NCBI GenBank assembly: GCA_001414325.1
Contig: LLKB01000005.1
Coordinates: 624,303-688,302 of the forward strand
DNA length: 64,000 nt
Source of the DNA: Butyribacter intestini
GTDB lineage: Bacteria > Bacillota > Clostridia > Lachnospirales > Lachnospiraceae
Direction of reading: 5' to 3'
Shown here: one piece after another, positions 1 through 64,000 of the stretch
How positions within the stretch are numbered: the stretch's first letter is position 1
How the letters are laid out: each line of letters opens with the position of its first letter
Notes under the pieces: model-generated
Told to the model about the DNA's origin: nothing
Database searches by the model: none
Seen by the model: the letters and a program-made list of their open reading frames with translations, nothing else
Position numbers and translations under genes: made by a program

Positions 1-2
1 CA

Positions 3-416
3 AAAGAGTCGGGCAAATCCGGATATACATATGACCAAAAAGGTAATCTTATCCAGCAGACTAACTATTCAGTAAAAGGAAATGCATCATCATATGTAAG
101 ATACAAATATCGCAAAGGCAGGATTATATTTGAAAAATATTCTTCAAAAGAAGGTAAGATATATTATATATATAAATACGGTTACAATAAAAAAGGACAG
201 CTCATTTCAATTACAAACTACGACAATAAAAAATGTAAAAAACCTGTTTCAATCACAAAATATAAATACAACAAAAAGGGCCTAAAAACTGATGAATATC
301 GTTATGACCCCAAAAACAAACTTGAAAAACATATAAATATCAAATATACTTCCATAAAAGTACATAATGATAATTTCTGGTACGGTGACTGGGTTTTAAA
401 CCATATTTCTGAATAA
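3..416 (+). CDS. C-terminal part of a YD-repeat-like protein (partial, 5' end outside window)
   Basis: An open frame enters from the left edge and stops with TAA at 414-416 (137 codons visible). The peptide is rich in Tyr, Lys and Asn and shows repeated short units such as YTYDQKGNLI, YKYNKKGLKT and YRYDPKNKLE. These resemble the YD/RHS-type beta repeats of secreted or surface proteins. No membrane anchor or toxin domain is visible in this tail, which ends with an aromatic stretch (NFWYGDWVLNH). The gene is followed by a strong bidirectional hairpin. The family assignment rests on repeat pattern only; the full-length protein and its role cannot be judged from this fragment. Confidence 0.6.
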   Translation, partial: KESGKSGYTYDQKGNLIQQTNYSVKGNASSYVRYKYRKGRIIFEKYSSKEGKIYYIYKYGYNKKGQLISITNYDNKKCKKPVSITKYKYNKKGLKTDEYRYDPKNKLEKHINIKYTSIKVHNDNFWYGDWVLNHISE

Positions 417-419
417 AAA

Positions 420-475
420 ATGGCAAAATCAGCGTTTTGCTCTGACATCCCACTACTTTACGGGCATTTTCCTAT
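420..475. repeat. Short structured repeat R3, copy 1
   Basis: The segment begins ATGGCAAAATCAGCGTTTTG (a GCAAAA/TTTTGC hairpin) and ends GCATTTTCCTAT. The same two blocks and the middle CATCnCnCTA-nTTA stretch recur at 30826-30895 in the thiC leader, where a further hairpin is inserted between the blocks. About 24 of the last 34 positions match. Here it lies just after the stop of the partial gene and before the terminator shared with purC. Confidence 0.6.
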
Positions 476-484
476 CCTTTAAAC

Positions 485-529
485 AAAATAACGGTTCACG
501 CTTAAAATCAAGATGTGAACCGTTATTTT
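485..529. terminator. Bidirectional intrinsic terminator
   Basis: A perfect 15-bp stem (485-499 with 515-529; core AACGGTTCAC/GTGAACCGTT) has a 15-nt loop and A-rich/T-rich flanks on both sides. It sits between the convergent partial gene and purC and can serve both. Confidence 0.9.
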
Positions 530-561
530 TATTATGTGTTTTAAAGAATCTTCTGATATAC

Positions 562-1437
562 TTATTTATCAAACTCTTTTCCGGTAAGAAGAAGATATGC
601 TTCTTTGTACTTGTCAACAGTCTTTTCAACAACCTCGTCAGGAAGCTTATAATCGCTGTCAGGATTTTTCTTAAGCCAGTCCCTTACAAACTGCTTGTCA
701 AATGATGGCTGTCCCTGTCCCGGCTTATAACCCTCTACCGGCCAGAATCTTGAACTGTCAGGTGTGAGCATCTCATCACCGAGAACTACATTTCCGTTCT
801 CATCAAGACCAAACTCGAATTTTGTATCAGCTATGATGATACCTTTTTCTGCCGCATAATCTGCACATTTCTTATAAAGGCTGATAGTGCAATCCTTAAT
901 CTGTTTTGCATAATCTGCACCTTTTCCGGGATAAAGCTTTTCAAGTATTTCTACTGACTGCTCAAATGTAATATGCTCATCATGGTCTCCAAGGTCTGCC
1001 TTTGTTGTCGGTGTATAGATAGGCTCAGGAAGTTTATCTGACTCTACAAGACCCTCAGGAAGCTTGATACCGCATACCGTACCATTTTCTTTGTAACTCT
1101 CCCAGCCACTTCCCGTAATATATCCACGAACAATACACTCTATAGGAAGCATATCGAGTTTCTTGCACATCATGCTGTTTCCGTCATATTTTTCATTCTG
1201 GAAAAACTCAGGCATATCTTTTACATCAACTGAAATCATATGGTTTGGAAGAATGTCCTTTGTGAAATCAAACCAAAACTTTGACATCTGTGTAAGTATT
1301 GCGCCCTTTTTTGTCACTTTATTCTTCAAGATAACATCAAATGCTGATATTCTGTCTGTAGCAACAATAATAAGGCTGTCGCCATTGTCATAAACCTCGC
1401 GTACTTTACCTTCTTTGATCGGTGAAAATTCCTTCAT
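562..1437 (-). CDS. purC: Phosphoribosylaminoimidazole-succinocarboxamide synthase (SAICAR synthase)
   Basis: PurC (291 aa) joins CAIR and aspartate using ATP in the eighth step of de novo IMP synthesis. The N-terminus carries the nucleotide-binding KEGKVREVYD motif and the ATDRISAFD signature. The central SAICAR synthase signature IECIVRGYITGSGW and the PDSSRFWP segment near residue 230 are present. Length fits the eukaryote-like/long bacterial form (about 290 aa) rather than the 237-aa E. coli enzyme. GGAGGA lies 9 nt before the ATG. The gene stands alone on the minus strand with its own promoter, away from any other pur gene in the window; no purine riboswitch was recognised in the 140-nt leader. 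Confidence 0.96.
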   Translation of the reverse strand: MKEFSPIKEGKVREVYDNGDSLIIVATDRISAFDVILKNKVTKKGAILTQMSKFWFDFTKDILPNHMISVDVKDMPEFFQNEKYDGNSMMCKKLDMLPIECIVRGYITGSGWESYKENGTVCGIKLPEGLVESDKLPEPIYTPTTKADLGDHDEHITFEQSVEILEKLYPGKGADYAKQIKDCTISLYKKCADYAAEKGIIIADTKFEFGLDENGNVVLGDEMLTPDSSRFWPVEGYKPGQGQPSFDKQFVRDWLKKNPDSDYKLPDEVVEKTVDKYKEAYLLLTGKEFDK

Positions 1438-1585
1438 TGTGTATGTCCTCCATTTGTTTTGTGATTATTTGTAAAAATTGCTTTTCAACGATTTAATTAT
1501 TCTTAACAACCTGTTATCAAATATAAGTTTTTGCAACAACAGCTTATGTTTAAAAACATTTTGTCATTAGAAATAACTTATTTCT

Positions 1586-1614
1586 ATTTTAGAATACAAA
1601 CTCCACTTTGTAAA
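1586..1614 (-). promoter_or_regulatory. Sigma-A promoter for purC
   Basis: On the minus strand TTTACA and TAAAAT are separated by exactly 17 nt. The predicted transcript starts near 1579, giving a leader of about 140 nt. Confidence 0.65.
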
Positions 1615-1701
1615 GAGACAAAATCGCAACAATAAACATATCAAAAAAACTGTCTTTCATTTTCTTATTTCAAAAATCATCAAACAAGCTGTCAGCTATT
1701 A

Positions 1702-3000
1702 TCACGCATAACTAAAAAATCTTTCTAAAATTTTCTCCAGATATACTTGGTCATATATTCCCATAGTCTCCCTTGAAGAGTGCATCGCAAGAACAGGTAC
1801 ACCCACATCAAGCATCCTCATAGGAATATTTGCAACCGTTATTGTACCTAATGTACTTCCTCCCGGAATGTCTGAACGGTTCACAAACCTCTGGCACTTT
1901 ATATCATATCTGTCACACAAGCCTTTAACAATTCCTATGACAACCGGATCACTTGCATAGCGTTCTCCTGCCGAAGTCTTTATTCCAAATCCATGATTTA
2001 GCAAAAGTTTGTTGGTAGGGTCATTCTTTTCCGGCATATTCGGATGTATTCCATGTGCTACATCTACCGACAATCCTACGGCATCTGCCAGTGCACACTC
2101 TGCAGTTTCCTCATCATATCCGAATTTTCTAAATATCCTGTCTATAATATTCCTTATTATGACAGAACCTGCCCCCTGTTTTGTACCACTGCCAACTTCT
2201 TCGCTGTCATATATCACAGCCATGTTGAACCCATCATCCGGTACATTGCTTTTTATGCCTTTCACACAAGCCTGAACTGATGTCATATTATCAAGTCTTC
2301 CTGCCGAAAATAACTCTCCGTTTAATCCAAGAACGCACGGTGTCTCAACAGGATACAAAAACATATCATAGTCAAGAATATTTTCTGCTCCAACTCCAGT
2401 CTTATCCGCAAGATATGTCTCCCAGATATTTTTTGTATCTTTTATATCTGTCGTTTCAGACAAAGCCATAACCGGAATCATGTCTTTCTGTCTGTTTAAC
2501 TCCACTCCTTTGTTTATCTCACGGTTCATATGAATGGCAAGATTTGGAATAATAAACAATGGTTGTTTAAAATCCACGAATCTGACTTCCGGCTTCATAA
2601 TGTCATCCGTCTTTATTATAACCCTGCCCGCCGCAGATAACGGTCTGTCAAGCCAGGTATTTAAAATTGCACCTCCATAAACTTCAACATTCATCTTTAT
2701 GTAACCATTTGATTCCATCTGACAGTCAGGCTTTACTTTAAGACATGGAAAATCTGAATGTGCCGCCGCAAATCTGAAATTTTCACCCTGCCAGTTTTCT
2801 CCGACACAAAAAGAGGCAATAGTAGAATCATAGACATTTACATAATACTTTCCGCCCTTTTTAAGTTTCCATTTTCTATCAAGAAAAAGTCTTTCAAAGC
2901 CTGCTTCGTCAAGTTCTTTCATAACATACAATACTGTATGAAACGGTGATACCGATGACTCAATGCGTCTTTTTAGCTCATCCGCTGTTTTATTATCCAC
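1702..3000 (-). CDS. M18 family aminopeptidase
   Basis: A 432-aa cytosolic zinc aminopeptidase of the M18 (aspartyl aminopeptidase/ApeB) family, removing N-terminal residues from peptides. Metal-ligand motifs typical of M18 are all visible: AAAHSDFPCLKVKP (His), AGRLDNMTS (Asp), YDSEEVGSGTKQGAGS (Glu pair), SVDVAHGIHP (Asp/His) and the C-terminal MHSSRETMG His. Length matches the family. It is the last gene of a closely spaced run (trpF, solute-binding protein, chemoreceptor, M18); only 12 nt separate its start from the chemoreceptor stop, with AGGAGG upstream. A link to peptide uptake or use is possible but not shown. Confidence 0.93.
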   Translation of the reverse strand: MDNKTADELKRRIESSVSPFHTVLYVMKELDEAGFERLFLDRKWKLKKGGKYYVNVYDSTIASFCVGENWQGENFRFAAAHSDFPCLKVKPDCQMESNGYIKMNVEVYGGAILNTWLDRPLSAAGRVIIKTDDIMKPEVRFVDFKQPLFIIPNLAIHMNREINKGVELNRQKDMIPVMALSETTDIKDTKNIWETYLADKTGVGAENILDYDMFLYPVETPCVLGLNGELFSAGRLDNMTSVQACVKGIKSNVPDDGFNMAVIYDSEEVGSGTKQGAGSVIIRNIIDRIFRKFGYDEETAECALADAVGLSVDVAHGIHPNMPEKNDPTNKLLLNHGFGIKTSAGERYASDPVVIGIVKGLCDRYDIKCQRFVNRSDIPGGSTLGTITVANIPMRMLDVGVPVLAMHSSRETMGIYDQVYLEKILERFFSYA

Positions 3001-3012
3001 TGTGCTTTCCTC

Positions 3013-4743
3013 CTAAAGCCTGACAAAAATCTCAGTTTCTTTTCTCAGATCTTCAGCTATCGCCTGATTTTCATTCATTTCATTTGAAATAATCTCTATA
3101 TCGGCTGCAAGATCCTGAACGCTGTCTGCTGTTCCATTTACTCCCTGTGCACCTTCATCAATAGCATTGCTTATTGAATCAATAGCTGTTGCTATCTGTT
3201 CCACCGTATCTTTAAGCGTCTCCGTTTTTTTGTTAAATTCGCCCATAGCTTCTTCGATATATGTAGCATTATCACGATATTCCGTACCTGCTTTAACAAA
3301 TGTCGAAAAATCTTCCATGATAGACTCATTCAGATACTCTATAAGATCCTGTGAATGTCCCGCAAGGCTGTGTACAGCTTCAACTATAACAGTATTTATT
3401 TCCTGAATATGACTTGCGGTGTTTCTGCTTGCATCAGCAAGATCACCTATCTCGTGTGCAACCACTGCAAATCCTCTTCCGACTTCTCCTGCTCTGGCTG
3501 CCTCTATCGATGCATTGAGTGCAAGCAGATTTGTCTGTTGAGCAATATTCAAAATATCTCCCGTCAAATCATTTATCTTGTCAATACTCTTGCTGTCTTC
3601 TATAGCTTTATTAAGTTCTGACAATATAAGCTCTACTTTTTCTTTTGTCACATCCATATTTGTCTGAGCCATTTTTTCCATATTTTCAGCGTGCTCTTTC
3701 ATTTCAACTGAATAGTTGTTTATCTCTGAAGATCTGTCAGCAATAACAATAACATCCTGATTTACTGATGCTGCATTATCATTAATCCTTGCTGTGTCAC
3801 TTCCTATCTGTGTCATCGTTGCAGCAAGTTCTTCCGTAAGTGATGAAAGGTCTGACACACTATTATTAGAACGGTGTACTCTCTCTGAAACCTCACCTGC
3901 AATCTTATCCATATTTTTTGAACTTCCCGAAACCATACCAAGTATGCCCTGCAATCTCTCTATAAAAGTATTGATACCCATTCCAAGAGCTGAAATCTCA
4001 TCATCAGACTGTACTGTAATCCTCTTTGTAAGGTCACCTTTTCTTTCATCTATATCATTGATAATATCATCAATTTCTTTTTTACTCTTAACAATAGGTG
4101 ATATTATCTTCCTCTGTACAACAACTGCTGCAAACAAAAATGCAACAACACATATTGTAATACTGACAATACTTGTCACCAATGCTGACATATAACCTTT
4201 TTGCAATGTAGTTTTAGCTTCCTGAGATGACTTCTTTGCATTTTCTATCATCCTGTTTATCCCGGAATACATTGCCTCTGAAGAATCTTTTAGTTTGCCG
4301 TTTGCTATAGCAAAAGCGGCTTCATTTTTAGTGTCTGCACTAAGTGCTATCATTGTAGATATCGAATCCTTAAATACAGTATATTTTTTAACTATATTAT
4401 TATATACACTTTCCTGACCTGTTGAATATTTTTTCAATTCATTTATCTTCTTATCAAGCTGTGTTTTTTTTGTATTTATAATTTTAACATAGTTTATCAT
4501 AGAATTTGAATCCGTTGCAACAATGTGCGACAATCCGGCTGCATGAATATCCTTTGCAATCGCCTCAATATCGGATAGTTCTGTAATACCTACAAGATAT
4601 GTATCCGATATAACTGTTGCTTTTTTATTAACCTGTCTTATATTGTGTTCAGATGCAATATTGGATATAACTGCTATCAATCCCAGTATTATAATAGGAA
4701 GATATACCCAGAATCTGATACTTGACCTAATTTTACTTTTCAT
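3013..4743 (-). CDS. Methyl-accepting chemotaxis protein
   Basis: A 576-aa transmembrane chemoreceptor. The start is set at 4743 (MKSKIRSS) because AAAGGAGGAATT sits just before it; an in-frame upstream ATG lacks a site. TM1 is at about 10-29, followed by a helical extracellular sensor of about 155 residues (four-helix-bundle type by appearance). TM2 is at about 185-210, then a HAMP linker and a long cytoplasmic coiled coil. The signalling hairpin tip reads [31 protein letters not shown], diagnostic for MCPs that bind CheA/CheW. It lies 48 nt after a solute-binding lipoprotein gene, suggesting, by inference, that the receptor could read the loaded lipoprotein. No che genes are in the window. 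Confidence 0.95.
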
Positions 4744-4791
4744 AAAACAATTCCTCCTTTTTTCCACGCTGCAAAACGCATCCATATTTGC

Positions 4792-6048
4792 TTATTGTAC
4801 AGTCGATGCATTTATCTGTTTTACAATCTTATCAAGATAATTTTGAAGATTTCCACTTATTGAATTGTTTGCTAATGCTTTTCCAAGATTTGAGGAAGGC
4901 GTCCAGAAATTTCCCCCAAGTCTTTGCAATTCTGAATATGTCTGCTGTGCAAGTATCGCCTGAACTGCCTGGGATTTTTTTATCTCATCCGCCTTACCTG
5001 CCTTTATATTTGAAGGTCCCTGTCCTCTCATCTCAAATCTCAGCTTCTGATTATCCTCATTTGATATGTATTGTGCAAGCTTATGTGCCCACTCTTTATT
5101 TTTTGAATATGGATTTACACCAAGCATCTTATACCCAAAATATGTAGACATCTGTACTTTTTTTCCGTTACAGTTGTATGCAGGAAGCATTGCCGCTGCA
5201 TAATTTTTACCATACATCTTCTTTATAGCCGCTTCATCCCAGATACCGCTGACACACGCAATAACTTTGCCTTTCTTTATACCGGTAAGCCAGTCGGTTG
5301 TATTTTCAAATCCCTTGTTTTTTCCAATTCTTATAAGTGAATTAGCAACATCCGTTCCTTTAATTTGATTTTGCGTTGAATTCCAGTTACATGAATTTGT
5401 AACTCCATCTTTATTTAATTTAACCTTAAGTCCGGTCTGACCATAAAACGCATAAAGATACCAGCCTGATGTCCAATCCATTGCAAATTTTTTATTATTT
5501 TTTGCCGCAATAGACAATATCCTGTCAAGACTTTTTACATCAGAGGCTTTTAAATATTTCTTATTATAATACAAAAAATATCCATTATCTGCAGTTATAG
5601 GATATCCATATATGGTATTATTGACTGTAACTGCCTTTACTGCTGATGCAAGATTTTCATTTTTTACAGTATCTGCATTTTTAACCGGGTCAGCGGCTCC
5701 GCCTGCTGCTATCGCACTTATATCACCATCCGTAGTTGTATATACATCTGCACCTTTAAGTACATTTCCAAGAAGATTTGATCTGCACTCACCCTCGACC
5801 ATATCTTTATGTATAATGGAAATATCCGCTTCTGAACTGTGTTCTTTTATAAAGTTGTCTGCTACTTTCTTTAAATACTCCCTGTCCTCTGCTCCTGCCC
5901 ATACAGTTAATTCAACCTTTTCAGTTTTTTTCTTACTGTCATCTGCTGCACTATTGTTCTTTGCATTGTCCGGTCTGCCCGAACATCCTGTAAGCATACT
6001 AACAGCCATCAATGCTGCAAGCATTCCAGCTAATATTTTTTTTCTCAT
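4792..6048 (-). CDS. Extracellular solute-binding lipoprotein (sugar/oligosaccharide type)
   Basis: A 418-aa exported lipoprotein: positively charged N-terminus, hydrophobic core and lipobox LTGC with Cys22, then a low-complexity Asn/Lys linker. The body resembles the maltose-binding-like cluster of ABC solute receptors (VELTVWAGAEDREYLKKVA, later PVKNADTV, GYPITADNGYFLYYNKKYL, KEWAHKLAQYISNEDNQKLR). AGGAGGAAATATT precedes the ATG. No permease or ATPase gene is adjacent; instead trpF lies 16 nt upstream and the chemoreceptor 48 nt downstream. It may therefore serve transport genes elsewhere, or act mainly as a ligand sensor for the receptor. The ligand cannot be told from sequence. Confidence 0.9.
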   Translation of the reverse strand: MRKKILAGMLAALMAVSMLTGCSGRPDNAKNNSAADDSKKKTEKVELTVWAGAEDREYLKKVADNFIKEHSSEADISIIHKDMVEGECRSNLLGNVLKGADVYTTTDGDISAIAAGGAADPVKNADTVKNENLASAVKAVTVNNTIYGYPITADNGYFLYYNKKYLKASDVKSLDRILSIAAKNNKKFAMDWTSGWYLYAFYGQTGLKVKLNKDGVTNSCNWNSTQNQIKGTDVANSLIRIGKNKGFENTTDWLTGIKKGKVIACVSGIWDEAAIKKMYGKNYAAAMLPAYNCNGKKVQMSTYFGYKMLGVNPYSKNKEWAHKLAQYISNEDNQKLRFEMRGQGPSNIKAGKADEIKKSQAVQAILAQQTYSELQRLGGNFWTPSSNLGKALANNSISGNLQNYLDKIVKQINASTVQ

Positions 6049-6064
6049 AAAATATTTCCTCCTG

Positions 6065-6697
6065 CTAAATCTTATTATTTATTTCAAGCTGCCTGATGAA
6101 TTGTTTAATCTTTTCCGGATCTTTGCCGCTGCCACTGTCATATTCAACACCTGAAGATACATCAACCACATCCGGATTAACCAGTTTTACAGCTTCTCTA
6201 ACATTTGAATCATTTAAACCTCCGGCAAGTATAAAAGTTTTGGCATCACGCTTTATGTCATTAAGAATACTCCAGTCAAAAACTTTTCCACTTCCGGGAA
6301 CTGCTGCATCGAACACATAACCCACTATTTTGGCATTATTTTGATATTTGTGTATATTTTTTATGTCCTTTATATTAAATGCCTTAAAAACCGGTTTGCT
6401 TATTTGTTCCAACAGCCTGTCTTTAATCTCACCATGTATCTGGACATAGTCAAATCCTGACCCATTTATCTGCTGTATCTCGCTTTCATCCGGTGATACA
6501 ATAACAGCTACCTTTTTTATATTTTCATCAAGTTCTGCCATTATCTGTTCCGCTTTTTCTATACTTATATTTCTTTTGCTCTTTGGAAAAAACAAAACAA
6601 ATCCGGCAAAATCAACCTTGTTTTTATTTAGATAGTCTGCTTCTACTGTATCTGTAAGGCCACAAACTTTTACCAAAACAGCTCTATTATCTTTCAA
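6065..6697 (-). CDS. trpF: Phosphoribosylanthranilate isomerase
   Basis: TrpF (210 aa) catalyses the Amadori rearrangement of phosphoribosylanthranilate to CdRP in tryptophan synthesis. The TIM-barrel motifs are present: VKVCGLTDTVEA (catalytic Cys), DFAGFVLFFPKSKRNIS, DYVQIHGE, a catalytic Asp in GYVFDAAVPGSGKVFDW, FILAGGLNDSNV and PDVVDVSSGVE with DSGSGKDPEKI. Length is normal. It is cut off from any other trp gene and heads a run with a solute-binding lipoprotein, a chemoreceptor and an M18 peptidase. A 21-bp AT palindrome lies directly upstream. GGGGGAGT precedes the ATG. Confidence 0.95.
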   Translation of the reverse strand: MKDNRAVLVKVCGLTDTVEADYLNKNKVDFAGFVLFFPKSKRNISIEKAEQIMAELDENIKKVAVIVSPDESEIQQINGSGFDYVQIHGEIKDRLLEQISKPVFKAFNIKDIKNIHKYQNNAKIVGYVFDAAVPGSGKVFDWSILNDIKRDAKTFILAGGLNDSNVREAVKLVNPDVVDVSSGVEYDSGSGKDPEKIKQFIRQLEINNKI

Positions 6698-6724
6698 AAC
6701 AATACTCCCCCTAAAAACTCATAT

Positions 6725-6745
6725 TTATCTATATTATATAGATAA
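6725..6745. promoter_or_regulatory. 21-bp AT palindrome at the trpF operon promoter
   Basis: TTATCTATA-TTA-TATAGATAA is a perfect inverted repeat about 28 nt before the trpF start. It contains a TATAAT on the minus strand, so a protein bound here would cover a likely -10 box. No -35 box of good quality was found at 16-18 nt, which fits an activator- or repressor-dependent promoter. The regulator is unknown. Confidence 0.45.
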
Positions 6746-7022
6746 TTTAAAGTGAACGATATGTTAATTTAATAAAATTATACCCGATTTTACCAATAAA
6801 AGCAATTTTTATTAACAAAAACAGTATATTTATAATTAAACAGTTCAGCCTTTCATTTATAATTCAACTTGATAATTTTCTTTAGAGAACAGTTTTGATT
6901 TTATGAAGATTACAATCAATGCATTAACTATTACTATAGATAATCTGATATTTTTATTTTTTTTAAATCTGACCCTTTAGAAACCACAAAAATTATATTA
7001 TGATTTTTTAGGTTTTAGATTC
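6746..7022. other. AT-rich spacer with a relic of the palindromic element
   Basis: No gene is seen. Around 6840-6860 the string AACAGTTCAGCC is followed directly by TTTCATTTAT, two blocks that are about 90 nt apart in the full ~185-bp element (31205, 43340). This looks like an internally deleted relic. The rest is AT-rich sequence between the divergent trpF and ECF genes. Confidence 0.35.
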
Positions 7023-7069
7023 GCAATGCTAATCTTAAATCTCTACTACACAAAAGCTTAAAGCATTGC
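7023..7069 (+). promoter_or_regulatory. Inverted repeat in the leader of the ECF S-component gene
   Basis: GCAATGCT (7023-7030) is complementary to AGCATTGC (7062-7069), the latter 6 nt before the AGAGGA ribosome site. A shorter AGATT/AATCT pair lies around it. Pairing could affect translation of the transporter. It does not match any riboswitch class I recognise. Confidence 0.3.
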
Positions 7070-7084
7070 AGAAAAGAGGAAAAA

Positions 7085-7603
7085 ATGAATAAATCGCTTA
7101 AAAATCTGGTTATGGCAGCTTTATTTGCCGCCTTATCATGCGTTGCAACATCAATAATCCGTATTCCCACACCAGGAACAGGTGGATATATTCACCCCGG
7201 TGATGCAATCGTAATCTTATCCGGAGTATTCTTAGGACCTGTCTACGGACTTTTCGCAGGCGGTATTGGTTCAGCACTCTCTGATTTCATCGGTGGTTAT
7301 TTCGTATATGTACCTATAACTTTTGTTATAAAAGGACTCATTGCATTTATAGCCGGCTATATTTTCCAGAAAGCTGCAGCAAACAATCATTCAAAACATT
7401 TAGCCGTAGCATTCGGTGGTGTTGCTGATATCATTTTAGTAGCAGGCGGATATTTCATCTGTGAACTGCCAATGTACGGAATAGGAGCCGCTGCAAGCAT
7501 ACCGTCAAACATCATTCAGGGTGTAAGCGGTCTTATAATCGCAAGTATTCTCTATCCGTTACTCAACCCTGCACTCAAGCCACTCTTATATAACGAGCGT
7601 TAA
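7085..7603 (+). CDS. ECF transporter S component (vitamin/cofactor uptake), substrate unresolved
   Basis: A 172-aa integral membrane protein with about six hydrophobic segments. The N-terminal MAALFAALSCVATSIIRIPTP block, the PGDAIVILSGVFLGPVYG loop and GGIGSALSDFIGGYFVYVP are typical of small S-components of energy-coupling factor transporters (PF07155-like, a group with predicted hydroxymethylpyrimidine or pyridoxine carriers). Such proteins bind substrate and need a shared EcfA/EcfA'/EcfT module, which is not in this window. It is monocistronic, divergent from trpF, and followed by a strong terminator. AGAGGA lies before the ATG. The substrate assignment is left open. Confidence 0.82.
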   Translation: MNKSLKNLVMAALFAALSCVATSIIRIPTPGTGGYIHPGDAIVILSGVFLGPVYGLFAGGIGSALSDFIGGYFVYVPITFVIKGLIAFIAGYIFQKAAANNHSKHLAVAFGGVADIILVAGGYFICELPMYGIGAAASIPSNIIQGVSGLIIASILYPLLNPALKPLLYNER

Positions 7604-7630
7604 GAATATAACAGAAATTTAATACAATCA

Positions 7631-7678
7631 AAAACATCATTTACGATTACCATTACGGTATGTTGTAAATGATGTTTT
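7631..7678. terminator. Intrinsic terminator after the ECF gene
   Basis: A 14-bp stem (AAAACATCATTTAC with GTAAATGATGTTTT; 7631-7644 and 7665-7678), followed by TT and preceded by A-rich sequence, so it may work in both directions. It sits 27 nt after the ECF stop. Confidence 0.85.
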
Positions 7679-7692
7679 TTAATAAGAAATTT

Positions 7693-7782
7693 ATCTTCTA
7701 AGATAAACTCGTCTTAAACTTCGATAGTGAAGTTTGTGCGAAGCACAAATCTTCTAAGATGAACTCGTCAGAGTTCATCTTA
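7693..7782. repeat. Cluster of small hairpins with a 21-bp tandem repeat, overlapping a stop codon
   Basis: ATCTTCTAAGAT(A/G)AACTCGTC occurs at 7693-7713 and again at 7749-7769 (one difference, 56-nt period). Between them lie two compact hairpins, AAACTTC...GAAGTTT and GTGCGAAGCAC. The second copy starts a perfect 12-bp stem with 4-nt loop (7755-7766/7771-7782) that covers the stop codon of the downstream minus-strand NlpC/P60 gene. It may act as a 3' stabiliser or weak terminator for that gene. Confidence 0.6.
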
Positions 7783-9115
7783 TGATGCGTCTTGCACAAT
7801 ATGCTCTGGAATAATTAAGGTTTGATTTTACGATTCCCCACTTCTTACCCATAGCCTCAACTGCCTTTCCGTCACCTATATACATAACGACATGACCTAT
7901 TCTGCTGCCATGACGATAAAATACAAGGTCACCGGGCTGAAGATCTTTTATATCAACTTTCTTTCCACAATTTGCCTGACTTGCCGAACTGTGCGGCAGA
8001 CTATATCCAAACTTCTGATATACGCTCATAACAAATCCTGAGCAGTCTGCACCCTTTGTCAGACTTGTGCCTCCCCAAACATATGGGTTTCCAACAAATT
8101 TAAGTGCATAGTTTACTATCTGATTTCCAAGCTTTTCGTCTGATTTTGAAAAACTTAATGTCTCCTCTGCCGCATCCTCTGAAGCCGCCTGTTTTTTCTT
8201 TGTATCTAATATTGTCGCTGTGTCAAACTTACGGTAAGTGTCGGTATATTTCCTGGCAACATAGCCTTTGCGTCCATTTACCCTGACTTTAAGCCACTTT
8301 TCACCTTCTTTTATAACGGTGCATACATCGTCATCTTTAAGCTGTGTTACGATAGATGCTGATAAACTTTTCTTTTTTCTCAGGTTAAGAACATCAACGC
8401 TATCTTTTAACTCCGCATAAGTTGTCGCATATTTATCCGCTAGTTTTTCAACTTTTACACCACCCTTAACGAGTGACTTTTTCCACACATAACCCTTTGC
8501 TTTGCCTGACTTAACCTTAACCCAGTTGCCGTCTTTAGAATTTCCGATAATATTAACGGCATCTCCATTTTCCATTTTCGCAATCTTTTTACCGTTTCCT
8601 GATGGAGACTTTCTTATATTTATAACATCATCCTTTGAAACTGCCACGGCTGTATTCTTCCACTTTTTATCAAGTGCCTTTTTCTTCTTTTCAGCCTTTT
8701 CTTTATTAGCAGCTTTTTTTGCCAAAGCATCTTCCTTTGAAGTCTTTTCTGTACCAGACTGCATTGTCACTGCCTGAGATGTACTTACTGCTGTGCCTGT
8801 GCTTATCGCTGCCTGTGTGCCGACTGCTGCACCCGTGCTTACTGCTGCCTGTGTGCTCACTGCCGCACCCGTGCTTATCGCTGCCTGTGTAGCCGCTGTC
8901 ACATTTACCTGTGCATTATCTGCACCTGCCATACCTAATACCGTGCTGTCAGATGATGTACCCGCACCAACTGACACACCGGCATCATAATAATTATCTA
9001 AAACACCGGCATTTGTCATAGCCGATGCATCTGTTCCCGAAAAACCCATACCTATTGTAATAAAACAGGCTGCCCCTAAACCAGCCGCTGTTTTTACCCA
9101 ATGTGTTCTGTTCAT
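7775..9115 (-). CDS. Secreted NlpC/P60 peptidoglycan endopeptidase with two SH3b domains
   Basis: A 446-aa wall hydrolase. The start is 9115 (MNRTHWVKTAAG): a consensus promoter at 9172-9200 places transcription downstream of the longer in-frame ATG. Order: signal peptide 1-33 ending ASA; linker with degenerate Ser-Thr-Gly-Ala repeats (STGAAVSTQAAVSTGAAVG) at about 76-113; Lys-rich segment; bacterial SH3 domains at about 157-218 and 240-293 for wall binding; NlpC/P60 domain at about 328-446. The catalytic Cys358 is in GADCSGFV and His408 in RIGHVVMYIGDG. The family cleaves gamma-D-Glu-diaminopimelate type stem-peptide bonds. Alone on its strand, it is probably a cell-separation or turnover enzyme. 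Confidence 0.94.
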   Translation of the reverse strand: MNRTHWVKTAAGLGAACFITIGMGFSGTDASAMTNAGVLDNYYDAGVSVGAGTSSDSTVLGMAGADNAQVNVTAATQAAISTGAAVSTQAAVSTGAAVGTQAAISTGTAVSTSQAVTMQSGTEKTSKEDALAKKAANKEKAEKKKKALDKKWKNTAVAVSKDDVINIRKSPSGNGKKIAKMENGDAVNIIGNSKDGNWVKVKSGKAKGYVWKKSLVKGGVKVEKLADKYATTYAELKDSVDVLNLRKKKSLSASIVTQLKDDDVCTVIKEGEKWLKVRVNGRKGYVARKYTDTYRKFDTATILDTKKKQAASEDAAEETLSFSKSDEKLGNQIVNYALKFVGNPYVWGGTSLTKGADCSGFVMSVYQKFGYSLPHSSASQANCGKKVDIKDLQPGDLVFYRHGSRIGHVVMYIGDGKAVEAMGKKWGIVKSNLNYSRAYCARRIIR

Positions 9116-9171
9116 TTTAATTCTAAAACCTCTCTTCACTTTTATTACAAAACTATTACAATATGTTAAAA

Positions 9172-9200
9172 AGTATAGCACCGTAATCTTTGTATGTCAA
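9172..9200 (-). promoter_or_regulatory. Consensus sigma-A promoter for the NlpC/P60 gene
   Basis: TTGACA, 17-nt spacer, TATACT on the minus strand; predicted start near 9165, about 50 nt before the chosen start codon. It rules out translation from the more distant in-frame ATG at 9181. Confidence 0.85.
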
Positions 9201-9349
9201 CAAAACAATTGTGTATTTTTTATGTTTTTCTAAATTATTTTTGTTATTTTTTGTCAAAATTGTGTTTTTTTACATTTACTTTGATTATATTATTTTCAAT
9301 CATTATAAAAATTATACAACTTTAGTTCCAAAGAAAAAACAGTTTTAAT

Positions 9350-10336
9350 CTACAGCAGTCGTAAAAGTTTTTCTTTATGTGATGCAGAAGTAAAAGCTGC
9401 CATTATGGCATTTCTCTCAAAATCTATTATATCATCTTCATCAAATCCAAAAGTATCTGCAAGCATGGTAAGTTCTTTTTTTATGTCTGTTCCGGATACC
9501 ATCATATTGTCCGTATTTATCGTAACTTTAACACCTGCATCCATAAGCTTTTTAATAGGATATTCATTGATATTTTCATATATGTTTGTATTGAGATTGC
9601 TGGTCGGACATAGTTCTAAAGTGATACCACCGTATGAAAGTTTCTTCAATGTATCCGCATTTTCCACTGAACGCACACCATGACCTATCCTTTTTGCTCC
9701 AAATTTAAGGGCATATTCTACACTTGTAGGATTATCTGCTTCTCCTGCGTGTATTGTAAATGGAATATGTTTTTCACGAGCAAGTTCAAATATATCCCTA
9801 AAATCTTTTGTAGGAAAAAGTCCCTCTGCTCCTGCCAGGTCTATCGCAACAACCCCTTTGCCAAGATATTTTTCGGCTGTCTCAACAGTTTCCATATTTT
9901 CAGCATGATTATCATTTCCACGCATACAGCACAAAATAAGACCTGCATCCAAAGATGACCGGTTTAGTCCACGGACAGCGGCTTCAACTGCCATTTTCTG
10001 TGACATCCCTTTTTTCGTATGAAGCTGCGGTGCAAATCTTATCTCTGCATATATAATTCCTTCACTTTTAAGTTCCTCGATAAGTTTATATACGGCAAAA
10101 CTCAGAGCCTCTCCAGTCTGTAAAAGCGTCAGCGGATATTCAAATTTTTCAAGATATTCATTGAGATCTTTGCACTCATGTGACACCTGCAGCCTTTTTA
10201 AAAGTTCTTCATCCGTATTCTCATTTTTAATCCCCTGCATACACATGAGCTCTTTAACCGTCTCAAGAGATAATGAGCCATCCAGATGAAGATGAATGTC
10301 AACAAGTCCTATATTATCTAAGTTTACATTTTTCAC
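9350..10336 (-). CDS. add: Adenosine deaminase
   Basis: Add (328 aa) hydrolyses adenosine or deoxyadenosine to inosine in purine salvage. Zinc and catalytic motifs are in order: VDIHLHLDGSLS (HxH), FTIHAGEAD (His and Glu), RIGHGVRS and TINTDNMMVSGT (Asp). I place the start at a GTG (10336), since GGAAAGGAG lies 10 nt before it. A longer reading begins inside the leader repeat and would add MRRYREYIVK, which is merely the translated repeat end. The leader element (10361-10523) fills the gap to the preceding histidine kinase gene and ends 24 nt before this start. Confidence 0.93.
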   Translation of the reverse strand: MKNVNLDNIGLVDIHLHLDGSLSLETVKELMCMQGIKNENTDEELLKRLQVSHECKDLNEYLEKFEYPLTLLQTGEALSFAVYKLIEELKSEGIIYAEIRFAPQLHTKKGMSQKMAVEAAVRGLNRSSLDAGLILCCMRGNDNHAENMETVETAEKYLGKGVVAIDLAGAEGLFPTKDFRDIFELAREKHIPFTIHAGEADNPTSVEYALKFGAKRIGHGVRSVENADTLKKLSYGGITLELCPTSNLNTNIYENINEYPIKKLMDAGVKVTINTDNMMVSGTDIKKELTMLADTFGFDEDDIIDFERNAIMAAFTSASHKEKLLRLL

Positions 10337-10360
10337 ACTACTTTTTCTCCTTTCCTTTAC

Positions 10361-10523
10361 AATGTACTCTCGGTATCTTCTCAAAACGAGTCATTTCGGC
10401 TGCATTTCCGATATACTGTTTCCATTTTCTCGTCGGACACACCGTGTACGCACTGCGAAAATGTCATTGTATATCAAAAATCCATCTCGAAATTCTTCGT
10501 TCAGAAGATTCCGAGAGTACATT
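10361..10523 (-). repeat. Leader element LE, long copy 1 (before add)
   Basis: A 163-bp element with ~20-bp inverted ends (AATGTACTCTCGGtATCTTC; one mismatch) and internal hairpins such as TCGG...CCGA and CATTTTC...GAAAATG. It matches 27781-27960 along its whole length in the same orientation relative to its downstream gene. The distal end covers the TAA stop of the histidine kinase; the proximal end lies 24 nt before the add GTG, just upstream of the ribosome site. Related short copies are at 48876, 55876 and 59458. Confidence 0.85.
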
Positions 10524-12984
10524 ACACTGCTGCCCTGCTAAGCGTAACCACAACTTTAAACAAATCCCCATCTACAAACACCTCAAGATTTCCATTTTGA
10601 AGCTGCATGAGATTTTGTGCTATTGAAAGTCCAAGTCCACTTCCCTCCGTATTTCTTGACTTATCACCTCTCACAAATCTCTCCATAAGTTCATCACCTG
10701 AAAGGTTAAGCGGCGTTTCAGACATATTTTTTACGGTTATAAGCACTTTATCTGACAATATTTTTGTTTCGCTGTCCTGCTCTTTTTCTGATAGCTCCAC
10801 ATCAATATAAACCCTTGTATCAGGCATTGCGTATTTGTTTATATTTTGGAATATATTATCAAAAACCCTCGACAGATGCCTGCCATCCGCATTTATCTCA
10901 AGCTCGTTTTTAACCTCATCATCCATTCTAAAATTAACTATAGGCATGAGATTTTTCTTTTCAAATTTAGATATATATTCTCCGAGACTTTGCTCAATAA
11001 ATACCGCAATCCCAAGTTTTTCCATATTTACCTCGACATTACCTGTTGATGATTTTGACAAATCAAGCAGGTCATATATAAGATTTTTAAGTCTCAATGA
11101 CTGCCTGTCTAACACATCTATATATCCTGCCGCTGTTTTGTTTTGCAAATCCTCTTTTTTTAAAAGGTCTACATAACTTATTATCGCCGTAACAGGAGTT
11201 TTTATATCGTGTGAAACATTTGTTATAAGCTCCGTTTTCATTCTCTCACTTTTCATCTGCGACTCTACAGCTTTTTTCATTCCATCGCTGATATTATTGA
11301 GAGAATCTGCCTCCATTTTAATTGGAAGCATCATTCCCTTTGTATTTATCTTTCCATCAACACCGCCGGTTGACATTTGTTCTATACCCATATGTAATTT
11401 AGAAATATCCCTAATTACCCTCGCTATAATAATGGTTCCTAATATTTTTGATATAAGTACCGTAAAAAATGCAATCTCTGAACCACTGACAACAGTGAGA
11501 ACACATTCTGTAATACCTGCCACCCAATATACTCCAAATACTATAACACTCAATTTTACCATTGATAAGACTGCTTTTATTATCTTTGCAAAACTAAGTA
11601 TCACCCTCGTTATAAACATATTATCAATAAGTATGCCTGCCTTTACCTGGGCACAAAAAACAGTATAAAACAAAGTGATAAAGATTCCTGCAATAGTGCC
11701 TGCGATTAGACCTCCGATTATAATATTTGAAATGCCATATTTTAAAATACTCTTTATTTTTTCTATGTCTATTTCACTGCTTACAAATAAACTATAACCT
11801 GCCGCTATAGCTGCAATAAGTACGACGACTAAGATGTCTGCAGGCATTCTGTAAAATCTCCTTACCTTACCCTCTTTATTTTGTTCAGCATTTGCAAAAA
11901 ATGCGATAAATATTGACGATATAATAAGCAGAATCCCCGAAAAATATGTCATGAATGAAATAAAATGCTCATGCTCTTTATACCAAAAAATATAATAAAA
12001 ACTATCCCCTGTCTTTAATTGACTGCGTATATTTCCCTCAATACTATAATCACTTGTTCCTACATGATACTGTGTTGCTTTTACATAATAAAATCTATTT
12101 TTTCTATAGACACTACAGGAACCTATTTTGAATTTTCCATTCGCTATCTCATATGCATTTACACTTCTGCCATCACATCCATACAACACTGCTTCCCTAA
12201 ATTCTCCTATAAAAATATCCTCACTGTTTTTTCCAAAATATGTTGCGAAATCTGTTCCTTTCCAATCATTTTCAACCTCAGCCCCCTCAACATCATTTTT
12301 CACTTCTCCACGATCACAAACATCCTCTGCATAAACACTGTCATACAAAACTCTGCATATAAGATTTCCATTGTAAATTTGAAACTTTATGCTTATTCTG
12401 TCATATGGGTATAACTTTTTTAATTTATTTATTATTGTATTCTTGTACTTAGGTATATACTCTCCGCCTGACACCCCCAATTCATAAGTATATTTAATTG
12501 CATCATTATAAAGTTTTTTGCCGTCAAATTTAAATTTAAAATCCCCATAATCATTTATTATATATCTATTTGTCTGTTCAGACATATCAACACAATATCC
12601 GTTCATAACTTCTTTTGTCATATTGTATTTGATGCTTCCTACATATCCGTCATATAAAAACATAAAATTTGAATTTTTATCACTAAAATACTTTTTCTTT
12701 AATCTTGACATCTCACTTAATTTATTAACATAATTCATCTTTTTTAAAGCTTCTTTATTTTGCATAAGTGCAGCATATCGCCCGGCTATCTTTGTCATAC
12801 TGTTCACCCTGCTTTTTATCTCACTTTTTATGCTGCTTTGTCCAAAACCATATTGTCCGATGCCTACAAGATAAACTGTCCCCATCACAATAAAAACAGC
12901 CAGCGATACAGCTTGAACTACATTAAAAAATGCCCTTAAAATTCTTCTGTTGTTTTTCCTCTTAGCAAAAATATCTTTCTTCAT
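10522..12984 (-). CDS. Membrane sensor histidine kinase with large extracytoplasmic domain
   Basis: An 820-aa kinase, partner of the response regulator just upstream. The N-terminal TM (about 20-40) is followed by a roughly 300-residue Tyr/Lys/Asn-rich extracytoplasmic region, then about four further TM segments (FISFMTYFSGILLIISSIFI, ILVVVLIAAIAAGYSLFV, NIIIGGLIAGTIAGIFITLF, and one near VYWVAGITECVLTVV). A HAMP-like stretch follows. The HisKA box is TNVSHDIKTPVTAIISYVDL, and the ATPase part has an N-box (RVFDNIFQNINKYA) and G-box (GSGLGLSIAQN). The C-terminal half is VanS-like; the sensor region is unfamiliar. Its TAA lies within the end of a leader repeat. The ligand is unknown and no obvious target gene is adjacent. 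Confidence 0.92.
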   Translation of the reverse strand: MKKDIFAKRKNNRRILRAFFNVVQAVSLAVFIVMGTVYLVGIGQYGFGQSSIKSEIKSRVNSMTKIAGRYAALMQNKEALKKMNYVNKLSEMSRLKKKYFSDKNSNFMFLYDGYVGSIKYNMTKEVMNGYCVDMSEQTNRYIINDYGDFKFKFDGKKLYNDAIKYTYELGVSGGEYIPKYKNTIINKLKKLYPYDRISIKFQIYNGNLICRVLYDSVYAEDVCDRGEVKNDVEGAEVENDWKGTDFATYFGKNSEDIFIGEFREAVLYGCDGRSVNAYEIANGKFKIGSCSVYRKNRFYYVKATQYHVGTSDYSIEGNIRSQLKTGDSFYYIFWYKEHEHFISFMTYFSGILLIISSIFIAFFANAEQNKEGKVRRFYRMPADILVVVLIAAIAAGYSLFVSSEIDIEKIKSILKYGISNIIIGGLIAGTIAGIFITLFYTVFCAQVKAGILIDNMFITRVILSFAKIIKAVLSMVKLSVIVFGVYWVAGITECVLTVVSGSEIAFFTVLISKILGTIIIARVIRDISKLHMGIEQMSTGGVDGKINTKGMMLPIKMEADSLNNISDGMKKAVESQMKSERMKTELITNVSHDIKTPVTAIISYVDLLKKEDLQNKTAAGYIDVLDRQSLRLKNLIYDLLDLSKSSTGNVEVNMEKLGIAVFIEQSLGEYISKFEKKNLMPIVNFRMDDEVKNELEINADGRHLSRVFDNIFQNINKYAMPDTRVYIDVELSEKEQDSETKILSDKVLITVKNMSETPLNLSGDELMERFVRGDKSRNTEGSGLGLSIAQNLMQLQNGNLEVFVDGDLFKVVVTLSRAAV

Positions 12985-13084
12985 AAAGATTCCCGCCCTC
13001 CCTTATCTTCCCATACAACATCTTATAAGACTTTTTACACATAACCCGCCAATCCATAAGCAGCCTTATAATCAAACTATATCT

Positions 13085-13783
13085 CTAAATCTCACATTTA
13101 TATCCCTGTCCCCACACTACTTTTAAATATCGTGGCTCTGACGGATTTATCTCTATTTTTTCCCTTAAATGTCTGATATGTACCGCAACCGTACCTTCAC
13201 TCCCGATAGGTGCGTCATTCCATACTTTTCTGTATATCTCCTTTGGCGGGATAACTTTCCCCGGCTGTTTTAAAAACAGTTTAAGTATCTCAAATTCAGT
13301 CGGAGTAAGTTCTTTTTCCTCACCGTCCACAAAGACTTTCTTTGACGAGTCGTTAAGTTCTATCCCACCCAGAACAAACTCCGACTCATCATTTTTACTT
13401 TCTACCTCTCCGCCACCTAATGTCATATAACGCCTAAGCTGAGCCTTCACCCTTGCTATAAGCTCTACCGGATTAAAAGGTTTTGTAACATAATCATCTG
13501 CTCCGACATTAAGTCCAAGTATCTTGTCCGTATCCTCACTCTTTGCCGTCAGTAAAATAACAGGGACATTTGAATTTTCCCTAATCTTGCTCATAGCTGA
13601 AATACCATCCATGACAGGCATCATAATGTCCATCACAACCAGGTGAACTTTCATACTCCCTACAAGCTCGACTGCTTCTTTCCCATTATACGCTTTAAAA
13701 ATATTATAACCCTGACTTGTAAGATAAATTGCTATGGCATCCACTATATCCTTTTCATCATCGCAAATAACTATATTATACAT
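13085..13783 (-). CDS. OmpR/VanR-type response regulator
   Basis: A 232-aa two-component regulator. The receiver domain (1-120) has acidic pocket residues D8/D9, phospho-acceptor D52 in VVMDIMMPVMDG, the T in VILLTAK and the Lys in YVTKPF. A winged-helix Trans_Reg_C domain (about 140-230) follows, with LTPTEFEILKLFLKQPGKV and TVAVHIRHLREKIE. It is transcribed with the sensor kinase 100 nt downstream. Together they resemble the VanRS/PhoPR class that senses envelope conditions, but no target operon is evident nearby. Confidence 0.94.
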   Translation of the reverse strand: MYNIVICDDEKDIVDAIAIYLTSQGYNIFKAYNGKEAVELVGSMKVHLVVMDIMMPVMDGISAMSKIRENSNVPVILLTAKSEDTDKILGLNVGADDYVTKPFNPVELIARVKAQLRRYMTLGGGEVESKNDESEFVLGGIELNDSSKKVFVDGEEKELTPTEFEILKLFLKQPGKVIPPKEIYRKVWNDAPIGSEGTVAVHIRHLREKIEINPSEPRYLKVVWGQGYKCEI

Positions 13784-14060
13784 TTCTTTATACGCTCCTG
13801 TTTTTTATTTTGCAAAATATCAATTACTGCTTATCCAAATGGTGCAGCAACAACAAACATCAAAAACATTTATCTCCGGTACATTCATATTATCTCAAAA
13901 AAATTATTAAGAAAAAAGCTGGAAAATGTTTAAGATTTGTTTAAAATATTATTTATAAAAACCTCTATTCTTTTGCACTTATTATTTTATCCCTATGATA
14001 ATTATTTAGCAACCTTTTTGTTCATCTTGTAAATCCATTAACCACTTTAAGATAACAAAA
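13784..14060. other. AT-rich spacer
   Basis: No gene or recognised RNA is seen between the response regulator start and the terminator of the ABC cassette; the sequence is very AT-rich with scattered short A and T tracts. The promoter of the two-component operon should lie at 13790-13950 but no convincing -35/-10 pair was found. Confidence 0.4.
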
Positions 14061-14061
14061 A

Positions 14062-14106
14062 GGACAGCAAACCTATTAAAAGCCTGCTGCCCCGGCACTA
14101 AACCAT
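14062..14106 (-). repeat. Direct repeat DR, copy 1, with terminator-like hairpin
   Basis: A 29-bp block (14078-14106, core CCTGCTGCCCCGGCACTAAA) recurs with one change at 17608-17636. With upstream sequence it forms a hairpin (GG-CAGCA with TGCTGCC), and on the minus strand it is followed by TTTTTGTT, so this copy can terminate the ABC cassette. The two copies bracket the 14.1-17.5 kb cassette. Confidence 0.65.
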
Positions 14107-14133
14107 CAATGTTTATTATTTAATTATCAAATT

Positions 14134-14772
14134 TCACCTTTTTTCATCTTTTATACATCCATCAACCATATGTATTTTTACATCTGACAGAAGTTCAATG
14201 TCTTCTTTGTTATGGCTCGCTATTATAATTAATACTCCTTTTTCTTTTAACTCCAATAACAGTTTTCTTACATCCCCTATACTTTATTCATCCAGTGCAT
14301 TTGTCGGCTCATCAAGAAGTAAAAGTTTTGGATGCTCAAATATTGCCTGTGCTATGGCAAGTTTTTGTTTCATTCCTAATGAATATGTTTTCACTTTCTT
14401 CTTTCTGACATCATGAAGTCCTACTTTTTCAAGTGCCTCGTTTATATCTTCGTCCGTTGCCGTCTTTCTTACCTTTGATAAGATTTTCAGATTATCAAAA
14501 GCATCATATTGTGGCATAAGCTCCATGTTTTCTATTATTACCCCCATATCATTTGGAAAACTTATTTCTTTATGTAATATCCTGCCGTCTATCAGCACTC
14601 TTCCATCTGTAGGAAATATAAGTCCTGCTATGGCACGCATGAGCATTGTCTTTCCTGAACCATTCCTGCCATAAAGACCATATATATTACCACCTTCAAA
14701 CTTATATGAAACACCATCAAGAACATTTCTGCCCTTTAATTTTTTTGTATAATTTCTTACATCGACTACCAT
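14134..14772 (-). pseudogene. ABC transporter ATPase interrupted by an in-frame stop codon
   Basis: Residues 1-162 carry Walker A GRNGSGKT, the signature YSLGMKQK and Walker B LLLLDEPTNALDE. A TAA at 14284-14286 then breaks the frame. Past it the same frame stays open for 49 codons (SIGDVRKLLLELKEKGVL, then IIIASHNKEDIELL with the H-loop His, ending DEKR-TGA at 14134), exactly what should complete the ATPase. A single GAA-to-TAA change would explain it. The product up to the stop lacks the H-loop and should be inactive. Two permease genes precede it (30 nt gap; GGGAGG site before the ATG). Readthrough or a sequencing error are alternatives. Confidence 0.88.
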
Positions 14773-14802
14773 CTGCTTTTCCTCCCTTTCATCTGCATAC
14801 TT

Positions 14803-15498
14803 TCAGACAATATCCCTCTTTTCATAAACGACATCTGCAAGCATATATATACCTGTTGTTATCGCAATATCTCTCACCCTTTTTGAGAACCATATCACAG
14901 CTTGTACGCTTCCTCCAAGTGACATTGTATCTATCACCGTTAATCCAAAATACAGATTGTCAATCTTAAGATAATAAACCATATACAGATTGACAGCCAC
15001 CGCCATTAACAATGATACTATCTTTAACCTTGTGATAACATAAAACAACAGATAACAGACTCCCCCAAAGCTAAAAATAATAAATACCGCGATATAATAA
15101 AATATCATGTTCTGATAAAAATGCTTACTTATAAGAATATCCATATCTACAAAAACACTTACTCCGACAAGCTGTACCAAAACATATATAAATGTAAAAC
15201 CTGCACTTAATGCAAGCATATTTAAAAAACATCTTTTCATAGCGGCTCGCCGACCTATCCGTGATACCGATGATGTCAAAAAAGGATCAACCTCTTTAAA
15301 AACAAACATCAGAAATAATGCCATGTATATAAGTGCAATATACATATAATGTCCATAACCGCCTTGAGTTCCGACTATCATCTTAAATAATTCTTCTTTT
15401 TTTTCTGTATGTATCAGATAGTTTTCCTGTTCATACCAAAATCCCGCAAATACTATCAATACACCCAGATATCCATACGCAACACTTCTATAATTCAT
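14803..15498 (-). CDS. ABC-2-type membrane protein of the LytTR-linked cassette
   Basis: A 231-aa polytopic membrane protein with about six hydrophobic segments (AYGYLGVLIVFAGFWY, YMYIALIYMALFLMFVF, LSAGFTFIYVLVQLVGVSVF, IFYYIAVFIIFSFGGVCYLL, IVSLLMAVAVNLYMVYYL). No sequence motif identifies a substrate. It overlaps the end of the preceding permease gene by 11 nt and lies 30 nt before the ATPase, so it is probably the second membrane subunit of an exporter of the kind often paired with LytTR regulators. Since the ATPase is broken, the exporter may no longer work. Confidence 0.7.
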   Translation of the reverse strand: MNYRSVAYGYLGVLIVFAGFWYEQENYLIHTEKKEELFKMIVGTQGGYGHYMYIALIYMALFLMFVFKEVDPFLTSSVSRIGRRAAMKRCFLNMLALSAGFTFIYVLVQLVGVSVFVDMDILISKHFYQNMIFYYIAVFIIFSFGGVCYLLFYVITRLKIVSLLMAVAVNLYMVYYLKIDNLYFGLTVIDTMSLGGSVQAVIWFSKRVRDIAITTGIYMLADVVYEKRDIV

Positions 15499-16348
15499 CC
15501 TGTTTCACCTTAAATATAAATGTAATTAAACTTATTCCCAAACCTACACCGACATAAAGCATTACTGATTTTATAAAATCCTCAAAACCATACTCTATAA
15601 ACGGCTGTGTGGCATATGTTAGATTATACGGTGTTGTCTGAAGCCACATCCATATAAAAAATCCCAAAATATATGTGATAGTATATCTTTTGCTTATAAA
15701 TGCTAATGACTGAGTTATCATTCCACACATTCCGGCTAAAATTGATGTAACAAAGATATATAACAAATACATCTGATTAGGGTATTTTCCCTCTAACCTA
15801 AACCACAACTCATTTTTATCCTCAAATAATGTTTCTATTCCTAAAAAGCTGTATCCTCCCCTAAAAACAATTTGACTTAAAATAAAATTCACCAGCAAAC
15901 TGATTGCCAACACACAAAACGGTATTAAAAATGATGAAATATATTTTGTCATATAATATTTCTTTTTTGATCCCCTAGACAATAAAATATTTACATATCC
16001 TCTTTTTTCCTCCGAAATATATCTGTCACTTATCATATTTAATACAAAAAACGGAAGTAACCATAATAACAGCATCTGTGATGCATGCCCTTGTGTATTT
16101 CTCGCTAAAAATGATGCATTTGCCGGATGACTTATCCAATTAGTAAAATATTTTGACCCATCTTTTTCACATTCTTTTTTCATCATTAAATCTCTGGCAA
16201 TTATTTCTTTTTCATGTTTTCTTGCATATGCAACATTCATCTGTTTATATTCTACAGACAAGTCAATTATTGGTATTATTAAAACAAGCAAGATAATCAA
16301 AAATGTACGCTTATCTTTCAAAATTCCTATTATCTCTTTCTTTAACAC
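15488..16348 (-). CDS. ABC-2-type permease of the LytTR-linked cassette
   Basis: A 286-aa membrane protein. The layout is that of ABC-2 permeases: a cytoplasmic N-terminal helix (MLKKEIIGILKDKRTF), a first TM, a long outside loop (about 35-85), then five more TM segments, including LLLWLLPFFVLNMISDRYIS, with EEKRGYVNILLSRGSKKKYY as the conserved cytoplasmic coupling segment. It is followed with an 11-nt overlap by the second membrane protein and then the broken ATPase. Upstream lies the degraded kinase remnant and the LytTR regulator. The substrate is unknown; antimicrobial peptide export or resistance is common for such sets, as inference only. Confidence 0.75.
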   Translation of the reverse strand: MLKKEIIGILKDKRTFLIILLVLIIPIIDLSVEYKQMNVAYARKHEKEIIARDLMMKKECEKDGSKYFTNWISHPANASFLARNTQGHASQMLLLWLLPFFVLNMISDRYISEEKRGYVNILLSRGSKKKYYMTKYISSFLIPFCVLAISLLVNFILSQIVFRGGYSFLGIETLFEDKNELWFRLEGKYPNQMYLLYIFVTSILAGMCGMITQSLAFISKRYTITYILGFFIWMWLQTTPYNLTYATQPFIEYGFEDFIKSVMLYVGVGLGISLITFIFKVKQDEL

Positions 16349-16447
16349 TTTTATATTTCCTCCATCTTTCTTTTAGTAAATATATACTAACACAAAATTT
16401 TCACATTTTTCGACTTATGTACAAAATAGTAGTGCTTTTGTCGAAAT

Positions 16448-16651
16448 TTAAAGGTACATCATTATTTTCACAAAAAAATCCGTATCATTGTGCTCTATAT
16501 CCACTGTTCCAGTATGCTTTTCTACTGTTGCCTTCACACTCCTTAAACCGATACCACGCATACCCTTATCCTGTTTCTTTGTAATTATCCTGCCATTTTT
16601 ATAATTCAATTCTCCATTATAAGAATTTTTTATATTCTTTAATGTCTGCTT
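16448..16651 (-). pseudogene. C-terminal remnant of a GHKL sensor histidine kinase
   Basis: Between the permease and LytTR genes one frame is open for about 65 codons and reads NIKNSYNGELNYKNGRIITK, KKQDKGMRGIGLRSVKATVE, KHTGTVDIEHNDTDFFVKIM and a TAA at 16448. This is the end of a GHKL (HATPase_c_5) domain: the NSYNGEL strand, the G-box GMRGIGLRSV and the terminal beta strands. The frame has a stop just upstream, and only about 35 nt separate it from the LytTR gene, so all of the sensor and most of the catalytic domain are gone. The fragment has no start codon or ribosome site. The regulator has therefore lost its kinase at this locus. Confidence 0.85.
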
Positions 16652-16685
16652 TTACCATTGCTCCCATTTTTTTTGGCTTATTTTT

Positions 16686-17405
16686 TCATAGTTCTCTTGA
16701 CATTATTTCCATAAGCTTTTTCCTTATTTCTTTTCTCCTAGATTGACTTATCGAGAACTCTGTCCCATCTGTCATTGTAACACTGTCATATCTAATAGTT
16801 TCAATGTATCTGTAATTTATTAGATATGATTTGTGTATAAATAAGAAACCATATTGTTTTACTCTTTCATACACCTTTTCCAGTGATTCATAAAATGCAT
16901 CTTTTTCCTCTGAAGTAACCACTGTTACTTTTCTGTTATCTCTTATAAAATACATTATCTTGTACAATTCTACTTTTTTATGTGAATAGCTCTTCCTATA
17001 CTCAAAAAAATTTTTCATTCCTCCCATTATGTCTATATAAATATCTATTACTCTTTCTAATTGCTTGTCTTCTAAAGGTTTTACTATAAAGTCAATAGGT
17101 CTTACCTGGAACAGTTCCATTGCATACTTTTTTCTTCCCGATACATATACTATCTGTGTAATATTATCTTTTTTTATTTCCCTTATGTATTTACCTATTT
17201 CTATCCCATCCATTTTAGGAAACTCAATATCCAAAAATATAAGGTCATACCTTATTTCATCAAGCATACGGCATAGTTCTTCTCCTGAATTAAAAATGTC
17301 AATTTCATATCCTATGCTTTTATTTTTTAAAATACCCTCAACTTTATTTTCAATACAAACACACATTTCATTTATATCATCACATATTGCAATTTTTATA
17401 TCCAT
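16686..17405 (-). CDS. LytTR-family response regulator (AgrA/ComE type)
   Basis: A 239-aa regulator. The start is 17405 (MDIKIAICDD), with AGAAATGAGG before it. The receiver domain at 1-120 has the acidic pair in ICDD, phospho-acceptor Asp in YDLIFLDIEFPKMDG, and a Lys in DFIVKPL. The LytTR DNA-binding domain at about 145-235 reads YFIRDNRKVTVVTSE, GFLFIHKSYLINYRYIETI and DGTEFSISQSRRKEIRKKL. Such regulators usually receive phosphate from a GHKL kinase encoded next door; here only the tail of that kinase survives. The regulator itself looks intact. Confidence 0.92.
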   Translation of the reverse strand: MDIKIAICDDINEMCVCIENKVEGILKNKSIGYEIDIFNSGEELCRMLDEIRYDLIFLDIEFPKMDGIEIGKYIREIKKDNITQIVYVSGRKKYAMELFQVRPIDFIVKPLEDKQLERVIDIYIDIMGGMKNFFEYRKSYSHKKVELYKIMYFIRDNRKVTVVTSEEKDAFYESLEKVYERVKQYGFLFIHKSYLINYRYIETIRYDSVTMTDGTEFSISQSRRKEIRKKLMEIMSREL

Positions 17406-17531
17406 TTTTATCCTCATTTCTACACAATGACTCATATACACATCTTATACTAACGCATAAAGTTTTTCGGTTGTCTGCTTTATCTACGACACCTGAATAT
17501 ATGTATAGTGTAATTTTTCTTCAATGTAAAT

Positions 17532-17561
17532 ATTATACCATATTAATTCTATATTATTCAA
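17532..17561 (-). promoter_or_regulatory. Probable promoter of the LytTR/ABC cassette
   Basis: On the minus strand TTGAAT and TATAAT are 18 nt apart, with the -10 box about 125 nt before the LytTR start codon. Reasonable but not ideal spacing. Confidence 0.45.
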
Positions 17562-17592
17562 TAAAAACTGGGATAATGTTTTTATTAATCGA

Positions 17593-17636
17593 GTAGGCAG
17601 GAATATCAAAAGCCTGCTACCCCGGCACTAAACCAT
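17593..17636. repeat. Direct repeat DR, copy 2
   Basis: Block 17608-17636 matches 14078-14106 at 28 of 29 positions. Its upstream hairpin is GTAG-CAGG with CCTG-CTAC, so the stem differs from copy 1 in sequence while pairing is kept. No T-tract follows on the minus strand here. It lies between the LytTR promoter and a consensus plus-strand promoter. Confidence 0.65.
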
Positions 17637-17653
17637 ATCTCTTCCTGCATTGC

Positions 17654-17682
17654 TTGACACCCCTGATTAGTCAAATTATAAT
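17654..17682 (+). promoter_or_regulatory. Perfect consensus sigma-A promoter
   Basis: TTGACA, exactly 17 nt, TATAAT. This is the only fully consensus plus-strand promoter seen in the window. It starts 18 nt after direct repeat copy 2 and reads toward the secreted protein gene at 17959, with about 270 nt of leader containing a coding relic. Confidence 0.8.
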
Positions 17683-17958
17683 AGCACTGTAAAGGAAATC
17701 GTACAGCTGTCTAACTCTGTCCGGCTGCATATTCGATTTGCAGATGATGAGAAAAAAACGATTAGAAATGACTGCTGTGCTCTAGTGTACTGACCTGTTG
17801 ATATTTTGCCGCTAGATTCCATGCAGACATCGTTGCTGTTGTATTTAGCACGCCAGTCACACAACTCGTTCAACCCTTTCGTAAAGGAAGAAAAGCGAAA
17901 ATCAGCCAAGGTGTTTCATGACGCATTGGTGGCTTTCGCAGAAAGGCGGATTATAACT
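17671..17958 (+). pseudogene. Unidentified coding relic with one in-frame stop
   Basis: The frame upstream of and continuous with the secreted protein gene reads as good protein (VKEIVQLSNSVRLHIRFADD, then KKTIRNDCCALVY, a TGA, then PVDILPLDSMQTSLLLYLAR, SFNPFVKEEKRKSAKVFHDA and LVAFAERR). Codon choice is more GC-rich than its surroundings. It has no proper start, contains a stop and runs into the next gene's ribosome site. I do not recognise the family. It looks like the 3' end of a gene cut by a rearrangement next to direct repeat copy 2; a structured leader RNA is an alternative. Confidence 0.45.
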
Positions 17959-20055
17959 ATGAAAAAAAATTATCATCTACACTGGCAGATTCACCTCTGT
18001 CTCATCATTTTACTGCTTCTTTTTTGCAGTTCAAGCCAGGTATCTGCTGCTACAAAAATAAATTTAAAAAATACCAGGATTAAATTATCAGCCATAAAGC
18101 TTACCTATAATAAAAAGGTACAGCGTCCTAAAACAAGAGTAACTTATAATAGAAAAGTCTTAAAGGAAAAGAAAAACTATATTATAAATTACTCTAAAGG
18201 CTGCAAAAAAGTAGGAACTTACACGGTTCAGATTATTGGAAAAGGCATTTATACCGGTACTGCCCAAAAACAGTTTATCATTTTACCACCAAAAGCCCAG
18301 ATAATGAATATCTATGCCAAAATATCAACTGCAACTGTAATAATAAAAAGGCAAACTACCCAAACCAGAGGTTATCAGCTGTGCTATGCCACTAATTCCA
18401 AACTAAAAAATGCAAAAACTATAACAGTCAAAGGTAATAAAAACAACACAATTTTTCTTAATGATCTCTGTGCCAGAACTACATATTATCTGAAAATCCG
18501 CACTTATATGACCGTTAAAGGAAAAAAATACTATTCTAAATGGTCTTCTACAGGCCATTGCACAACAAACAACACCCACCAAGGTGCAACGCCTACGCCC
18601 ACATCTGTACCGATTCCGAAATTAACATTCAAATATGGTGCCGAAAATGTTACATTGGAAAATAGGAATCCCTATAATATCCAGGTATCCAACAATATCA
18701 AAAATATTGATATTTCTAATCCAACAGTAGCATATTCTACAGATGAATCTATTAATGGCAACAACTGTTTTTTAAAAACACTTGAACCTGGAGAATGTGT
18801 GATCACTATCACAGACATTTATGGACAAAAATTAACATCCACAGTTTCAGTAACTCAAAAACTTGATGATCCACATACCCAGACATCTTATACAGCTACA
18901 TCTGAAACTGTTGACAGTGCTCTTCCGGTCCCAACGATTAAATCGATAGATTATGGGGATGGATGGATTGATGTACACTGCCGTGGAACTCTTTCTCAAT
19001 CTGATTCATATATTGGTTATGAAGGTTATCTATCCTACAACAACCAATTTAAGTATAGCATTCAGGTTTCACAAGCTGTTAATGTGGTTGATGGTGCAGG
19101 AAATGTGTGTTTCTCTTCTTTATATACAGGTTACAGCTATTATATTAAAGTTCGTTCATACACCCTCCACAACAATGTAAAAATAGTTGGACCATGGAGT
19201 GAAATCCGCAAAGCTGATCTGCCTACATACGACAAAAAAGGAACTACACCAGCTAAATATACATATGAAATTTATGGTCTTGACAAACAGAAGGCAGATA
19301 TTTACACCGATTGTTCCAAACCTCTTTTTATAAAGACAGACAATCCGGATCCTAACTCTTTTTCCTGGATTTTTAATAGAAATGACTCTCGGATTAGTGC
19401 ATACAGAAGTGGAATATCTCGTTTCTATAGAGATATTCCTTTAGAAGACAATGACTCAGAAACTACTTTATTTGATAAAGTAAAAGGTGGTTATATCGGA
19501 TATATGCATTTTTCCGAAGCAGGAACCTACACTGTAGAATTCAGGGAATATTCATTATCAGGTTATACGGTTGCAAATACAGTGACATTAAATGTTCTGG
19601 ATTATGAACAGGCAAAAAACGCATGGATGATTGACATTATTAACAGAACTACAACTGCTGATATGACTCCTTTTGAAAAGATGGACGCTATAAGTGCCTA
19701 CCTCAAAGAACCAGGCCGTTTTAAATATTTAACCAGGTATAACGATGATGTAGTCTCTCTGGCAGCAGATCCTATTCAACCATTTTTTGTAACTTACCGT
19801 TGGGACTCTAGTACATCACCGGCAATTCTCGGTGAGTTCGCTGAATTAGTAGGTGGATTTGATGATATTCATTATTGCTTTGGTGATTATCCGGTTGGCT
19901 CTCCATCATGGTCCATATGGCATTATGTGGTAAAGCTTACTATAGGAAATGAGACTCAAAACTATGCCGTTTGCCCAATGGGTTCAACCGGCGACATCGA
20001 AGAAATCAAAATGATTGATTTTTCTGATCTGAGCAATATGCGAAAGTTAGGATAA
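17959..20055 (+). CDS. Large secreted protein with Fn3-like repeats and a transglutaminase-like C-terminus
   Basis: A 698-aa exported protein; start MKKNYHLHWQ with an AAAGGCGG site, signal peptide to about residue 32 (QVSA-A). An N-terminal beta region follows (KLTYNKKVQRPKTRVTYN, KKVGTYTVQIIGKG). Next come Fn3-like units (GYQLCYATNSKLKNAKTITV, TYYLKIRTYMTVKGKKYYSK; again YSYYIKVRSYTLH), an Ig-like segment (PTVAYSTDESINGNNC) and a C-terminal part (about 560-698). The last section has the shape of a transglutaminase core, with a helix before SPAILGEFAELVGGFDD and a His in SIWHYVVKL. The usual Cys is not in place, so enzymatic activity is doubtful. No LPXTG motif or TM anchor is seen. Confidence 0.72.
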   Translation: MKKNYHLHWQIHLCLIILLLLFCSSSQVSAATKINLKNTRIKLSAIKLTYNKKVQRPKTRVTYNRKVLKEKKNYIINYSKGCKKVGTYTVQIIGKGIYTGTAQKQFIILPPKAQIMNIYAKISTATVIIKRQTTQTRGYQLCYATNSKLKNAKTITVKGNKNNTIFLNDLCARTTYYLKIRTYMTVKGKKYYSKWSSTGHCTTNNTHQGATPTPTSVPIPKLTFKYGAENVTLENRNPYNIQVSNNIKNIDISNPTVAYSTDESINGNNCFLKTLEPGECVITITDIYGQKLTSTVSVTQKLDDPHTQTSYTATSETVDSALPVPTIKSIDYGDGWIDVHCRGTLSQSDSYIGYEGYLSYNNQFKYSIQVSQAVNVVDGAGNVCFSSLYTGYSYYIKVRSYTLHNNVKIVGPWSEIRKADLPTYDKKGTTPAKYTYEIYGLDKQKADIYTDCSKPLFIKTDNPDPNSFSWIFNRNDSRISAYRSGISRFYRDIPLEDNDSETTLFDKVKGGYIGYMHFSEAGTYTVEFREYSLSGYTVANTVTLNVLDYEQAKNAWMIDIINRTTTADMTPFEKMDAISAYLKEPGRFKYLTRYNDDVVSLAADPIQPFFVTYRWDSSTSPAILGEFAELVGGFDDIHYCFGDYPVGSPSWSIWHYVVKLTIGNETQNYAVCPMGSTGDIEEIKMIDFSDLSNMRKLG

Positions 20056-20219
20056 TCTTAACTTAAGAAATATATTGACATTTTCATTAAATTATATATA
20101 TTATATTAACAAAAAGCCTTATTATATGGGATTTTTGTTGTACTTCATACTTTATCTAGTGTATCAACACATACCACATCATACTGATTGGCTATCCTCA
20201 GTAGCTTTTTTATTAAAAA

Positions 20220-20254
20220 AACAGCCTTGTCATGCAAAGCACAACAAGGCTGTT
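20220..20254. terminator. Terminator of the tuf transcript
   Basis: An 11-bp stem (AACAGCCTTGT/ACAAGGCTGTT) with 13-nt loop; on the minus strand it is followed by a run of seven T. It lies 39 nt after the tuf stop and can also stop transcripts from the plus-strand secreted protein gene. Confidence 0.9.
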
Positions 20255-20292
20255 CTCTATATAAAACTCTAATTTGATGCTGTAATATAAGA

Positions 20293-21480
20293 TTACTCTA
20301 CGATTGTAGCAACCTTTCCAGAACCTACTGTACGTCCACCTTCACGGATAGCGAAGTTAAGACCCTGCTCCATAGCTACTGGATGGATGAGCTCGATTGT
20401 CATCTCTACATTATCACCAGGCATACACATTTCTGTACCTGCAGGTAACTCACAAACACCTGTTACGTCTGTTGTTCTGAAGTAGAACTGTGGACGATAG
20501 TTGTTGAAGAATGGAGTATGACGTCCACCTTCGTCCTTTGTAAGAACATAAACCTGAGCTGTAAATTTCTTATGGCAAGTTACTGTACCTGGCTTAGCAA
20601 GAACCTGTCCACGAACGATCTGATCTCTGTTGATACCACGAAGAAGTGCACCGATGTTATCACCAGCCTGTGCTTCGTCAAGCATCTTACGGAACATTTC
20701 GATACCTGTTACAACTGTCTTACCAACTTCTTCCTTAACACCAAGGATTTCAAGTTCGTCGTTGAGGTGAAGTGTACCACGCTCTACTCTACCTGTAGCA
20801 ACTGTACCACGACCTGTAATTGTGAATACATCCTCTACTGGCATAAGGAATGGCTTATCTGTATCACGCTCTGGGTTAGGGATGTACTCATCAACTGTGT
20901 CCATGAGTTCCATAATCTTGTCTCCCCACTCGCTGTTAGGATCTTCAAGAGCTTTAAGAGCTGAACCTTTGATGATTGGACAATCTTCAAATCCGTACTC
21001 TTCAAGAGCTTCTGTTACTTCCATCTCTACTAACTCGATAAGTTCAGGATCGTCAACCATATCGCACTTGTTAAGGAATACTACGATATAAGGAACGTTT
21101 ACCTGACGAGAAAGTAAGATATGCTCTTTTGTCTGAGCCATAACACCGTCAGTAGCAGCAACAACAAGGATAGCACCGTCCATCTGAGCAGCACCTGTGA
21201 TCATGTTCTTTACATAATCAGCATGACCTGGGCAGTCAACATGAGCGTAATGTCTCTTTTCTGTCTCATACTCAACATGAGCTGTAGAGATTGTGATACC
21301 TCTTTCTCTCTCTTCTGGAGCCTTATCAATGTTCTCGAAATCTACTGCTGCGTTACCAGCAACTCTAGCTGCAAGTGTCTTTGTGATAGCAGCAGTAAGT
21401 GTTGTCTTACCATGATCTACGTGACCGATAGTACCAATGTTACAATGAGGTTTAGTTCTTTCAAACTTTTCTTTAGCCAT
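20293..21480 (-). CDS. tuf: Translation elongation factor Tu
   Basis: EF-Tu (395 aa) is the GTPase that delivers aminoacyl-tRNA to the ribosome. The G domain motifs are GHVDHGKTT (G1), the switch I region [25 protein letters not shown] (G3), NKCDMVDD (G4) and GSALKAL (G5). Domains II and III follow, with the typical [13 protein letters not shown] and the C-terminal [11 protein letters not shown]. The gene closes the str operon but has its own promoter (21566-21594) and a strong terminator. GGAGGACAATTAAAA precedes the ATG. Confidence 0.99.
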
Positions 21481-21565
21481 TTTTAATTGTCCTCCTTAAA
21501 TTCATAGGCTTTGCCTAACTAATTTTCATTTTCGATTTTCGCGTTATTATAACACTATAAAAAGT

Positions 21566-21594
21566 ATTATATTGCAAATCAATATATTTTTCAA
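21566..21594 (-). promoter_or_regulatory. Internal promoter for tuf
   Basis: TTGAAA, 17 nt, TATAAT on the minus strand, in the 232-nt fusA-tuf gap; predicted start near 21560, leader about 80 nt. It would let EF-Tu be made in excess of the other str operon products. Confidence 0.75.
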
Positions 21595-21616
21595 GTCTTT
21601 TTGATGACTTTTACAT

Positions 21617-21655
21617 GGAAAAGACTTTTAAAATCACCTTTTAAAAATCTTTTCC
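21617..21655 (-). terminator. Long hairpin between fusA and tuf (possible attenuator)
   Basis: GGAAAAGA and TCTTTTCC flank TTTTAAAA arms: 17 paired positions with one mismatch and a 5-nt loop. It lies after fusA and just before the internal tuf promoter. No T-tract follows, so it may be an RNA-processing or partial termination site rather than a full terminator. Confidence 0.5.
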
Positions 21656-21712
21656 ATAAGAATTTATATATAATGTTGTTGTCAACTATATTCTGACTTC
21701 AACTGTTAAGAA

Positions 21713-23833
21713 TTATTCTGCATTCTTACCTGCAAGAACCTTGTCCTGAACATTCTTAGGACACTGCTGGTATCTCTCAAAGAACATTGAGTAGTTACCA
21801 CGTCCCTGTGTTGCAGAACGAAGCTCTGTAGAATATCCGAACATTTCAGCAAGTGGAACGAAAGCTTTAACTATCTTTCCACCACCGATGTCATCCATTC
21901 CTTCAATCTGTCCACGCTTAGCGTTAAGACTTCCGATAACATCACCCATGTATTCCTCAGGCATAGTAACTTCAACCTTCATGATAGGCTCAAGTAATAC
22001 TGCGTTACCTTTCTTCATAGCATCCTTGAATGCCATAGAACCTGCGATATGGAATGCCATTTCTGATGAATCGACTTCATGGTATGAACCATCCCATACA
22101 GTAGCATGAACACCGAGTACAGGGAATCCACCGAGGATACCAGCCTGAGCTGCTTCTTCGATACCTTCACCAACGGCTGGGATGTATTCCTTAGGAATAG
22201 CGCCACCTACTACTGTTGACTCAAACTTAAATGGTTCTTCACCGTTAGGATCCATAGGCTCAAACTTAACTTTACAATGTCCGTACTGACCACGTCCACC
22301 TGACTGCTTAGCATATTTGCTATCAATATCAACAGCAGTTGTAAATGTCTCTTTGTAAGCAACCTGTGGAGCACCTACATTAGCTTCTACATTGAACTCA
22401 CGAAGAAGTCTGTCTACGATAACTTCAAGATGAAGCTCACCCATACCTGCGATGATTGTCTGACCAGTCTCCTGATCTGTATGAGCTTTGAATGTTGGAT
22501 CTTCTTCAGCAAGTTTTGCTAAAGCTTCACCCATCTTACCCTGGTCATTCTTTGTCTTAGGCTCAATAGCGAGCTCGATAACAGGCTCAGGGAATTCCAT
22601 AGATTCAAGAATAACAGGATGCTGCTCATCACAGATTGTATCACCTGTTGTTGTAATCTTAAATCCTACTGCCGCTGCGATATCACCAGAGTAAACTTTG
22701 TCGATTTCACTACGGCTGTTAGCATGCATCTGCACGATACGACCTACACGCTCTTTCTTCTGCTTTGTTGCATTAAGAACATATGAACCTGAGTTTAATG
22801 TTCCTGAATACACACGGAAGAATGCAAGCTTTCCAACGAATGGATCAGTCATAATCTTGAATGCAAGTGCTGCGAATGGCTCGTCATCAGAAGATTTACG
22901 AACTACTTCGTTTCCTTCTTCATCTGTACCTGTGATATCAGGGATATCTGTTGGTGCAGGCATGAATTCAACTACGCCATCAAGTAACTTCTGAACACCC
23001 TTGTTCTTATATGCAGAACCACAATATACAGGTACTGCTTCACAAGCGATTGTTCCTTTACGAAGTGCTTTCTTTAACTCATCGATAGTTGGCTCTTCAC
23101 CTTCGAGATATTTCTCTAATAAGTCATCATCTAACTCACAGACTTTCTCGATAAGGTTGTTGTGCCACTCATCAGCGAGGTCTTTGAGGTCATCAGGAAT
23201 ATCTGTAATCTCGATATCTGTTCCCTCATCATTTTTATAGTAATATGCATCCATTTCAAAAAGGTCGATAAGTCCGATAAAGCTGTCTTCCTTACCGATT
23301 GGAATCTGAACAGGGATAGCATTTTTTCCAAGACGATCAATGATTGTCTGTACTGACATGAAGAAATCAGCACCCATTTTATCCATCTTGTTGATGAATG
23401 CCATACGAGGTACATTGTATGTGTCAGCCTGACGCCATACATTCTCTGACTGAGGCTCAACACCAGCCTTAGCATCAAATACACCTACAGCACCATCAAG
23501 TACACGGAGTGAACGCTCAACCTCAACTGTGAAGTCTACGTGACCCGGTGTATCAATGATGTTGATACGATGCTCTAAAGCACCTTTTTTCTTCTTATGA
23601 TGATCTTCAAGTGTCCAATGGCATGTTGTAGCAGCAGAAGTGATTGTGATACCTCTTTCTTTTTCCTGCTCCATCCAGTCCATTGTTGAGGCACCGTCAT
23701 GTGTCTCACCGATCTTATAGTTTACACCTGTGTAATATAAGATACGTTCTGTTAATGTAGTCTTACCGGCATCGATATGAGCCATGATACCGATATTTCT
23801 AGTTCTATCAAGTGGATATTCTCTTCCAGCCAA
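21713..23833 (-). CDS. fusA: Translation elongation factor G
   Basis: EF-G (706 aa) drives translocation on the ribosome. G-domain motifs are [43 protein letters not shown] and [12 protein letters not shown]. Domain IV has the [12 protein letters not shown] segment and the C-terminal domain V has [22 protein letters not shown]. Translation begins at a TTG, with AGGAGGT 10 nt upstream. It lies 14 nt after rpsG and is followed by a 232-nt gap with a hairpin and a separate tuf promoter. Confidence 0.99.
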
Positions 23834-23847
23834 GACTCTTTACCTCC

Positions 23848-24390
<543 letters not shown>

Positions 24391-24472
24391 TCATCGGTAC
24401 TCACAATTTTTAAGTGTCCGCACCAGGTTAATTATGTGAAATTAATCCGGCACTTCTCCAAATTAGTGAATC

Positions 24473-24886
24473 TTACTTCTTAGGTCTCTTTGCTCCATAC
24501 TTAGAACGACCCTGCTTTCTGTTTGCAACACCTGCTGTATCAAGTGTACCACGAACGATATGGTATCTTGTACCAGGTAAATCCTTTACTCTACCACCAC
24601 GGATAAGAACTACGCTATGCTCCTGAAGGTTGTGTCCTTCACCCGGAATGTAGCTAGTTACTTCGATACCGTTTGAGAGACGAACTCTGGCTGTTTTTCT
24701 AAGAGCTGAGTTAGGTTTCTTAGGTGTAGCAGTACGAACTGCAGTACAAACACCTCTCTTCTGTGGAGAGCTCTGTGCTACTGTTTTCTTGTTCAAAGAA
24801 TTGTAAGTGTACTGAAGTGCAGGAGAATTAGACTTCTTTGTTGAGGCCTTTCTTCCTTTTCTTACTAACTGGTTAAATGTTGGCAT
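24473..24886 (-). CDS. rpsL: 30S ribosomal protein S12
   Basis: S12 (137 aa) lies at the decoding centre. The start at 24886 ([12 protein letters not shown]) is supported by AGGAGGTG 8 nt upstream; an in-frame ATG three codons earlier is not favoured. The streptomycin-determining regions read [13 protein letters not shown] and [13 protein letters not shown], with wild-type Lys at the two classical resistance positions ([14 protein letters not shown]). It is the first gene of the str operon, driven by a near-consensus promoter. Upstream is recX, not rpoBC as in many Firmicutes. Confidence 0.98.
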
Positions 24887-24948
24887 TAATTTCACCTCCT
24901 ATGTTTATAGTTAAAAAGTTCATGTATGCAAAAAACGCACACTCACTT

Positions 24949-24977
24949 AGTATAATAAGCAAGTATGCGCTTGTCAA
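24949..24977 (-). promoter_or_regulatory. Promoter of the str operon
   Basis: TTGACA, 17-nt spacer, TATACT on the minus strand, with predicted start about 55 nt before the rpsL start codon. Confidence 0.88.
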
Positions 24978-25008
24978 GTGTTTTTTGGGATTTTTTATCT
25001 GTTTTTTT

Positions 25009-25092
25009 GTAACAGTTCAGCCATAAAAAGATAATTTGCAATACAATTAGCTTGTTTGCTAATTTATAAATATATGAAATTCAAGACGGAAC
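25009..25092. repeat. Palindromic intergenic element PE, shortened copy A
   Basis: It begins GTAACAGTTCAGCCATAAAA, identical to the start of the full copy at 31205, and keeps the next 50 nt with small changes. It then jumps to the right end (GAAATTCAAGACGGAACT versus GAAATGCAAGACTGAACT). About 100 nt of the middle are missing. It starts 2 nt after the recX stop codon and ends before the rpsL promoter. Confidence 0.75.
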
Positions 25093-25094
25093 TA

Positions 25095-25595
25095 CTATAT
25101 TTCTTCTTTCAGCTCAGATAAAACATCTTTTATGCTGCCTAATGAAAATCCTTTGCGGTAAAGCTTTGCAATAATCTTTTGACTTTCTTCATATGATAAT
25201 GAAGCGAGCATATCTGCATCTATGCCGAGTTTTTCTATCTGTCTTCTAAGTGCCGTACTGTCATCATAATCTATATTTTCAAATGCAAGCTCTATATACT
25301 CGTCTGCTATATGCCTTTTATAAAGATCCTGTTTCATTCTCTTTATACTTCGGCTCTCATGATATATCTCAACAAATCTTTTCGCATAACGCTCATCATC
25401 TATATAATGAAAACTTCTGACATACTCAACCGCACTTTCCACGGCTTCTTCTGAAAAACCTGCCTTATTAAGTTTGTCAGTAAGCTCCCGCTCTGTCCTG
25501 TCATTATGCTGTAATATAAGCATTGCTCTTTTTTTAGCCTTTAATATCTCATCACTTTTTTGTCTGTTGTCTTTATTATCTTCCATCATCGCCAT
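25095..25595 (-). CDS. recX: Regulatory protein RecX
   Basis: RecX (166 aa) binds RecA filaments and modulates their activity. The sequence shows the helical three-repeat pattern of the family: AMLILQHNDRTERELTDKLN, AVEYVRSFHYIDDERYAKRF, SRSIKRMKQDLYKRHI and SYEESQKIIAKLYRKGFSLG. It starts 8 nt after the recA stop, so the two are co-transcribed and both lie under the LexA-type operator upstream of recA. Two near-adjacent ATGs (MAMMEDN) make the exact start uncertain by three codons. Confidence 0.93.
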   Translation of the reverse strand: MAMMEDNKDNRQKSDEILKAKKRAMLILQHNDRTERELTDKLNKAGFSEEAVESAVEYVRSFHYIDDERYAKRFVEIYHESRSIKRMKQDLYKRHIADEYIELAFENIDYDDSTALRRQIEKLGIDADMLASLSYEESQKIIAKLYRKGFSLGSIKDVLSELKEEI

Positions 25596-25603
25596 GATAT
25601 ATC

Positions 25604-26698
25604 CTAAGCTTCTGTCTCACCGGCATTATTATCTGCTTCTGCCGTAACATCTGCCTGCTCATCAGCAAATACACTTTCCTCATCCTCTGTCTTGGTTTCT
25701 TTTGAGAATTTTTCTCTTACCTTTTCTTCTATCTCTGCCATAACATCAGGATGTTCTTTAAGGTATGTCTTGGCATTTTCCCTGCCCTGACCTATCTTGC
25801 TGCCGCCGTATGCATACCATGCACCGCTCTTGTTTACTATGTCTTCTTTTGCAGCAAGGTCAAGTATATCGCCCTCTCTTGATATACCCTCACCGTAGAT
25901 AATGTCAACTTCTGCCTCACGGAATGGAGGTGCAACTTTATTTTTAACAACTTTTATGCGTGTACGGTTTCCGATGGCTTCACCATCTTTCTTTATCTGT
26001 TCACCGCGCCTTACCTCAAGCCTGATCGATGAATAATACTTAAGTGCACGGCCACCTGTAGTAGTCTCAGGATTTCCAAACATTACACCTACTTTTTCAC
26101 GAAGCTGGTTTATAAATATAACCGTACAACTCGTCTTTCCTATGATAGCCGTAAGTTTTCTAAGTGCCTGTGACATAAGTCTTGCCTGAAGACCTACATG
26201 ACTGTCTCCCATATCTCCCTCTATCTCAGCCTTTGGAACAAGTGCCGCAACTGAATCCACAATAACTATGTCTATCGCACCTGAACGAACCATAGTCTCC
26301 GTAATCTCAAGAGCCTGCTCACCTGTATCAGGCTGTGATATATATAAATTGTCAATATCGACACCTATCTTTTTTGCATATACCGGGTCAAGTGCGTGCT
26401 CTGCATCTATAAATCCTGCTATACCGCCTCTTTTTTGTACTTCTGCGACCATATGAAGTGCAACCGTAGTCTTACCACCTGACTCAGGTCCATATACCTC
26501 AACTACTCTGCCCTTTGGAACACCGCCTACTCCAAGAGCTATGTCAAGTGAAAGGGAACCTGACGGTACAGTTTCCACATTAAGATGTGCATTGTCTCCG
26601 AGCTTCATGACCGCACCCTTTCCGTAGTTTCTCTCTATCTGTGCCATAGCTGACTCTAACGCTTTTAACTTATTTTCATCAATATTTGGTTTTGCCAT
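25604..26698 (-). CDS. recA: Recombinase RecA
   Basis: RecA (364 aa) forms ATP-dependent filaments on single-stranded DNA for homologous recombination and LexA cleavage. Walker A is GPESGGKTT, Walker [13 protein letters not shown], loop L1 [20 protein letters not shown] and loop L2 [20 protein letters not shown]. The C-terminus is acidic and longer than the core ([20 protein letters not shown]), as often seen. AAAGGAGGATTAGAAG precedes the ATG. Its promoter region holds a perfect GAAC-N4-GTTC operator. Confidence 0.99.
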
Positions 26699-26716
26699 CT
26701 TCTAATCCTCCTTTTA

Positions 26717-26730
26717 CGAACAGATGTTCC
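26717..26730. promoter_or_regulatory. LexA (DinR) SOS box before recA-recX
   Basis: CGAACAGATGTTCC contains the Gram-positive SOS consensus GAAC-N4-GTTC without mismatch. It lies between the -10 box and the ribosome site of recA, so bound LexA would block early transcription. Confidence 0.88.
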
Positions 26731-26738
26731 TAACATCT

Positions 26739-26767
26739 ATATTATATTGTTTTTCAATACTTGTCAA
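26739..26767 (-). promoter_or_regulatory. recA promoter
   Basis: TTGACA with TAATAT at 17 nt (or TATAAT at 15 nt) on the minus strand, immediately upstream of the SOS box. Confidence 0.7.
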
Positions 26768-27033
26768 TCATTTTTTTCAGCAATGCTATAAGTGTAATGT
26801 ATTATATTGTTTTTGCAAATACATTTCTATGTAATATTTTCACAAATCATTCCTAAGTTTTCTGTGCACTTCTTATAACAAAAATTGTGATTTAATGATT
26901 TTTCATAAGATTTCAAAAACATTCACAAAATATGGCTTTTTTTTAATTTATTTTTCGTTTCACCTGACATGATTTTTGTGATAAAATAAAAATTACATTC
27001 TATAGTTAATTATTTTGAAAGGTCGTGTTTAAA

Positions 27034-27771
27034 ATGACAGATATAAATATACACGAAGGAGATTTCTACAGACACTTTAAAGGCCAGATATACCAGATAC
27101 GCACCATTGCAACAAACAGTGAAGACGAAAGTCTTATGGTGGTTTATCAGGCAATGTACCCCCCTTTTAAAGTCTGGGTACGCCCACTGTCAATGTTTAC
27201 CGAAAAACTTGACACTTCAAAATATCCTGATGCCGGGCAGACTTTCCGTTTTGAAAAGATAAATTTTGAGGACAGTCCTGATATTGACAGTAGCACATAT
27301 AATAAGAACAAAACCGAAACTATCAAATCTGCGGACAACGATATAAAAAATACCACGACATTTTTACATAATAGTGAAAATGACATCAAAATATCTTCAC
27401 CAAATGTCGTTTCAAACACAGATGCACCACAGGTAAGTGAGGACGATTTTATATCTGATGATATTTCCATATCAGATGAAGAAATGACTGATATTCTTTT
27501 ATCCGGACAGGTTGAGCGAAAATTAACCGACAGACTTTCCGATAAACAGATAGCTGCCAAAGGCTTTATGATATTTCTTGATGCCGACAGCTACCATGAC
27601 AAGCGGCTGATATTCCTTAGTCTCAGGCAATATTTAAACGATACCATGTTGAATAATATTGCAGTCACTCTCGACCTTGTTCTTGATGAAGGCAGTCCCG
27701 AACAGCATTTTGATACGATTTTAAACTGCCTCGAAACCCATGAACATTATGAATGTAACAGGCTTCGCTAA
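27034..27771 (+). CDS. DUF1653 domain protein with acidic linker
   Basis: A 245-aa protein of unknown function. The first 70 residues form a DUF1653 domain (GDFYRHFKGQIYQIRTIA, DESLMVVYQAMYPPFKVWVR), a small SH3-like fold found mostly as a stand-alone protein. A hydrophilic Asp/Ser/Asn-rich linker (about 85-150) follows, then a helical tail (LTDRLSDKQIAAKGFMIFLD, RLIFLSLRQYLNDTMLNNIA). Start taken at ATG 27034, with GAAAGGT 10 nt upstream; a GTG three codons earlier is possible but too near the site. It diverges from recA. A leader element begins 9 nt after its stop and separates it from thiE. Confidence 0.8.
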   Translation: MTDINIHEGDFYRHFKGQIYQIRTIATNSEDESLMVVYQAMYPPFKVWVRPLSMFTEKLDTSKYPDAGQTFRFEKINFEDSPDIDSSTYNKNKTETIKSADNDIKNTTTFLHNSENDIKISSPNVVSNTDAPQVSEDDFISDDISISDEEMTDILLSGQVERKLTDRLSDKQIAAKGFMIFLDADSYHDKRLIFLSLRQYLNDTMLNNIAVTLDLVLDEGSPEQHFDTILNCLETHEHYECNRLR

Positions 27772-27780
27772 AAATGATAA

Positions 27781-27960
27781 AATGTACTCTCAGAATCTTG
27801 TGAACGAAGAATTTTGAAATGGATTTTTGATATATAATGACATTTTCGCAATACATACAAAGTATGTATGCGTACACGGTGTGTACGACGAGAAAATAGA
27901 AACAGTTTATCGGGAATACAGCCGAAACAACTCGTTTTGAGAAGATACTGCGAGTACATT
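27781..27960 (+). repeat. Leader element LE, long copy 2 (before thiE)
   Basis: 180 bp with inverted ends AATGTACTCTCAGAATCTT and AGATACTGCGAGTACATT. It is the same element as 10361-10523 read in add-sense, plus a ~17-nt extra hairpin (ATACATACAAAGTATGTATG region). At the third internal pair of the end helix G-C in the add copy is A-T here, keeping the pairing. It ends 23 nt before the thiE ATG. Confidence 0.85.
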
Positions 27961-27983
27961 AAATAAGAAATGAGGATAAATAA

Positions 27984-28622
27984 ATGAAAGTAAATAAAGA
28001 AAGTATGCTTGTATATGCAATAACAGACAGACATTGGACAGGTGAAAAAACACTTGAACAGCAGGTTGATGAAGTTCTTAAAAACGGTGCCACTTTTTTG
28101 CAAATACGCGAGAAAAATATGCCACATGATGAACTTGTAAAAGAGGCTGTCCTTATTAAAGAGATTGCAAAAAAATATAATGTTCCCGTTGTGATAGACG
28201 ATGACATTTATGCCGTTATCGAGTCAGGTGTTGACGGTGTGCATATCGGTCAGAAAGATATGGATTATATTGAAGCAAGAAAACTTCTCGGTGATGACAA
28301 GATAATAGGTATGACGGCACCAAGTGTTGAACTTGCAAAGAAAGCAGAAAAACTCGGTGCTGACTATATCGGTGCAGGAGCGGTCTTTAACACAAGCACA
28401 AAAAAAGACACCAGACCACTTGAACTTAGCACCCTCAAGGAAATATGCAGCAGCATTTCCATTCCAGTTGTCGCAATCGGTGGTATCGACCACTCTAATG
28501 TCAGAAAACTTAAGGGAACCGATATTGACGGAGTTGCCGTAATCTCCGCACTTTTTGGAGCAGATGACCCTGGCGAAGCCACTAGAGAACTTGTTTCAAT
28601 TATGAAAGATGTAGTTAAATAA
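27984..28622 (+). CDS. thiE: Thiamine phosphate synthase
   Basis: ThiE (212 aa) couples HMP-PP and the thiazole phosphate to thiamine phosphate. The TIM-barrel signatures are VYAITDRHWTGEKTLEQQVD, GATFLQIREKNMPHDELVKE, VPVVIDDDIYAVIESGVDGV, HIGQKDM, ADYIGAGAVFNTSTKKD and PVVAIGGIDHSNV. AATGAGGATAAATA precedes the ATG. It is followed at 20 nt by a HAD phosphatase gene, and convergently by thiC. Unlike thiC, it has no TPP riboswitch; the sequence before it is the long leader element instead. Confidence 0.97.
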   Translation: MKVNKESMLVYAITDRHWTGEKTLEQQVDEVLKNGATFLQIREKNMPHDELVKEAVLIKEIAKKYNVPVVIDDDIYAVIESGVDGVHIGQKDMDYIEARKLLGDDKIIGMTAPSVELAKKAEKLGADYIGAGAVFNTSTKKDTRPLELSTLKEICSSISIPVVAIGGIDHSNVRKLKGTDIDGVAVISALFGADDPGEATRELVSIMKDVVK

Positions 28623-28642
28623 AAAAATTTTCGGAGGTAGCA

Positions 28643-29299
28643 ATGAACACAACTCATAAGCTGCATATTTTTGATATGGACGGTACGATACTCGACTCAA
28701 TGCCAATGTGGTCTACCATAGCATCGGATTATCTTGACTCATATGATATTCCACATGACGATGATGTAAATAAACTTATAGAGGCATACACACTTGAAAA
28801 TGCCGCAAAATATTTTATAGAACTCGGACTTGATAAAGCTATAGACGATATAATCAAAGATATTTATGATTTTTCTTTTAATAAATATAAAAATGAAATA
28901 CCGGCAAAACCGGATATGGCAGAACTTTTGAAAAAACTTCATGAAACCGGTGAGACAATTATCCTTTTATCGGCATCACCTGTACAATGTGCCGTGGCTG
29001 CCTTTAAACGGCTTAACATCCTGGAATATTTTGATAAACTTTTTTCATGTCAGGATTTTGAGACAGATAAGACTGTTCCTGAAACTTTTATAAATGTAGC
29101 TGCTTCTCTAGGCTTTAAACCCGAAGATGCAATCGTATATGAAGATGCACTATATTCAATACGCTCGGCAAAAGCCGCAGGCTGCAAAACAGTCGCAATA
29201 TATGATGACTTCGCCAGAAATGAATGGGACGAAATTTTAAAAACGGCAGATGAGATATTTATAACACCTGATAAGCATAAAAATATAACAAAAATGTAA
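28643..29299 (+). CDS. HAD-superfamily phosphatase (phosphoglycolate phosphatase-like)
   Basis: A 218-aa soluble hydrolase. Motif I is HIFDMDGTILDS (nucleophile Asp and acid/base Asp), a helical cap follows at about 18-85, motif II is ETIILLSASP, motif III is the Lys in ETDKTVPE and motif IV EDAIVYEDALYSI. A strong GGAGG lies 7 nt before the ATG. It follows thiE by 20 nt and is cut off by a bidirectional terminator, so the two are co-transcribed. A role in dephosphorylating thiamine phosphates or their precursors is possible from context; sequence alone allows many sugar- or nucleotide-phosphate substrates. Confidence 0.85.
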   Translation: MNTTHKLHIFDMDGTILDSMPMWSTIASDYLDSYDIPHDDDVNKLIEAYTLENAAKYFIELGLDKAIDDIIKDIYDFSFNKYKNEIPAKPDMAELLKKLHETGETIILLSASPVQCAVAAFKRLNILEYFDKLFSCQDFETDKTVPETFINVAASLGFKPEDAIVYEDALYSIRSAKAAGCKTVAIYDDFARNEWDEILKTADEIFITPDKHKNITKM

Positions 29300-29375
29300 A
29301 TAATATAATTGCGAAACTTTTGTAATCTTAGTAAAGCAGATATTCGCAATTTGTTTCACTACTTGCTCATATAAA

Positions 29376-29411
29376 ATTATGAGGATATAACAACTGTTAT
29401 ATCCTCATAAT
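29376..29411. terminator. Bidirectional hairpin between the HAD gene and thiC
   Basis: A perfect 16-bp stem (ATTATGAGGATATAAC with GTTATATCCTCATAAT) and 4-nt loop between converging genes. It has no long T-tract, so it may also work as a stabilising 3' hairpin. Confidence 0.75.
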
Positions 29412-29448
29412 CATTACAACTTAGATTAAGTTTCACAATCCCATAAAA

Positions 29449-30756
29449 TTATTCATCAAATATAGAAACAATTTCTCCATCAAGAATCTTATTCATGTTC
29501 TTTACTGCACAGAAGTTTCCGCACATTGAGCAGGTATCTTCCTTTTCAGGCTTTGCTGATGCACGATAATTTCTTGCTTTTTCAGGGTCTATCGAATACT
29601 CAAATGTCTTTTCCCAGTCAAGTTCTTTTCTTGCCTGTCCCATATTGTCATCCCAGTCTCTTGCTCCCGGAACTCCTTTTGCTATATCGGCAGCATGGGC
29701 CGCTATCTTTGATGCGATTATTCCCTCTTTTACATCATTTACATCAGGAAGTCTAAGATGCTCAGCTGGTGTTACATAGCATAAGAATGATGCCCCATAT
29801 GTAGCTGCTATCGCTCCACCTATCGCTGCTGTTATATGATCATATCCCGGTGCTATATCAGTGACAAGCGGTCCAAGTACATAGAATGGTGCTCCCTTGC
29901 ACATTGCCTGCTGTACTTCCATATTTGCCTTAATCTGGTTAAGCGGCATATGTCCCGGTCCCTCTATCATTACCTGAACATCTTTTTCCCATGCTCTGTT
30001 TGTAAGCTCAGAAAGTGCTATAAGTTCCTCTATCTGTGCCGCATCAGTGGCATCCTTAAGACATCCCGGACGGCAGGCATCACCAAGACTCATTGTAACA
30101 TCATACTGCCTGCATATATCGAGTACCTCATCATAATACTCATAGAACGGATTTTCATTTCCTGTCATCTCCATCCATGCATAAATGATAGAGCCACCTC
30201 TTGAAACTATATTCATGAGTCTTTTATTTCTCTTAAATTTTCTTGCGGTCTCTTTGTTTATTCCACAATGAATAGTCATAAAGTCAACACCGTCCTCAGC
30301 GTGCATTCTTACAACATCAATCCACTCTTTTGCAGTAATATCCTTAAGTGCTTTCTTATAATAAACAACAGCATCATAAATTGGAACAGTTCCGATAACG
30401 GCAGGACATTCACTTGTGAGTTTGCGTCTGAATACCTGTGTATCGCCGCATGAACTTAAATCCATAATAGCTTCTGCACCCATATCAACGGCACTCTTAA
30501 CTTTTTCCATCTCCATATCAAGATCAGTCCAGTCTCTCGATGTTCCGAGATTGACATTTATCTTTGTTCTAAGTTTTGTTCCTATTCCACTCGGCTTTAA
30601 ACACTTGTGGTTTTTATTGGCAGGAATAATAACCTGTCCCTTTGCAACAAGCTTTATAAGCTCATCCTTATCAATCTTTTCATCCTCAGCAACTGCAAGA
30701 AGTTCCTTTGTGTAAATACCTTTTCTAGCGGCATCCATCTGTGTAGCGTATTCCAT
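29449..30756 (-). CDS. thiC: Phosphomethylpyrimidine synthase ThiC
   Basis: ThiC (435 aa, short clostridial form) is a radical-SAM enzyme converting AIR to HMP phosphate. Start taken at 30756 ([13 protein letters not shown]), with AATGAGG before it. Seen: [96 protein letters not shown]. The C-terminal cluster motif is CSMCGNFC, with three residues rather than four between the last two Cys. It lacks the extra N-terminal domain of proteobacterial ThiC. Upstream stand a terminator and a TPP riboswitch. Confidence 0.96.
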
Positions 30757-30763
30757 TTTTACC

Positions 30764-30790
30764 TCATTTCTGCACACATCTTTTGTGCGT
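30764..30790 (-). repeat. Leader hairpin motif RH, thiC copy
   Basis: On the minus strand GCACAAAAGATGTGTGC is followed directly by AGAAATGAGG, the thiC ribosome site. The same 27-nt unit (two differences) occurs before the alarmone synthetase gene (38291-38317), and its AGAAATGAGG part again before the LytTR gene and thiE. Confidence 0.55.
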
Positions 30791-30825
30791 AATTATTTTT
30801 CTGTTGACCTAAAACATGGCAAAAC

Positions 30826-30895
30826 CAGCGTTTTGCAACAAGAATTGTGAAACAATTCTTGTTGGCATCACGCTATGTTATGAGCATTTCCCTAT
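30826..30895 (-). repeat. Short structured repeat R3, copy 2 (thiC leader)
   Basis: It matches 420-475 at both ends. Between the GCAAAACCAGCGTTTTGC hairpin and the conserved GCATC block it carries an extra perfect hairpin (ACAAGAATTGT/ACAATTCTTGT). It lies between the riboswitch terminator and the thiC start. Confidence 0.6.
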
Positions 30896-30904
30896 ACATA
30901 AAAA

Positions 30905-30942
30905 ACTCCGGATAACTGATGTAATACACCAGTCTCCGGAGT
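30905..30942 (-). terminator. Terminator controlled by the thiC TPP riboswitch
   Basis: ACTCCGGA pairs with TCCGGAGT, and inside CTGGTGTA pairs with TACATCAG (one G-U). On the minus strand TTTTTT follows. It stands between the TPP aptamer and thiC and is well placed as the off-state hairpin. Confidence 0.85.
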
Positions 30943-31062
30943 GACCATGCAAAATATTTAAAACATATGTGAACCATTTAAACAGAAGTTTTAAATCTTT
31001 AATATTTATAACTGTCTATATATAAATATTAAAAATTTCAAACCGTAATCCACATAAACAAT

Positions 31063-31139
31063 ATCTGCCTACGACAGTACTAACTGTATCAGGTCATATG
31101 GGTCGGATAAAATCCCTCTCAGCATTAAGCTCCCCAGAT
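31063..31139 (-). promoter_or_regulatory. TPP riboswitch aptamer
   Basis: Read on the minus strand: ATCTG-GGGAGC, AATGCTGAGAGGGAT, CCGACCC, GACCTGAT and GTAGGCAGAT, the hallmark boxes of the thiamine pyrophosphate aptamer, with P1 formed by ATCTG/CAGAT. It controls thiC through the terminator at 30905-30942; a 10-bp hairpin (31001-31030) lies between them. Confidence 0.95.
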
Positions 31140-31204
31140 GTATTTGATTATATTTACTTTCAATACTAATGTCAAGATATTTTTTACATTTTAACATACG
31201 AAAC

Positions 31205-31388
31205 GTAACAGTTCAGCCATAAAAAGATAATTGGCAATACAATGAGCTTGTTCATTGTATTGTTAAGTACCTTTTTATGGTAGAATAGCCTTTCATTTCT
31301 GAAATGAAATAAACAAAAGCTGCAAAGCAGCGACTGACAGCTTGCTGGCAGGTTTATGAATGTAAGAAATGCAAGACTGAACTGTTAC
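31205..31388. repeat. Palindromic intergenic element PE, full copy B
   Basis: A 184-bp element with perfect 12-bp inverted ends GTAACAGTTCAG/CTGAACTGTTAC. The left half forms a long hairpin (CCATAAAAAG...CTTTTTATGG, inner CAATACAATGA/TCATTGTATTG). The right half holds CATTT-CT-GAAATG and AAGCTG...CAGCTT hairpins and GCTTGCTGGCAGGTTTA. ACGAAAC occurs directly at both outer edges (31198-31204, 31390-31396), like a target-site duplication. No ORF inside. Confidence 0.85.
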
Positions 31389-31564
31389 CACGAAACATAA
31401 CAATTACTACGAAATTTCCTGCCCGATAACACCTTTATCACCAAATGTCAAGTATTGACTATCACCCACAAAAAAGCTACCATTATATTAAAACTTTTTA
31501 TTAAGATTTTAAGGAAAAATCTGTCTTAAATTGTATTTTTCTAAAATATATTTGGAGGTTATTT

Positions 31565-32461
31565 ATGATACTGGGGCTTTCCATTTACTTTATTCTGATG
31601 AATTTCTATGTTTTTAGCATTTTAGGCTGGGTTTATGAGAGCACTTTTGTTTCGATAAGAACCGGAAAGCCTGTCAACAGAGGTTTTCTCGTCGGTCCGA
31701 TGCTTCCTTTGTACGGTACGGGTGCTACTCTTGTTTATGTACTTTTACGACCTGTTTCTAGTCACCCATCACTGCTTTACGCTCTCGGTATGCTTATTGC
31801 TACTGTTATAGAATATCTCACATCTTATGTGCTTGAAAAACTTTTTCATGCTAAATGGTGGGATTACTCAAAAGCCCCTTACAATTTAAACGGCAGGATT
31901 GCCATTATCCCCTCTATGTTCTGGGGATTTCTGACTTTATTTTTGTTTGATGTCCTTGAACCGTTTGCAATTTGGCTTATCGGTCTTATACCCGAGGCAA
32001 CAGGGCTAAAAATACTTGCAGTTCTTATCTTGATTTCACTTGCCGATCTGACATACACAATTATTGAAACTGTTAATTTCAGAAAACAGTTGGAAACACT
32101 TTATACATTCAGACAGGAACTTGAACAGCAGTTTCAGGAATTACAGCTTAACTCATTGAAAGATGACCTCCTGGCAAAAATCGGTCTAAGTGAAAAAATA
32201 GAAAATATCCGTGAAAAACTTGCATCCTTAAAAGAAACTGTTATTGAAGAACCTAAGCTACGCCTTATTGAAGAAAAATTAAGTGATTATCGTGAAAAAA
32301 GCCGTTCTCTGTTAAAAAACAAACACTTTTTCATGGGAAACAGGCGTATTGTGGATGCATTCCCAACTATGCGATTTATTCCTAAAAATAAATCATCAAT
32401 ATCAGTAAAGGAGATGATTGGATATATAAATACAAAAGTCAAAAAAAATAATAAAGACTGA
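31565..32461 (+). CDS. CmpB-like membrane protein (putative ABC transporter type IV family)
   Basis: A 298-aa protein of the PF06541 family, annotated as putative ABC-transporter permease but without known function. The first 165 residues hold about five TM segments with family blocks VFSILGWVYESTFVSIRTGK, NRGFLVGPMLPLYGTGATLV and EYLTSYVLEKLFHAKWWDYS. The C-terminal 130 residues are charged and predicted coiled coil (LETLYTFRQELEQQFQELQL, IENIREKLASLKETVIEEPK). No ATPase partner is adjacent. TTGGAGG precedes the ATG. It lies between the palindromic element and nrdD. Confidence 0.82.
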   Translation: MILGLSIYFILMNFYVFSILGWVYESTFVSIRTGKPVNRGFLVGPMLPLYGTGATLVYVLLRPVSSHPSLLYALGMLIATVIEYLTSYVLEKLFHAKWWDYSKAPYNLNGRIAIIPSMFWGFLTLFLFDVLEPFAIWLIGLIPEATGLKILAVLILISLADLTYTIIETVNFRKQLETLYTFRQELEQQFQELQLNSLKDDLLAKIGLSEKIENIREKLASLKETVIEEPKLRLIEEKLSDYREKSRSLLKNKHFFMGNRRIVDAFPTMRFIPKNKSSISVKEMIGYINTKVKKNNKD

Positions 32462-32546
32462 CTGCCGGTTTGATTTTCACCGGTATATGTATTACATCAT
32501 GTAACATTCAGAGCACATGAAATCCATTAAAGAAAGCAGGAATATT

Positions 32547-34709
32547 ATGAAGATCATTAAAAGAAGCGGTTCAGAAAACGAGTTTGATGCAGATAAGATA
32601 ATCGCTGCAATAAGCAAAGCAAATACAGAAGTTCCGACTATGGAACGCCTTTCAGAAGAACAGATAGCTGAAATAGCATCAAATGTTGAAAGTATATGCG
32701 AAGAAATGCACCGTGCCTTAAATGTTGAAGAGATACAGGATCTTGTCGAAGACCAGATAATGAACAAGCGTGCATTTGCCCTTGCCAGAAAGTATATAAC
32801 CTACCGCTACAACAGGGCACTTGTAAGAAAATCAAATTCAACTGACAAACAGATCTTAAGTCTTATCGAATGTGACAATGAGGAAGTCATGCAGGAAAAT
32901 TCCAACAAAAACCCTACTGTAAACAGCGTCCAGCGTGACTATATGGCTGGTGAAGTAAGCAAGGATATAACTAAAAGATTTTTACTTCCTGAGGATATTG
33001 TCAGAGCACACGAACAGGGAATAATCCACTTTCACGACTCAGATTATTTTGCACAGCATATGCACAACTGCTGCCTTGTAAACCTTGAGGATATGCTCCA
33101 GAACGGCACTGTCATAAGCGAGACTATGATAGACACACCAAAAAGTTTTGCCACTGCGTGCAATATCGCAACACAGAGTATCGCACAAATAGCAAGTTCA
33201 CAGTATGGCGGTCAGAGTTTTTCACTTGCACATCTCGCTCCGTTTGTCGATGTGAGCCGCAAAAAATATTTTAAACAGGTAACTGCTGAATTTGAGACCG
33301 CAGGAATAAATTATACTCATGAACAGGTTGAAAAAGTTGTCGAGATAAGAGTTAAAGACGAGATAAAGCGTGGCGTACAGATGATACAATACCAGGTTAT
33401 CACGCTTATGACTACAAACGGACAGGCTCCTTTTGTTACTATATTTATGTATCTCAATGAAGCAAAAGACGAGAGAACAAAGACAGACCTTGCAATGGTC
33501 ATAGAGGAGATATTGAACCAGCGTATCCTCGGTGTGAAAAACGAAAAAGGCATCTACATCACACCCGCTTTTCCAAAACTTCTCTATGTGCTTGAAGAAG
33601 ATAATATCACAGAGGGCTCAAAATACTGGTATCTGACAAAACTTGCCGCAAAATGTACCGCAAAAAGAATGGTTCCCGACTATATCTCTGAAAAAGTCAT
33701 GCTTGACCTTAAAGACGGCAACTGTTATCCGTGTATGGGCTGCCGCTCTTTCCTTACGGTCTATCATGACAAGAACGGTAAACCTAAATTTTACGGCAGG
33801 TTCAATCAGGGTGTCGTTACCGTAAATCTTGTAGATATAGCCTGTTCATCAGAAAAAGATATGGATAAATTCTGGCAGATATTTGATAAACGCATGAAAC
33901 TTTGCAAGAAAGCACTTATGTACCGCCACAACAGACTCAAAGGCACACTATCAGATGTTGCACCTATCCTTTGGCAAAACGGTGCCTTAGCAAGACTTAA
34001 AAAGGGCGAAAAAATAGACAAACTTTTATATAATGGCTATTCAACAATATCGCTTGGCTATGCCGGACTTTGCGAGTGCGTACGCTATATGACCGGAAAA
34101 TCGCACACTTCGCCCGATGCAACCCCTTTTGCACTCGAAGTCATGCAGAAACTTAATGATTATTGCACTAAATGGAAAGCTGAGGAAAATATTGATTTCA
34201 GTATATACGGAACTCCGCTAGAATCGACAACATATAAATTTGCCAAATGTTTACAAAAAAGATTTGGCATAATTGAGGGTGTCACTGACAAAAATTATAT
34301 CACAAACAGCTACCATGTTCATGTAACCGAACCTATAAACGCTTTTGATAAATTAAAATTTGAAGCCCGGTTCCAAAAACTCTCTCCGGGTGGAGCAGTA
34401 AGCTATGTTGAAGTTCCAAACCTTGAAAACAACATTGATGCCGTACTTGAAGTAGTCAAATATATTTACGACAATATTATGTATGCCGAACTTAACACTA
34501 AAAGTGATTACTGCCAGTGCTGTGGTTATAATGGTCAGATAGAAATCGTCGAAGATGAAAGCGGCAAACTTATATGGCAATGCCCTAATTGCGGCAATAC
34601 CGACCAGAATAAGATGAATGTTGCAAGACGAACCTGTGGATATATCGGCACCCAATTCTGGAATCAGGGCAGAACACAGGAGATAAAAGAGCGTGTACTT
34701 CATCTTTAA
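32547..34709 (+). CDS. nrdD: Anaerobic ribonucleoside-triphosphate reductase (class III)
   Basis: NrdD (720 aa) makes dNTPs in the absence of oxygen using a glycyl radical. Start taken at 32547 (MKIIKRSGSENEF) with AGCAGGA upstream. Domains: N-terminal ATP-cone (about 1-90; KIIKRSGSENEFDADKIIAA); catalytic barrel with GIIHFHDSDYF, the active-site Cys region CYPCMGCRSFL and TSPDATPFALEV; zinc site with YCQCCGYNG and QCPNCGNTD; C-terminal glycyl loop TCGYIGTQFWNQGR. No nrdG activase gene lies in the window although it usually follows; it must be elsewhere. A strong terminator follows. Confidence 0.97.
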   Translation: MKIIKRSGSENEFDADKIIAAISKANTEVPTMERLSEEQIAEIASNVESICEEMHRALNVEEIQDLVEDQIMNKRAFALARKYITYRYNRALVRKSNSTDKQILSLIECDNEEVMQENSNKNPTVNSVQRDYMAGEVSKDITKRFLLPEDIVRAHEQGIIHFHDSDYFAQHMHNCCLVNLEDMLQNGTVISETMIDTPKSFATACNIATQSIAQIASSQYGGQSFSLAHLAPFVDVSRKKYFKQVTAEFETAGINYTHEQVEKVVEIRVKDEIKRGVQMIQYQVITLMTTNGQAPFVTIFMYLNEAKDERTKTDLAMVIEEILNQRILGVKNEKGIYITPAFPKLLYVLEEDNITEGSKYWYLTKLAAKCTAKRMVPDYISEKVMLDLKDGNCYPCMGCRSFLTVYHDKNGKPKFYGRFNQGVVTVNLVDIACSSEKDMDKFWQIFDKRMKLCKKALMYRHNRLKGTLSDVAPILWQNGALARLKKGEKIDKLLYNGYSTISLGYAGLCECVRYMTGKSHTSPDATPFALEVMQKLNDYCTKWKAEENIDFSIYGTPLESTTYKFAKCLQKRFGIIEGVTDKNYITNSYHVHVTEPINAFDKLKFEARFQKLSPGGAVSYVEVPNLENNIDAVLEVVKYIYDNIMYAELNTKSDYCQCCGYNGQIEIVEDESGKLIWQCPNCGNTDQNKMNVARRTCGYIGTQFWNQGRTQEIKERVLHL

Positions 34710-34804
34710 ACAGATATGAAGTCATAATAAACAAAACAATTCTGCCTCCGTAAATACCAAGCATATATTCGCAGACTTGTTTTACTATTTTCCTGATAGG
34801 CTCA

Positions 34805-34845
34805 AAAAGCTGTATATCATATATTTCTAATGATATACAGCTTTT
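34805..34845. terminator. Bidirectional terminator between nrdD and the HPt gene
   Basis: A perfect 16-bp stem (AAAAGCTGTATATCAT/ATGATATACAGCTTTT) with 9-nt loop and A/T flanks on both sides, between converging genes. Confidence 0.9.
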
Positions 34846-34908
34846 ATATATAATATATTTAATTTATAACAGTGTATCTAATATTGATTATATGATATTT
34901 TCAAAATC

Positions 34909-35265
34909 CTACTCACACTTTTTTATCGTATCACATAATTTTTGATACTTTTCTCTAAGTATCTCATATAATTCTTCAACACCGTCTAAAGAACCACTTC
35001 TTAAAATCTCAACAATCCGGACATCTTCCTCCAATAAATTGTCAAATCCTAAGTTTCCTGACAAGCCTTTTAAGGTATGAGCACATTTAAATGCCTCCCC
35101 AACATTTCCCGCCTTAATATTTTCTCCAAGTTTACTGAAATTTTCATCGTCAAGAAATTTTACAAGAAATCTCTCATACAAATCATCTTTTCCCATAAAT
35201 CTCTCAAGTGCCGTATTATAATCTACTCCCTGAGAAATCAGTCCTTCTTTCATCTCTTTACTCAT
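34909..35265 (-). CDS. HPt (histidine phosphotransfer) domain protein
   Basis: A 118-aa single-domain protein, all helical. The phospho-accepting His lies in FKCAHTLKGLSGNLGF, the standard HPt signature. A GTG three codons upstream, overlapping the recU stop, could also serve as start; I chose ATG 35265. Such proteins relay phosphate between hybrid kinases and response regulators; no such partner is adjacent. It is translationally linked to recU, an unrelated function. Confidence 0.88.
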   Translation of the reverse strand: MSKEMKEGLISQGVDYNTALERFMGKDDLYERFLVKFLDDENFSKLGENIKAGNVGEAFKCAHTLKGLSGNLGFDNLLEEDVRIVEILRSGSLDGVEELYEILREKYQKLCDTIKKCE

Positions 35266-35273
35266 TTTTAACA

Positions 35274-35810
35274 CTAATCCTCCCTCTTTGCAAGATCCAT
35301 ATTTATCTGTGTGAGATAATGAATATACACCTGATTTGTAATCTCTATCTCATATTCTTCTCTAAGTTCTTCCATTTTAAAACTCTTTCTGCCACCATTC
35401 CCTGCTCTGTCCCAAAATACTTTCATATCACGATACGGCACATAAAAGCACCTGTTCTCACCTGTAAACATAACAAGAAAAAAAGCAACTCCATCCTGCT
35501 TTTCAAACTTAGCCATAAATTCCATCTGATGACTATGTATATTTTGAAGCGGAAATGTTTTTGTCCTGCACTCTTTCGCATCAAAACACACCGGTATGCC
35601 CTGAACAGCACCTATATAATCGACTGTACTTTTCTGCTCAAAATACGCAAGTGTGATATGGCGGCTCTGCTTGTCTATCTCTATCGGTGTTATCGGAGTC
35701 GGTATTTTCTGCACAAGTGCAAGATTTTCCTGACTGTACTTTTCATTTGTGAAATTTACCGCCTCCTCCAGCATAGAACCTCTGAGTCCTCTCGAATTCC
35801 ACGATCCCAT
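35274..35810 (-). CDS. recU: Holliday junction resolvase RecU
   Basis: RecU (178 aa) cleaves four-way DNA junctions in Firmicutes. Family blocks: SRGLRGSMLEEAVNFTNEKY, the nuclease core KSTVDYIGAVQGIPVCFDAKECRTKTFPL (Asp and the D-x-K motif FDAKE), NIHSHQMEFMAKFEKQDGVA and FYVPYRDM. It lies 31 nt after the RluA-type gene and overlaps the HPt gene start. A linked penicillin-binding protein gene, the common Bacillus neighbour, is missing here. Confidence 0.94.
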   Translation of the reverse strand: MGSWNSRGLRGSMLEEAVNFTNEKYSQENLALVQKIPTPITPIEIDKQSRHITLAYFEQKSTVDYIGAVQGIPVCFDAKECRTKTFPLQNIHSHQMEFMAKFEKQDGVAFFLVMFTGENRCFYVPYRDMKVFWDRAGNGGRKSFKMEELREEYEIEITNQVYIHYLTQINMDLAKRED

Positions 35811-35841
35811 TTATATTTCCTTTCTTAAATACCTTACCTTT

Positions 35842-36876
35842 TTACTTGCAAAAATCCCTGTTGTCTATCCCGATACCTTTAAGAATATTCAAAAATTCAT
35901 CAGGCAGTGCCGCTTCAAAAACCTTATCCCTGTATTTTTCAGGTACTTTTTCATCATTTCCAAGCTTAAGTCTCCATGCGTGCAAAAGCTGGTGTCTAAG
36001 TCCAAACTCTTTTCTAAAAATCTTGTAAACATCCTTGTAGCCATATTTTGAGTCTCCAATAATAGGATGACCTATGCTCTTTAAATGTGCTCGTATCTGA
36101 TGCGACTTTCCGGTCACAAGATGAACTTTAAGCAATGTGTAATATCCATCCTGAAACATACCTTGTCCTAGAGGCTCATACTCTGTTATAATGCGGTGTG
36201 CCCCCTCTGACATTTTATCTGAGATAGTAACCGTATTGTGATTTTCATTTTTTGTGAGATAACCGTCAATACGCTTAAACTTGGTAATTTTTCCTTTTAC
36301 GATACAGAGATAATACTTTTTAAGTTTTCTCTCCCTGAAAAGTTCGTTCATGCTCTGAAGCCCTTTTATTGATTTTCCCGCAACGATAAGACCGCTCGTA
36401 TTTCTGTCAAGGCGGTTGCAAATCCCAGGTTTAAAACCCTGAAATTCCTTATCTTCATTGTCTTTCTGACTTTCAAGATACCATGTGATGTGCTCTACAA
36501 GTGAAATATCATTCTTATCTGCTTTCTGTGACAGCATATCAACAGGCTTATTTACAACAAGAATATCCTCATCCTCAAAGATAATATCAAGCTTAACTCT
36601 CTGCTTCTTTGATGTAGTATCAGCCTTTGATATATACTGTTTTTCTGCACCGGCAATGCCCCTGAATTTATCAATCGTATCATCCGCAAGAAAAAGTTTC
36701 ACAACATCACCTGCTGCAAGTTTCTCCATACCTGCCGCTTTCTTCCCGTTTAACACAATATTCTTCTTTCGCATCATCTTGTAAAAAAAACTTTTAGGAG
36801 CCTCCGGCATAAACTTTGCAAGATACTTATCAAGTCTTTGTCCCTCATCAACCGAAGTGATGCTAATCTCTCTCAT
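35842..36876 (-). CDS. RluA/RluD-family 23S rRNA pseudouridine synthase
   Basis: A 344-aa enzyme isomerising uridine in rRNA. Start at 36876 (MREISITSVDEGQRLDKYLA), with AGAGGAAAG upstream. An S4 RNA-binding domain (about 1-70) precedes the catalytic domain, which carries the signature GICNRLDRNTSGLIVAGKS with the catalytic Asp, and the terminal LVTGKSHQIRAHLKSIGHPI and GDSKYG blocks. The exact RNA site cannot be assigned; RluC- or RluD-like. It is in a minus-strand run with recU and a small membrane protein. Confidence 0.92.
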   Translation of the reverse strand: MREISITSVDEGQRLDKYLAKFMPEAPKSFFYKMMRKKNIVLNGKKAAGMEKLAAGDVVKLFLADDTIDKFRGIAGAEKQYISKADTTSKKQRVKLDIIFEDEDILVVNKPVDMLSQKADKNDISLVEHITWYLESQKDNEDKEFQGFKPGICNRLDRNTSGLIVAGKSIKGLQSMNELFRERKLKKYYLCIVKGKITKFKRIDGYLTKNENHNTVTISDKMSEGAHRIITEYEPLGQGMFQDGYYTLLKVHLVTGKSHQIRAHLKSIGHPIIGDSKYGYKDVYKIFRKEFGLRHQLLHAWRLKLGNDEKVPEKYRDKVFEAALPDEFLNILKGIGIDNRDFCK

Positions 36877-36892
36877 ATTTCTTTCCTCTCTT

Positions 36893-37456
36893 TTACACAA
36901 TAAGTGAAACAATATAAGACTTCACATTATCTTCCTGTTCCTCATCCACATCAACACTCTTGACATTATCAAGCTCATTTATGAACAATTTCTCGCTCTC
37001 AACTATCTTGACTTTGTAATCATCGCCCCAGTTTGTAACACCGTCCGTAAGATATTTTCTTATATAGGAAATATCAACTTTTTTGTCACTTGTAATACCT
37101 ATTACCTGCTTATTTCCAACAACCACAAAGTCAAGACTCATAACCTTTTCGGATGATGTTATGACAAGGTCTGTGTATAGTGTCATCCCCTCTGTAACAT
37201 GAGCTTTTATCTTATCAAATCTCTCTTTTCCGACAGTGTGATACGGAAATGCAACTATATAAGCTACAAGAAATTTTGCAGCGGGAAGTGCAAAAAGTAC
37301 AGCAACGACCGTAAATATGTTTTTATTTGACATTTTATTTAAAAACAATCCTATTATAAATATAGCAAGACCGATAACTGCCATTGCCACCGTTCCCAAA
37401 ACCGCTTTCTTTTTTTTGTACTCTAAATATCCAAGTTCACCTCTTGAAATCTTCAT
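36893..37456 (-). CDS. Membrane protein of unknown function (two TM segments)
   Basis: A 187-aa protein I do not recognise. After a charged N-terminus (MKISRGELGYLEYKKKKAVL) come two TM segments (AMAVIGLAIFIIGLFL; IFTVVAVLFALPAAKFLVAYI) and a cytoplasmic domain of alternating strands and helices (TLYTDLVITSSEKVMSLDFV, VGNKQVIGITSDKKVDISYI, VKIVESEKLFINELDNVKSV). Its stop lies 16 nt before the RluA-type gene and its start 3 nt after the alarmone synthetase stop, so the three are translated from one message. Confidence 0.65.
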   Translation of the reverse strand: MKISRGELGYLEYKKKKAVLGTVAMAVIGLAIFIIGLFLNKMSNKNIFTVVAVLFALPAAKFLVAYIVAFPYHTVGKERFDKIKAHVTEGMTLYTDLVITSSEKVMSLDFVVVGNKQVIGITSDKKVDISYIRKYLTDGVTNWGDDYKVKIVESEKLFINELDNVKSVDVDEEQEDNVKSYIVSLIV

Positions 37457-37459
37457 CTT

Positions 37460-38281
37460 TTAATATCCTTTCCCTAAAATTTCAAGGCTCTGTGCCCTGT
37501 ATGTCTCTGCTATTATATCAAGCTGCTTGTTGAAACGCTTCAACATTGTCATGTCATTTTGTTTATATATCTTATAAAATTCATCCTGAATTTTTTCGAC
37601 TTCTCTCTTATTTGCGACATAATAAAGTTCTTCTATACTTCTGACTATATCCGCTATAATATTTGCTTTCTGCCTGTTGTGATTTTGTGCATCCATTATC
37701 TCCTCACGAACAGAAGCCATCTCATTATCAAGAACCTCAACTGCATTTGCCGCACTTAAAAGTCTTTTCCTTAATTCCTGTGGCATATGTTCTTTATATT
37801 TGTATTGGAGTGAATGTTCTATTGTAGACCAGAAATTCATCGCAAGCGTTCTTATCTGAATTTCCACTTCAAGCTTTTTAGGACCGTATATAGTCTGAAC
37901 CGTATAATATGCGATAACATGATAACTCCTGTAACCGCTCGGTTTACTGTTTGTGATATAATCCTTTTCCTGTTTGACCTCAAGGTCACCACGCTTTTTT
38001 ATTATTTTTACAACTGTATTTATATCTTCGACAAACTGGCATATTATCCTGATTCCCGCTATATCCTCTATCTTCTCCTCGATTTCTTCTATCTTAACAT
38101 TCTTTCTCTGAGCTTTTTCCATAATACTCGATATGCTTTTTACTCGTCCTGAAACCGACTCTATCGGTGAATACATCCTTCCATTCTGATATTCTCTCTT
38201 TATATGATTAAACTTTACCACAAGCTCATCCACTGCCTGACCATATGGCTCTAATATTTCTTTCCAAAGCTGTATTTCCAT
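37460..38281 (-). CDS. Small alarmone synthetase (RelQ/YjbM-type (p)ppGpp synthetase)
   Basis: A 273-aa RelA/SpoT synthetase-only protein. Start at 38281 (MEIQLWKEILEP), with TGGAG before it. Synthetase motifs: SVSGRVKSISSIMEKA (substrate-binding Arg/Lys), EDIAGIRIICQFVEDI (metal Asp), NSKPSGYRSYHV (G-loop with the stacking Tyr) and EVEIQIRTLAMNFWSTIEHS (catalytic Glu). There is no hydrolase or TGS/ACT domain. A helical C-terminal tail fits the tetrameric RelQ class. It would transfer pyrophosphate to GDP/GTP under stress. The leader has the RH hairpin motif and an 18-bp palindrome. Confidence 0.92.
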   Translation of the reverse strand: MEIQLWKEILEPYGQAVDELVVKFNHIKREYQNGRMYSPIESVSGRVKSISSIMEKAQRKNVKIEEIEEKIEDIAGIRIICQFVEDINTVVKIIKKRGDLEVKQEKDYITNSKPSGYRSYHVIAYYTVQTIYGPKKLEVEIQIRTLAMNFWSTIEHSLQYKYKEHMPQELRKRLLSAANAVEVLDNEMASVREEIMDAQNHNRQKANIIADIVRSIEELYYVANKREVEKIQDEFYKIYKQNDMTMLKRFNKQLDIIAETYRAQSLEILGKGY

Positions 38282-38290
38282 CTTAATCTC

Positions 38291-38317
38291 CATTTCTGCA
38301 CACATTTTTTGTGCATA
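38291..38317 (-). repeat. Leader hairpin motif RH, alarmone-synthetase copy
   Basis: GCACAAAAAATGTGTGC followed by AGAAATGGAG on the minus strand; 25 of 27 positions equal the thiC copy at 30764-30790, and the position relative to the ribosome site is the same. Confidence 0.55.
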
Positions 38318-38318
38318 G

Positions 38319-38336
38319 TGTGAAATATATTTCACA
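38319..38336. promoter_or_regulatory. Perfect 18-bp palindrome before the alarmone synthetase gene
   Basis: TGTGAAATATATTTCACA. The half-site TGTGAA resembles those of Rex or Crp/Fnr-type regulators, but the spacing (six nt between TGTGAA and TTCACA) differs from the Rex consensus of four. It lies 38 nt before the start codon. Confidence 0.4.
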
Positions 38337-38415
38337 AATAAGATTTATATCCAGTGTGCACAGATAAAAATCCCATGTGTGAATAATATTTTGTATATGA
38401 CTTTTCACACTATTA

Positions 38416-39090
38416 TCACCGGCATTTCTCTAGTTTTTTTAACAGATAAAACGGATTTATGCTGCTTTCTCCTGTACCATCCTTTATATATATTCCAAAA
38501 TGAAGATGCATCGGAAATTTTCCACTTGTCCCCTCATCTCCATATCCTGTATTTCCCATATATCCTATAAATTGACCGGCTTTCACCCTGTCCCCGCATT
38601 TTATGTTATCTGCATACGAAGCAAGATGTGCATAATAATAATATATCCCACTGTCACTTCTTATTCCCAGCCTGTAACCTCCAAGTTTAAGCCAGCCCTT
38701 TTTCTCTACGGTCCCATCTGAAACAGACCTTATCTTAAACAAACATTTTTTGTCTACTGAGGACATTATATCTATGCCTTCGTGTTTTCTTTTTCCGCCA
38801 AAGCTTCTGCCGTCACCATATCCGTTTTCATAATAACAATTCACTTTATCTTCTCTATTGACATTCTCATTCTTTGCCGCTGGAAAAACACTACATTCCT
38901 TTATAATGTCCGCTGCCACTTTTCTGCTCTTATTATTCTCAAATTGTGCCATAAATCTGCACTCTGTTTTCATTACACATTCCCACGTGCATATATAATG
39001 CAGACTTACGCACAATATGATACATAAAACTACCGCAAAAATTTCTTTTTTATATCTGAACCTGATATTTCTATTTTTTAATTTATCCAC
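38416..39090 (-). CDS. Membrane-anchored M23 (LytM-type) peptidase
   Basis: A 224-aa protein with one N-terminal TM (about 17-34; IFAVVLCIILCVSLHYICTW) and an extracellular M23 domain. Zinc-site motifs are intact: RKHEGIDIM (H-x3-D) and PMHLHFGIY (H-x-H), with YYAHL in between. It probably cleaves peptidoglycan cross-bridges. Size and topology also recall SpoIIQ of the sporulation channel, but sporulation genes are not near. It lies between proC and the alarmone synthetase, each with its own gap. Confidence 0.85.
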   Translation of the reverse strand: MDKLKNRNIRFRYKKEIFAVVLCIILCVSLHYICTWECVMKTECRFMAQFENNKSRKVAADIIKECSVFPAAKNENVNREDKVNCYYENGYGDGRSFGGKRKHEGIDIMSSVDKKCLFKIRSVSDGTVEKKGWLKLGGYRLGIRSDSGIYYYYAHLASYADNIKCGDRVKAGQFIGYMGNTGYGDEGTSGKFPMHLHFGIYIKDGTGESSINPFYLLKKLEKCR

Positions 39091-39155
39091 TGAAGTCCGT
39101 CTCCTGACATACCTATAGATAAATCATATGCTCAAACTTTATATCTATGACGCAA

Positions 39156-39947
39156 TCACATATTTCTAGACTTGTCGGCACATGCACTCATCGCTTCGAT
39201 AATGCTGCTTCTAAACCCTTTTTCTTCCAAAACTTTTACTGCTTCTATCGTCGTCCCTGACGGTGAGCATACCATATCCTTAAGCTCTCCGGGGTGCTTT
39301 CCTGTCTCGAGTACCATCTTCGCACTGCCAAGTACAGACTGTGCCGCAAACTGATATGCCTGTACTCTTGGCATCCCTTCTGCTACCGCCGCATCTGCCA
39401 TTGCTTCGATAAACATAAATACATATGCCGGTGAACTTCCGCTTACGGCAATAACCGCATCCATTATCTTTTCACTCACTATCTGGGCAAGCCCGAATGA
39501 AGCTATAAGTTCTACTATTTCCTGTTTCTCACCATCTGTTATGTTCGCATTTGGGCATATAGCCGTCACCGCTTCTCCTACAAGTGCCGGAGTATTAGGC
39601 ATTATCCTGACTATTTTTTTCTTTCCGCCAAATGCATTTTCAACCCATTCAACACTTTTTCCTGCCGCAACGCTTATTATAAGCTGTTTTTCATCTACAA
39701 CATCTTTTATCCCGTCTATTACTTCCTCATAATAAAACGGTTTTACGGCAAGAAATACTATGTCAGCTTTTGCAACCTCTCTATTATCAAGTGTTACATT
39801 TATTCCAAATTCTTTTGCAACTTTATCGATAGTATTTTGTGTAGCGGCTGATGCGATAATATCCTCTTTTTTTACAATTTCCTTTGCAAGTATTCCTCCT
39901 ATCATAGCCTGTGCCATGTTTCCTGCTCCAATAAATCCTAATCTCAT
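39156..39947 (-). CDS. proC: Pyrroline-5-carboxylate reductase
   Basis: ProC (263 aa) reduces P5C to proline with NAD(P)H. Start at 39947 (MRLGFIGAGNMAQAMIGG), with AAATGGAGGG just upstream; an upstream in-frame ATG adds 36 residues of no similarity. The Rossmann motif GFIGAGNMA, VFLAVKPFYYEEVI, SVAAGKSVEW, RIMPNTPALVGEAVTAIC and the C-terminal signature MVCSPSGTTIEAVKVLEEKG are present. No other proline gene is adjacent; the gene upstream encodes an ASKHA protein. Confidence 0.96.
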   Translation of the reverse strand: MRLGFIGAGNMAQAMIGGILAKEIVKKEDIIASAATQNTIDKVAKEFGINVTLDNREVAKADIVFLAVKPFYYEEVIDGIKDVVDEKQLIISVAAGKSVEWVENAFGGKKKIVRIMPNTPALVGEAVTAICPNANITDGEKQEIVELIASFGLAQIVSEKIMDAVIAVSGSSPAYVFMFIEAMADAAVAEGMPRVQAYQFAAQSVLGSAKMVLETGKHPGELKDMVCSPSGTTIEAVKVLEEKGFRSSIIEAMSACADKSRNM

Positions 39948-40071
39948 GTTTGCCCTCCATTTCCCACAGCACTTTTTCAATATGCTGCCTTTCTTTATCT
40001 GTTTTATATTCATGCGATACAAGGACAAAATAGCTTTTGCCCCGCCATCTTTCATAGTAATATTTATTTCA

Positions 40072-41547
40072 CTAATTATAATACCACTCTTTTAACTCCA
40101 TTGCATTCATAAATTTTTTCTGAAAATCTTTTTCACCGGCAAGCTCAACATGATGAACCTTTTTAACCTGTTTTTCCATCTCATCAATAAATCCATCCTC
40201 GAACAGTGCCATTGCTGCCCCATCGCCTGCCGCATTTCCAACAATCTCAAGCTTTTCAGGATATTTTGGAAAAAGTCCGAAGTTCATCGCCTGCGATACA
40301 TGGATATATTTTCCGAACACACCTGCTATCTTTATACTGTTTATATCATTTAAACCGATACCTGCCTTTTTTAGCAATATCTCGCAGCCTGCCTGTATCG
40401 CACCCTTAGCAAGCTGGACATTTCGTATATCTTTCTGTGTTATTACTATATTATTTTCTTCTGATAATATGAAACAGTTTCCATCCTTATCATCACTTTT
40501 TAAATGTTTACACAGATTTATATTAACATTCTGCCTTAAGGCTTCCTCTCTTGTCAACAAATATCCGTCTTTTTTAAGAAGTCTTGCTTTCATAAGCTCT
40601 GATATTGCATCTATGAGCCCCGAACCACATAGTCCTCTCGGATTTTCTGCTTTTCCATCATCAAGCATACCAAGTATGATATTTCCGTTTACCCTGCTTA
40701 TCTTCACTGAATTTATTGCTCCCGGTGCTGCACGCATACCTGAGCGGATGCCTTTACCCTCAAATGCCGGGCCGGCCGCTGTCGAAGTTACAAATACTTT
40801 TTCTGAACAATTTAACAAAATCTCCGCATTTGTACCTATATCTATCGCAATTTCATTTATACCTGTTTTATACATTTTTTCTTTGCAAAGCACTGCCGCC
40901 GCATCTGCACCGACATGAGCCATAATATTAGGAAGCACGATAACCTCATCAATATCATATATCTTAAAACCTATATCGTATGAATTGGTCCTGTACACTC
41001 CCTCATATGCGACGCTAAATGGTGCACCTTTAAGACCTGTCACATCCTTATTTAAAAATATGTGGCACATTGTTGTATTTCCCACAACAACCATTTTCTT
41101 AATCACAATATCCGGTATTTTATCACTTTCCTTACTTACAATCTTACTGCTTATCTTAGAATGTATATTGCTTTTATGTCCGCTAATGTTGTTATCTAAG
41201 ATACTCCCTGTCATATCCTCTATCTGCTCTATGAGAATATCATGTAACAACTGCTCTTTTCCGTTTATGCAATGCATTATCCTCATCATAACATCACTGC
41301 CGTACATTGTCTGACAGTTCGTCCGTGTCTGATTTCCTATAAGTGACCCACTCTTTATGTCAAATATTCCTATTGCGATACTCGTCGTTCCAATATCGAC
41401 AGCTATTCCAAACTCCAAATTTATATCATTATTTAAAACATCTGTATCAGTACCCTCAGATACAACTTTTTTTTCTTCTGTCTGTTTATTCTTTACATAC
41501 AGAACAGATTTCTCCGAAGTAAATTTTTCTTTTTTAATTATTACCAT
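40072..41547 (-). CDS. ASKHA-domain protein (RACo-like corrinoid reactivator) without ferredoxin domain
   Basis: A 491-aa protein with the DUF4445/ASKHA fold of reductive activators of corrinoid proteins. Start at 41547 (MVIIKKEKF), with CGGAGATAG upstream. Phosphate and adenosine motifs: FGIAVDIGTTSIAIGIFD, EIAIDIGTNAEILLN, AGPAFEGKGIRSGMRAAPGA, GLCGSGLIDAISELMKAR and IAGVFGKYIHVSQAMNFGLF. Only about 45 residues precede the domain, so the usual [2Fe-2S] ferredoxin domain is missing; an external reductant would be needed. No corrinoid protein or methyltransferase gene is adjacent, so the target (for instance a methionine synthase) is open. Confidence 0.82.
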   Translation of the reverse strand: MVIIKKEKFTSEKSVLYVKNKQTEEKKVVSEGTDTDVLNNDINLEFGIAVDIGTTSIAIGIFDIKSGSLIGNQTRTNCQTMYGSDVMMRIMHCINGKEQLLHDILIEQIEDMTGSILDNNISGHKSNIHSKISSKIVSKESDKIPDIVIKKMVVVGNTTMCHIFLNKDVTGLKGAPFSVAYEGVYRTNSYDIGFKIYDIDEVIVLPNIMAHVGADAAAVLCKEKMYKTGINEIAIDIGTNAEILLNCSEKVFVTSTAAGPAFEGKGIRSGMRAAPGAINSVKISRVNGNIILGMLDDGKAENPRGLCGSGLIDAISELMKARLLKKDGYLLTREEALRQNVNINLCKHLKSDDKDGNCFILSEENNIVITQKDIRNVQLAKGAIQAGCEILLKKAGIGLNDINSIKIAGVFGKYIHVSQAMNFGLFPKYPEKLEIVGNAAGDGAAMALFEDGFIDEMEKQVKKVHHVELAGEKDFQKKFMNAMELKEWYYN

Positions 41548-41622
41548 TCTATCTCCGTTTTTTGTTAGTTTGAAAAAGGAACCGTCCATAAGACGATTCC
41601 TTAATTTTACAGTCCACTGTGT

Positions 41623-43185
41623 CTATTTAGCATAATCTGTAACTCTGGATTCTCTGATTACATTAACCTTAATCTGACCCGGATATTTTAATTCTTCCTC
41701 AATCTGCTTTGAAATGTCTCTTGCAAGCAATACCATATCGTCATCACTGATCTTGTCAGGTACAACCATAACACGTACTTCCCTGCCTGCCTGGATTGCA
41801 AATGATTTTTCAACACCCTTAAAGCTGTTTGAAATATCTTCTAACTGTTTCAATCTGTTTGTATATGTTTCTAATGTCTCTCTTCTTGCACCCGGACGAG
41901 CTGCTGAAATAGTATCTGCGGCCTGTACGATACACGCAATTAGAGTTTCAGGCTCAACATCACCATGATGTGCCTCAACTGCATTTATTACAACCTGAGA
42001 TTCTTTATACTTGCGACAAAGATCTGCACCTATCTGAACATGAGTACCCTCCATCTCCTGGTCAACACTCTTTCCAATATCATGTAATAAACCTGCTCTC
42101 TTTGCTGTACGGACATCCACACCAATCTCGCCTGCAAGAAGCCCTGCCAGATGAGCAACCTCTATCGAATGATTAAGTGCATTCTGTCCATAACTTGTCC
42201 TGAATTTCATCTTTCCTAAAAGACGGATAAGTTCAGGATGAATACCATGCACTCCAACTTCTAATGTAGCTGCTTCACCTTCTTCACGCATCATTGATTC
42301 GACTTCTTTCTTAGCCTTTTCGACCATCTCCTCAATGCGTGCCGGATGTATTCTTCCATCAACAATAAGTTTTTCAAGTGCAATTCTTGCTACTTCTCTC
42401 CTTGCACCATCAAAGCCTGATAATACTACTGCTTCCGGTGTATCATCTATAATAAGATTTACTCCGGTAAGAGTTTCGATAGTACGGATATTTCTTCCCT
42501 CTCGACCTATTATCCTGCCTTTCATTTCATCATTAGGAAGCTGTACGACTGATATAGTCGTCTCTGCAACATGGTCTGCGGCACATCTTTGTATAGCTGT
42601 AACCACATAATCTTTTGCTTTCTTGTCAGCTTCTTCCTTTGCCTTCTTGTTAAGTTCTTTAACAAGAACGGCAGTCTCATGTTTCACATCTTCTTCAACA
42701 GATTTTAACAGATATTCCTTAGCTTGTTCAGTAGTCAGTCCCGAAATTTTTTCAAGTTCCTGCAAATGACTTGCCTTGATTTCTTCAAGCTCTTTTTTCT
42801 GCCTGTCAAGGTCAGCATTTTTTGCATTCAGCTTATTTTCTTTCTTTTCAAGTGCATCTGACTTCTTATCCAGAGTTTCCTCCTTCGATAATACGCGTTT
42901 TTCATATCGTTGCAATTCTGCTCTTCTCTCTTTGGATTCACGCTCAATCTCATTTTTCGTCTTGATCGCTTCTTCCTTTGCTTCAAGAAGTGCTTCACGC
43001 TTTTTAGTCTCAGCAGTTTTCAAAGCATCATCTATGATTCCGCGTGCTTTTTCTTCCGCATTGCCAACTTTTACTTCTTCGCTCTTTTTATATTGTTCAA
43101 TAGCGACATTTTTTGTAATAAGCGCTGTAACGATAATCCCAACCAATAGAAGCACAATGGCTATTATTATAATAACCACTTCCAT
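41623..43185 (-). CDS. rny: Ribonuclease Y
   Basis: RNase Y (520 aa) is the membrane-bound endoribonuclease that starts mRNA decay in Firmicutes. Start at 43185 (MEVVIIII), with AAGGAGGG upstream. Order: N-terminal TM (2-24), long coiled coil (about 30-190), KH domain ([20 protein letters not shown]), HD domain ([33 protein letters not shown] region with the metal His/Asp) and a C-terminal conserved block ([20 protein letters not shown]). Monocistronic or with the ASKHA gene 75 nt downstream. A full palindromic element lies in its upstream gap. Confidence 0.97.
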
Positions 43186-43339
43186 CGAACAGGAGCCCTC
43201 CTTATAAATATTCATTGTGTTGTAAATAATATACATATAATCAAAAAAATCTTATCCATATTACATACCACAACAATATAATTTTATACTTTTTGCATTA
43301 AGCTGTCAAGATATGAACTACCAGAAAGTCATATAAAAT

Positions 43340-43524
43340 GTAACAGTTCAGCCCCAAAAAAGATAAGTCAATAATACATGAGCTTGCTCAATGTATTATT
43401 GACTTGTTTTTTGGGGCTAAATAGCCTTTCATTTATGAAATGAAGTAAACACAAGCTGCATAGCAGCGACTGACAGCTTGCTGGCAGGTTTACGAATGTA
43501 ATAAATGAGGGGCTGAACTGTTAC
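43340..43524. repeat. Palindromic intergenic element PE, full copy C
   Basis: A 185-bp element with ends GTAACAGTTCAG/CTGAACTGTTAC. The left hairpin is GCCCCAAAAAA...TTTTTTGGGGC with inner AAGTCAATAATACAT/ATGTATTATTGACTT. Compared with copy B the stem sequences differ but stay complementary (CCCC:GGGG versus CATA:TATG). The right half (CATTTATGAAATG, AAGCTGC...CAGCTTGCTGGCAGG) is strongly conserved. It starts 4 nt after the tsaD stop codon. Confidence 0.88.
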
Positions 43525-43528
43525 TTCA

Positions 43529-44551
43529 TCATCTCTCACCAATCTTTAAATTTGGAACGGCATTTAAGTCAAGACCACTTCTTGTACCTGCCATATATTC
43601 ATAATAGCCCTGCACCGCTATCATAGCCGCATTGTCAGTACAGAATACCGGCGACGGATAATATAATGTAATATTATTTTTTTCACATCCATTTTTCATT
43701 GCTGCTCTTAGTGCTGAGTTTGATGCTACTCCTCCCGCAACGGCTATCTTATCCTCTCCGAGACGCTTTGCTGCATCTATCGCTCTCTCAACAAGCACAT
43801 CAACCACTGCCTGCTGGAAAGACGCTGCCACATCTGCTCTGTTTACTTCTATGTTTTTCATCTCACATCCGTTAAGATAATTTAAAACGGCTGACTTTAC
43901 TCCCGAAAAGCTGAAATCATATTTACTTCCATCTATCTTTGCTCTCGGAAATTCTATTGCATGAGGATTACCCTCTTTTGCAAGTTTATCTATCTTAGGG
44001 CCACCCGGATAACCAAGACCTATCGCCCTTGCGACTTTATCAAAGGCTTCCCCTGCTGCATCATCATGCGTGCATCCGATTATCTCAAATTTACCATATT
44101 CGAGTACACGCACAAGATGTGTATGTCCTCCTGATACCACAAGACAAAGAAATGGCGGCTCTAAGTCTTTGTGTTCTATGTAGTTTGCTGCTATATGTCC
44201 CTCTATATGATGAACACCGACAAGTGGTTTCTTTGCCGCATATGCGATAGCTTTCGCTGCACCGACACCGACAAGCAGAGCTCCGACAAGTCCCGGACCA
44301 TATGTAACACTTATGGCATCTATATCATCAAGTGTTACATTTGCATCCTCAAGTGCCTGCTCTATAACCTGATTTATCTTTTCAATATGCTTTCTCGATG
44401 CAATTTCCGGTACAACACCGCCATACAGAGTATGTATCGCTATCTGAGAAGAAATCACATTTGAAAGAACCTCTCTGCCGTTTTTAACCACTGCTGCTGC
44501 AGTTTCATCACAGGAACTTTCTATTCCTAATATCAATATATCGTCTTTCAT
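43529..44551 (-). CDS. tsaD: tRNA N6-adenosine threonylcarbamoyltransferase TsaD
   Basis: TsaD (340 aa) transfers threonylcarbamoyl from its AMP adduct to A37 of ANN-decoding tRNAs (t6A). Motifs: [29 protein letters not shown] (metal His), [55 protein letters not shown] and [11 protein letters not shown]. It directly abuts the DUF6715-like gene upstream and closes a minus-strand run that also holds tsaB and tsaE, so three of the t6A complex genes are together; tsaC is not in the window. Confidence 0.98.
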
Positions 44552-45175
44552 TTATTCCTCCGAATTGTCAAAATATTTTTTTCCTTCCTTTGCCGCATTA
44601 CTCCATCCTAATATTTTCCAATTTCCTGATGAATCCTTACGACACATAAATTTCTCATAAAGTCTTACTCTGTCCGACCCTTTTTTTACAAGTGTATTCG
44701 TATAAAGTATGGCACACTCTTTTCCTTTTTCCTCTCCAAACTTTACATCATCATTGTCCTGTACTATATATGAGGAAATCTTTTGTTTGTTGCTCTTATA
44801 TTTCTTTTTATCTAATTTAAAATTTTTAAGCATTTTATCCCATGAATTGTCTGAATGACTTAAAAATTCATCATCATAGAGCCTTCTAAGCTGTTTTAAA
44901 AGTCCCTCAAATTCACTGTTACTTAAATCATCCTCATTATACATACATTGATTAAAACGCCAGTACAATTTTACAACCTCTGTCGGTGTTTTTGGATAAG
45001 CAGTATCAAGATCCTTTGCGAGCAGCTTTCCGTACTCTGTATTTGGAAGTTTTACTTCATCTGCCGCATCCTGTGTTATCTTTTTGTTTATCACATAATA
45101 TCCGGTAACAGCTAACACAACGATAATAAGCATAATAAAAAATGCACTCGTAATCTTTTTTTTATTTTTATCCAT
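44552..45175 (-). CDS. Single-pass membrane protein, DUF6715-like
   Basis: A 207-aa protein with an N-terminal TM (about 9-29; ITSAFFIMLIIVVLAVTGYYV) and an extracellular domain. The domain starts with the LPNTEYGKLLAKDLDTAYPK block, then TPTEVVKLYWRFNQCMYNE, and ends with a NTF2-like-looking section (VRLYEKFMCRKDSSGNWKIL GWSNA). The pattern fits the DUF6715 proteins of Lachnospiraceae. Its stop abuts the tsaD start, so they are co-translated; a role in envelope biology is only a guess. A 177-nt gap before it holds a TATAAT on the minus strand near 45240. Confidence 0.75.
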   Translation of the reverse strand: MDKNKKKITSAFFIMLIIVVLAVTGYYVINKKITQDAADEVKLPNTEYGKLLAKDLDTAYPKTPTEVVKLYWRFNQCMYNEDDLSNSEFEGLLKQLRRLYDDEFLSHSDNSWDKMLKNFKLDKKKYKSNKQKISSYIVQDNDDVKFGEEKGKECAILYTNTLVKKGSDRVRLYEKFMCRKDSSGNWKILGWSNAAKEGKKYFDNSEE

Positions 45176-45352
45176 ATTCTCCCTCTTTTCCGCACCTTTT
45201 TATACAATGTGCTGATGTATTTTGTTATCTTGCCATTTGTATTATAATTCTTGCACACTTATGCACTTTATATATAATATATTCGGATTATTTAGATAAT
45301 TACATTAATTTTTGAGAATTTTACATTTTGCACATTTTGAATAACTTTTGTT

Positions 45353-46267
45353 TTATTCATCTTCAGGGTATGACAGTGTAACACTCTTTCCGTCCTTTCC
45401 CGGATAAGAATTTTTAAATATCTTTCTTACCGGTCCCATATAATTTTCCGGATGTATCAGTGAAGGACTGTAATGTGTAAGCCACATCTCATTAACTTTT
45501 GCTTCTCTCGCCACTTTTGCCGCTTCGCCAAACATCATATGCTTTTTCTCTATTGCTTTTTGTTTTTTGTCACTCTCGCCATACATTCCCTCACATATGA
45601 GTAGGTCTGCTTCTTTTGCATTTTCCACAAGACTTTTCACCGGTCTTGTATCAGTACAATATGTAACTTTTATTCCTTTTCGCTCAGGACCTATAACCAT
45701 ATCCGGTGTATAGACCTTTCCCTCAAACTCTATAATCTCACCTTTTTGAAGTCTGCTCCACAATTTCATCGGAACCTCATTTTCTTTTGCAAGCTCAGGG
45801 AAAAATCTTCCACCTCTTTTTATATCTATCGTATATCCATAACACGTTACATTATGGTTTACTTTAAATGCTGTAAGATGGTACCCGTTTATCTCTATCG
45901 TCTGGCAGTCCTCAGAAAGTTCAATAAAATTCAATTTAAACGGAAGTCCCGGAGCTATTATCCTCAAAGAATTTACAACTTTTTCAAGACCTTTTGGACC
46001 AATAAGCGTTACCGGCTCCTTTCTGTCTGAATTTCCCATAGACAGCAGAAGACCTGGCAGCCCGCTTATATGATCCCCATGATAATGTGTAAAACATATC
46101 GTATCAATGGGATTTGCACTCCATCCCACCTCTTTCATGGCTATCTGCGTTCCCTCTCCGCAGTCTATCAAAAGACTGCTCCCTGAAAATCTCACCATGA
46201 GTGCCGTAAGCCATCTTCCCGGCAGCGGCATCATCCCGCTTGTCCCAAGTAAACATAAATCTAACAT
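45353..46267 (-). CDS. rnz: Ribonuclease Z
   Basis: RNase Z (304 aa) cuts the 3' trailer of tRNA precursors. The metallo-beta-lactamase motifs are FTHYHGDHISGLPGLL, FKVNHNVTCYGYTI, VTYCTDTRPVKSLVENAKEA (metal Asp), LLICEGMYG and WLTHYSPSL; the flexible-arm region (RGGRFFPELAKENEVP) is present. GTGAGGAAAA precedes the ATG. It sits among tRNA-modification genes (tsaD, tsaB, tsaE), a plausible functional grouping. Confidence 0.96.
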   Translation of the reverse strand: MLDLCLLGTSGMMPLPGRWLTALMVRFSGSSLLIDCGEGTQIAMKEVGWSANPIDTICFTHYHGDHISGLPGLLLSMGNSDRKEPVTLIGPKGLEKVVNSLRIIAPGLPFKLNFIELSEDCQTIEINGYHLTAFKVNHNVTCYGYTIDIKRGGRFFPELAKENEVPMKLWSRLQKGEIIEFEGKVYTPDMVIGPERKGIKVTYCTDTRPVKSLVENAKEADLLICEGMYGESDKKQKAIEKKHMMFGEAAKVAREAKVNEMWLTHYSPSLIHPENYMGPVRKIFKNSYPGKDGKSVTLSYPEDE

Positions 46268-46369
46268 TTTTCCTCACATTCCAGAGGACTTTTATATAAC
46301 GATACAATTATTTGCAATGATTTTTTATAAAAAATCAATTTCTTTTTGAGAATGAACCGTCTTATCACT

Positions 46370-46582
46370 TTACAATTCATGAACCTCCGTAATCTCGGGC
46401 GGTATCACAAATTTCTCAATCATATCATCATAACATTTTTCACATATGACAAACGAGTGGAGCATACCATCTTTTTTTGAAAAATATCCCCACTGTTTTT
46501 TCGCTTCAAATGCGTCCTCTTTTAATATTCCTTTTTCTACAAATAATTTTTTTCCACATACATTACAATATATATCCTTCAT
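46370..46582 (-). CDS. Small zinc-ribbon protein
   Basis: A 70-aa protein; start MKDIYCNVCGKKLF at 46582 with CAGGAGGAAAC upstream. Two Cys pairs (YCNVCGKKL and ICEKCYDDM) about 45 residues apart suggest a zinc ribbon. The middle is WGYFSKKDGMLHSFV, and the tail is FVIPPEITEVHEL. The function is unknown. It lies between rimI and rnz. Confidence 0.75.
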   Translation of the reverse strand: MKDIYCNVCGKKLFVEKGILKEDAFEAKKQWGYFSKKDGMLHSFVICEKCYDDMIEKFVIPPEITEVHEL

Positions 46583-46653
46583 GTTTCCTCCTGACATTTC
46601 ATCTGATGCGTTATTTGTATCACTATATCTGCATTTATAATACGCCCGGAATT

Positions 46654-47133
46654 TTATAATGTACAGTGGTAATAGCTGGCAGACAGCGAAGCCTCGAACA
46701 CCAGACCGTCTTCTGCCGGTTCACTATAATAATTTTTTCTTTTACCTATCTGTTCAAATCCATATTTTTTATAAAGAGTTATTGCGGCATTATTGCCCTC
46801 TCTGACTTCAAGAAGAACTCTCTTAACTCCATTTGTTTCAAGTTTTTCAAATGCCTTTTTTAACATTCTGTCTGCAAGATGATTTCTTCTGTAGTCATTA
46901 AGGACTGCTATCCTGCAAAGGTCGGCATCCTCGAATGATGTCGTAAAAATACAATAACCTGCCTGTATATTTTTTTCGCTGTCATATACCACAAGGCAGA
47001 TATTATCTGATGACAACAATGTACTCTCTATGCTTTTTTTACTCCACGGATGAGAAAAAATAATCTCTTCTAAATGAACCGTCTCATCAATATCTTTAAC
47101 AGACATTTCATCTATATTAAAACAATCTCTCAA
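46654..47133 (-). CDS. rimI: Ribosomal-protein-alanine N-acetyltransferase (RimI-type GNAT)
   Basis: A 159-aa GNAT acetyltransferase. Motifs: HLEEIIFSHPWSKKSIESTL at the start, the acetyl-CoA loop RIAVLNDYRRNHLADRMLKK, EVREGNNAAITLYKKYGFEQ and RKNYYSEPAEDGL. The tsaB-rimI pairing 2 nt apart is the standard arrangement in Firmicutes. The start appears to be a TTG (47133); an ATG nine codons inside is an alternative. The loop lacks the full Q/R-x-x-G-x-G/A pattern (RRNHLA), so cofactor binding may be altered. Confidence 0.9.
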   Translation of the reverse strand: MRDCFNIDEMSVKDIDETVHLEEIIFSHPWSKKSIESTLLSSDNICLVVYDSEKNIQAGYCIFTTSFEDADLCRIAVLNDYRRNHLADRMLKKAFEKLETNGVKRVLLEVREGNNAAITLYKKYGFEQIGKRKNYYSEPAEDGLVFEASLSASYYHCTL

Positions 47134-47135
47134 TT

Positions 47136-47846
47136 TTAACCCTGATTTTTTAACCTTTCTTCTCTTTCTCTCTCAGCCTGTGACTTTCTAAGATAAATAG
47201 GTTTGTGCTCGTCTGCACTTTCTGTCTTTCCCTGCTCAAAATATATGCTGCCAAGAACTGCTACTGCTGCCGCACTCTGTTTTGAAAGATGTACCGGTGC
47301 AAAAACAAACTCATTTTTTAACTCATTTTCTATTGTCTCCCTGTGAACCTCTACACCGTCACCTAAAAATATGACCTTTTCATCATATTCTTCAAGTTCT
47401 TTTAAAATATCATGTATATCAACGGCTTTCTGCTCTGACAGACAGGTAAGTCCGTCACCATCCGCTTTATAGATACCCGTGTAGACCTGACCTCGTCTTG
47501 CATCCATTATAGGGCATATAAGTCCGTCAAAAACACTTACCCTGTAGGCAAGTCCCTCCAATGTAGGCACTGAAACTATCGGTTTTTTAAGAGCAAGTCC
47601 TATCCCCTTTGCCGTTGCTGAACCTATACGGAGTCCCGTAAATGAACCGGGACCTGCTGCAATCGCTATGGCGTCTATCTGTTCAAGTTCAATACCTGAC
47701 ATATCAACAACTTTTTCTATCATCGGAAGAAGTGTCTGCGAATGTGTCTGTTTATTGTTTACGGTAAACTCCGCAATGATATTTTTCTCATCGGCAATAG
47801 CAGCCGAAGCCACAAGCCCTGAACTGTCAATTCCTAATATCTTCAT
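47136..47846 (-). CDS. tsaB: TsaB, t6A-complex scaffold protein
   Basis: TsaB (236 aa) is an inactive ASKHA paralogue of TsaD that scaffolds the bacterial threonylcarbamoyl transfer complex. Motifs: LGIDSSGLVASAAIADEKNI, QTHSQTLLPMIEKVV, IAIAAGPGSFTGLRIGSATA KGIGLAL and PIMDARRGQVYTGIY. It sits 49 nt after tsaE and 2 nt before rimI. Confidence 0.97.
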   Translation of the reverse strand: MKILGIDSSGLVASAAIADEKNIIAEFTVNNKQTHSQTLLPMIEKVVDMSGIELEQIDAIAIAAGPGSFTGLRIGSATAKGIGLALKKPIVSVPTLEGLAYRVSVFDGLICPIMDARRGQVYTGIYKADGDGLTCLSEQKAVDIHDILKELEEYDEKVIFLGDGVEVHRETIENELKNEFVFAPVHLSKQSAAAVAVLGSIYFEQGKTESADEHKPIYLRKSQAEREREERLKNQG

Positions 47847-47895
47847 CTCTATAATCTATCTCCACTTCTTTTTTATTATTTTATACATTTTTCAC

Positions 47896-48327
47896 TTATT
47901 CTTCTATCGTGATACTTCTATAGTCAAATCCTTTTTCAAGATCTTTTTCTATGGTGACACTGATGTGCTCATCCGGTATTATCTCGCTTATAAGACCTGC
48001 CCACTCTATAAGGCATACTCCATTTCCGAAAAAGTAATCCTCATATCCTATCTCATCCATCTCACATACATCGGCAATACGGTAAACATCAAAATGATAA
48101 AGCGGAAGTCTTCCGCTCTCATATATCTGCATAATGGTAAAAGTCGGACTGCATATAGGTTCGTCTATACCAAGTCCTTTGCCAAAACCTTTTGTAAAAA
48201 CGGTCTTTCCGACACCGAGGTCACCATTTAAAAGGATTATGTCCCCCGGTTTGCAATTTTCTCCAAGTTTTTTTCCAAGCTCAAATGTGTCTTTCTCACA
48301 CTGGCTTACCACAACTTTTTTACTCAT
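47896..48327 (-). CDS. tsaE: TsaE, t6A-complex ATPase
   Basis: TsaE (143 aa) is the P-loop ATPase that cycles the TsaB-TsaD complex. Start at 48327 (MSKKVVVSQCEKDTFELGKK), with CGGAGGAACTG upstream; it overlaps the end of the YcxB-like gene by 8 nt. Walker A is GDLGVGKTVFTKG, switch-like SPTFTIMQIYE, Walker B-like LYHFDVYRI and the C-terminal CLIEWAGL, all family standard. Confidence 0.97.
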   Translation of the reverse strand: MSKKVVVSQCEKDTFELGKKLGENCKPGDIILLNGDLGVGKTVFTKGFGKGLGIDEPICSPTFTIMQIYESGRLPLYHFDVYRIADVCEMDEIGYEDYFFGNGVCLIEWAGLISEIIPDEHISVTIEKDLEKGFDYRSITIEE

Positions 48328-48853
48328 CAGTTCCTCCGTTTTCCTCTGTTTCTTCCGGTTCATAGTCTTTGTACTGTTTCACTTTTTCCTGTATAAAACC
48401 GACAAGTGAACCAAAATCATCACCACACTGTTTCTTTGTAAATATAAATGCCCTCACCGGTGACATATAAACATAGACAGCATCCTTTACAATAACCGTC
48501 TTTCTTATATCATACCACTTTACATCTGCTTCCTGTTCTCCCTGCGAAACAGTAATACCGTTATCACTTATATTATAGTGTAGTTTAGCATTTATACTCT
48601 TGTTCTTTTTCACCTGTGCATTTGCCTTACTCCAAAGCATGAGCGGCTGTATAACGGTAAATATAAGACCTATTATTATAAGAGCCATAATGGCAGTTTT
48701 GTCAAGGTATTTATATCTCACTGCACATATTATAAGACTTCCAAAACTAATAATAAGTCCAAAAATTCCTGACATACTCTTATAGGTGTGTCTCATCGAA
48801 AATGCGTAAAGCTCAGCCGCACTAAGTTTTGCATCAAAATTAAATTCAGTCAT
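48320..48853 (-). CDS. YcxB-like membrane protein
   Basis: A 177-aa protein; start at 48853 (MTEFNFDAKLSAAELY) with TATGGAGGATT upstream. An upstream ATG lies in the leader repeat and would only add its translation. Two TM segments (SGIFGLIISFGSLIICAV; IMALIIIGLIFTVIQPLML) precede a YcxB-type C-terminal domain (LHYNISDNGITVSQGEQEAD, VKWYDIRKTVIVKDAVYVYM, AFIFTKKQCG). The function is unknown. It is the first gene of the tsa run, with a promoter and a short leader element before it. Confidence 0.8.
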   Translation of the reverse strand: MTEFNFDAKLSAAELYAFSMRHTYKSMSGIFGLIISFGSLIICAVRYKYLDKTAIMALIIIGLIFTVIQPLMLWSKANAQVKKNKSINAKLHYNISDNGITVSQGEQEADVKWYDIRKTVIVKDAVYVYMSPVRAFIFTKKQCGDDFGSLVGFIQEKVKQYKDYEPEETEENGGTDE

Positions 48854-48875
48854 TAAAATCCTCCATATTAGTTTT

Positions 48876-48919
48876 ATGTTCTCTCTGTATTTTCTGAATA
48901 AAGATTTCCGAGAGAACAT
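48876..48919 (-). repeat. Leader element LE, short copy (before the YcxB-like gene)
   Basis: TGTTCTCTCGG...AGAGAGAACAT: the two ends of the long element joined with a 5-nt loop. The fourth base pair is T-A here against A-T in the add copy, so pairing is kept. It ends 22 nt before the start codon, 5' of the ribosome site, and lies inside the predicted transcript. Confidence 0.75.
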
Positions 48920-48941
48920 TTTTTAGGCATACTGCCCCACT

Positions 48942-48971
48942 CTTATATCATTATAAGTTTTTTCGGTCAAA
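48942..48971 (-). promoter_or_regulatory. Probable promoter of the YcxB-tsaE-tsaB-rimI run
   Basis: TTGACC, 18 nt, TATAAG on the minus strand; predicted start near 48936, so the short leader element would be transcribed. Confidence 0.5.
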
Positions 48972-49019
48972 AAAACAATACACAAGCGTTTTTTTTGTGG
49001 TATAATATAATGAGCCTCA

Positions 49020-49182
49020 TAGAAAAGCAAGCGGCTGCGAAGCAGGCATTTGGTTTTCCGGGCTCATTAGCGAGCAAATATAAGCTTGCAAAGCAAGCGT
49101 AGAAACTCTGAAAGAGTGTATTTGTGAGTTTATATGTAAGCATAATTTATGAATGTAATAAATTAAAGGCTGAACTGTTACA
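49020..49182 (+). repeat. Palindromic intergenic element PE, diverged copy D
   Basis: The right end (TTTATGAATGTAATAAATTA...GGCTGAACTGTTAC) matches copies B and C, but the left GTAACAGTTCAG end is missing. The middle differs: GCAAGCGGCTGCGAAGCAGGC, AGCGAGCAAATATAAGCTTG and several AAGC/GCTT hairpins, plus ACTCTGAAAGAGT. It ends 35 nt before the RelA/SpoT-like gene. Confidence 0.65.
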
Positions 49183-49216
49183 AATTATAACTATCTAGAG
49201 CAGGGGGAACATTTTA

Positions 49217-51106
49217 TTGTCTGTAAACATGGAAAATTATAACAGCAAAGAAGAACTTGAAGCAATCATTGAACAGGAGATTGATTTTGAAAAATTAAAC
49301 GAACTGTGTGAACATATCACAAATGCAATAACGGAAATCCTCACTTCATGTGGTCTGTATTTCCGCATATTTTCGCGTGTAAAATCGGTCGAGTCGATAG
49401 CTTCAAAACTGTACCGCGGCAAATATGGAACTTTAAACAACCCTAAGAAAATACAGGATCTTATCGGGCTTCGTGTAATTCTTTACTATTATGATGACCT
49501 TAGTATATGCCGCGATATTATGGAAAGAACTTTTCAGATGATAGATGAGTGGTCGCGTAACTTCTTTGAGTCCGATGAATTTCGTGCCACAAAGATAAAC
49601 GGTGTTTTTAAATACCCTGCCGAATATTTTAATCTCTACACAAAAGAAATGTGGTCGCTGCCTATTGATACCACATTTGAAACGCAATTCAGAACAGTAT
49701 TTTTCGAGGGATGGCACGAGATAGAACATGATATGCGTTATAAAAGCCGTATCAGTGATGACCAGTTCTGGAAAGGCAGCGAGGAACTCTCCCGTATGTT
49801 AAATTGCATACTTGCAAATCTTGAACTTAGTGACTGGTCTTTAGTCAAGCTTTTTGAAGAACTCTCTTACAATCACTATAAAAACATGAACTGGGAATTG
49901 ATGCTTAAAAGCCATTTTCGCATAAAACTTGAGGACTCGGCTCATCTCCACCCTGACATAATTGCAATATTCAATCAGGACAAAGAGATTGCAAAACAGT
50001 TTTATAAATGTCCGAGGATAATCCTTATCCGTGAACTGTTAAAACTTGACAATCCGGTTATAGATTACAATCTTATAATCAAACTTGTTAATAATAAGCT
50101 TGTCAAAAATCAGCTTATAAGACTTGTATGTGACAAGATAGATGAGCCGCGTGACAGCCGCATATACAAAAAAGAAACCCTCGCAAGACTTGAGTCAAAC
50201 ATTTTGTTTCACCTTGAACTTCCTCTGCTCCACAAGGAATCAAGGACACTCGAAACTGAATTTATAAACTCCTGTGCAATCGTATATAAATGGGCACGTT
50301 TTAAAATGGATCCGGTATTTGAAGATATGCCCGAGGAAGTAATTTCATATAAAAACAAACTGCCCGGATATCAGTTAAAGATACAATATGATGTTGATGA
50401 CCTTACTTTTCATATGAAGATTAGCTATATCGACAGTAAACACATCGGTACTCTCTGGCATATCCACACCTCAATAGCAAAGCTTGATGACGGCAGACTA
50501 CATTTTTATCATATGACCTCAAAAGATCTGCCTCGAAGCATCAGCCAGAAAGAAACATTTTTAAAACCGTCTTTTCTGTCTGATCTTTCAAATAAAACCG
50601 GTATAGTAGATGTTATCCGTCTCGGCAATAAAGCCGTATTTGTAACTGACGATAATGATTATTCAGATTTTTACAGCCTTATAAAAAACCCGGAAAGAAA
50701 ACTTCCTATCATAGCTATAGCACAGCAGCTATCTGAAGATGATACCAATACCGGGCAGAAAAAAAATGAAGAATATAAAGACGGCTATGACATGAACACC
50801 TTTACAATCAACGGAACAAGACTTGCAAAGGTTATAGGACAATATTCCCATGTATTTATGACAGACAGAGCCCTTGTTTCAAAATTTGCCAAAAGTTTCA
50901 ATATTCCTGAGGCAAATGCTGACGGATGCATCTGTATATTCTGGCCGGCACATACCCAAAAACATTTTACTCTTTTTACAAGAAGAATGATTCTTGAAAG
51001 CCAGTTTGATTTTAACCGTTTTGCATTCCACGATGAAGATGTATATGAAAAAGCATTTCGTCATAAACTTGTCCAGATAATTAAAGAAGATAATATAAGC
51101 CGTTAA
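49217..51106 (+). CDS. RelA/SpoT-type nucleotidyltransferase with large unassigned C-terminus
   Basis: A 629-aa protein starting at TTG 49217 with AGGGGGA 9 nt upstream. Residues about 25-180 form a RelA/SpoT synthetase-like domain: SRVKSVESIASKL (53-65), DLIGLRVILYYYDDL (81-95, metal Asp) and FETQFRTVFFEGWHEIEHDM (154-173, catalytic Glu155). The usual G-loop (KPxGYRSxH) is replaced by VFKYPAEYFNLYTKEMW. A helical middle follows (180-370), then two alpha/beta sections: HFYHMTSKDLP to KLPIIAIAQQ (about 445-505), and HVFMTDRALVSKFAKSFNIP plus CICIFWPA (about 545-590). These are unfamiliar. There is no hydrolase, TGS or ACT domain. Alarmone-type activity is possible but not certain. Confidence 0.75.
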   Translation: MSVNMENYNSKEELEAIIEQEIDFEKLNELCEHITNAITEILTSCGLYFRIFSRVKSVESIASKLYRGKYGTLNNPKKIQDLIGLRVILYYYDDLSICRDIMERTFQMIDEWSRNFFESDEFRATKINGVFKYPAEYFNLYTKEMWSLPIDTTFETQFRTVFFEGWHEIEHDMRYKSRISDDQFWKGSEELSRMLNCILANLELSDWSLVKLFEELSYNHYKNMNWELMLKSHFRIKLEDSAHLHPDIIAIFNQDKEIAKQFYKCPRIILIRELLKLDNPVIDYNLIIKLVNNKLVKNQLIRLVCDKIDEPRDSRIYKKETLARLESNILFHLELPLLHKESRTLETEFINSCAIVYKWARFKMDPVFEDMPEEVISYKNKLPGYQLKIQYDVDDLTFHMKISYIDSKHIGTLWHIHTSIAKLDDGRLHFYHMTSKDLPRSISQKETFLKPSFLSDLSNKTGIVDVIRLGNKAVFVTDDNDYSDFYSLIKNPERKLPIIAIAQQLSEDDTNTGQKKNEEYKDGYDMNTFTINGTRLAKVIGQYSHVFMTDRALVSKFAKSFNIPEANADGCICIFWPAHTQKHFTLFTRRMILESQFDFNRFAFHDEDVYEKAFRHKLVQIIKEDNISR

Positions 51107-51192
51107 ATATAAAGTGCAAAACAAAACATAAAAAACTAAAATGCTTAAACAGATTGCTTAAGACTAAACATAAAAACAAATTTTCAAAAACA

Positions 51193-51233
51193 AAAATGCT
51201 TTTACAAACATATCTTATTTGTAAAAGCATTTT
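51193..51233. terminator. Bidirectional terminator
   Basis: A perfect 16-bp stem (AAAATGCTTTTACAAA/TTTGTAAAAGCATTTT) with 9-nt loop between the converging RelA/SpoT-like and HtrA-like genes. Confidence 0.9.
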
Positions 51234-51235
51234 CT

Positions 51236-52516
51236 TTAACTCAATGTAATACTCAATGTAATATTTTTTCTTTTATTTTTCACTTTGCGCGATACTTCCA
51301 CCTTTATCTCATCTCCACTCTTATGCTTCATCAGCACATTATGTAATGCATATACTGTTTTTACTGATATGCCGTCAATTTTTTCGACCACATCGGCAAC
51401 TCTCATACCGCCTGCATATGCCGGTGAACTTGAATAAACCGCCGTCACATATATCCCTCTGGATATGCTATGCTCAGCCGCAGCCGCAGAATCAACATCC
51501 TTTCCTTCCATGCCCATATATGCGACATTTTTTCCTCTCATCAGAAGCTCTATCATATCATTTATACTGTTTATCGATACAAAACTGATATTTTTTTCTC
51601 CTGTAAGATTTGTATAATGATTGTTTATGATGCCTATCACATTGCCATCTGTATTTAAAATAATACCGTTACTTATTGATGTGCTTACCATATCCGTTGA
51701 GTACATCGACAACTGATTATCAATAATCGACACTTCAATATCTGATTTGATAACTTTTCCAAGCATCACGGAATACATTATACCATTTGGCGCTCCCACC
51801 GCTATAACATTAGAGCCATTTATTGTACCTGACACACTTCCAACACTTATCGGAAAAGCTTTTCTTCTTGTTGCTATAGGAATATTTGTCTTATCTACAC
51901 GCAATGCCGCAATATTGATATTACTGTCAATATTTATCACGGATGCCTTAACTTCCGTACCATCAAAAAATTCAACAGATACCTCGTCTGTGCCATTTAC
52001 AGCACTTGAATCGGTAACTATGATATATTCATTTCTTGTAAAACTAAATATTGCCCCAAAAGTCACACCGCCATCATCACTGTTTACATCTTTCCAGTTG
52101 TTATCCGCCATGACACCTTTAACTTTTACAAGTGCATATTTATAACTGCTGCCTATCGCCGCCATTTTCTTTGAAACATGGTCATAATTTGTAATTGAAT
52201 CAATATCTGACTGACTTACACTGCGTCTCACTATCTTACTTCCATCTATGTCATCATCCTGACCTGTTACCTCCGGTCTTACCGTTTCTACCAGGTAATC
52301 CCTAAAATCCATGTCCGCACCAAGTCTGCTTTGAACAAAATAAAATGCGGCTCCGGCTGCCGAACCAAAGATTAATGCAAGAACTATTACCGACACCGCT
52401 TTTTGAGCATATTTTATTGCATTTTTTTTCTGTTGCGGCCGTACCTGTTCTTTCATAAAACGGTACTTTTCAGAATCATGCTCCTTCTCCTCTACAGGCT
52501 TTTTATGAATTGTCAT
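51236..52516 (-). CDS. HtrA/DegP-like membrane protein, probable pseudoprotease
   Basis: A 426-aa protein with a cytoplasmic N-terminus, one TM (about 38-61), a trypsin-like double barrel (about 125-315) and a PDZ domain (about 330-420; GIYVTAVYSSSPAYAGGMRV ADVVEKIDG). Compared with the S1C pattern, the TNxHV His is replaced (IIVTDSSAV, Ser171) and the Asp of TDIALL is Asn201 (NINIAALRV). The GNSGG loop reads TSISNGIIL (279-287): a Ser may remain but the oxyanion glycines are lost. So the fold is kept while catalysis should be lost. It probably acts as a binding or regulatory protein outside the membrane. Confidence 0.82.
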   Translation of the reverse strand: MTIHKKPVEEKEHDSEKYRFMKEQVRPQQKKNAIKYAQKAVSVIVLALIFGSAAGAAFYFVQSRLGADMDFRDYLVETVRPEVTGQDDDIDGSKIVRRSVSQSDIDSITNYDHVSKKMAAIGSSYKYALVKVKGVMADNNWKDVNSDDGGVTFGAIFSFTRNEYIIVTDSSAVNGTDEVSVEFFDGTEVKASVINIDSNINIAALRVDKTNIPIATRRKAFPISVGSVSGTINGSNVIAVGAPNGIMYSVMLGKVIKSDIEVSIIDNQLSMYSTDMVSTSISNGIILNTDGNVIGIINNHYTNLTGEKNISFVSINSINDMIELLMRGKNVAYMGMEGKDVDSAAAAEHSISRGIYVTAVYSSSPAYAGGMRVADVVEKIDGISVKTVYALHNVLMKHKSGDEIKVEVSRKVKNKRKNITLSITLS

Positions 52517-52731
52517 ATATATACCTCTGTTATCATATAAGAATTTTGCATTTTAACCAAAAATAATCATTATTTTCAACTCATTATGTATAAATCTACC
52601 ATATATTTATGAATACAATATTAACAAATCGTAAAAAATTACTGTGTACTTGATTACTTCCTATAATATGTTGTAAAATAAAGATGGATATTTTTGTCCG
52701 TAATTTTGAAACAGATGAACGGAGAACAAAC

Positions 52732-55110
52732 ATGAATATAAAAGCATTACATACTCTTGAGTATGATAAAATAATAGCGAAACTTGAGTCATATGCTGCA
52801 TCACCACTTGGGAAGGAGTATTGTAAAAATCTTCTTCCGACTGATGATGAAGAATATATCCTCAAAGCACAGCGGGAAACAAGTGATGCTCTCACGCATA
52901 TACTCACGCAGGGTGAGGTTTCTTTCGGCGGTGTAAAGGACATACGGGCAAGTCTTAAAAGACTTGAGATTGGTTCAATACTTGGCATTGGTGAATTGCT
53001 TAACATATCAAGTCTTTTATCCACAGCAGGAAGTGTTAAAAACTTTTTCAGGAAAAATCTTAATGAAAATAATGAGACAGGCGATTCATTAAATGAACGC
53101 TACCAGCTTATAGAACCTCTCTCCCCGTTGATGAAAGAAATACGACGCTGTATCATTGATGAAAACACGATTGCTGATGATGCAAGTGTTGGATTAAGCC
53201 ATGTAAGGCGCAGCATGAAGATTGCAGGCGGTAAAATACATGACCAGCTTAACTCCATTGTAAACGGCAGCAGCAGAAGTATGCTCCAGGATGCCATCAT
53301 AACCATGAGAAACGGCAGATACTGTCTGCCGGTAAAAGCTGAATACCGCTCTTCATTTAACGGTATGCTTCACGACCAGTCAGCCACCGGTTCAACACTT
53401 TTTATTGAACCGGCATCCGTTGTCAAATTAAATAATGAAATAAGACAGCTTGAACTCGACGAACAGGAAGAAATTGAAAAAATACTTGCTAATTTAAGCA
53501 ACCAGACTGCTGAGCAGAGTTTTTTTATTGAGCAGGATTTCAGAATACTTTCTGAACTTGATTTCATTTTTGCCAAAGCAATGCTCTCAAAAAATATGAA
53601 AGGCACAAGACCTGTTTTTCCAAAAGAAAAATATATAGATATTAAGGATGGCAGACACCCTCTTATCGACCCCAAAAAAGTTGTCCCGATAAATCTGCAT
53701 CTTGGACGCGACTTTTCACTTCTTGTCGTAACAGGACCAAATACCGGTGGTAAAACAGTTTCACTTAAGACGATAGGTCTGTTTACACTTATGGGACAGG
53801 CCGGACTTCATATCCCGGCATTTGACGGCTCAAGCCTTAGAATTTTTAACGAAGTCTACGCTGATATTGGAGATGAGCAAAGTATCGAGCAGAGTCTTAG
53901 TACATTTTCATCTCATATGGTAAACACCGTATCTATTCTTGAAAAAGCTGATGAAAACAGCCTTGTATTATTTGATGAGCTTGGTGCAGGAACTGACCCG
54001 GTCGAGGGAGCTGCTCTTGCAACGGCGATACTCTCAAATCTTCACAACAGGCATTCCACTGTCATGGCTACAACACATTACAGCGAATTAAAACTCTATG
54101 CACTTCAGACACCTGATGTTGAAAATGCCTGCTGTGAATTTGATGTAACTACTCTTAGACCTACCTACAAGCTTCTGATAGGTGTTCCGGGCAAGAGTAA
54201 CGCATTTGCCATATCAAGCAAACTCGGTCTTACCGACGATATTATAGAAGATGCCAAAAATCATGTCGCATCCGATGCAAAGCATTTTGAGGATGTTCTC
54301 GCAGAACTTGAAAAGACAAGAGTAGAACTTGAAAAAGAACACGAAATGGTTTCAAAAAGCCGAAAAGAGATTTCTGAATTAAAGAAATCCCTCAAAGAAA
54401 AGAATGAAAAGATAGATAATTCTAAAGACAGAATTTTGCAACACGCAAACGAGGAAGCGAGCCGCATCCTTGCAGAAGCCAAAGACTATGCCGACGAGAC
54501 CATCAGAAAATATACAAAGTGGGCATCAAGCGATAAACACATAAAGGAAATGGAAGCTCAAAGAGCTGCCTTGCGTGAAAAGATGGATTCAAAGCAGTCA
54601 AAGATAAAGGTAAAAAATAATAAGCCGAAATCAAAGCAGCTTAAACCGTCTGACCTGTTTATTGGTGCAGATATAAAGGTACTCTCACTTGGTGCAAACG
54701 GCACAGTGAGCACACTTCCTAATGAAAAAGGTGACCTTTTTGTTCAGGCAGGACTTTTAAGGACAAAGGTAAATATAAAAGATATTGAACTTCTTCCGCA
54801 GAAAAAGCCTGAAAATACAGGCAATCACAGTGGAAGTGGTAAAATCCGCATGAATAAGGCATCCGGTATCAAAGGTGAAATTAATCTTATCGGTATGACT
54901 GTAGACCAGGCAATGCCTGTACTTGAAAAATATCTTGATGATGCCTACCTTGCACATATGAGCCAGGTTACCATTATACACGGAAGAGGAACCGGAGCCT
55001 TAAGGACGGCTACACACAATCACCTCAAACGCACTAAATATGTCAAATCTTTCAGGCTCGGCGAATTTGGAGAGGGTGATATGGGTGTTACAATAGTTAA
55101 TTTTAAATAA
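52732..55110 (+). CDS. mutS2: Endonuclease MutS2
   Basis: MutS2 (792 aa) acts in recombination control and ribosome rescue in Firmicutes. Start at 52732 (MNIKALHTLEYDKI) with CGGAGAACAAAC upstream. Core and clamp regions precede the ATPase, with Walker A VTGPNTGGKTVSLK, YADIGDEQSIEQSLSTFSSH and Walker B LVLFDELGAGTDPVEGAALA. A coiled coil (about 505-625) and a KOW-like part follow. The C-terminal Smr nuclease domain reads INLIGMTVDQAMPVLEKYLD and VTIIHGRGTGALR. Length is standard. Confidence 0.97.
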   Translation: MNIKALHTLEYDKIIAKLESYAASPLGKEYCKNLLPTDDEEYILKAQRETSDALTHILTQGEVSFGGVKDIRASLKRLEIGSILGIGELLNISSLLSTAGSVKNFFRKNLNENNETGDSLNERYQLIEPLSPLMKEIRRCIIDENTIADDASVGLSHVRRSMKIAGGKIHDQLNSIVNGSSRSMLQDAIITMRNGRYCLPVKAEYRSSFNGMLHDQSATGSTLFIEPASVVKLNNEIRQLELDEQEEIEKILANLSNQTAEQSFFIEQDFRILSELDFIFAKAMLSKNMKGTRPVFPKEKYIDIKDGRHPLIDPKKVVPINLHLGRDFSLLVVTGPNTGGKTVSLKTIGLFTLMGQAGLHIPAFDGSSLRIFNEVYADIGDEQSIEQSLSTFSSHMVNTVSILEKADENSLVLFDELGAGTDPVEGAALATAILSNLHNRHSTVMATTHYSELKLYALQTPDVENACCEFDVTTLRPTYKLLIGVPGKSNAFAISSKLGLTDDIIEDAKNHVASDAKHFEDVLAELEKTRVELEKEHEMVSKSRKEISELKKSLKEKNEKIDNSKDRILQHANEEASRILAEAKDYADETIRKYTKWASSDKHIKEMEAQRAALREKMDSKQSKIKVKNNKPKSKQLKPSDLFIGADIKVLSLGANGTVSTLPNEKGDLFVQAGLLRTKVNIKDIELLPQKKPENTGNHSGSGKIRMNKASGIKGEINLIGMTVDQAMPVLEKYLDDAYLAHMSQVTIIHGRGTGALRTATHNHLKRTKYVKSFRLGEFGEGDMGVTIVNFK

Positions 55111-55124
55111 AAAGGAGAAAAAAT

Positions 55125-55835
55125 ATGGCACAGAAACAAAAAATACTTATAGTTGATGATGACGAAAATATAGCAGAACTTATCGGACTTTATCTCACAA
55201 AAGAATGTTTTGATACTCATATCGTAAACGACGGGGAATCTGCAATAAAAGCTGTTTCCGAGTACGCACCTAACCTTGTACTTTTGGACATAATGCTTCC
55301 CGGCATTGACGGTTATGAAGTTTTAAGGGAAATAAGAAAAGACTCTAAACTTCCTGTTATAATGCTCTCGGCTAAAGGCGAGACTTTTGACAAGGTACTC
55401 GGTCTTGAACTCGGTGCAGATGATTACATCATGAAACCGTTTGACTCAAAAGAAATGGTCGCAAGAGTCAAAGCCGTTTTAAGGCGCAGCATTGCTCCTG
55501 CCGTTTCAGAAACTTCAGATGACAGTCTTCCAAAAGAATGTGTAACTTATCCGGACCTTGTCATCAACCAGACTGATTACTCTGTAACTTACAAAAACAA
55601 ACGTATTGAAATGCCGCCTAAGGAGCTTGAACTTTTGTACTTCCTCGCATCACATCCAAACCAGGTATTTACAAGAGAACAGCTTCTCGACCATATATGG
55701 AGTTATGATTACATTGGAGATACCCGCACTGTCGATGTCCATATCAAACGACTTCGTGAAAAATTTGAAGCTCATCCGAGTTGGGAATTAAAAACCGTAT
55801 GGGGCATCGGCTACAAATTTGAATACAGGGAATGA
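55125..55835 (+). CDS. OmpR-family response regulator
   Basis: A 236-aa regulator. Receiver domain: acidic triad in IVDDDENIAELI, phospho-acceptor Asp55 in LVLLDIMLPGIDG, Thr/Ser in VIMLSAKG, Lys in YIMKPFD. The winged-helix domain has MPPKELELLYFLASHPNQVF and TVDVHIKRLREKFEA. An AAAAGGAGAAA site lies before the ATG, 14 nt after mutS2, so the regulator may be partly co-transcribed with it. The partner kinase follows after a short leader element. Confidence 0.95.
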   Translation: MAQKQKILIVDDDENIAELIGLYLTKECFDTHIVNDGESAIKAVSEYAPNLVLLDIMLPGIDGYEVLREIRKDSKLPVIMLSAKGETFDKVLGLELGADDYIMKPFDSKEMVARVKAVLRRSIAPAVSETSDDSLPKECVTYPDLVINQTDYSVTYKNKRIEMPPKELELLYFLASHPNQVFTREQLLDHIWSYDYIGDTRTVDVHIKRLREKFEAHPSWELKTVWGIGYKFEYRE

Positions 55836-55875
55836 TAAATTACCGGCAGAATCTATGATGCAGCCGGCAATGATT

Positions 55876-55925
55876 AATGTACTCCCAAAATTCTTCGTTC
55901 AGAATATTTCAAGAGTACCTATTAC
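55876..55925 (+). repeat. Leader element LE, short copy (between regulator and kinase genes)
   Basis: AATGTACTCCCAAAATTCTT...AGAATATTTCAAGAGTACC: a 50-nt near-palindrome made of the two ends of the long element. It ends 17 nt before the kinase ATG, immediately 5' of GGGAGGAAAT, and is inside an operon, so it must be transcribed. Confidence 0.7.
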
Positions 55926-55942
55926 ATCCCGGGAGGAAATTT

Positions 55943-57364
55943 ATGCAGTCTAAAATAAAAATATCACTTCGATTTAAATTTTTAATCTGTTATCTCTTGC
56001 TTGTAGTATTGACCGTTGGATTGTTAAATACCTACGGTCACAAACTTATGTACCAGAGATTACTTGATAATGCTGAGACAAGTATATACAACGAAGCAGA
56101 GGAGATAAAATCACAATATCTTGCCAATGCATATCTGGTTAAAAGTTCGATAACATCTATCAGAAAACAGCTCTGTGCAATACACAATGCAACCGGAATA
56201 CGCATTTGGATAAGTGAAACTGACGGAAAAATAATCATTGATTCAGATATGCAAAAAAATAAAGAAGGCTATAATATCAATGAGTATGATTCCTCTCTGC
56301 TCTCAAAGCAGACGGTAAACAGCACTAATGCTGACAATCTGCTGTCAGACCAATCATTCTGTGTTGTATATCCCGTCACATCAGGACTTGACATCAGCTT
56401 TTATATCATATTGTCACTGCCGGTAAACACGCTGCATTCACAGGCAGTGCAGAATGTGGATGCGATACTTATATGCTATATCATAATATCGGCTCTGCTG
56501 TTTATCGCACTCCTCTTTCTTTATCTGCAGACTGTTATTCCTCTTAAGAGTATGCAGCAGGCAGCAAAGGAATATGCAGCCGGTCACTATGACTACCAAA
56601 TGCCTGAATATGCAGGTCATGACCATACAGACCTTGCCGGAGCAATACAGTATCTTGCGACAAAAATGAAAGATACAAATGAATATCAGAAAAACTTTAT
56701 TGCAAATGTGTCGCATGATTTCAGGTCACCACTCACATCCATCAAAGGTTATACACAGGCTATGGCAGATGGTACTATTCCTCCGGAAATGCAGGGAAAA
56801 TATCTCGACATAATACTTTTTGAGGTTGAACGATTAACAAAACTTACAAACAATCTACTGTCACTCAGTGAATTTGAAAACAAGGGAGTTCCCCTTGAAA
56901 TATCGACTTTTGATATAAACAAGGAATTAAAACGCTGTCTCGCAACCTTTGAACAACGCTGCACCCAAAAGCACATTTCTCTTGATATAACCTTTGATGC
57001 CAAGACTTCACTTGTAGATGCCGATCAAAGCAAAATCGAGCAGGTTATACAAAATCTCGTAGACAATGCAATAAAATTCAGCAATGACGATTCAACTATC
57101 GAGATACATACAAGAGAAAAAAATCAAAAAGTATTTGTATCAGTAAAAGACCACGGTATAGGCATTCCAAAAGAAAGTCTTGGAAAAGTATGGAAACGCT
57201 TTTACAAAACTGACCTTTCCCGCGGTAAAGATAAAAAAGGTACAGGACTCGGACTTCCCATTACTAAAGAAATCATTGAAAACCATGGTGAAAACATAAA
57301 TGTTATAAGCACCGAAGGTGTAGGTACGGAATTTATCTTCTCCCTGCCTAAACATACCGAATAA
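55943..57364 (+). CDS. Sensor histidine kinase
   Basis: A 473-aa kinase. Start at 55943 (MQSKIKISLRFKFL) with GGGAGGAAATTT upstream. TM1 (about 12-30), an extracytoplasmic sensor of about 140 residues, TM2 (about 170-192; AILICYIIISALLFIALLFL), HAMP (about 195-245). HisKA box FIANVSHDFRSPLTSIKGYT, N-box QVIQNLVDNAIKFS, G1 KDHGIGIPKESLGKVWKRFY, G2 GTGLGLPITKEI. The PhoR/ResE-like class. It pairs with the OmpR-type regulator 107 nt upstream; the gap holds a short leader element. Confidence 0.94.
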   Translation: MQSKIKISLRFKFLICYLLLVVLTVGLLNTYGHKLMYQRLLDNAETSIYNEAEEIKSQYLANAYLVKSSITSIRKQLCAIHNATGIRIWISETDGKIIIDSDMQKNKEGYNINEYDSSLLSKQTVNSTNADNLLSDQSFCVVYPVTSGLDISFYIILSLPVNTLHSQAVQNVDAILICYIIISALLFIALLFLYLQTVIPLKSMQQAAKEYAAGHYDYQMPEYAGHDHTDLAGAIQYLATKMKDTNEYQKNFIANVSHDFRSPLTSIKGYTQAMADGTIPPEMQGKYLDIILFEVERLTKLTNNLLSLSEFENKGVPLEISTFDINKELKRCLATFEQRCTQKHISLDITFDAKTSLVDADQSKIEQVIQNLVDNAIKFSNDDSTIEIHTREKNQKVFVSVKDHGIGIPKESLGKVWKRFYKTDLSRGKDKKGTGLGLPITKEIIENHGENINVISTEGVGTEFIFSLPKHTE

Positions 57365-57421
57365 TAAAAATCCCTCATACTAAAAAGTTGATGCAACACT
57401 ACAATATGCGATTTCCCTATC

Positions 57422-57473
57422 AAATAAAAACGACTGCCATGCTTAACAATAAGCACGACAGCCGTTTTTATTT
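57422..57473. terminator. Bidirectional terminator between the kinase gene and folT
   Basis: AAATAAAAACGACTG pairs with CAGCCGTTTTTATTT (15 positions, one mismatch), inner GCTT/AAGC, with T-rich flank. It lies between converging genes. Confidence 0.85.
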
Positions 57474-57516
57474 ATTTATATCGCAAATCTGTTTTATCAT
57501 TATTTTTATTTTTTAT

Positions 57517-58053
57517 TTACTGTGCACTTACACCAACCTGAAATATACCTTTTATTCTCTTAAACAAAACTTCCTGAAGCACTGATATAGTTACAAACTG
57601 TGCCACAAAAAGAATACACGCCTGCGTAAGTCTTACAGGTAATAATGATAAATATGGTGAACCATATAACACTGAGATCCAAAATGTTGTAATAAATAAA
57701 CCTATTATAAACTGGTTTATTCCTGCGGCTATCGCTGCTTTTGGTATAGATGGCTTCTTATGTAAAAACAATCCCCATACAAGACCATTTAAGCATGAGT
57801 TAAGCGTAAATCCCGGAAAATATGGTCCTATAGGGAACATAAGTGTTCCGAGCACATCCGCAACTCCCGCAACAACAGCAGCCTGTGCCGGTCCCATCAG
57901 AATAGCAGCCGTAACCGGAGCTATAAATGCAAAACCAATCTTTACATTCCATGCCTGAATGGAACAAAACCTTGATAAAACAATCTCAATAGCTATAAGC
58001 ATAGCCATAAGTGTAATGTCTCTTACTGAAATCCTAATTTTCTTTTCCTTCAT
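57517..58053 (-). CDS. folT: Folate ECF transporter S component FolT
   Basis: A 178-aa six-TM S-component. FolT family blocks: ITLMAMLIAIEIVLSRFCSI, KIGFAFIAPVTAAILMGPAQ, ADVLGTLMFPIGPYFPGFTL and NSCLNGLVWGLFLHKKP. It captures folate and needs the shared ECF module (not in the window). The THF riboswitch upstream independently supports folate as the substrate. AAAGGGC lies before the ATG. Confidence 0.93.
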   Translation of the reverse strand: MKEKKIRISVRDITLMAMLIAIEIVLSRFCSIQAWNVKIGFAFIAPVTAAILMGPAQAAVVAGVADVLGTLMFPIGPYFPGFTLNSCLNGLVWGLFLHKKPSIPKAAIAAGINQFIIGLFITTFWISVLYGSPYLSLLPVRLTQACILFVAQFVTISVLQEVLFKRIKGIFQVGVSAQ

Positions 58054-58085
58054 TTTTTGCCCTTTCTAATGAACGGAGCACTCCT

Positions 58086-58108
58086 AATTCACACCACAGG
58101 TGTGAACA
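58086..58108 (-). other. Compact hairpin in the folT leader
   Basis: TTCACACC and GGTGTGAA (loop 3 nt) lie in the folT leader between two AACGGAGC direct repeats. It is downstream of the riboswitch terminator; it may shape the translation start region. Confidence 0.35.
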
Positions 58109-58185
58109 GTAATAACGGAGCCGAAACCAGTATAATTCACCCAAACAAATCTATTGTATTTTATTTTAAAGTAAGTTATACAAAG

Positions 58186-58229
58186 AAAAACACTCAAAGT
58201 AAACCATTATTCAGGTAATGAGTGTTTTT
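58186..58229 (-). terminator. Terminator of the folT THF riboswitch
   Basis: AAAAACACTCA pairs with TGAGTGTTTTT (11 bp, inner ACC/GGT), followed on the minus strand by TTTTTC. It stands directly after the riboswitch and before folT. Confidence 0.82.
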
Positions 58230-58240
58230 CATTCATTTCT

Positions 58241-58379
58241 GACAGTGGATGCGAAAGCCATACCGCAAGAACTCAGTTCCTGTCCGCACACTATAGTGCG
58301 TACAACAACAGATATTTTCTTTTCGCCCAAAGACAACTTCCCATCCTTTGGTACTTAACGCATGACTTCCTACTCTGTT
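58241..58379 (-). promoter_or_regulatory. Tetrahydrofolate (THF) riboswitch
   Basis: On the minus strand the boxes AGAGTAGG, ATGCGTTAAGT, AGGATGGGAAGTTG, GGGCGAAAAG, CGGTATGGC and TCGCATCC occur in the order of the THF-I aptamer. The closing stem is ACAG/CTGT. The variable arm is longer than usual (GCACACTATAGTGC region). It lies before folT with a terminator in between. Confidence 0.85.
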
Positions 58380-58442
58380 CATATTTAAATATTTAATTTT
58401 TATGTTTACTGATATTCTTTATATGATATCAGATTTGCGATC

Positions 58443-59432
58443 TTATTTGTATTCGCATCTTGTTCCAAGAATACCTGCTACTTCATACTCATAATCATCA
58501 ATACTCTTTGTCATCTGGAATGCTTCCTCAATGTCAACATCATAGACATGACCTTCTTTATAACCAATAAGTCTGTTCTTCTTGCCTTTTTCGATACAGT
58601 CAATGGCATATGCACCCATAACTGAAGCGTAAACTCTGTCTCTTGCTGTAGGACTTCCTCCACGCTGTAAATGTCCGAGGATAGTAGCGCGCGTCTCGAT
58701 ACCTGTTGCCTCTTCAATTTTCTTTGCAAGACCATATGAATGACCAATTCCCTCAGCATTTACAATAATCTGATGTGTCATACCGCTTGCACGGTTATTC
58801 TTTATCTCCTCGATAAGTTTATCATAGTTGTTGTCAAACTTCTCAGGTATAAGAATCTGTTCTGCACCGTTTGCAATACCACACCAGAGTGCAATATAAC
58901 CGGCTGAACGTCCCATTACCTCAACTACACTGCAGCGCTCATGTGAATTTGATGTCTCACGAAGTCTGTCGATAGCTTCCATAGCTGTATTTACTGCCGT
59001 GTCAAATCCGATAGTATAATCTGTATATGCAATGTCAAGGTCTATAGTTCCAGGAAGACCGATAACATTAACACCATATTTTGAAAGGTTCTTAGCTCCT
59101 GTAAATGATCCGTCACCACCGATAACGATAAGTGTCTCTATACCAAGTTCCTTACAGATTGCTGCTGCCTTTTTCTTTCCCTCTTCCTCTCTGAACTCAG
59201 CACTTCTCGCTGTAAAAAGGAATGTACCACCATGCTGAAGTTTCTCTGAAACATCATGGAAAGTAAGAAGATCCATCTCTCTGTTAAGGATACCATTATA
59301 TCCTCTTCTGACCCCATATACTTCATATCCTTTAGAAATACCTGTACGCACTACCGCACGAATTGCAGCATTCATTCCCGGAGCATCTCCTCCACTTGTC
59401 AATACCGCAATCTTACCCTTTGTCTCACTCAT
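58443..59432 (-). CDS. pfkA: ATP-dependent 6-phosphofructokinase
   Basis: PfkA (329 aa) phosphorylates fructose 6-phosphate in glycolysis. Start at 59432 (MSETKGKIAVLTSGG) with AATGGAGGATA upstream; longer in-frame starts translate only the leader repeat. Motifs: TSGGDAPGMNAAIRAVV, GGDGSFTGA (Gly for ATP preference), PGTIDLDIAYTDYTIGFDTA (catalytic Asp pair kept; the residue between them is Leu instead of the usual Asn), EVMGRSAGYIALW, LGHLQRGGSPTARDR. The Asn-to-Leu change is unusual. Confidence 0.95.
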   Translation of the reverse strand: MSETKGKIAVLTSGGDAPGMNAAIRAVVRTGISKGYEVYGVRRGYNGILNREMDLLTFHDVSEKLQHGGTFLFTARSAEFREEEGKKKAAAICKELGIETLIVIGGDGSFTGAKNLSKYGVNVIGLPGTIDLDIAYTDYTIGFDTAVNTAMEAIDRLRETSNSHERCSVVEVMGRSAGYIALWCGIANGAEQILIPEKFDNNYDKLIEEIKNNRASGMTHQIIVNAEGIGHSYGLAKKIEEATGIETRATILGHLQRGGSPTARDRVYASVMGAYAIDCIEKGKKNRLIGYKEGHVYDVDIEEAFQMTKSIDDYEYEVAGILGTRCEYK

Positions 59433-59457
59433 TTTATTATCCTCCATTCCATTTGCT

Positions 59458-59503
59458 ATGTACTCTCTGTATCTTCTCAAGACGAAGAATTTTGAGTGCA
59501 CAT
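59458..59503 (-). repeat. Leader element LE, short copy (before pfkA)
   Basis: Read in pfkA sense the right end TTGAGAAGATAC-GAGAGTACAT equals that of the add and thiE copies; the left end ATGTGCACTCAAAATTCTTC pairs with it imperfectly. It ends 25 nt before the start codon and lies inside the predicted pfkA transcript. Confidence 0.78.
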
Positions 59504-59646
59504 TTATTGTCACCATTTGCATATATAAACAGCAACGAATTATATTTATAATTTTACAATTCGGAACGTCTTACATGCACGCTTTGTATGTAAATACGAA
59601 ATGTGCATTAATTTCTTTCATAATTCTCATTTCTATATCGTAAACC
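59504..59646 (-). other. Remainder of the pfkA 5' leader
   Basis: About 140 nt between the promoter and the short leader element; it includes a weak inverted repeat around GCATGTAAGA/TACATACAAA and no reading frame of note. Confidence 0.35.
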
Positions 59647-59675
59647 ATTCTATTATGATTTGACTTTTTTTTCAA
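59647..59675 (-). promoter_or_regulatory. pfkA promoter
   Basis: TTGAAA, 17 nt, TAGAAT on the minus strand; predicted start near 59640 and a leader of about 205 nt. Confidence 0.65.
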
Positions 59676-59780
59676 TAACTTTTTTGTGTTTTTGTTTTTT
59701 TCTCCGATATTCACAAATTTTCAAGTAAACTTCTGTTAAAAATCACTATATTTATTCTTATTTTTACTAAACATTTACTA

Positions 59781-60284
59781 TTATTCTTTCCAATGAAGCC
59801 TGTGAAGTTCTCCCTCAAGCTGCATATCAAAGAAATTATTCTGTCTCAGTGCCTCATACAACACTATCGCAACTGAATTTGACAGATTTAAAGACCTGAT
59901 ATTCTTGTTCATCGGTATTCTTATAGCCGTATCCTGCGACTCAACAAGAATTTCCTCAGGAATCCCTGCACTCTCCTTGCCAAACATGATATAAGCATCA
60001 GGTTCATATTGCACATCCGTATAATCCTGTTTTGACTTGGTGGTTGCCATATACATCTTTTTAACCGCATCGGGATTTTGTTCAAGGAAATCTTCATAAC
60101 AGTCATAAACCGTCACATCCAGCTTGTCCCAATAGTCAAGACCTGCCCTTTTAAGCATCTTGTCATTTATCTTAAATCCCATAGGCTCTATAAGATGAAG
60201 CCTTGTGCCTGTCGCACAGCAGGTTCTTCCGATATTTCCCGTATTTGCAGGCATCTCAGGTTCAAGTAAAACTATATTTAACAT
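59781..60284 (-). CDS. trmL: tRNA (cytidine/uridine-34-2'-O)-methyltransferase TrmL
   Basis: TrmL (167 aa) methylates the wobble nucleotide of tRNA-Leu. SPOUT-fold motifs: LLEPEMPANTGNIGRTCCAT (motif 1), IMFGKESAGIPEEIL (motif 2), RIPMNKNIRSLNLSNSVAIV (motif 3, knot). A single domain without extra RNA-binding part, as expected. It stands alone, with GGGAGGAAAATATG at the start. Confidence 0.95.
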   Translation of the reverse strand: MLNIVLLEPEMPANTGNIGRTCCATGTRLHLIEPMGFKINDKMLKRAGLDYWDKLDVTVYDCYEDFLEQNPDAVKKMYMATTKSKQDYTDVQYEPDAYIMFGKESAGIPEEILVESQDTAIRIPMNKNIRSLNLSNSVAIVLYEALRQNNFFDMQLEGELHRLHWKE

Positions 60285-60374
60285 ATTTTCCTCCCCGTAA
60301 AACTAAAACTTATCTATAATCTTATCTGTCGTAACTGTTTCCATATTTGTTACTAGATAGTAAAAACTATAAAA

Positions 60375-61532
60375 TTAAAGTTTTTCTATAAATCTCCCTA
60401 TCCTTTCAAGTGCTGCTTTCAGGTCATCTATCGAATATGCATAAGAAATCCTCAAAAATCCTTCGCCGCAGTCACCAAAAGCCGTTCCCGGCACTACCGC
60501 TATCTTTTCTTCTTTGAGAAGTCTTGTCGCAAACTCGTCAGAACTCATCCCAAATTTCTTTATACTTGGAAACATATAAAATGCACCATATGGCTCGAAA
60601 CACTCTATGCCCATCTCCTCAAACGCATTTAAGAGAAATCTTCTCCTCCGGTCATACTCATCTCTCATTTTCTCCACATCATCATCACCGTGGCGAAGTG
60701 CCTCTATAGCTGCATATTGACTTGTTGTCGGAGCACACATAATGGCAAACTGGTGTATCTTTAATATCTGCTTGAGTATTACTTGGGGTCCGCAGGCATA
60801 GCCGAGTCTCCAGCCAGTCATCGCATATGATTTTGAAAATCCGTTTATAACGATGGTTCTTTCTTTCATCCCCGGAAATGCACCGATAGACACATGATTT
60901 CCACTGTATGTAAGCTCAGAATATATCTCATCCGAAATCACAAAAAGGTCATGCTCTATGACAAAATCAACAATTGGCTGTAATTCCTCTTTTGTCATTA
61001 TCGCACCTGTAGGATTATTTGGAAACGGCATGATAAGGATTTTAGTCTTGTCCGTCACGGCTTTTTCAAGCTGCTCTCTTGTAAGTTTAAAATCATTTTC
61101 CTCTTTTAATTCCACTATAACCGGAACTCCGTCGGCAAGTACGATACAGGGCTCATAAGAAACATAACTCGGCTGTGGAAGTATCACTTCATCACCTGCA
61201 TCAAGCATGGCTCTGAGTGCTCCGTCAATAGCTTCACTTCCGCCGACCGTTATCATAATCTCATCTGACGGGTCATATTTTAAATCAAAACGCCTGTCAA
61301 GATATTTTGAAATTTCTATCTTTAACTCACTAAGACCCGCATTTGAAGTATAGAAAGTTCTGCCCTTTTCAAGAGAGTAAATTCCCTCCTCTCTTATATG
61401 CCATGGTGTATCAAAATCCGGCTCACCGACACCGAGTGAGATGGCATCATCCATCTCACTTACTATATCAAAAAATTTTCTTATGCCTGACGGCTTAATC
61501 TGTTTAACCTTACCTGATAGTGCATCTCTCAT
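60375..61532 (-). CDS. PLP-dependent class I/II aminotransferase
   Basis: A 385-aa fold-type I aminotransferase of the AspC/PatA group. Seen: GVGEPDFDTPWHIREE, GGSEAIDGALRAML, PFPNNPTGAIMTKEEL, ISDEIYSELTY and the PLP-Lys region NGFSKSYAMTGWRLGYACGP, then the C-terminal FYMFPSIKKFG and RISYAYSIDDL (Arg for substrate carboxylate). It could act on aspartate, aromatic or other amino acids. It overlaps the Lrp-type regulator by 4 nt (ATGA), which points to joint control of amino-acid metabolism. Confidence 0.92.
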   Translation of the reverse strand: MRDALSGKVKQIKPSGIRKFFDIVSEMDDAISLGVGEPDFDTPWHIREEGIYSLEKGRTFYTSNAGLSELKIEISKYLDRRFDLKYDPSDEIMITVGGSEAIDGALRAMLDAGDEVILPQPSYVSYEPCIVLADGVPVIVELKEENDFKLTREQLEKAVTDKTKILIMPFPNNPTGAIMTKEELQPIVDFVIEHDLFVISDEIYSELTYSGNHVSIGAFPGMKERTIVINGFSKSYAMTGWRLGYACGPQVILKQILKIHQFAIMCAPTTSQYAAIEALRHGDDDVEKMRDEYDRRRRFLLNAFEEMGIECFEPYGAFYMFPSIKKFGMSSDEFATRLLKEEKIAVVPGTAFGDCGEGFLRISYAYSIDDLKAALERIGRFIEKL

Positions 61533-62026
61533 GGTATAATTAACATCCTTTCTGATTCATGGTGCTCACCTGTCATCTCGACACCATGTTCCTTATATTT
61601 TTTAAGCACAAAATATGTCGCTGTACTGTTTACATACTCAAGTGTTGACAGCTTCTCGGAAACAAATCTCGCAACTTCTTTCATACTCTTACCGGAAATC
61701 GTAACAGTAAGGTCAAAACCACCTGACATAAGATAGACACTCTCGACCTCGTCAAACTTGTAAATTCTCTCAGCAACCTTGTTAAATCCCATATCACGCT
61801 GAGGTGTGACCTTAACCTCGATAAGAGCCGTCACTTTCTCACAGTCAGTCTTATCCCAGTTTATAAGTGTAGGATAACCGCAAATGACATTCTCCTGCTC
61901 CATCTGCTTAAGCTCATTTGTAACCGCTGTCTCATCACTGCCAAGCATCGCCGCCAGCTCTTTAGTAGAATAACGGCTGTTCTTGCTAATCGTATTCAAA
62001 ATCTTTTCTCTAAGCTCACTATTCAT
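61529..62026 (-). CDS. Lrp/AsnC-family transcriptional regulator
   Basis: A 165-aa regulator. Start at 62026 (MNSELREKILNTISKNSRYS) with AAATGGAGGGCGTAT upstream. N-terminal winged helix-turn-helix (about 1-60; YSTKELAAMLGSDETAVTNE), C-terminal RAM/Lrp ligand-binding domain (about 70-150; VTALIEVKVTPQRDMGFNKV, VESVYLMSGGFDLTVTISGK). It likely controls the aminotransferase downstream, with which it shares an ATGA overlap. Confidence 0.92.
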   Translation of the reverse strand: MNSELREKILNTISKNSRYSTKELAAMLGSDETAVTNELKQMEQENVICGYPTLINWDKTDCEKVTALIEVKVTPQRDMGFNKVAERIYKFDEVESVYLMSGGFDLTVTISGKSMKEVARFVSEKLSTLEYVNSTATYFVLKKYKEHGVEMTGEHHESERMLIIP

Positions 62027-62096
62027 ATACGCCCTCCATTTCTTATACTCAAACTCTATTAAGTAAAATTGCAATAAACTAAATTGGTATGTGCAT

Positions 62097-63077
62097 CTAA
62101 ATCTTATAAAGTTCATCACTTCCCGCAGGACCGATATACCTTGTCTCGTCCCTGCTCACAACTATCCTGTCGTTGCCCTCGGTTGCTCTTCCTATGACCG
62201 CCGCATTTATGCCTGCCTCCTCTAGTTTTTCAACCAGAAGATTGCCTTTTTTACAGCCTATCATCATACTTCCGCTCGATATCAGCATATACGGATTTAT
62301 TTTAAACACCTCGCATACCTCGATAGTTTCCTGCTTTATCGGAATTTTATCAAGATGTGCCGTAATTCCGACCCCTGATGCCTCACCGAGCTCCCAAAGT
62401 GCTCCAAAAACACCACCCTCCGTAACATCATGCATTGCACTGACACCAACTTCCATCGCTATCTTTGACTCAGGTATTACAGAGAGATACTCTTTAAATC
62501 CCTTTGCCACATCGACAAGTTCCCGTGGCAATGTCTCAAGAAGCTTTTCCTCTTTTTCGGCAGCTATTATCGAAGTTCCCTCAAGTCCTGCCCACTTCGT
62601 CATAACTATCTCATCCCCCGGCTTTAATCCGCCTGTTGAAACAATTTTACCCTTTTTCACCTTGCCGACACCCGTAACATTTATTATCGGTCTGTTCACA
62701 GCATCCGAGATTTCAGTATGACCGCCCATCACCTCTATTTTAAGTTTAGAACAAGCTGTCTCAATCTCCTCCATTATCCGCCTTAACTTTATCTCTCTTG
62801 TGCCATCAGGAAGAATTATCGTCGTCATTATCCCTATGGGCTCTGCACCGCTTGATGCAAGGTCATTTGCCGTAATATGAACAGCGAGATTTCCTATTCC
62901 CTTGTCCGTTCCCGTTATCGGGTCTGTCGAAAATACAAGTGCTTCATCCTCGCCGACTGCTACAGCCGAACAGTCCTCACCTACTCCCGGATGCAATATA
63001 ACTTCCTCTCTCCTGTGTCTTATCTGTTTAAATACCGCTCTCTTTAAAACATTCTCTGGTACTTTTCCTATTTCCAT
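62097..63077 (-). CDS. AIR-synthase-family protein (HypE/ThiL-like)
   Basis: A 326-aa protein with the two-domain AIRS fold. N-terminal: HPGVGEDCSAVAVGEDEALV, FSTDPITGTDKGIGNLAVHI, NDLASSGAEPIGIMTTIILP, EVMGGHTEISDAV. C-terminal: KPGDEIVMTKWAGLEGTSII, SAMHDVTEGGVFGALWELGE and SSGSMMIGC. It resembles HypE but lacks its C-terminal thiocyanate-carrying PRxC motif and no hyp genes are near, so the substrate is unknown. It starts 22 nt after the VanW gene and precedes the Lrp gene by 70 nt. Confidence 0.85.
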   Translation of the reverse strand: MEIGKVPENVLKRAVFKQIRHRREEVILHPGVGEDCSAVAVGEDEALVFSTDPITGTDKGIGNLAVHITANDLASSGAEPIGIMTTIILPDGTREIKLRRIMEEIETACSKLKIEVMGGHTEISDAVNRPIINVTGVGKVKKGKIVSTGGLKPGDEIVMTKWAGLEGTSIIAAEKEEKLLETLPRELVDVAKGFKEYLSVIPESKIAMEVGVSAMHDVTEGGVFGALWELGEASGVGITAHLDKIPIKQETIEVCEVFKINPYMLISSGSMMIGCKKGNLLVEKLEEAGINAAVIGRATEGNDRIVVSRDETRYIGPAGSDELYKI

Positions 63078-63099
63078 CTGTCTTTATATTCCTTTCTTC

Positions 63100-63999
63100 T
63101 TAATCTTCCTCTTTTTTTTCAGTATTTTTCTTAGTTTCTGTTTTCTTTTGTTCACTCTGTTTTTTATCAATTTTTGTGTTTTCTTCCTTTTTAACTTCCT
63201 GCTGCTTTCCGACCGTCACATGCGGCGGCTCTGCATTGTAGGAGCTTGTATTTACAAGAACTCTCTTTTTCTTAACACCTTTTATATAGATTATCTTCCA
63301 TAATTTTGCATTATATCCCGTATGTGCTGACTGGGTTACCTCCCTGTATCCTGACGGCTTAGTCGCATCGACCGTTATAACTTCACCCTCAGGCTGTTTT
63401 TCCTCTACTATCTCCGACTCAAATGTAATCTTTCTGTCCTTTTCTCTCGTGTCCTCACCAAATATCTTAAACGAAAGCACACCACCTTTTGCCGAAGCTG
63501 CAATGTATATAAGGGATTTTGTATTGTTCTTAAATTTCAAATCCTTATAATTTCCTGATATTGCTGCATCCCTCGACACATTTACATAATGTACGACCAT
63601 TGAATGTGGAGAACGCTCAACAACTTCAAGTTCTGCATTTATAACAGCATTATAAAGCGTTGTTGAAACCTGACATACACCTCCACCGACACCTGATACC
63701 ACTTTTCCACCTGCATATTCCGGTGCGGCTTTATAACCATTTTCAACTGTTCTTTCTTTTATGACTTTCACTGTTGAAAAAGTCTGCCCCGGCTTTAGAA
63801 TAGTTCCATTTATGCGTTCTGCTGCCGTCTGAACATTACTACACCTGTCTGCCGTTGATGAACTGTAATCCGTAGAATATTCACCGAGCAAATCCGTACA
63901 TTTTGAATACATCTTTCTTGTATATTTAGGCTTCTTTATACTTACGACAGCATCCAATACAAGCTTTTTGTCATTAAAATCACTATTTAATTTTTCACT
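63100..63999 (-). CDS. VanW/G5-domain wall-associated protein (partial, 5' end outside window)
   Basis: The frame is open to the right edge (300 codons visible). The VanW domain includes LLGEYSTDYSSSTADRCSNV, RINGTILKPGQTFS, ENGYKAAPEYAGGKVVSGVG, GGVCQVSTTLYNAVINAELE and ERSPHSMVVHYVNVSRDAAI. A G5-type domain (ITFESEIVEEKQPEGEVITV to VLVNTSSYN) follows, and then a Lys/Glu-rich tail (EVKKEENTKIDKKQSEQKKT). Such proteins are exported; a signal or TM should lie upstream of the visible part. A role in wall metabolism is inferred from the domain pair only. Confidence 0.9.
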   Translation of the reverse strand, partial: SEKLNSDFNDKKLVLDAVVSIKKPKYTRKMYSKCTDLLGEYSTDYSSSTADRCSNVQTAAERINGTILKPGQTFSTVKVIKERTVENGYKAAPEYAGGKVVSGVGGGVCQVSTTLYNAVINAELEVVERSPHSMVVHYVNVSRDAAISGNYKDLKFKNNTKSLIYIAASAKGGVLSFKIFGEDTREKDRKITFESEIVEEKQPEGEVITVDATKPSGYREVTQSAHTGYNAKLWKIIYIKGVKKKRVLVNTSSYNAEPPHVTVGKQQEVKKEENTKIDKKQSEQKKTETKKNTEKKEED

Positions 64000-64000
64000 A

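Follow-up and report, generated by a model that had tools for sequence, protein, structure and literature searches.

A small palindromic element of Butyribacter intestini that probably inserts at a measured distance from Shine-Dalgarno-type DNA

Results

Five copies in the window

The window, that is, the whole 64,000-bp stretch of DNA analyzed here, is C5:624303-688302 of the Butyribacter intestini genome (3.61 Mb; G000 below). It holds five copies of a repeat, each directly 5' of the ribosome site of a gene (Table 1), with gaps to the start codon of 25, 24, 22, 22 and 25 nt (add, thiE, YcxB-like, kinase and pfkA). An earlier note had placed these copies correctly to within 1-5 bases; its statements that their ends form a helix and that the five downstream genes are unrelated also hold, the latter being confirmed by Pfam. 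For pfkA, the start called automatically is an upstream in-frame ATG, which leaves a gap of 10, and the start that follows the Shine-Dalgarno sequence (SD) is an ATG 25 nt from the element.

Table 1. Features of the five element copies in the window
Feature	Position	Strand	Remarks
add copy, element	10362..10522	-	full-length, 161 bp, B arm toward gene
add copy, target duplication, gene-side	10358..10361		TACA
add copy, target duplication, distal	10523..10526		TACA
add copy, SD	10347..10351	-	AGGAG; GGAG 11 nt from element edge
add, adenosine deaminase (downstream gene)	9350..10336	-	Pfam PF00962
thiE copy, element	27782..27959	+	full-length, 178 bp, 17 extra internal bases
thiE copy, target duplication, distal	27778..27781		TAAA
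thiE copy, target duplication, gene-side	27960..27963		TAAA
thiE copy, SD	27972..27975	+	GAGG
thiE, thiamine-phosphate synthase (downstream gene)	27984..28622	+	Pfam PF02581
YcxB-like copy, element	48876..48919	-	short, 44 bp
YcxB-like copy, target duplication, gene-side	48872..48875		AAAA (low complexity)
YcxB-like copy, target duplication, distal	48920..48923		AAAA (low complexity)
YcxB-like copy, SD	48860..48864	-	GGAGG; 11 nt from element edge
YcxB-like protein (downstream gene)	48320..48853	-	Pfam PF14317
Kinase copy, element	55877..55920	+	short, 44 bp, degenerate
Kinase copy, target duplication, distal	55873..55876		ATTA
Kinase copy, target duplication, gene-side	55921..55924		ATTA
Kinase copy, SD	55932..55936	+	GGAGG; 11 nt from element edge
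Sensor histidine kinase (downstream gene)	55943..57364	+	Pfam PF00512/PF02518
pfkA copy, element	59458..59503	-	short, 46 bp; exact target duplication no longer present
pfkA copy, SD	59441..59445	-	GGAGG; 12 nt from element edge
pfkA, 6-phosphofructokinase (downstream gene)	58443..59447	-	as auto-called; Pfam PF00365

Compared to shuffled sequences, fold energies gave z values of -10.1 (add) and -5.4 (thiE) for the full-length copies and of -4.3, -2.1 and -3.3 for the short ones. The kinase copy is separated by 41 nt from the preceding ORF on the same strand, and several copies follow an upstream ORF by no more than 70 nt. A scan of the add copy, at that site only, found neither promoter nor terminator. 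None of the five sites matched an Rfam family at gathering score; at lax thresholds, the elements of six other loci matched only miRNA models, below the cut-off. Above gathering score, Rfam detects two riboswitches in the window, THF (58241-58379, minus strand) and TPP (31049-31146, minus strand).

A family of dispersed copies

The count of five proved far too low: the copies belong to a short palindromic family dispersed genome-wide, with at least 48 two-ended copies in the B. intestini genome, and partial ones besides. The ends are ATGTACTCTCGG, a terminal repeat that is near-perfect in intact copies. The full-length form is a near-palindrome of 155-178 bp and the short form measures 44-53 bp, mostly 44 or 46 bp; over all two-ended copies, sizes span 44-277 bp. 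When the copy at 10361-10523 was used for a blast search of its own genome, at least 54 matches were obtained, corresponding to about 40 distinct places (40 of the 79 first-look candidates scored), and the end pattern of the element, at 2 mismatches or fewer, matched 64 times there compared to once for the reversed pattern. Near-identical copies (98% in G000, with similar copies in G061/G100 and G062) point to recent movement.

Our main set comprises 107 two-ended copies from 13 genome handles, gathered by element ends or by blast, with no SD pattern used for any of them; to prevent circularity, whatever the CCTCC pattern had retrieved was deliberately kept out. G100 and G061 are one genome and were counted once, and 40 loci were fetched of the 136 end matches in G062. 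Outside the set are seven partial or single-ended places in G000 (L022, L024, L028, L030, L031b, L032 and L045), L098, L101 and the first end in L100, the G062 loci without a pair (L159, L160, L175, L182 and L187), the G013 copies cut by contig ends (L105-L107 and L111-L114), the family loci without a pair (L201, L205, L210, L212, L216 and L221), and repeats of places already included. The gene side of each copy is the flank with the better SD score; a separate count of GGAGG took both flanks, with no such choice.

Several forms depart from the two common sizes. Longer forms of 224-233 bp are found in G062 (two copies in L167, and L181, L183 and L193), a variant with about 62 extra bases, and all five have duplications of at least 4 bp. 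In L020 (G000:C5, around 1276108-1276225), an element copy seems to have a palindromic repeat of another kind, about 120 bp long, nested within it. The decayed one-ended copies L022, L030, L031 (1992-2027), L032, L098, L100 and L101 retain the end on the SD side, and deletions on the side away from the SD seem to be tolerated. In the L221 copy (G224, from position 1501), the gene-side end is missing and an element-internal GCAGGAG now stands where the following gene has its SD. Finally, a very short remnant, ATGTACTCCGGGAGTACAT, occupies the same site in L249 (G155) and L250 (G446), two species of one genus, which argues that some copies are vertically inherited.

Distribution among genomes

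By blast, 3 of 61 genomes match, the B. intestini genome included, and one of them (G057) does so by a weak 38-base stretch only. Within the genus, the end pattern with up to 2 mismatches occurs in 3 of 28 genomes, and discounting a lone match without second end (G009) leaves 2 of 28. In a sample of the family, the exact end pattern was present in 14 of 397 genomes, belonging to 13 genera, compared to none for the reversed control, a search in which diverged copies would be missed. In a sample of the order, the composite pattern described below was found in 7 of 392 genomes, three of them outside the family with one match each, which does not exceed the three matches of the reversed control. 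Named carriers (12 stretches) are Eubacterium sp. MSJ-13 (G013), Falcatimonas sp. MSJ-15 and Clostridiaceae bacterium isolate C65_88; in the NCBI taxonomy, Falcatimonas belongs to Clostridiaceae and MSJ-13 to Eubacteriaceae. One match in Acidobacteria and two in Winogradskyella, all lacking a second end, appear fortuitous. Neither plasmids and phages nor viral contigs gave a match. Since the exact pattern is absent from most sampled members of the family, it is a poor fit to an ancient housekeeping leader.

Position relative to genes and to GGAGG

In 95 of the 107 copies, an ORF of 45 codons or more begins 15-28 nt from the element (median 23 nt). Positions 15-28 nt ahead of a called start make up 6.9% of the intergenic bases of the window; treating copies as independent and applying this window fraction to all genomes, the binomial tail is about 6e-96 for 95/107, and about 1.6e-6 for the original five out of five. 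An earlier subset gave 31 of 33 two-ended copies (5 from the window and 28 others) with an ORF start at this distance. Of the remaining two, L011 has an SD and an ATG 15-28 nt away on its other flank, but the ORF has only 37 codons, and L026 has neither SD nor start at that distance. Twelve of the 107 copies fail the ORF test; in some of these an SD is followed by no more than a short or truncated ORF.

The spacing varies less relative to GGAGG than relative to the start codon. Measured from the element edge, the best GG-containing motif is at offset 11 in 64 of the 107 copies and at offsets 10-12 in 89; in three copies (L026, L188 and L208) the searched stretch contains no SD-like motif. With both flanks counted, exact GGAGG occurs 71 times at offsets 10-12 compared to 10 times at all other offsets from 0 to 50, and at offsets 10-12 it is never present on both flanks of one copy. 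At these same offsets the permuted motifs are found 9 (AGGGG), 9 (GAGGG), 5 (GGGAG) and 7 (GGGGA) times, and CCTCC once. Moreover, the composite pattern CCTCC-N10-13-ATGTACTC gave 81 matches in nine chosen genomes, a few of them without second end, compared to one for its reversed control. Further ends beside CCTCC, outside the copies examined, lie at G000:C1:591303, C1:626433 and C5:110291.

The spacing is also kept where no gene begins: by inspection, L028 (one-ended, and outside the 107), L167:2426 and L204 have it at a GGAG within a terminator-like hairpin without start codon, and no ORF of 45 codons lies downstream in L167:2426 and L204. A census of GGAGG in the window counted 26 SDs, 1 intergenic motif without called gene and 38 motifs in coding sequence. 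A count on cut loci (SD, intergenic non-SD and in-ORF: 63/58/103 in G000, 30/112/245 in G062) spoke against the 26:1 ratio; it was discarded in favor of the intact window because genes cut by the ends of the loci are missed there. Given 26 SDs to one other intergenic motif, insertion directed by the motif and followed by loss inside genes predicts survivors that are almost only SD-linked, as seen.

Target duplications and a ruler

The 107 copies are flanked by direct repeats of 4 bp in 64 cases and of 5 bp in 14; two others have 3 bp only, and 25 are without exact duplication of at least 3 bp. Identical flanking 4-mers were counted in 65 of 107 copies compared to a shuffled mean of 3.0 (maximum 11), and identical 5-mers in 14 of 107 compared to 0.7 (maximum 4). 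The length of the duplication and the offset of GGAGG shift together: 50 of the 64 copies with a 4-bp duplication have offset 11, and 9 of the 14 with a 5-bp duplication have offset 12. Offset minus duplication thus equals 7 in 60 of the 79 copies having both a duplication of at least 4 bp and a motif, the other 19 departing from this value. A staggered cut measured from GGAGG would produce such a co-shift, and selection on a leader would not link the two lengths. On this sequence evidence, the flanking repeats are a mark of transposition and the constant 7 bp between duplication and GGAGG is a molecular ruler.

Short forms behave similarly, with a duplication of at least 4 bp in 28 of 38 and an offset of 10-12 in 33 of 38. 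They are probably internal deletions of the element and, on inspection, look like deletions between short repeats located inside it and at its end. As they retain duplications and offset, either the short forms are themselves mobile or they became shorter after insertion.

One could imagine that insertion between genes is random and that selection then keeps only the copies just upstream of an SD. An element landing inside a gene, or separating an SD from its start codon, would indeed do harm, and such selection explains the lower limit of the distance. It accounts neither for the sharp peak at 11 nt nor for the co-shift with duplication length, and 93% of the intergenic bases of the window lie elsewhere than 15-28 nt before a start; this scheme is strongly disfavored, and we give it almost no credence.

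Hairpin structure and strand asymmetry

When aligned, 19 full-length copies taken from 10 genomes form one homologous element of about 162 bp with two sequence types, A and B; its interior length and structure are conserved across genera. The consensus hairpin has 58 pairs, with 94.7% of cells paired. Both sides have changed in 23 of the 58 pairs, compared to 18.3 in shuffles (a value reached in 3 of 500), and covariation is 0.367 compared to 0.188 in shuffles (reached in 0 of 500) and at most 0.099 with partners slid; further pair types are not above shuffles (58 compared to 56.3, 134 of 500). Pair changes fall mostly between the two types, so that they represent fewer events than cells, and the arms of a palindrome can stay alike at the DNA level without selection on RNA; covariation is therefore no proof of an RNA.

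The earlier note held that all copies share one orientation relative to the gene. The five of the window do always lie 5' of their gene, but the arms point either way, 27:23 in the 50 full-length copies; a 10:3 ratio in G000 had looked like a signal and was dropped in view of the whole set. One strand folds better than the other in 47 of these 50 copies (32 of 32 for type B, 15 of 18 for type A). In the consensus, the transition mismatches between the arms are 11 G-U and 0 A-C in type B, and 3 and 2 in type A; as the asymmetry is clear in type B and not clear in type A, we do not take it as proof.

The structural part of the note's proposal stands, with a hairpin conserved across genera and many compensatory changes. 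Its preferred reading was a cis-acting RNA element. As a leader selected by the host and recruited to many genes, the hairpin would control translation or stability of the downstream mRNA. The conserved and covarying hairpin, the low folding energies and the usual place of the element 5' of the SD are in favor of this reading. It is nevertheless very improbable: target duplications come with a ruler, insertions occur at terminator-like hairpins, orientation is close to even although the strands fold differently, the five window genes are unrelated and without an Rfam match at gathering score at their elements, and clear carriers number 2 of 28 genomes in the genus. The data bear out the alternative that the note mentioned, an insertion element with strict target preference: duplications measure 4-5 bp, and the spacing of 7 bp to GGAGG moves along with duplication length. 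The note's own refuting condition for its RNA reading was a scatter of copies both in position and in orientation; orientation is near random and position is not, and as worded the condition suits neither reading.

Under targeting by the function of the site, rather than by its DNA, the transposition complex would recognize the SD through the ribosome, within an R-loop or on mRNA that is still being made, and insertions would track translation starts themselves. The large share of copies at gene starts and the strand asymmetry, both in folding and in the mismatches of type B, are consistent with it. We find it unlikely, as the three insertions at terminator-like hairpins keep the same spacing from GGAG without start codon, and as the 26:1 ratio of intergenic GGAGG in the window makes an extra preference unneeded. 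We consider it more likely that the motif is recognized as DNA than that the SD is sensed via RNA or ribosomes. Given the even orientation, the strand-specific fold is unlikely to be for the downstream gene and, if selected, would be for the element; it is more likely that the asymmetry matters for mobility than for the host gene. Transcription-linked mutation bias may also be its source. There is a slim chance that the folded RNA of the element, from the strand that folds better and with the G-U excess in type B, is a working part of the mobility machine and that the target is found by a reading of the Shine-Dalgarno motif; this would be a small RNA-assisted transposition system for which the host's translation start signal serves as the address.

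Discussion

A proposed mechanism and the search for a transposase

The marks of mobility, the ruler, the motif and the lack of orientation can all be read from the sequences themselves. They make it likely that the element is a non-autonomous, MITE-like mobile element, inserting with a ruler beside Shine-Dalgarno-type DNA. A transposase acting in trans, presumably of the DDE type, would recognize GGAGG as DNA, directly or via a partner, make a staggered cut 7 bp 5' of it with a stagger of 4-5 bp, and join the element in either orientation. Insertions inside genes would be purged, and survivors would then align just before start codons because a GGAGG between genes nearly always belongs to a ribosome site. 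The downstream gene would retain its own SD and acquire a leader hairpin. The site would thus be a safe harbor, transcribed and not disruptive, where insertion is presumably neutral for the host gene. The conservation of interior length and structure exceeds what a plain MITE needs, and counts against this explanation.

The search for an autonomous partner covered several sets of loci. Perfect 10-bp ends in G100, G171, G446 and G335 include no kilobase-spaced pair, and 44 loci, of 45 rve/DDE_Tnp_1 matches in four genomes, have no pair of such ends that is spaced by 0.9-2.9 kb and accompanied by a direct repeat. No partner was found at the single ends L098, L100, L101, L201, L205, L210, L211, L212, L216, L221, L226 and L022, nor at 30 loci of ends beside CCTCC in nine genomes (a part of the 81 matches). 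One candidate, L302 (G000:C5, around 1062000-1064000), encodes a 448-aa DDE_Tnp_1 transposase 88 bp from an old single element end; it was rejected, being an IS with its own 24-bp inverted repeats. In one search for an empty site none was seen, the matches being paralogues.

Relation to known elements

Bacterial MITEs such as Correia/NEMIS, RUP, BOX, ERIC and YPAL are short, non-coding and dispersed in many copies, with terminal inverted repeats and target duplications; the inverted repeats, the target-site duplication and the short, multiple, dispersed copies are all found here. The present element differs from them in targeting the ribosome site at a fixed spacing. Hairpin RNAs have been proposed for some bacterial MITEs (PMC2229807), and RUP and BOX are reported to be over-represented between convergent genes in pneumococcus (PMC3049150). 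The main text of a review of prokaryotic MITEs (PMC10969869) does not contain 'Shine-Dalgarno', 'ribosome' or 'start codon'.

Other comparisons concern target choice and mode of movement. IS256-type elements duplicate 8-9 bp of target. REPs and REPINs, which are moved by RAYT transposases, are small dispersed palindromes without a transposase of their own, and REPs are not known to make a target duplication; the element studied here differs in having both terminal inverted repeats and duplications. Group B IStrons have an IS607-type serine recombinase. Transposons are known to use safe sites such as tRNA genes, attTn7 and terminators. Mutator-like elements of the TnGBS, ISLre2 and ISKra4 kinds (p-MULT) are described as inserting 15-17 bases before the -35 region of sigma-A promoters, with an orientation ascribed to unequal ends (PMC3942029). 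Our element shares with them a fixed distance upstream of a gene-expression signal, but that signal is GGAGG, the duplication is 4-5 bp and the orientation is 27:23. The REPs reported in PMC3733652 have a GTAG or CGTC tag. Group B IStrons, described as a group I intron combined with an IS with its own ORFs (PMC4227781), resemble the element in their GG-containing target, and differ from it in size and coding content. The nearest known principle is the promoter-directed insertion of TnGBS and related Mutator-like transposons, and the nearest objects are MITEs. In the full-text literature, a coverage that excludes subscription papers and ISfinder, no transposon insertion measured from a Shine-Dalgarno motif was found.

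Significance

If true, insertion measured from the Shine-Dalgarno motif would extend the addresses used by transposons, among which promoters are already reported (PMC3942029), to the translation start signal. This would account for the spread of one small repeat throughout a genome with little damage, and many genes would get a chance to gain a leader hairpin. The transposase, once found, could become a tool for placing DNA just before ribosome sites.
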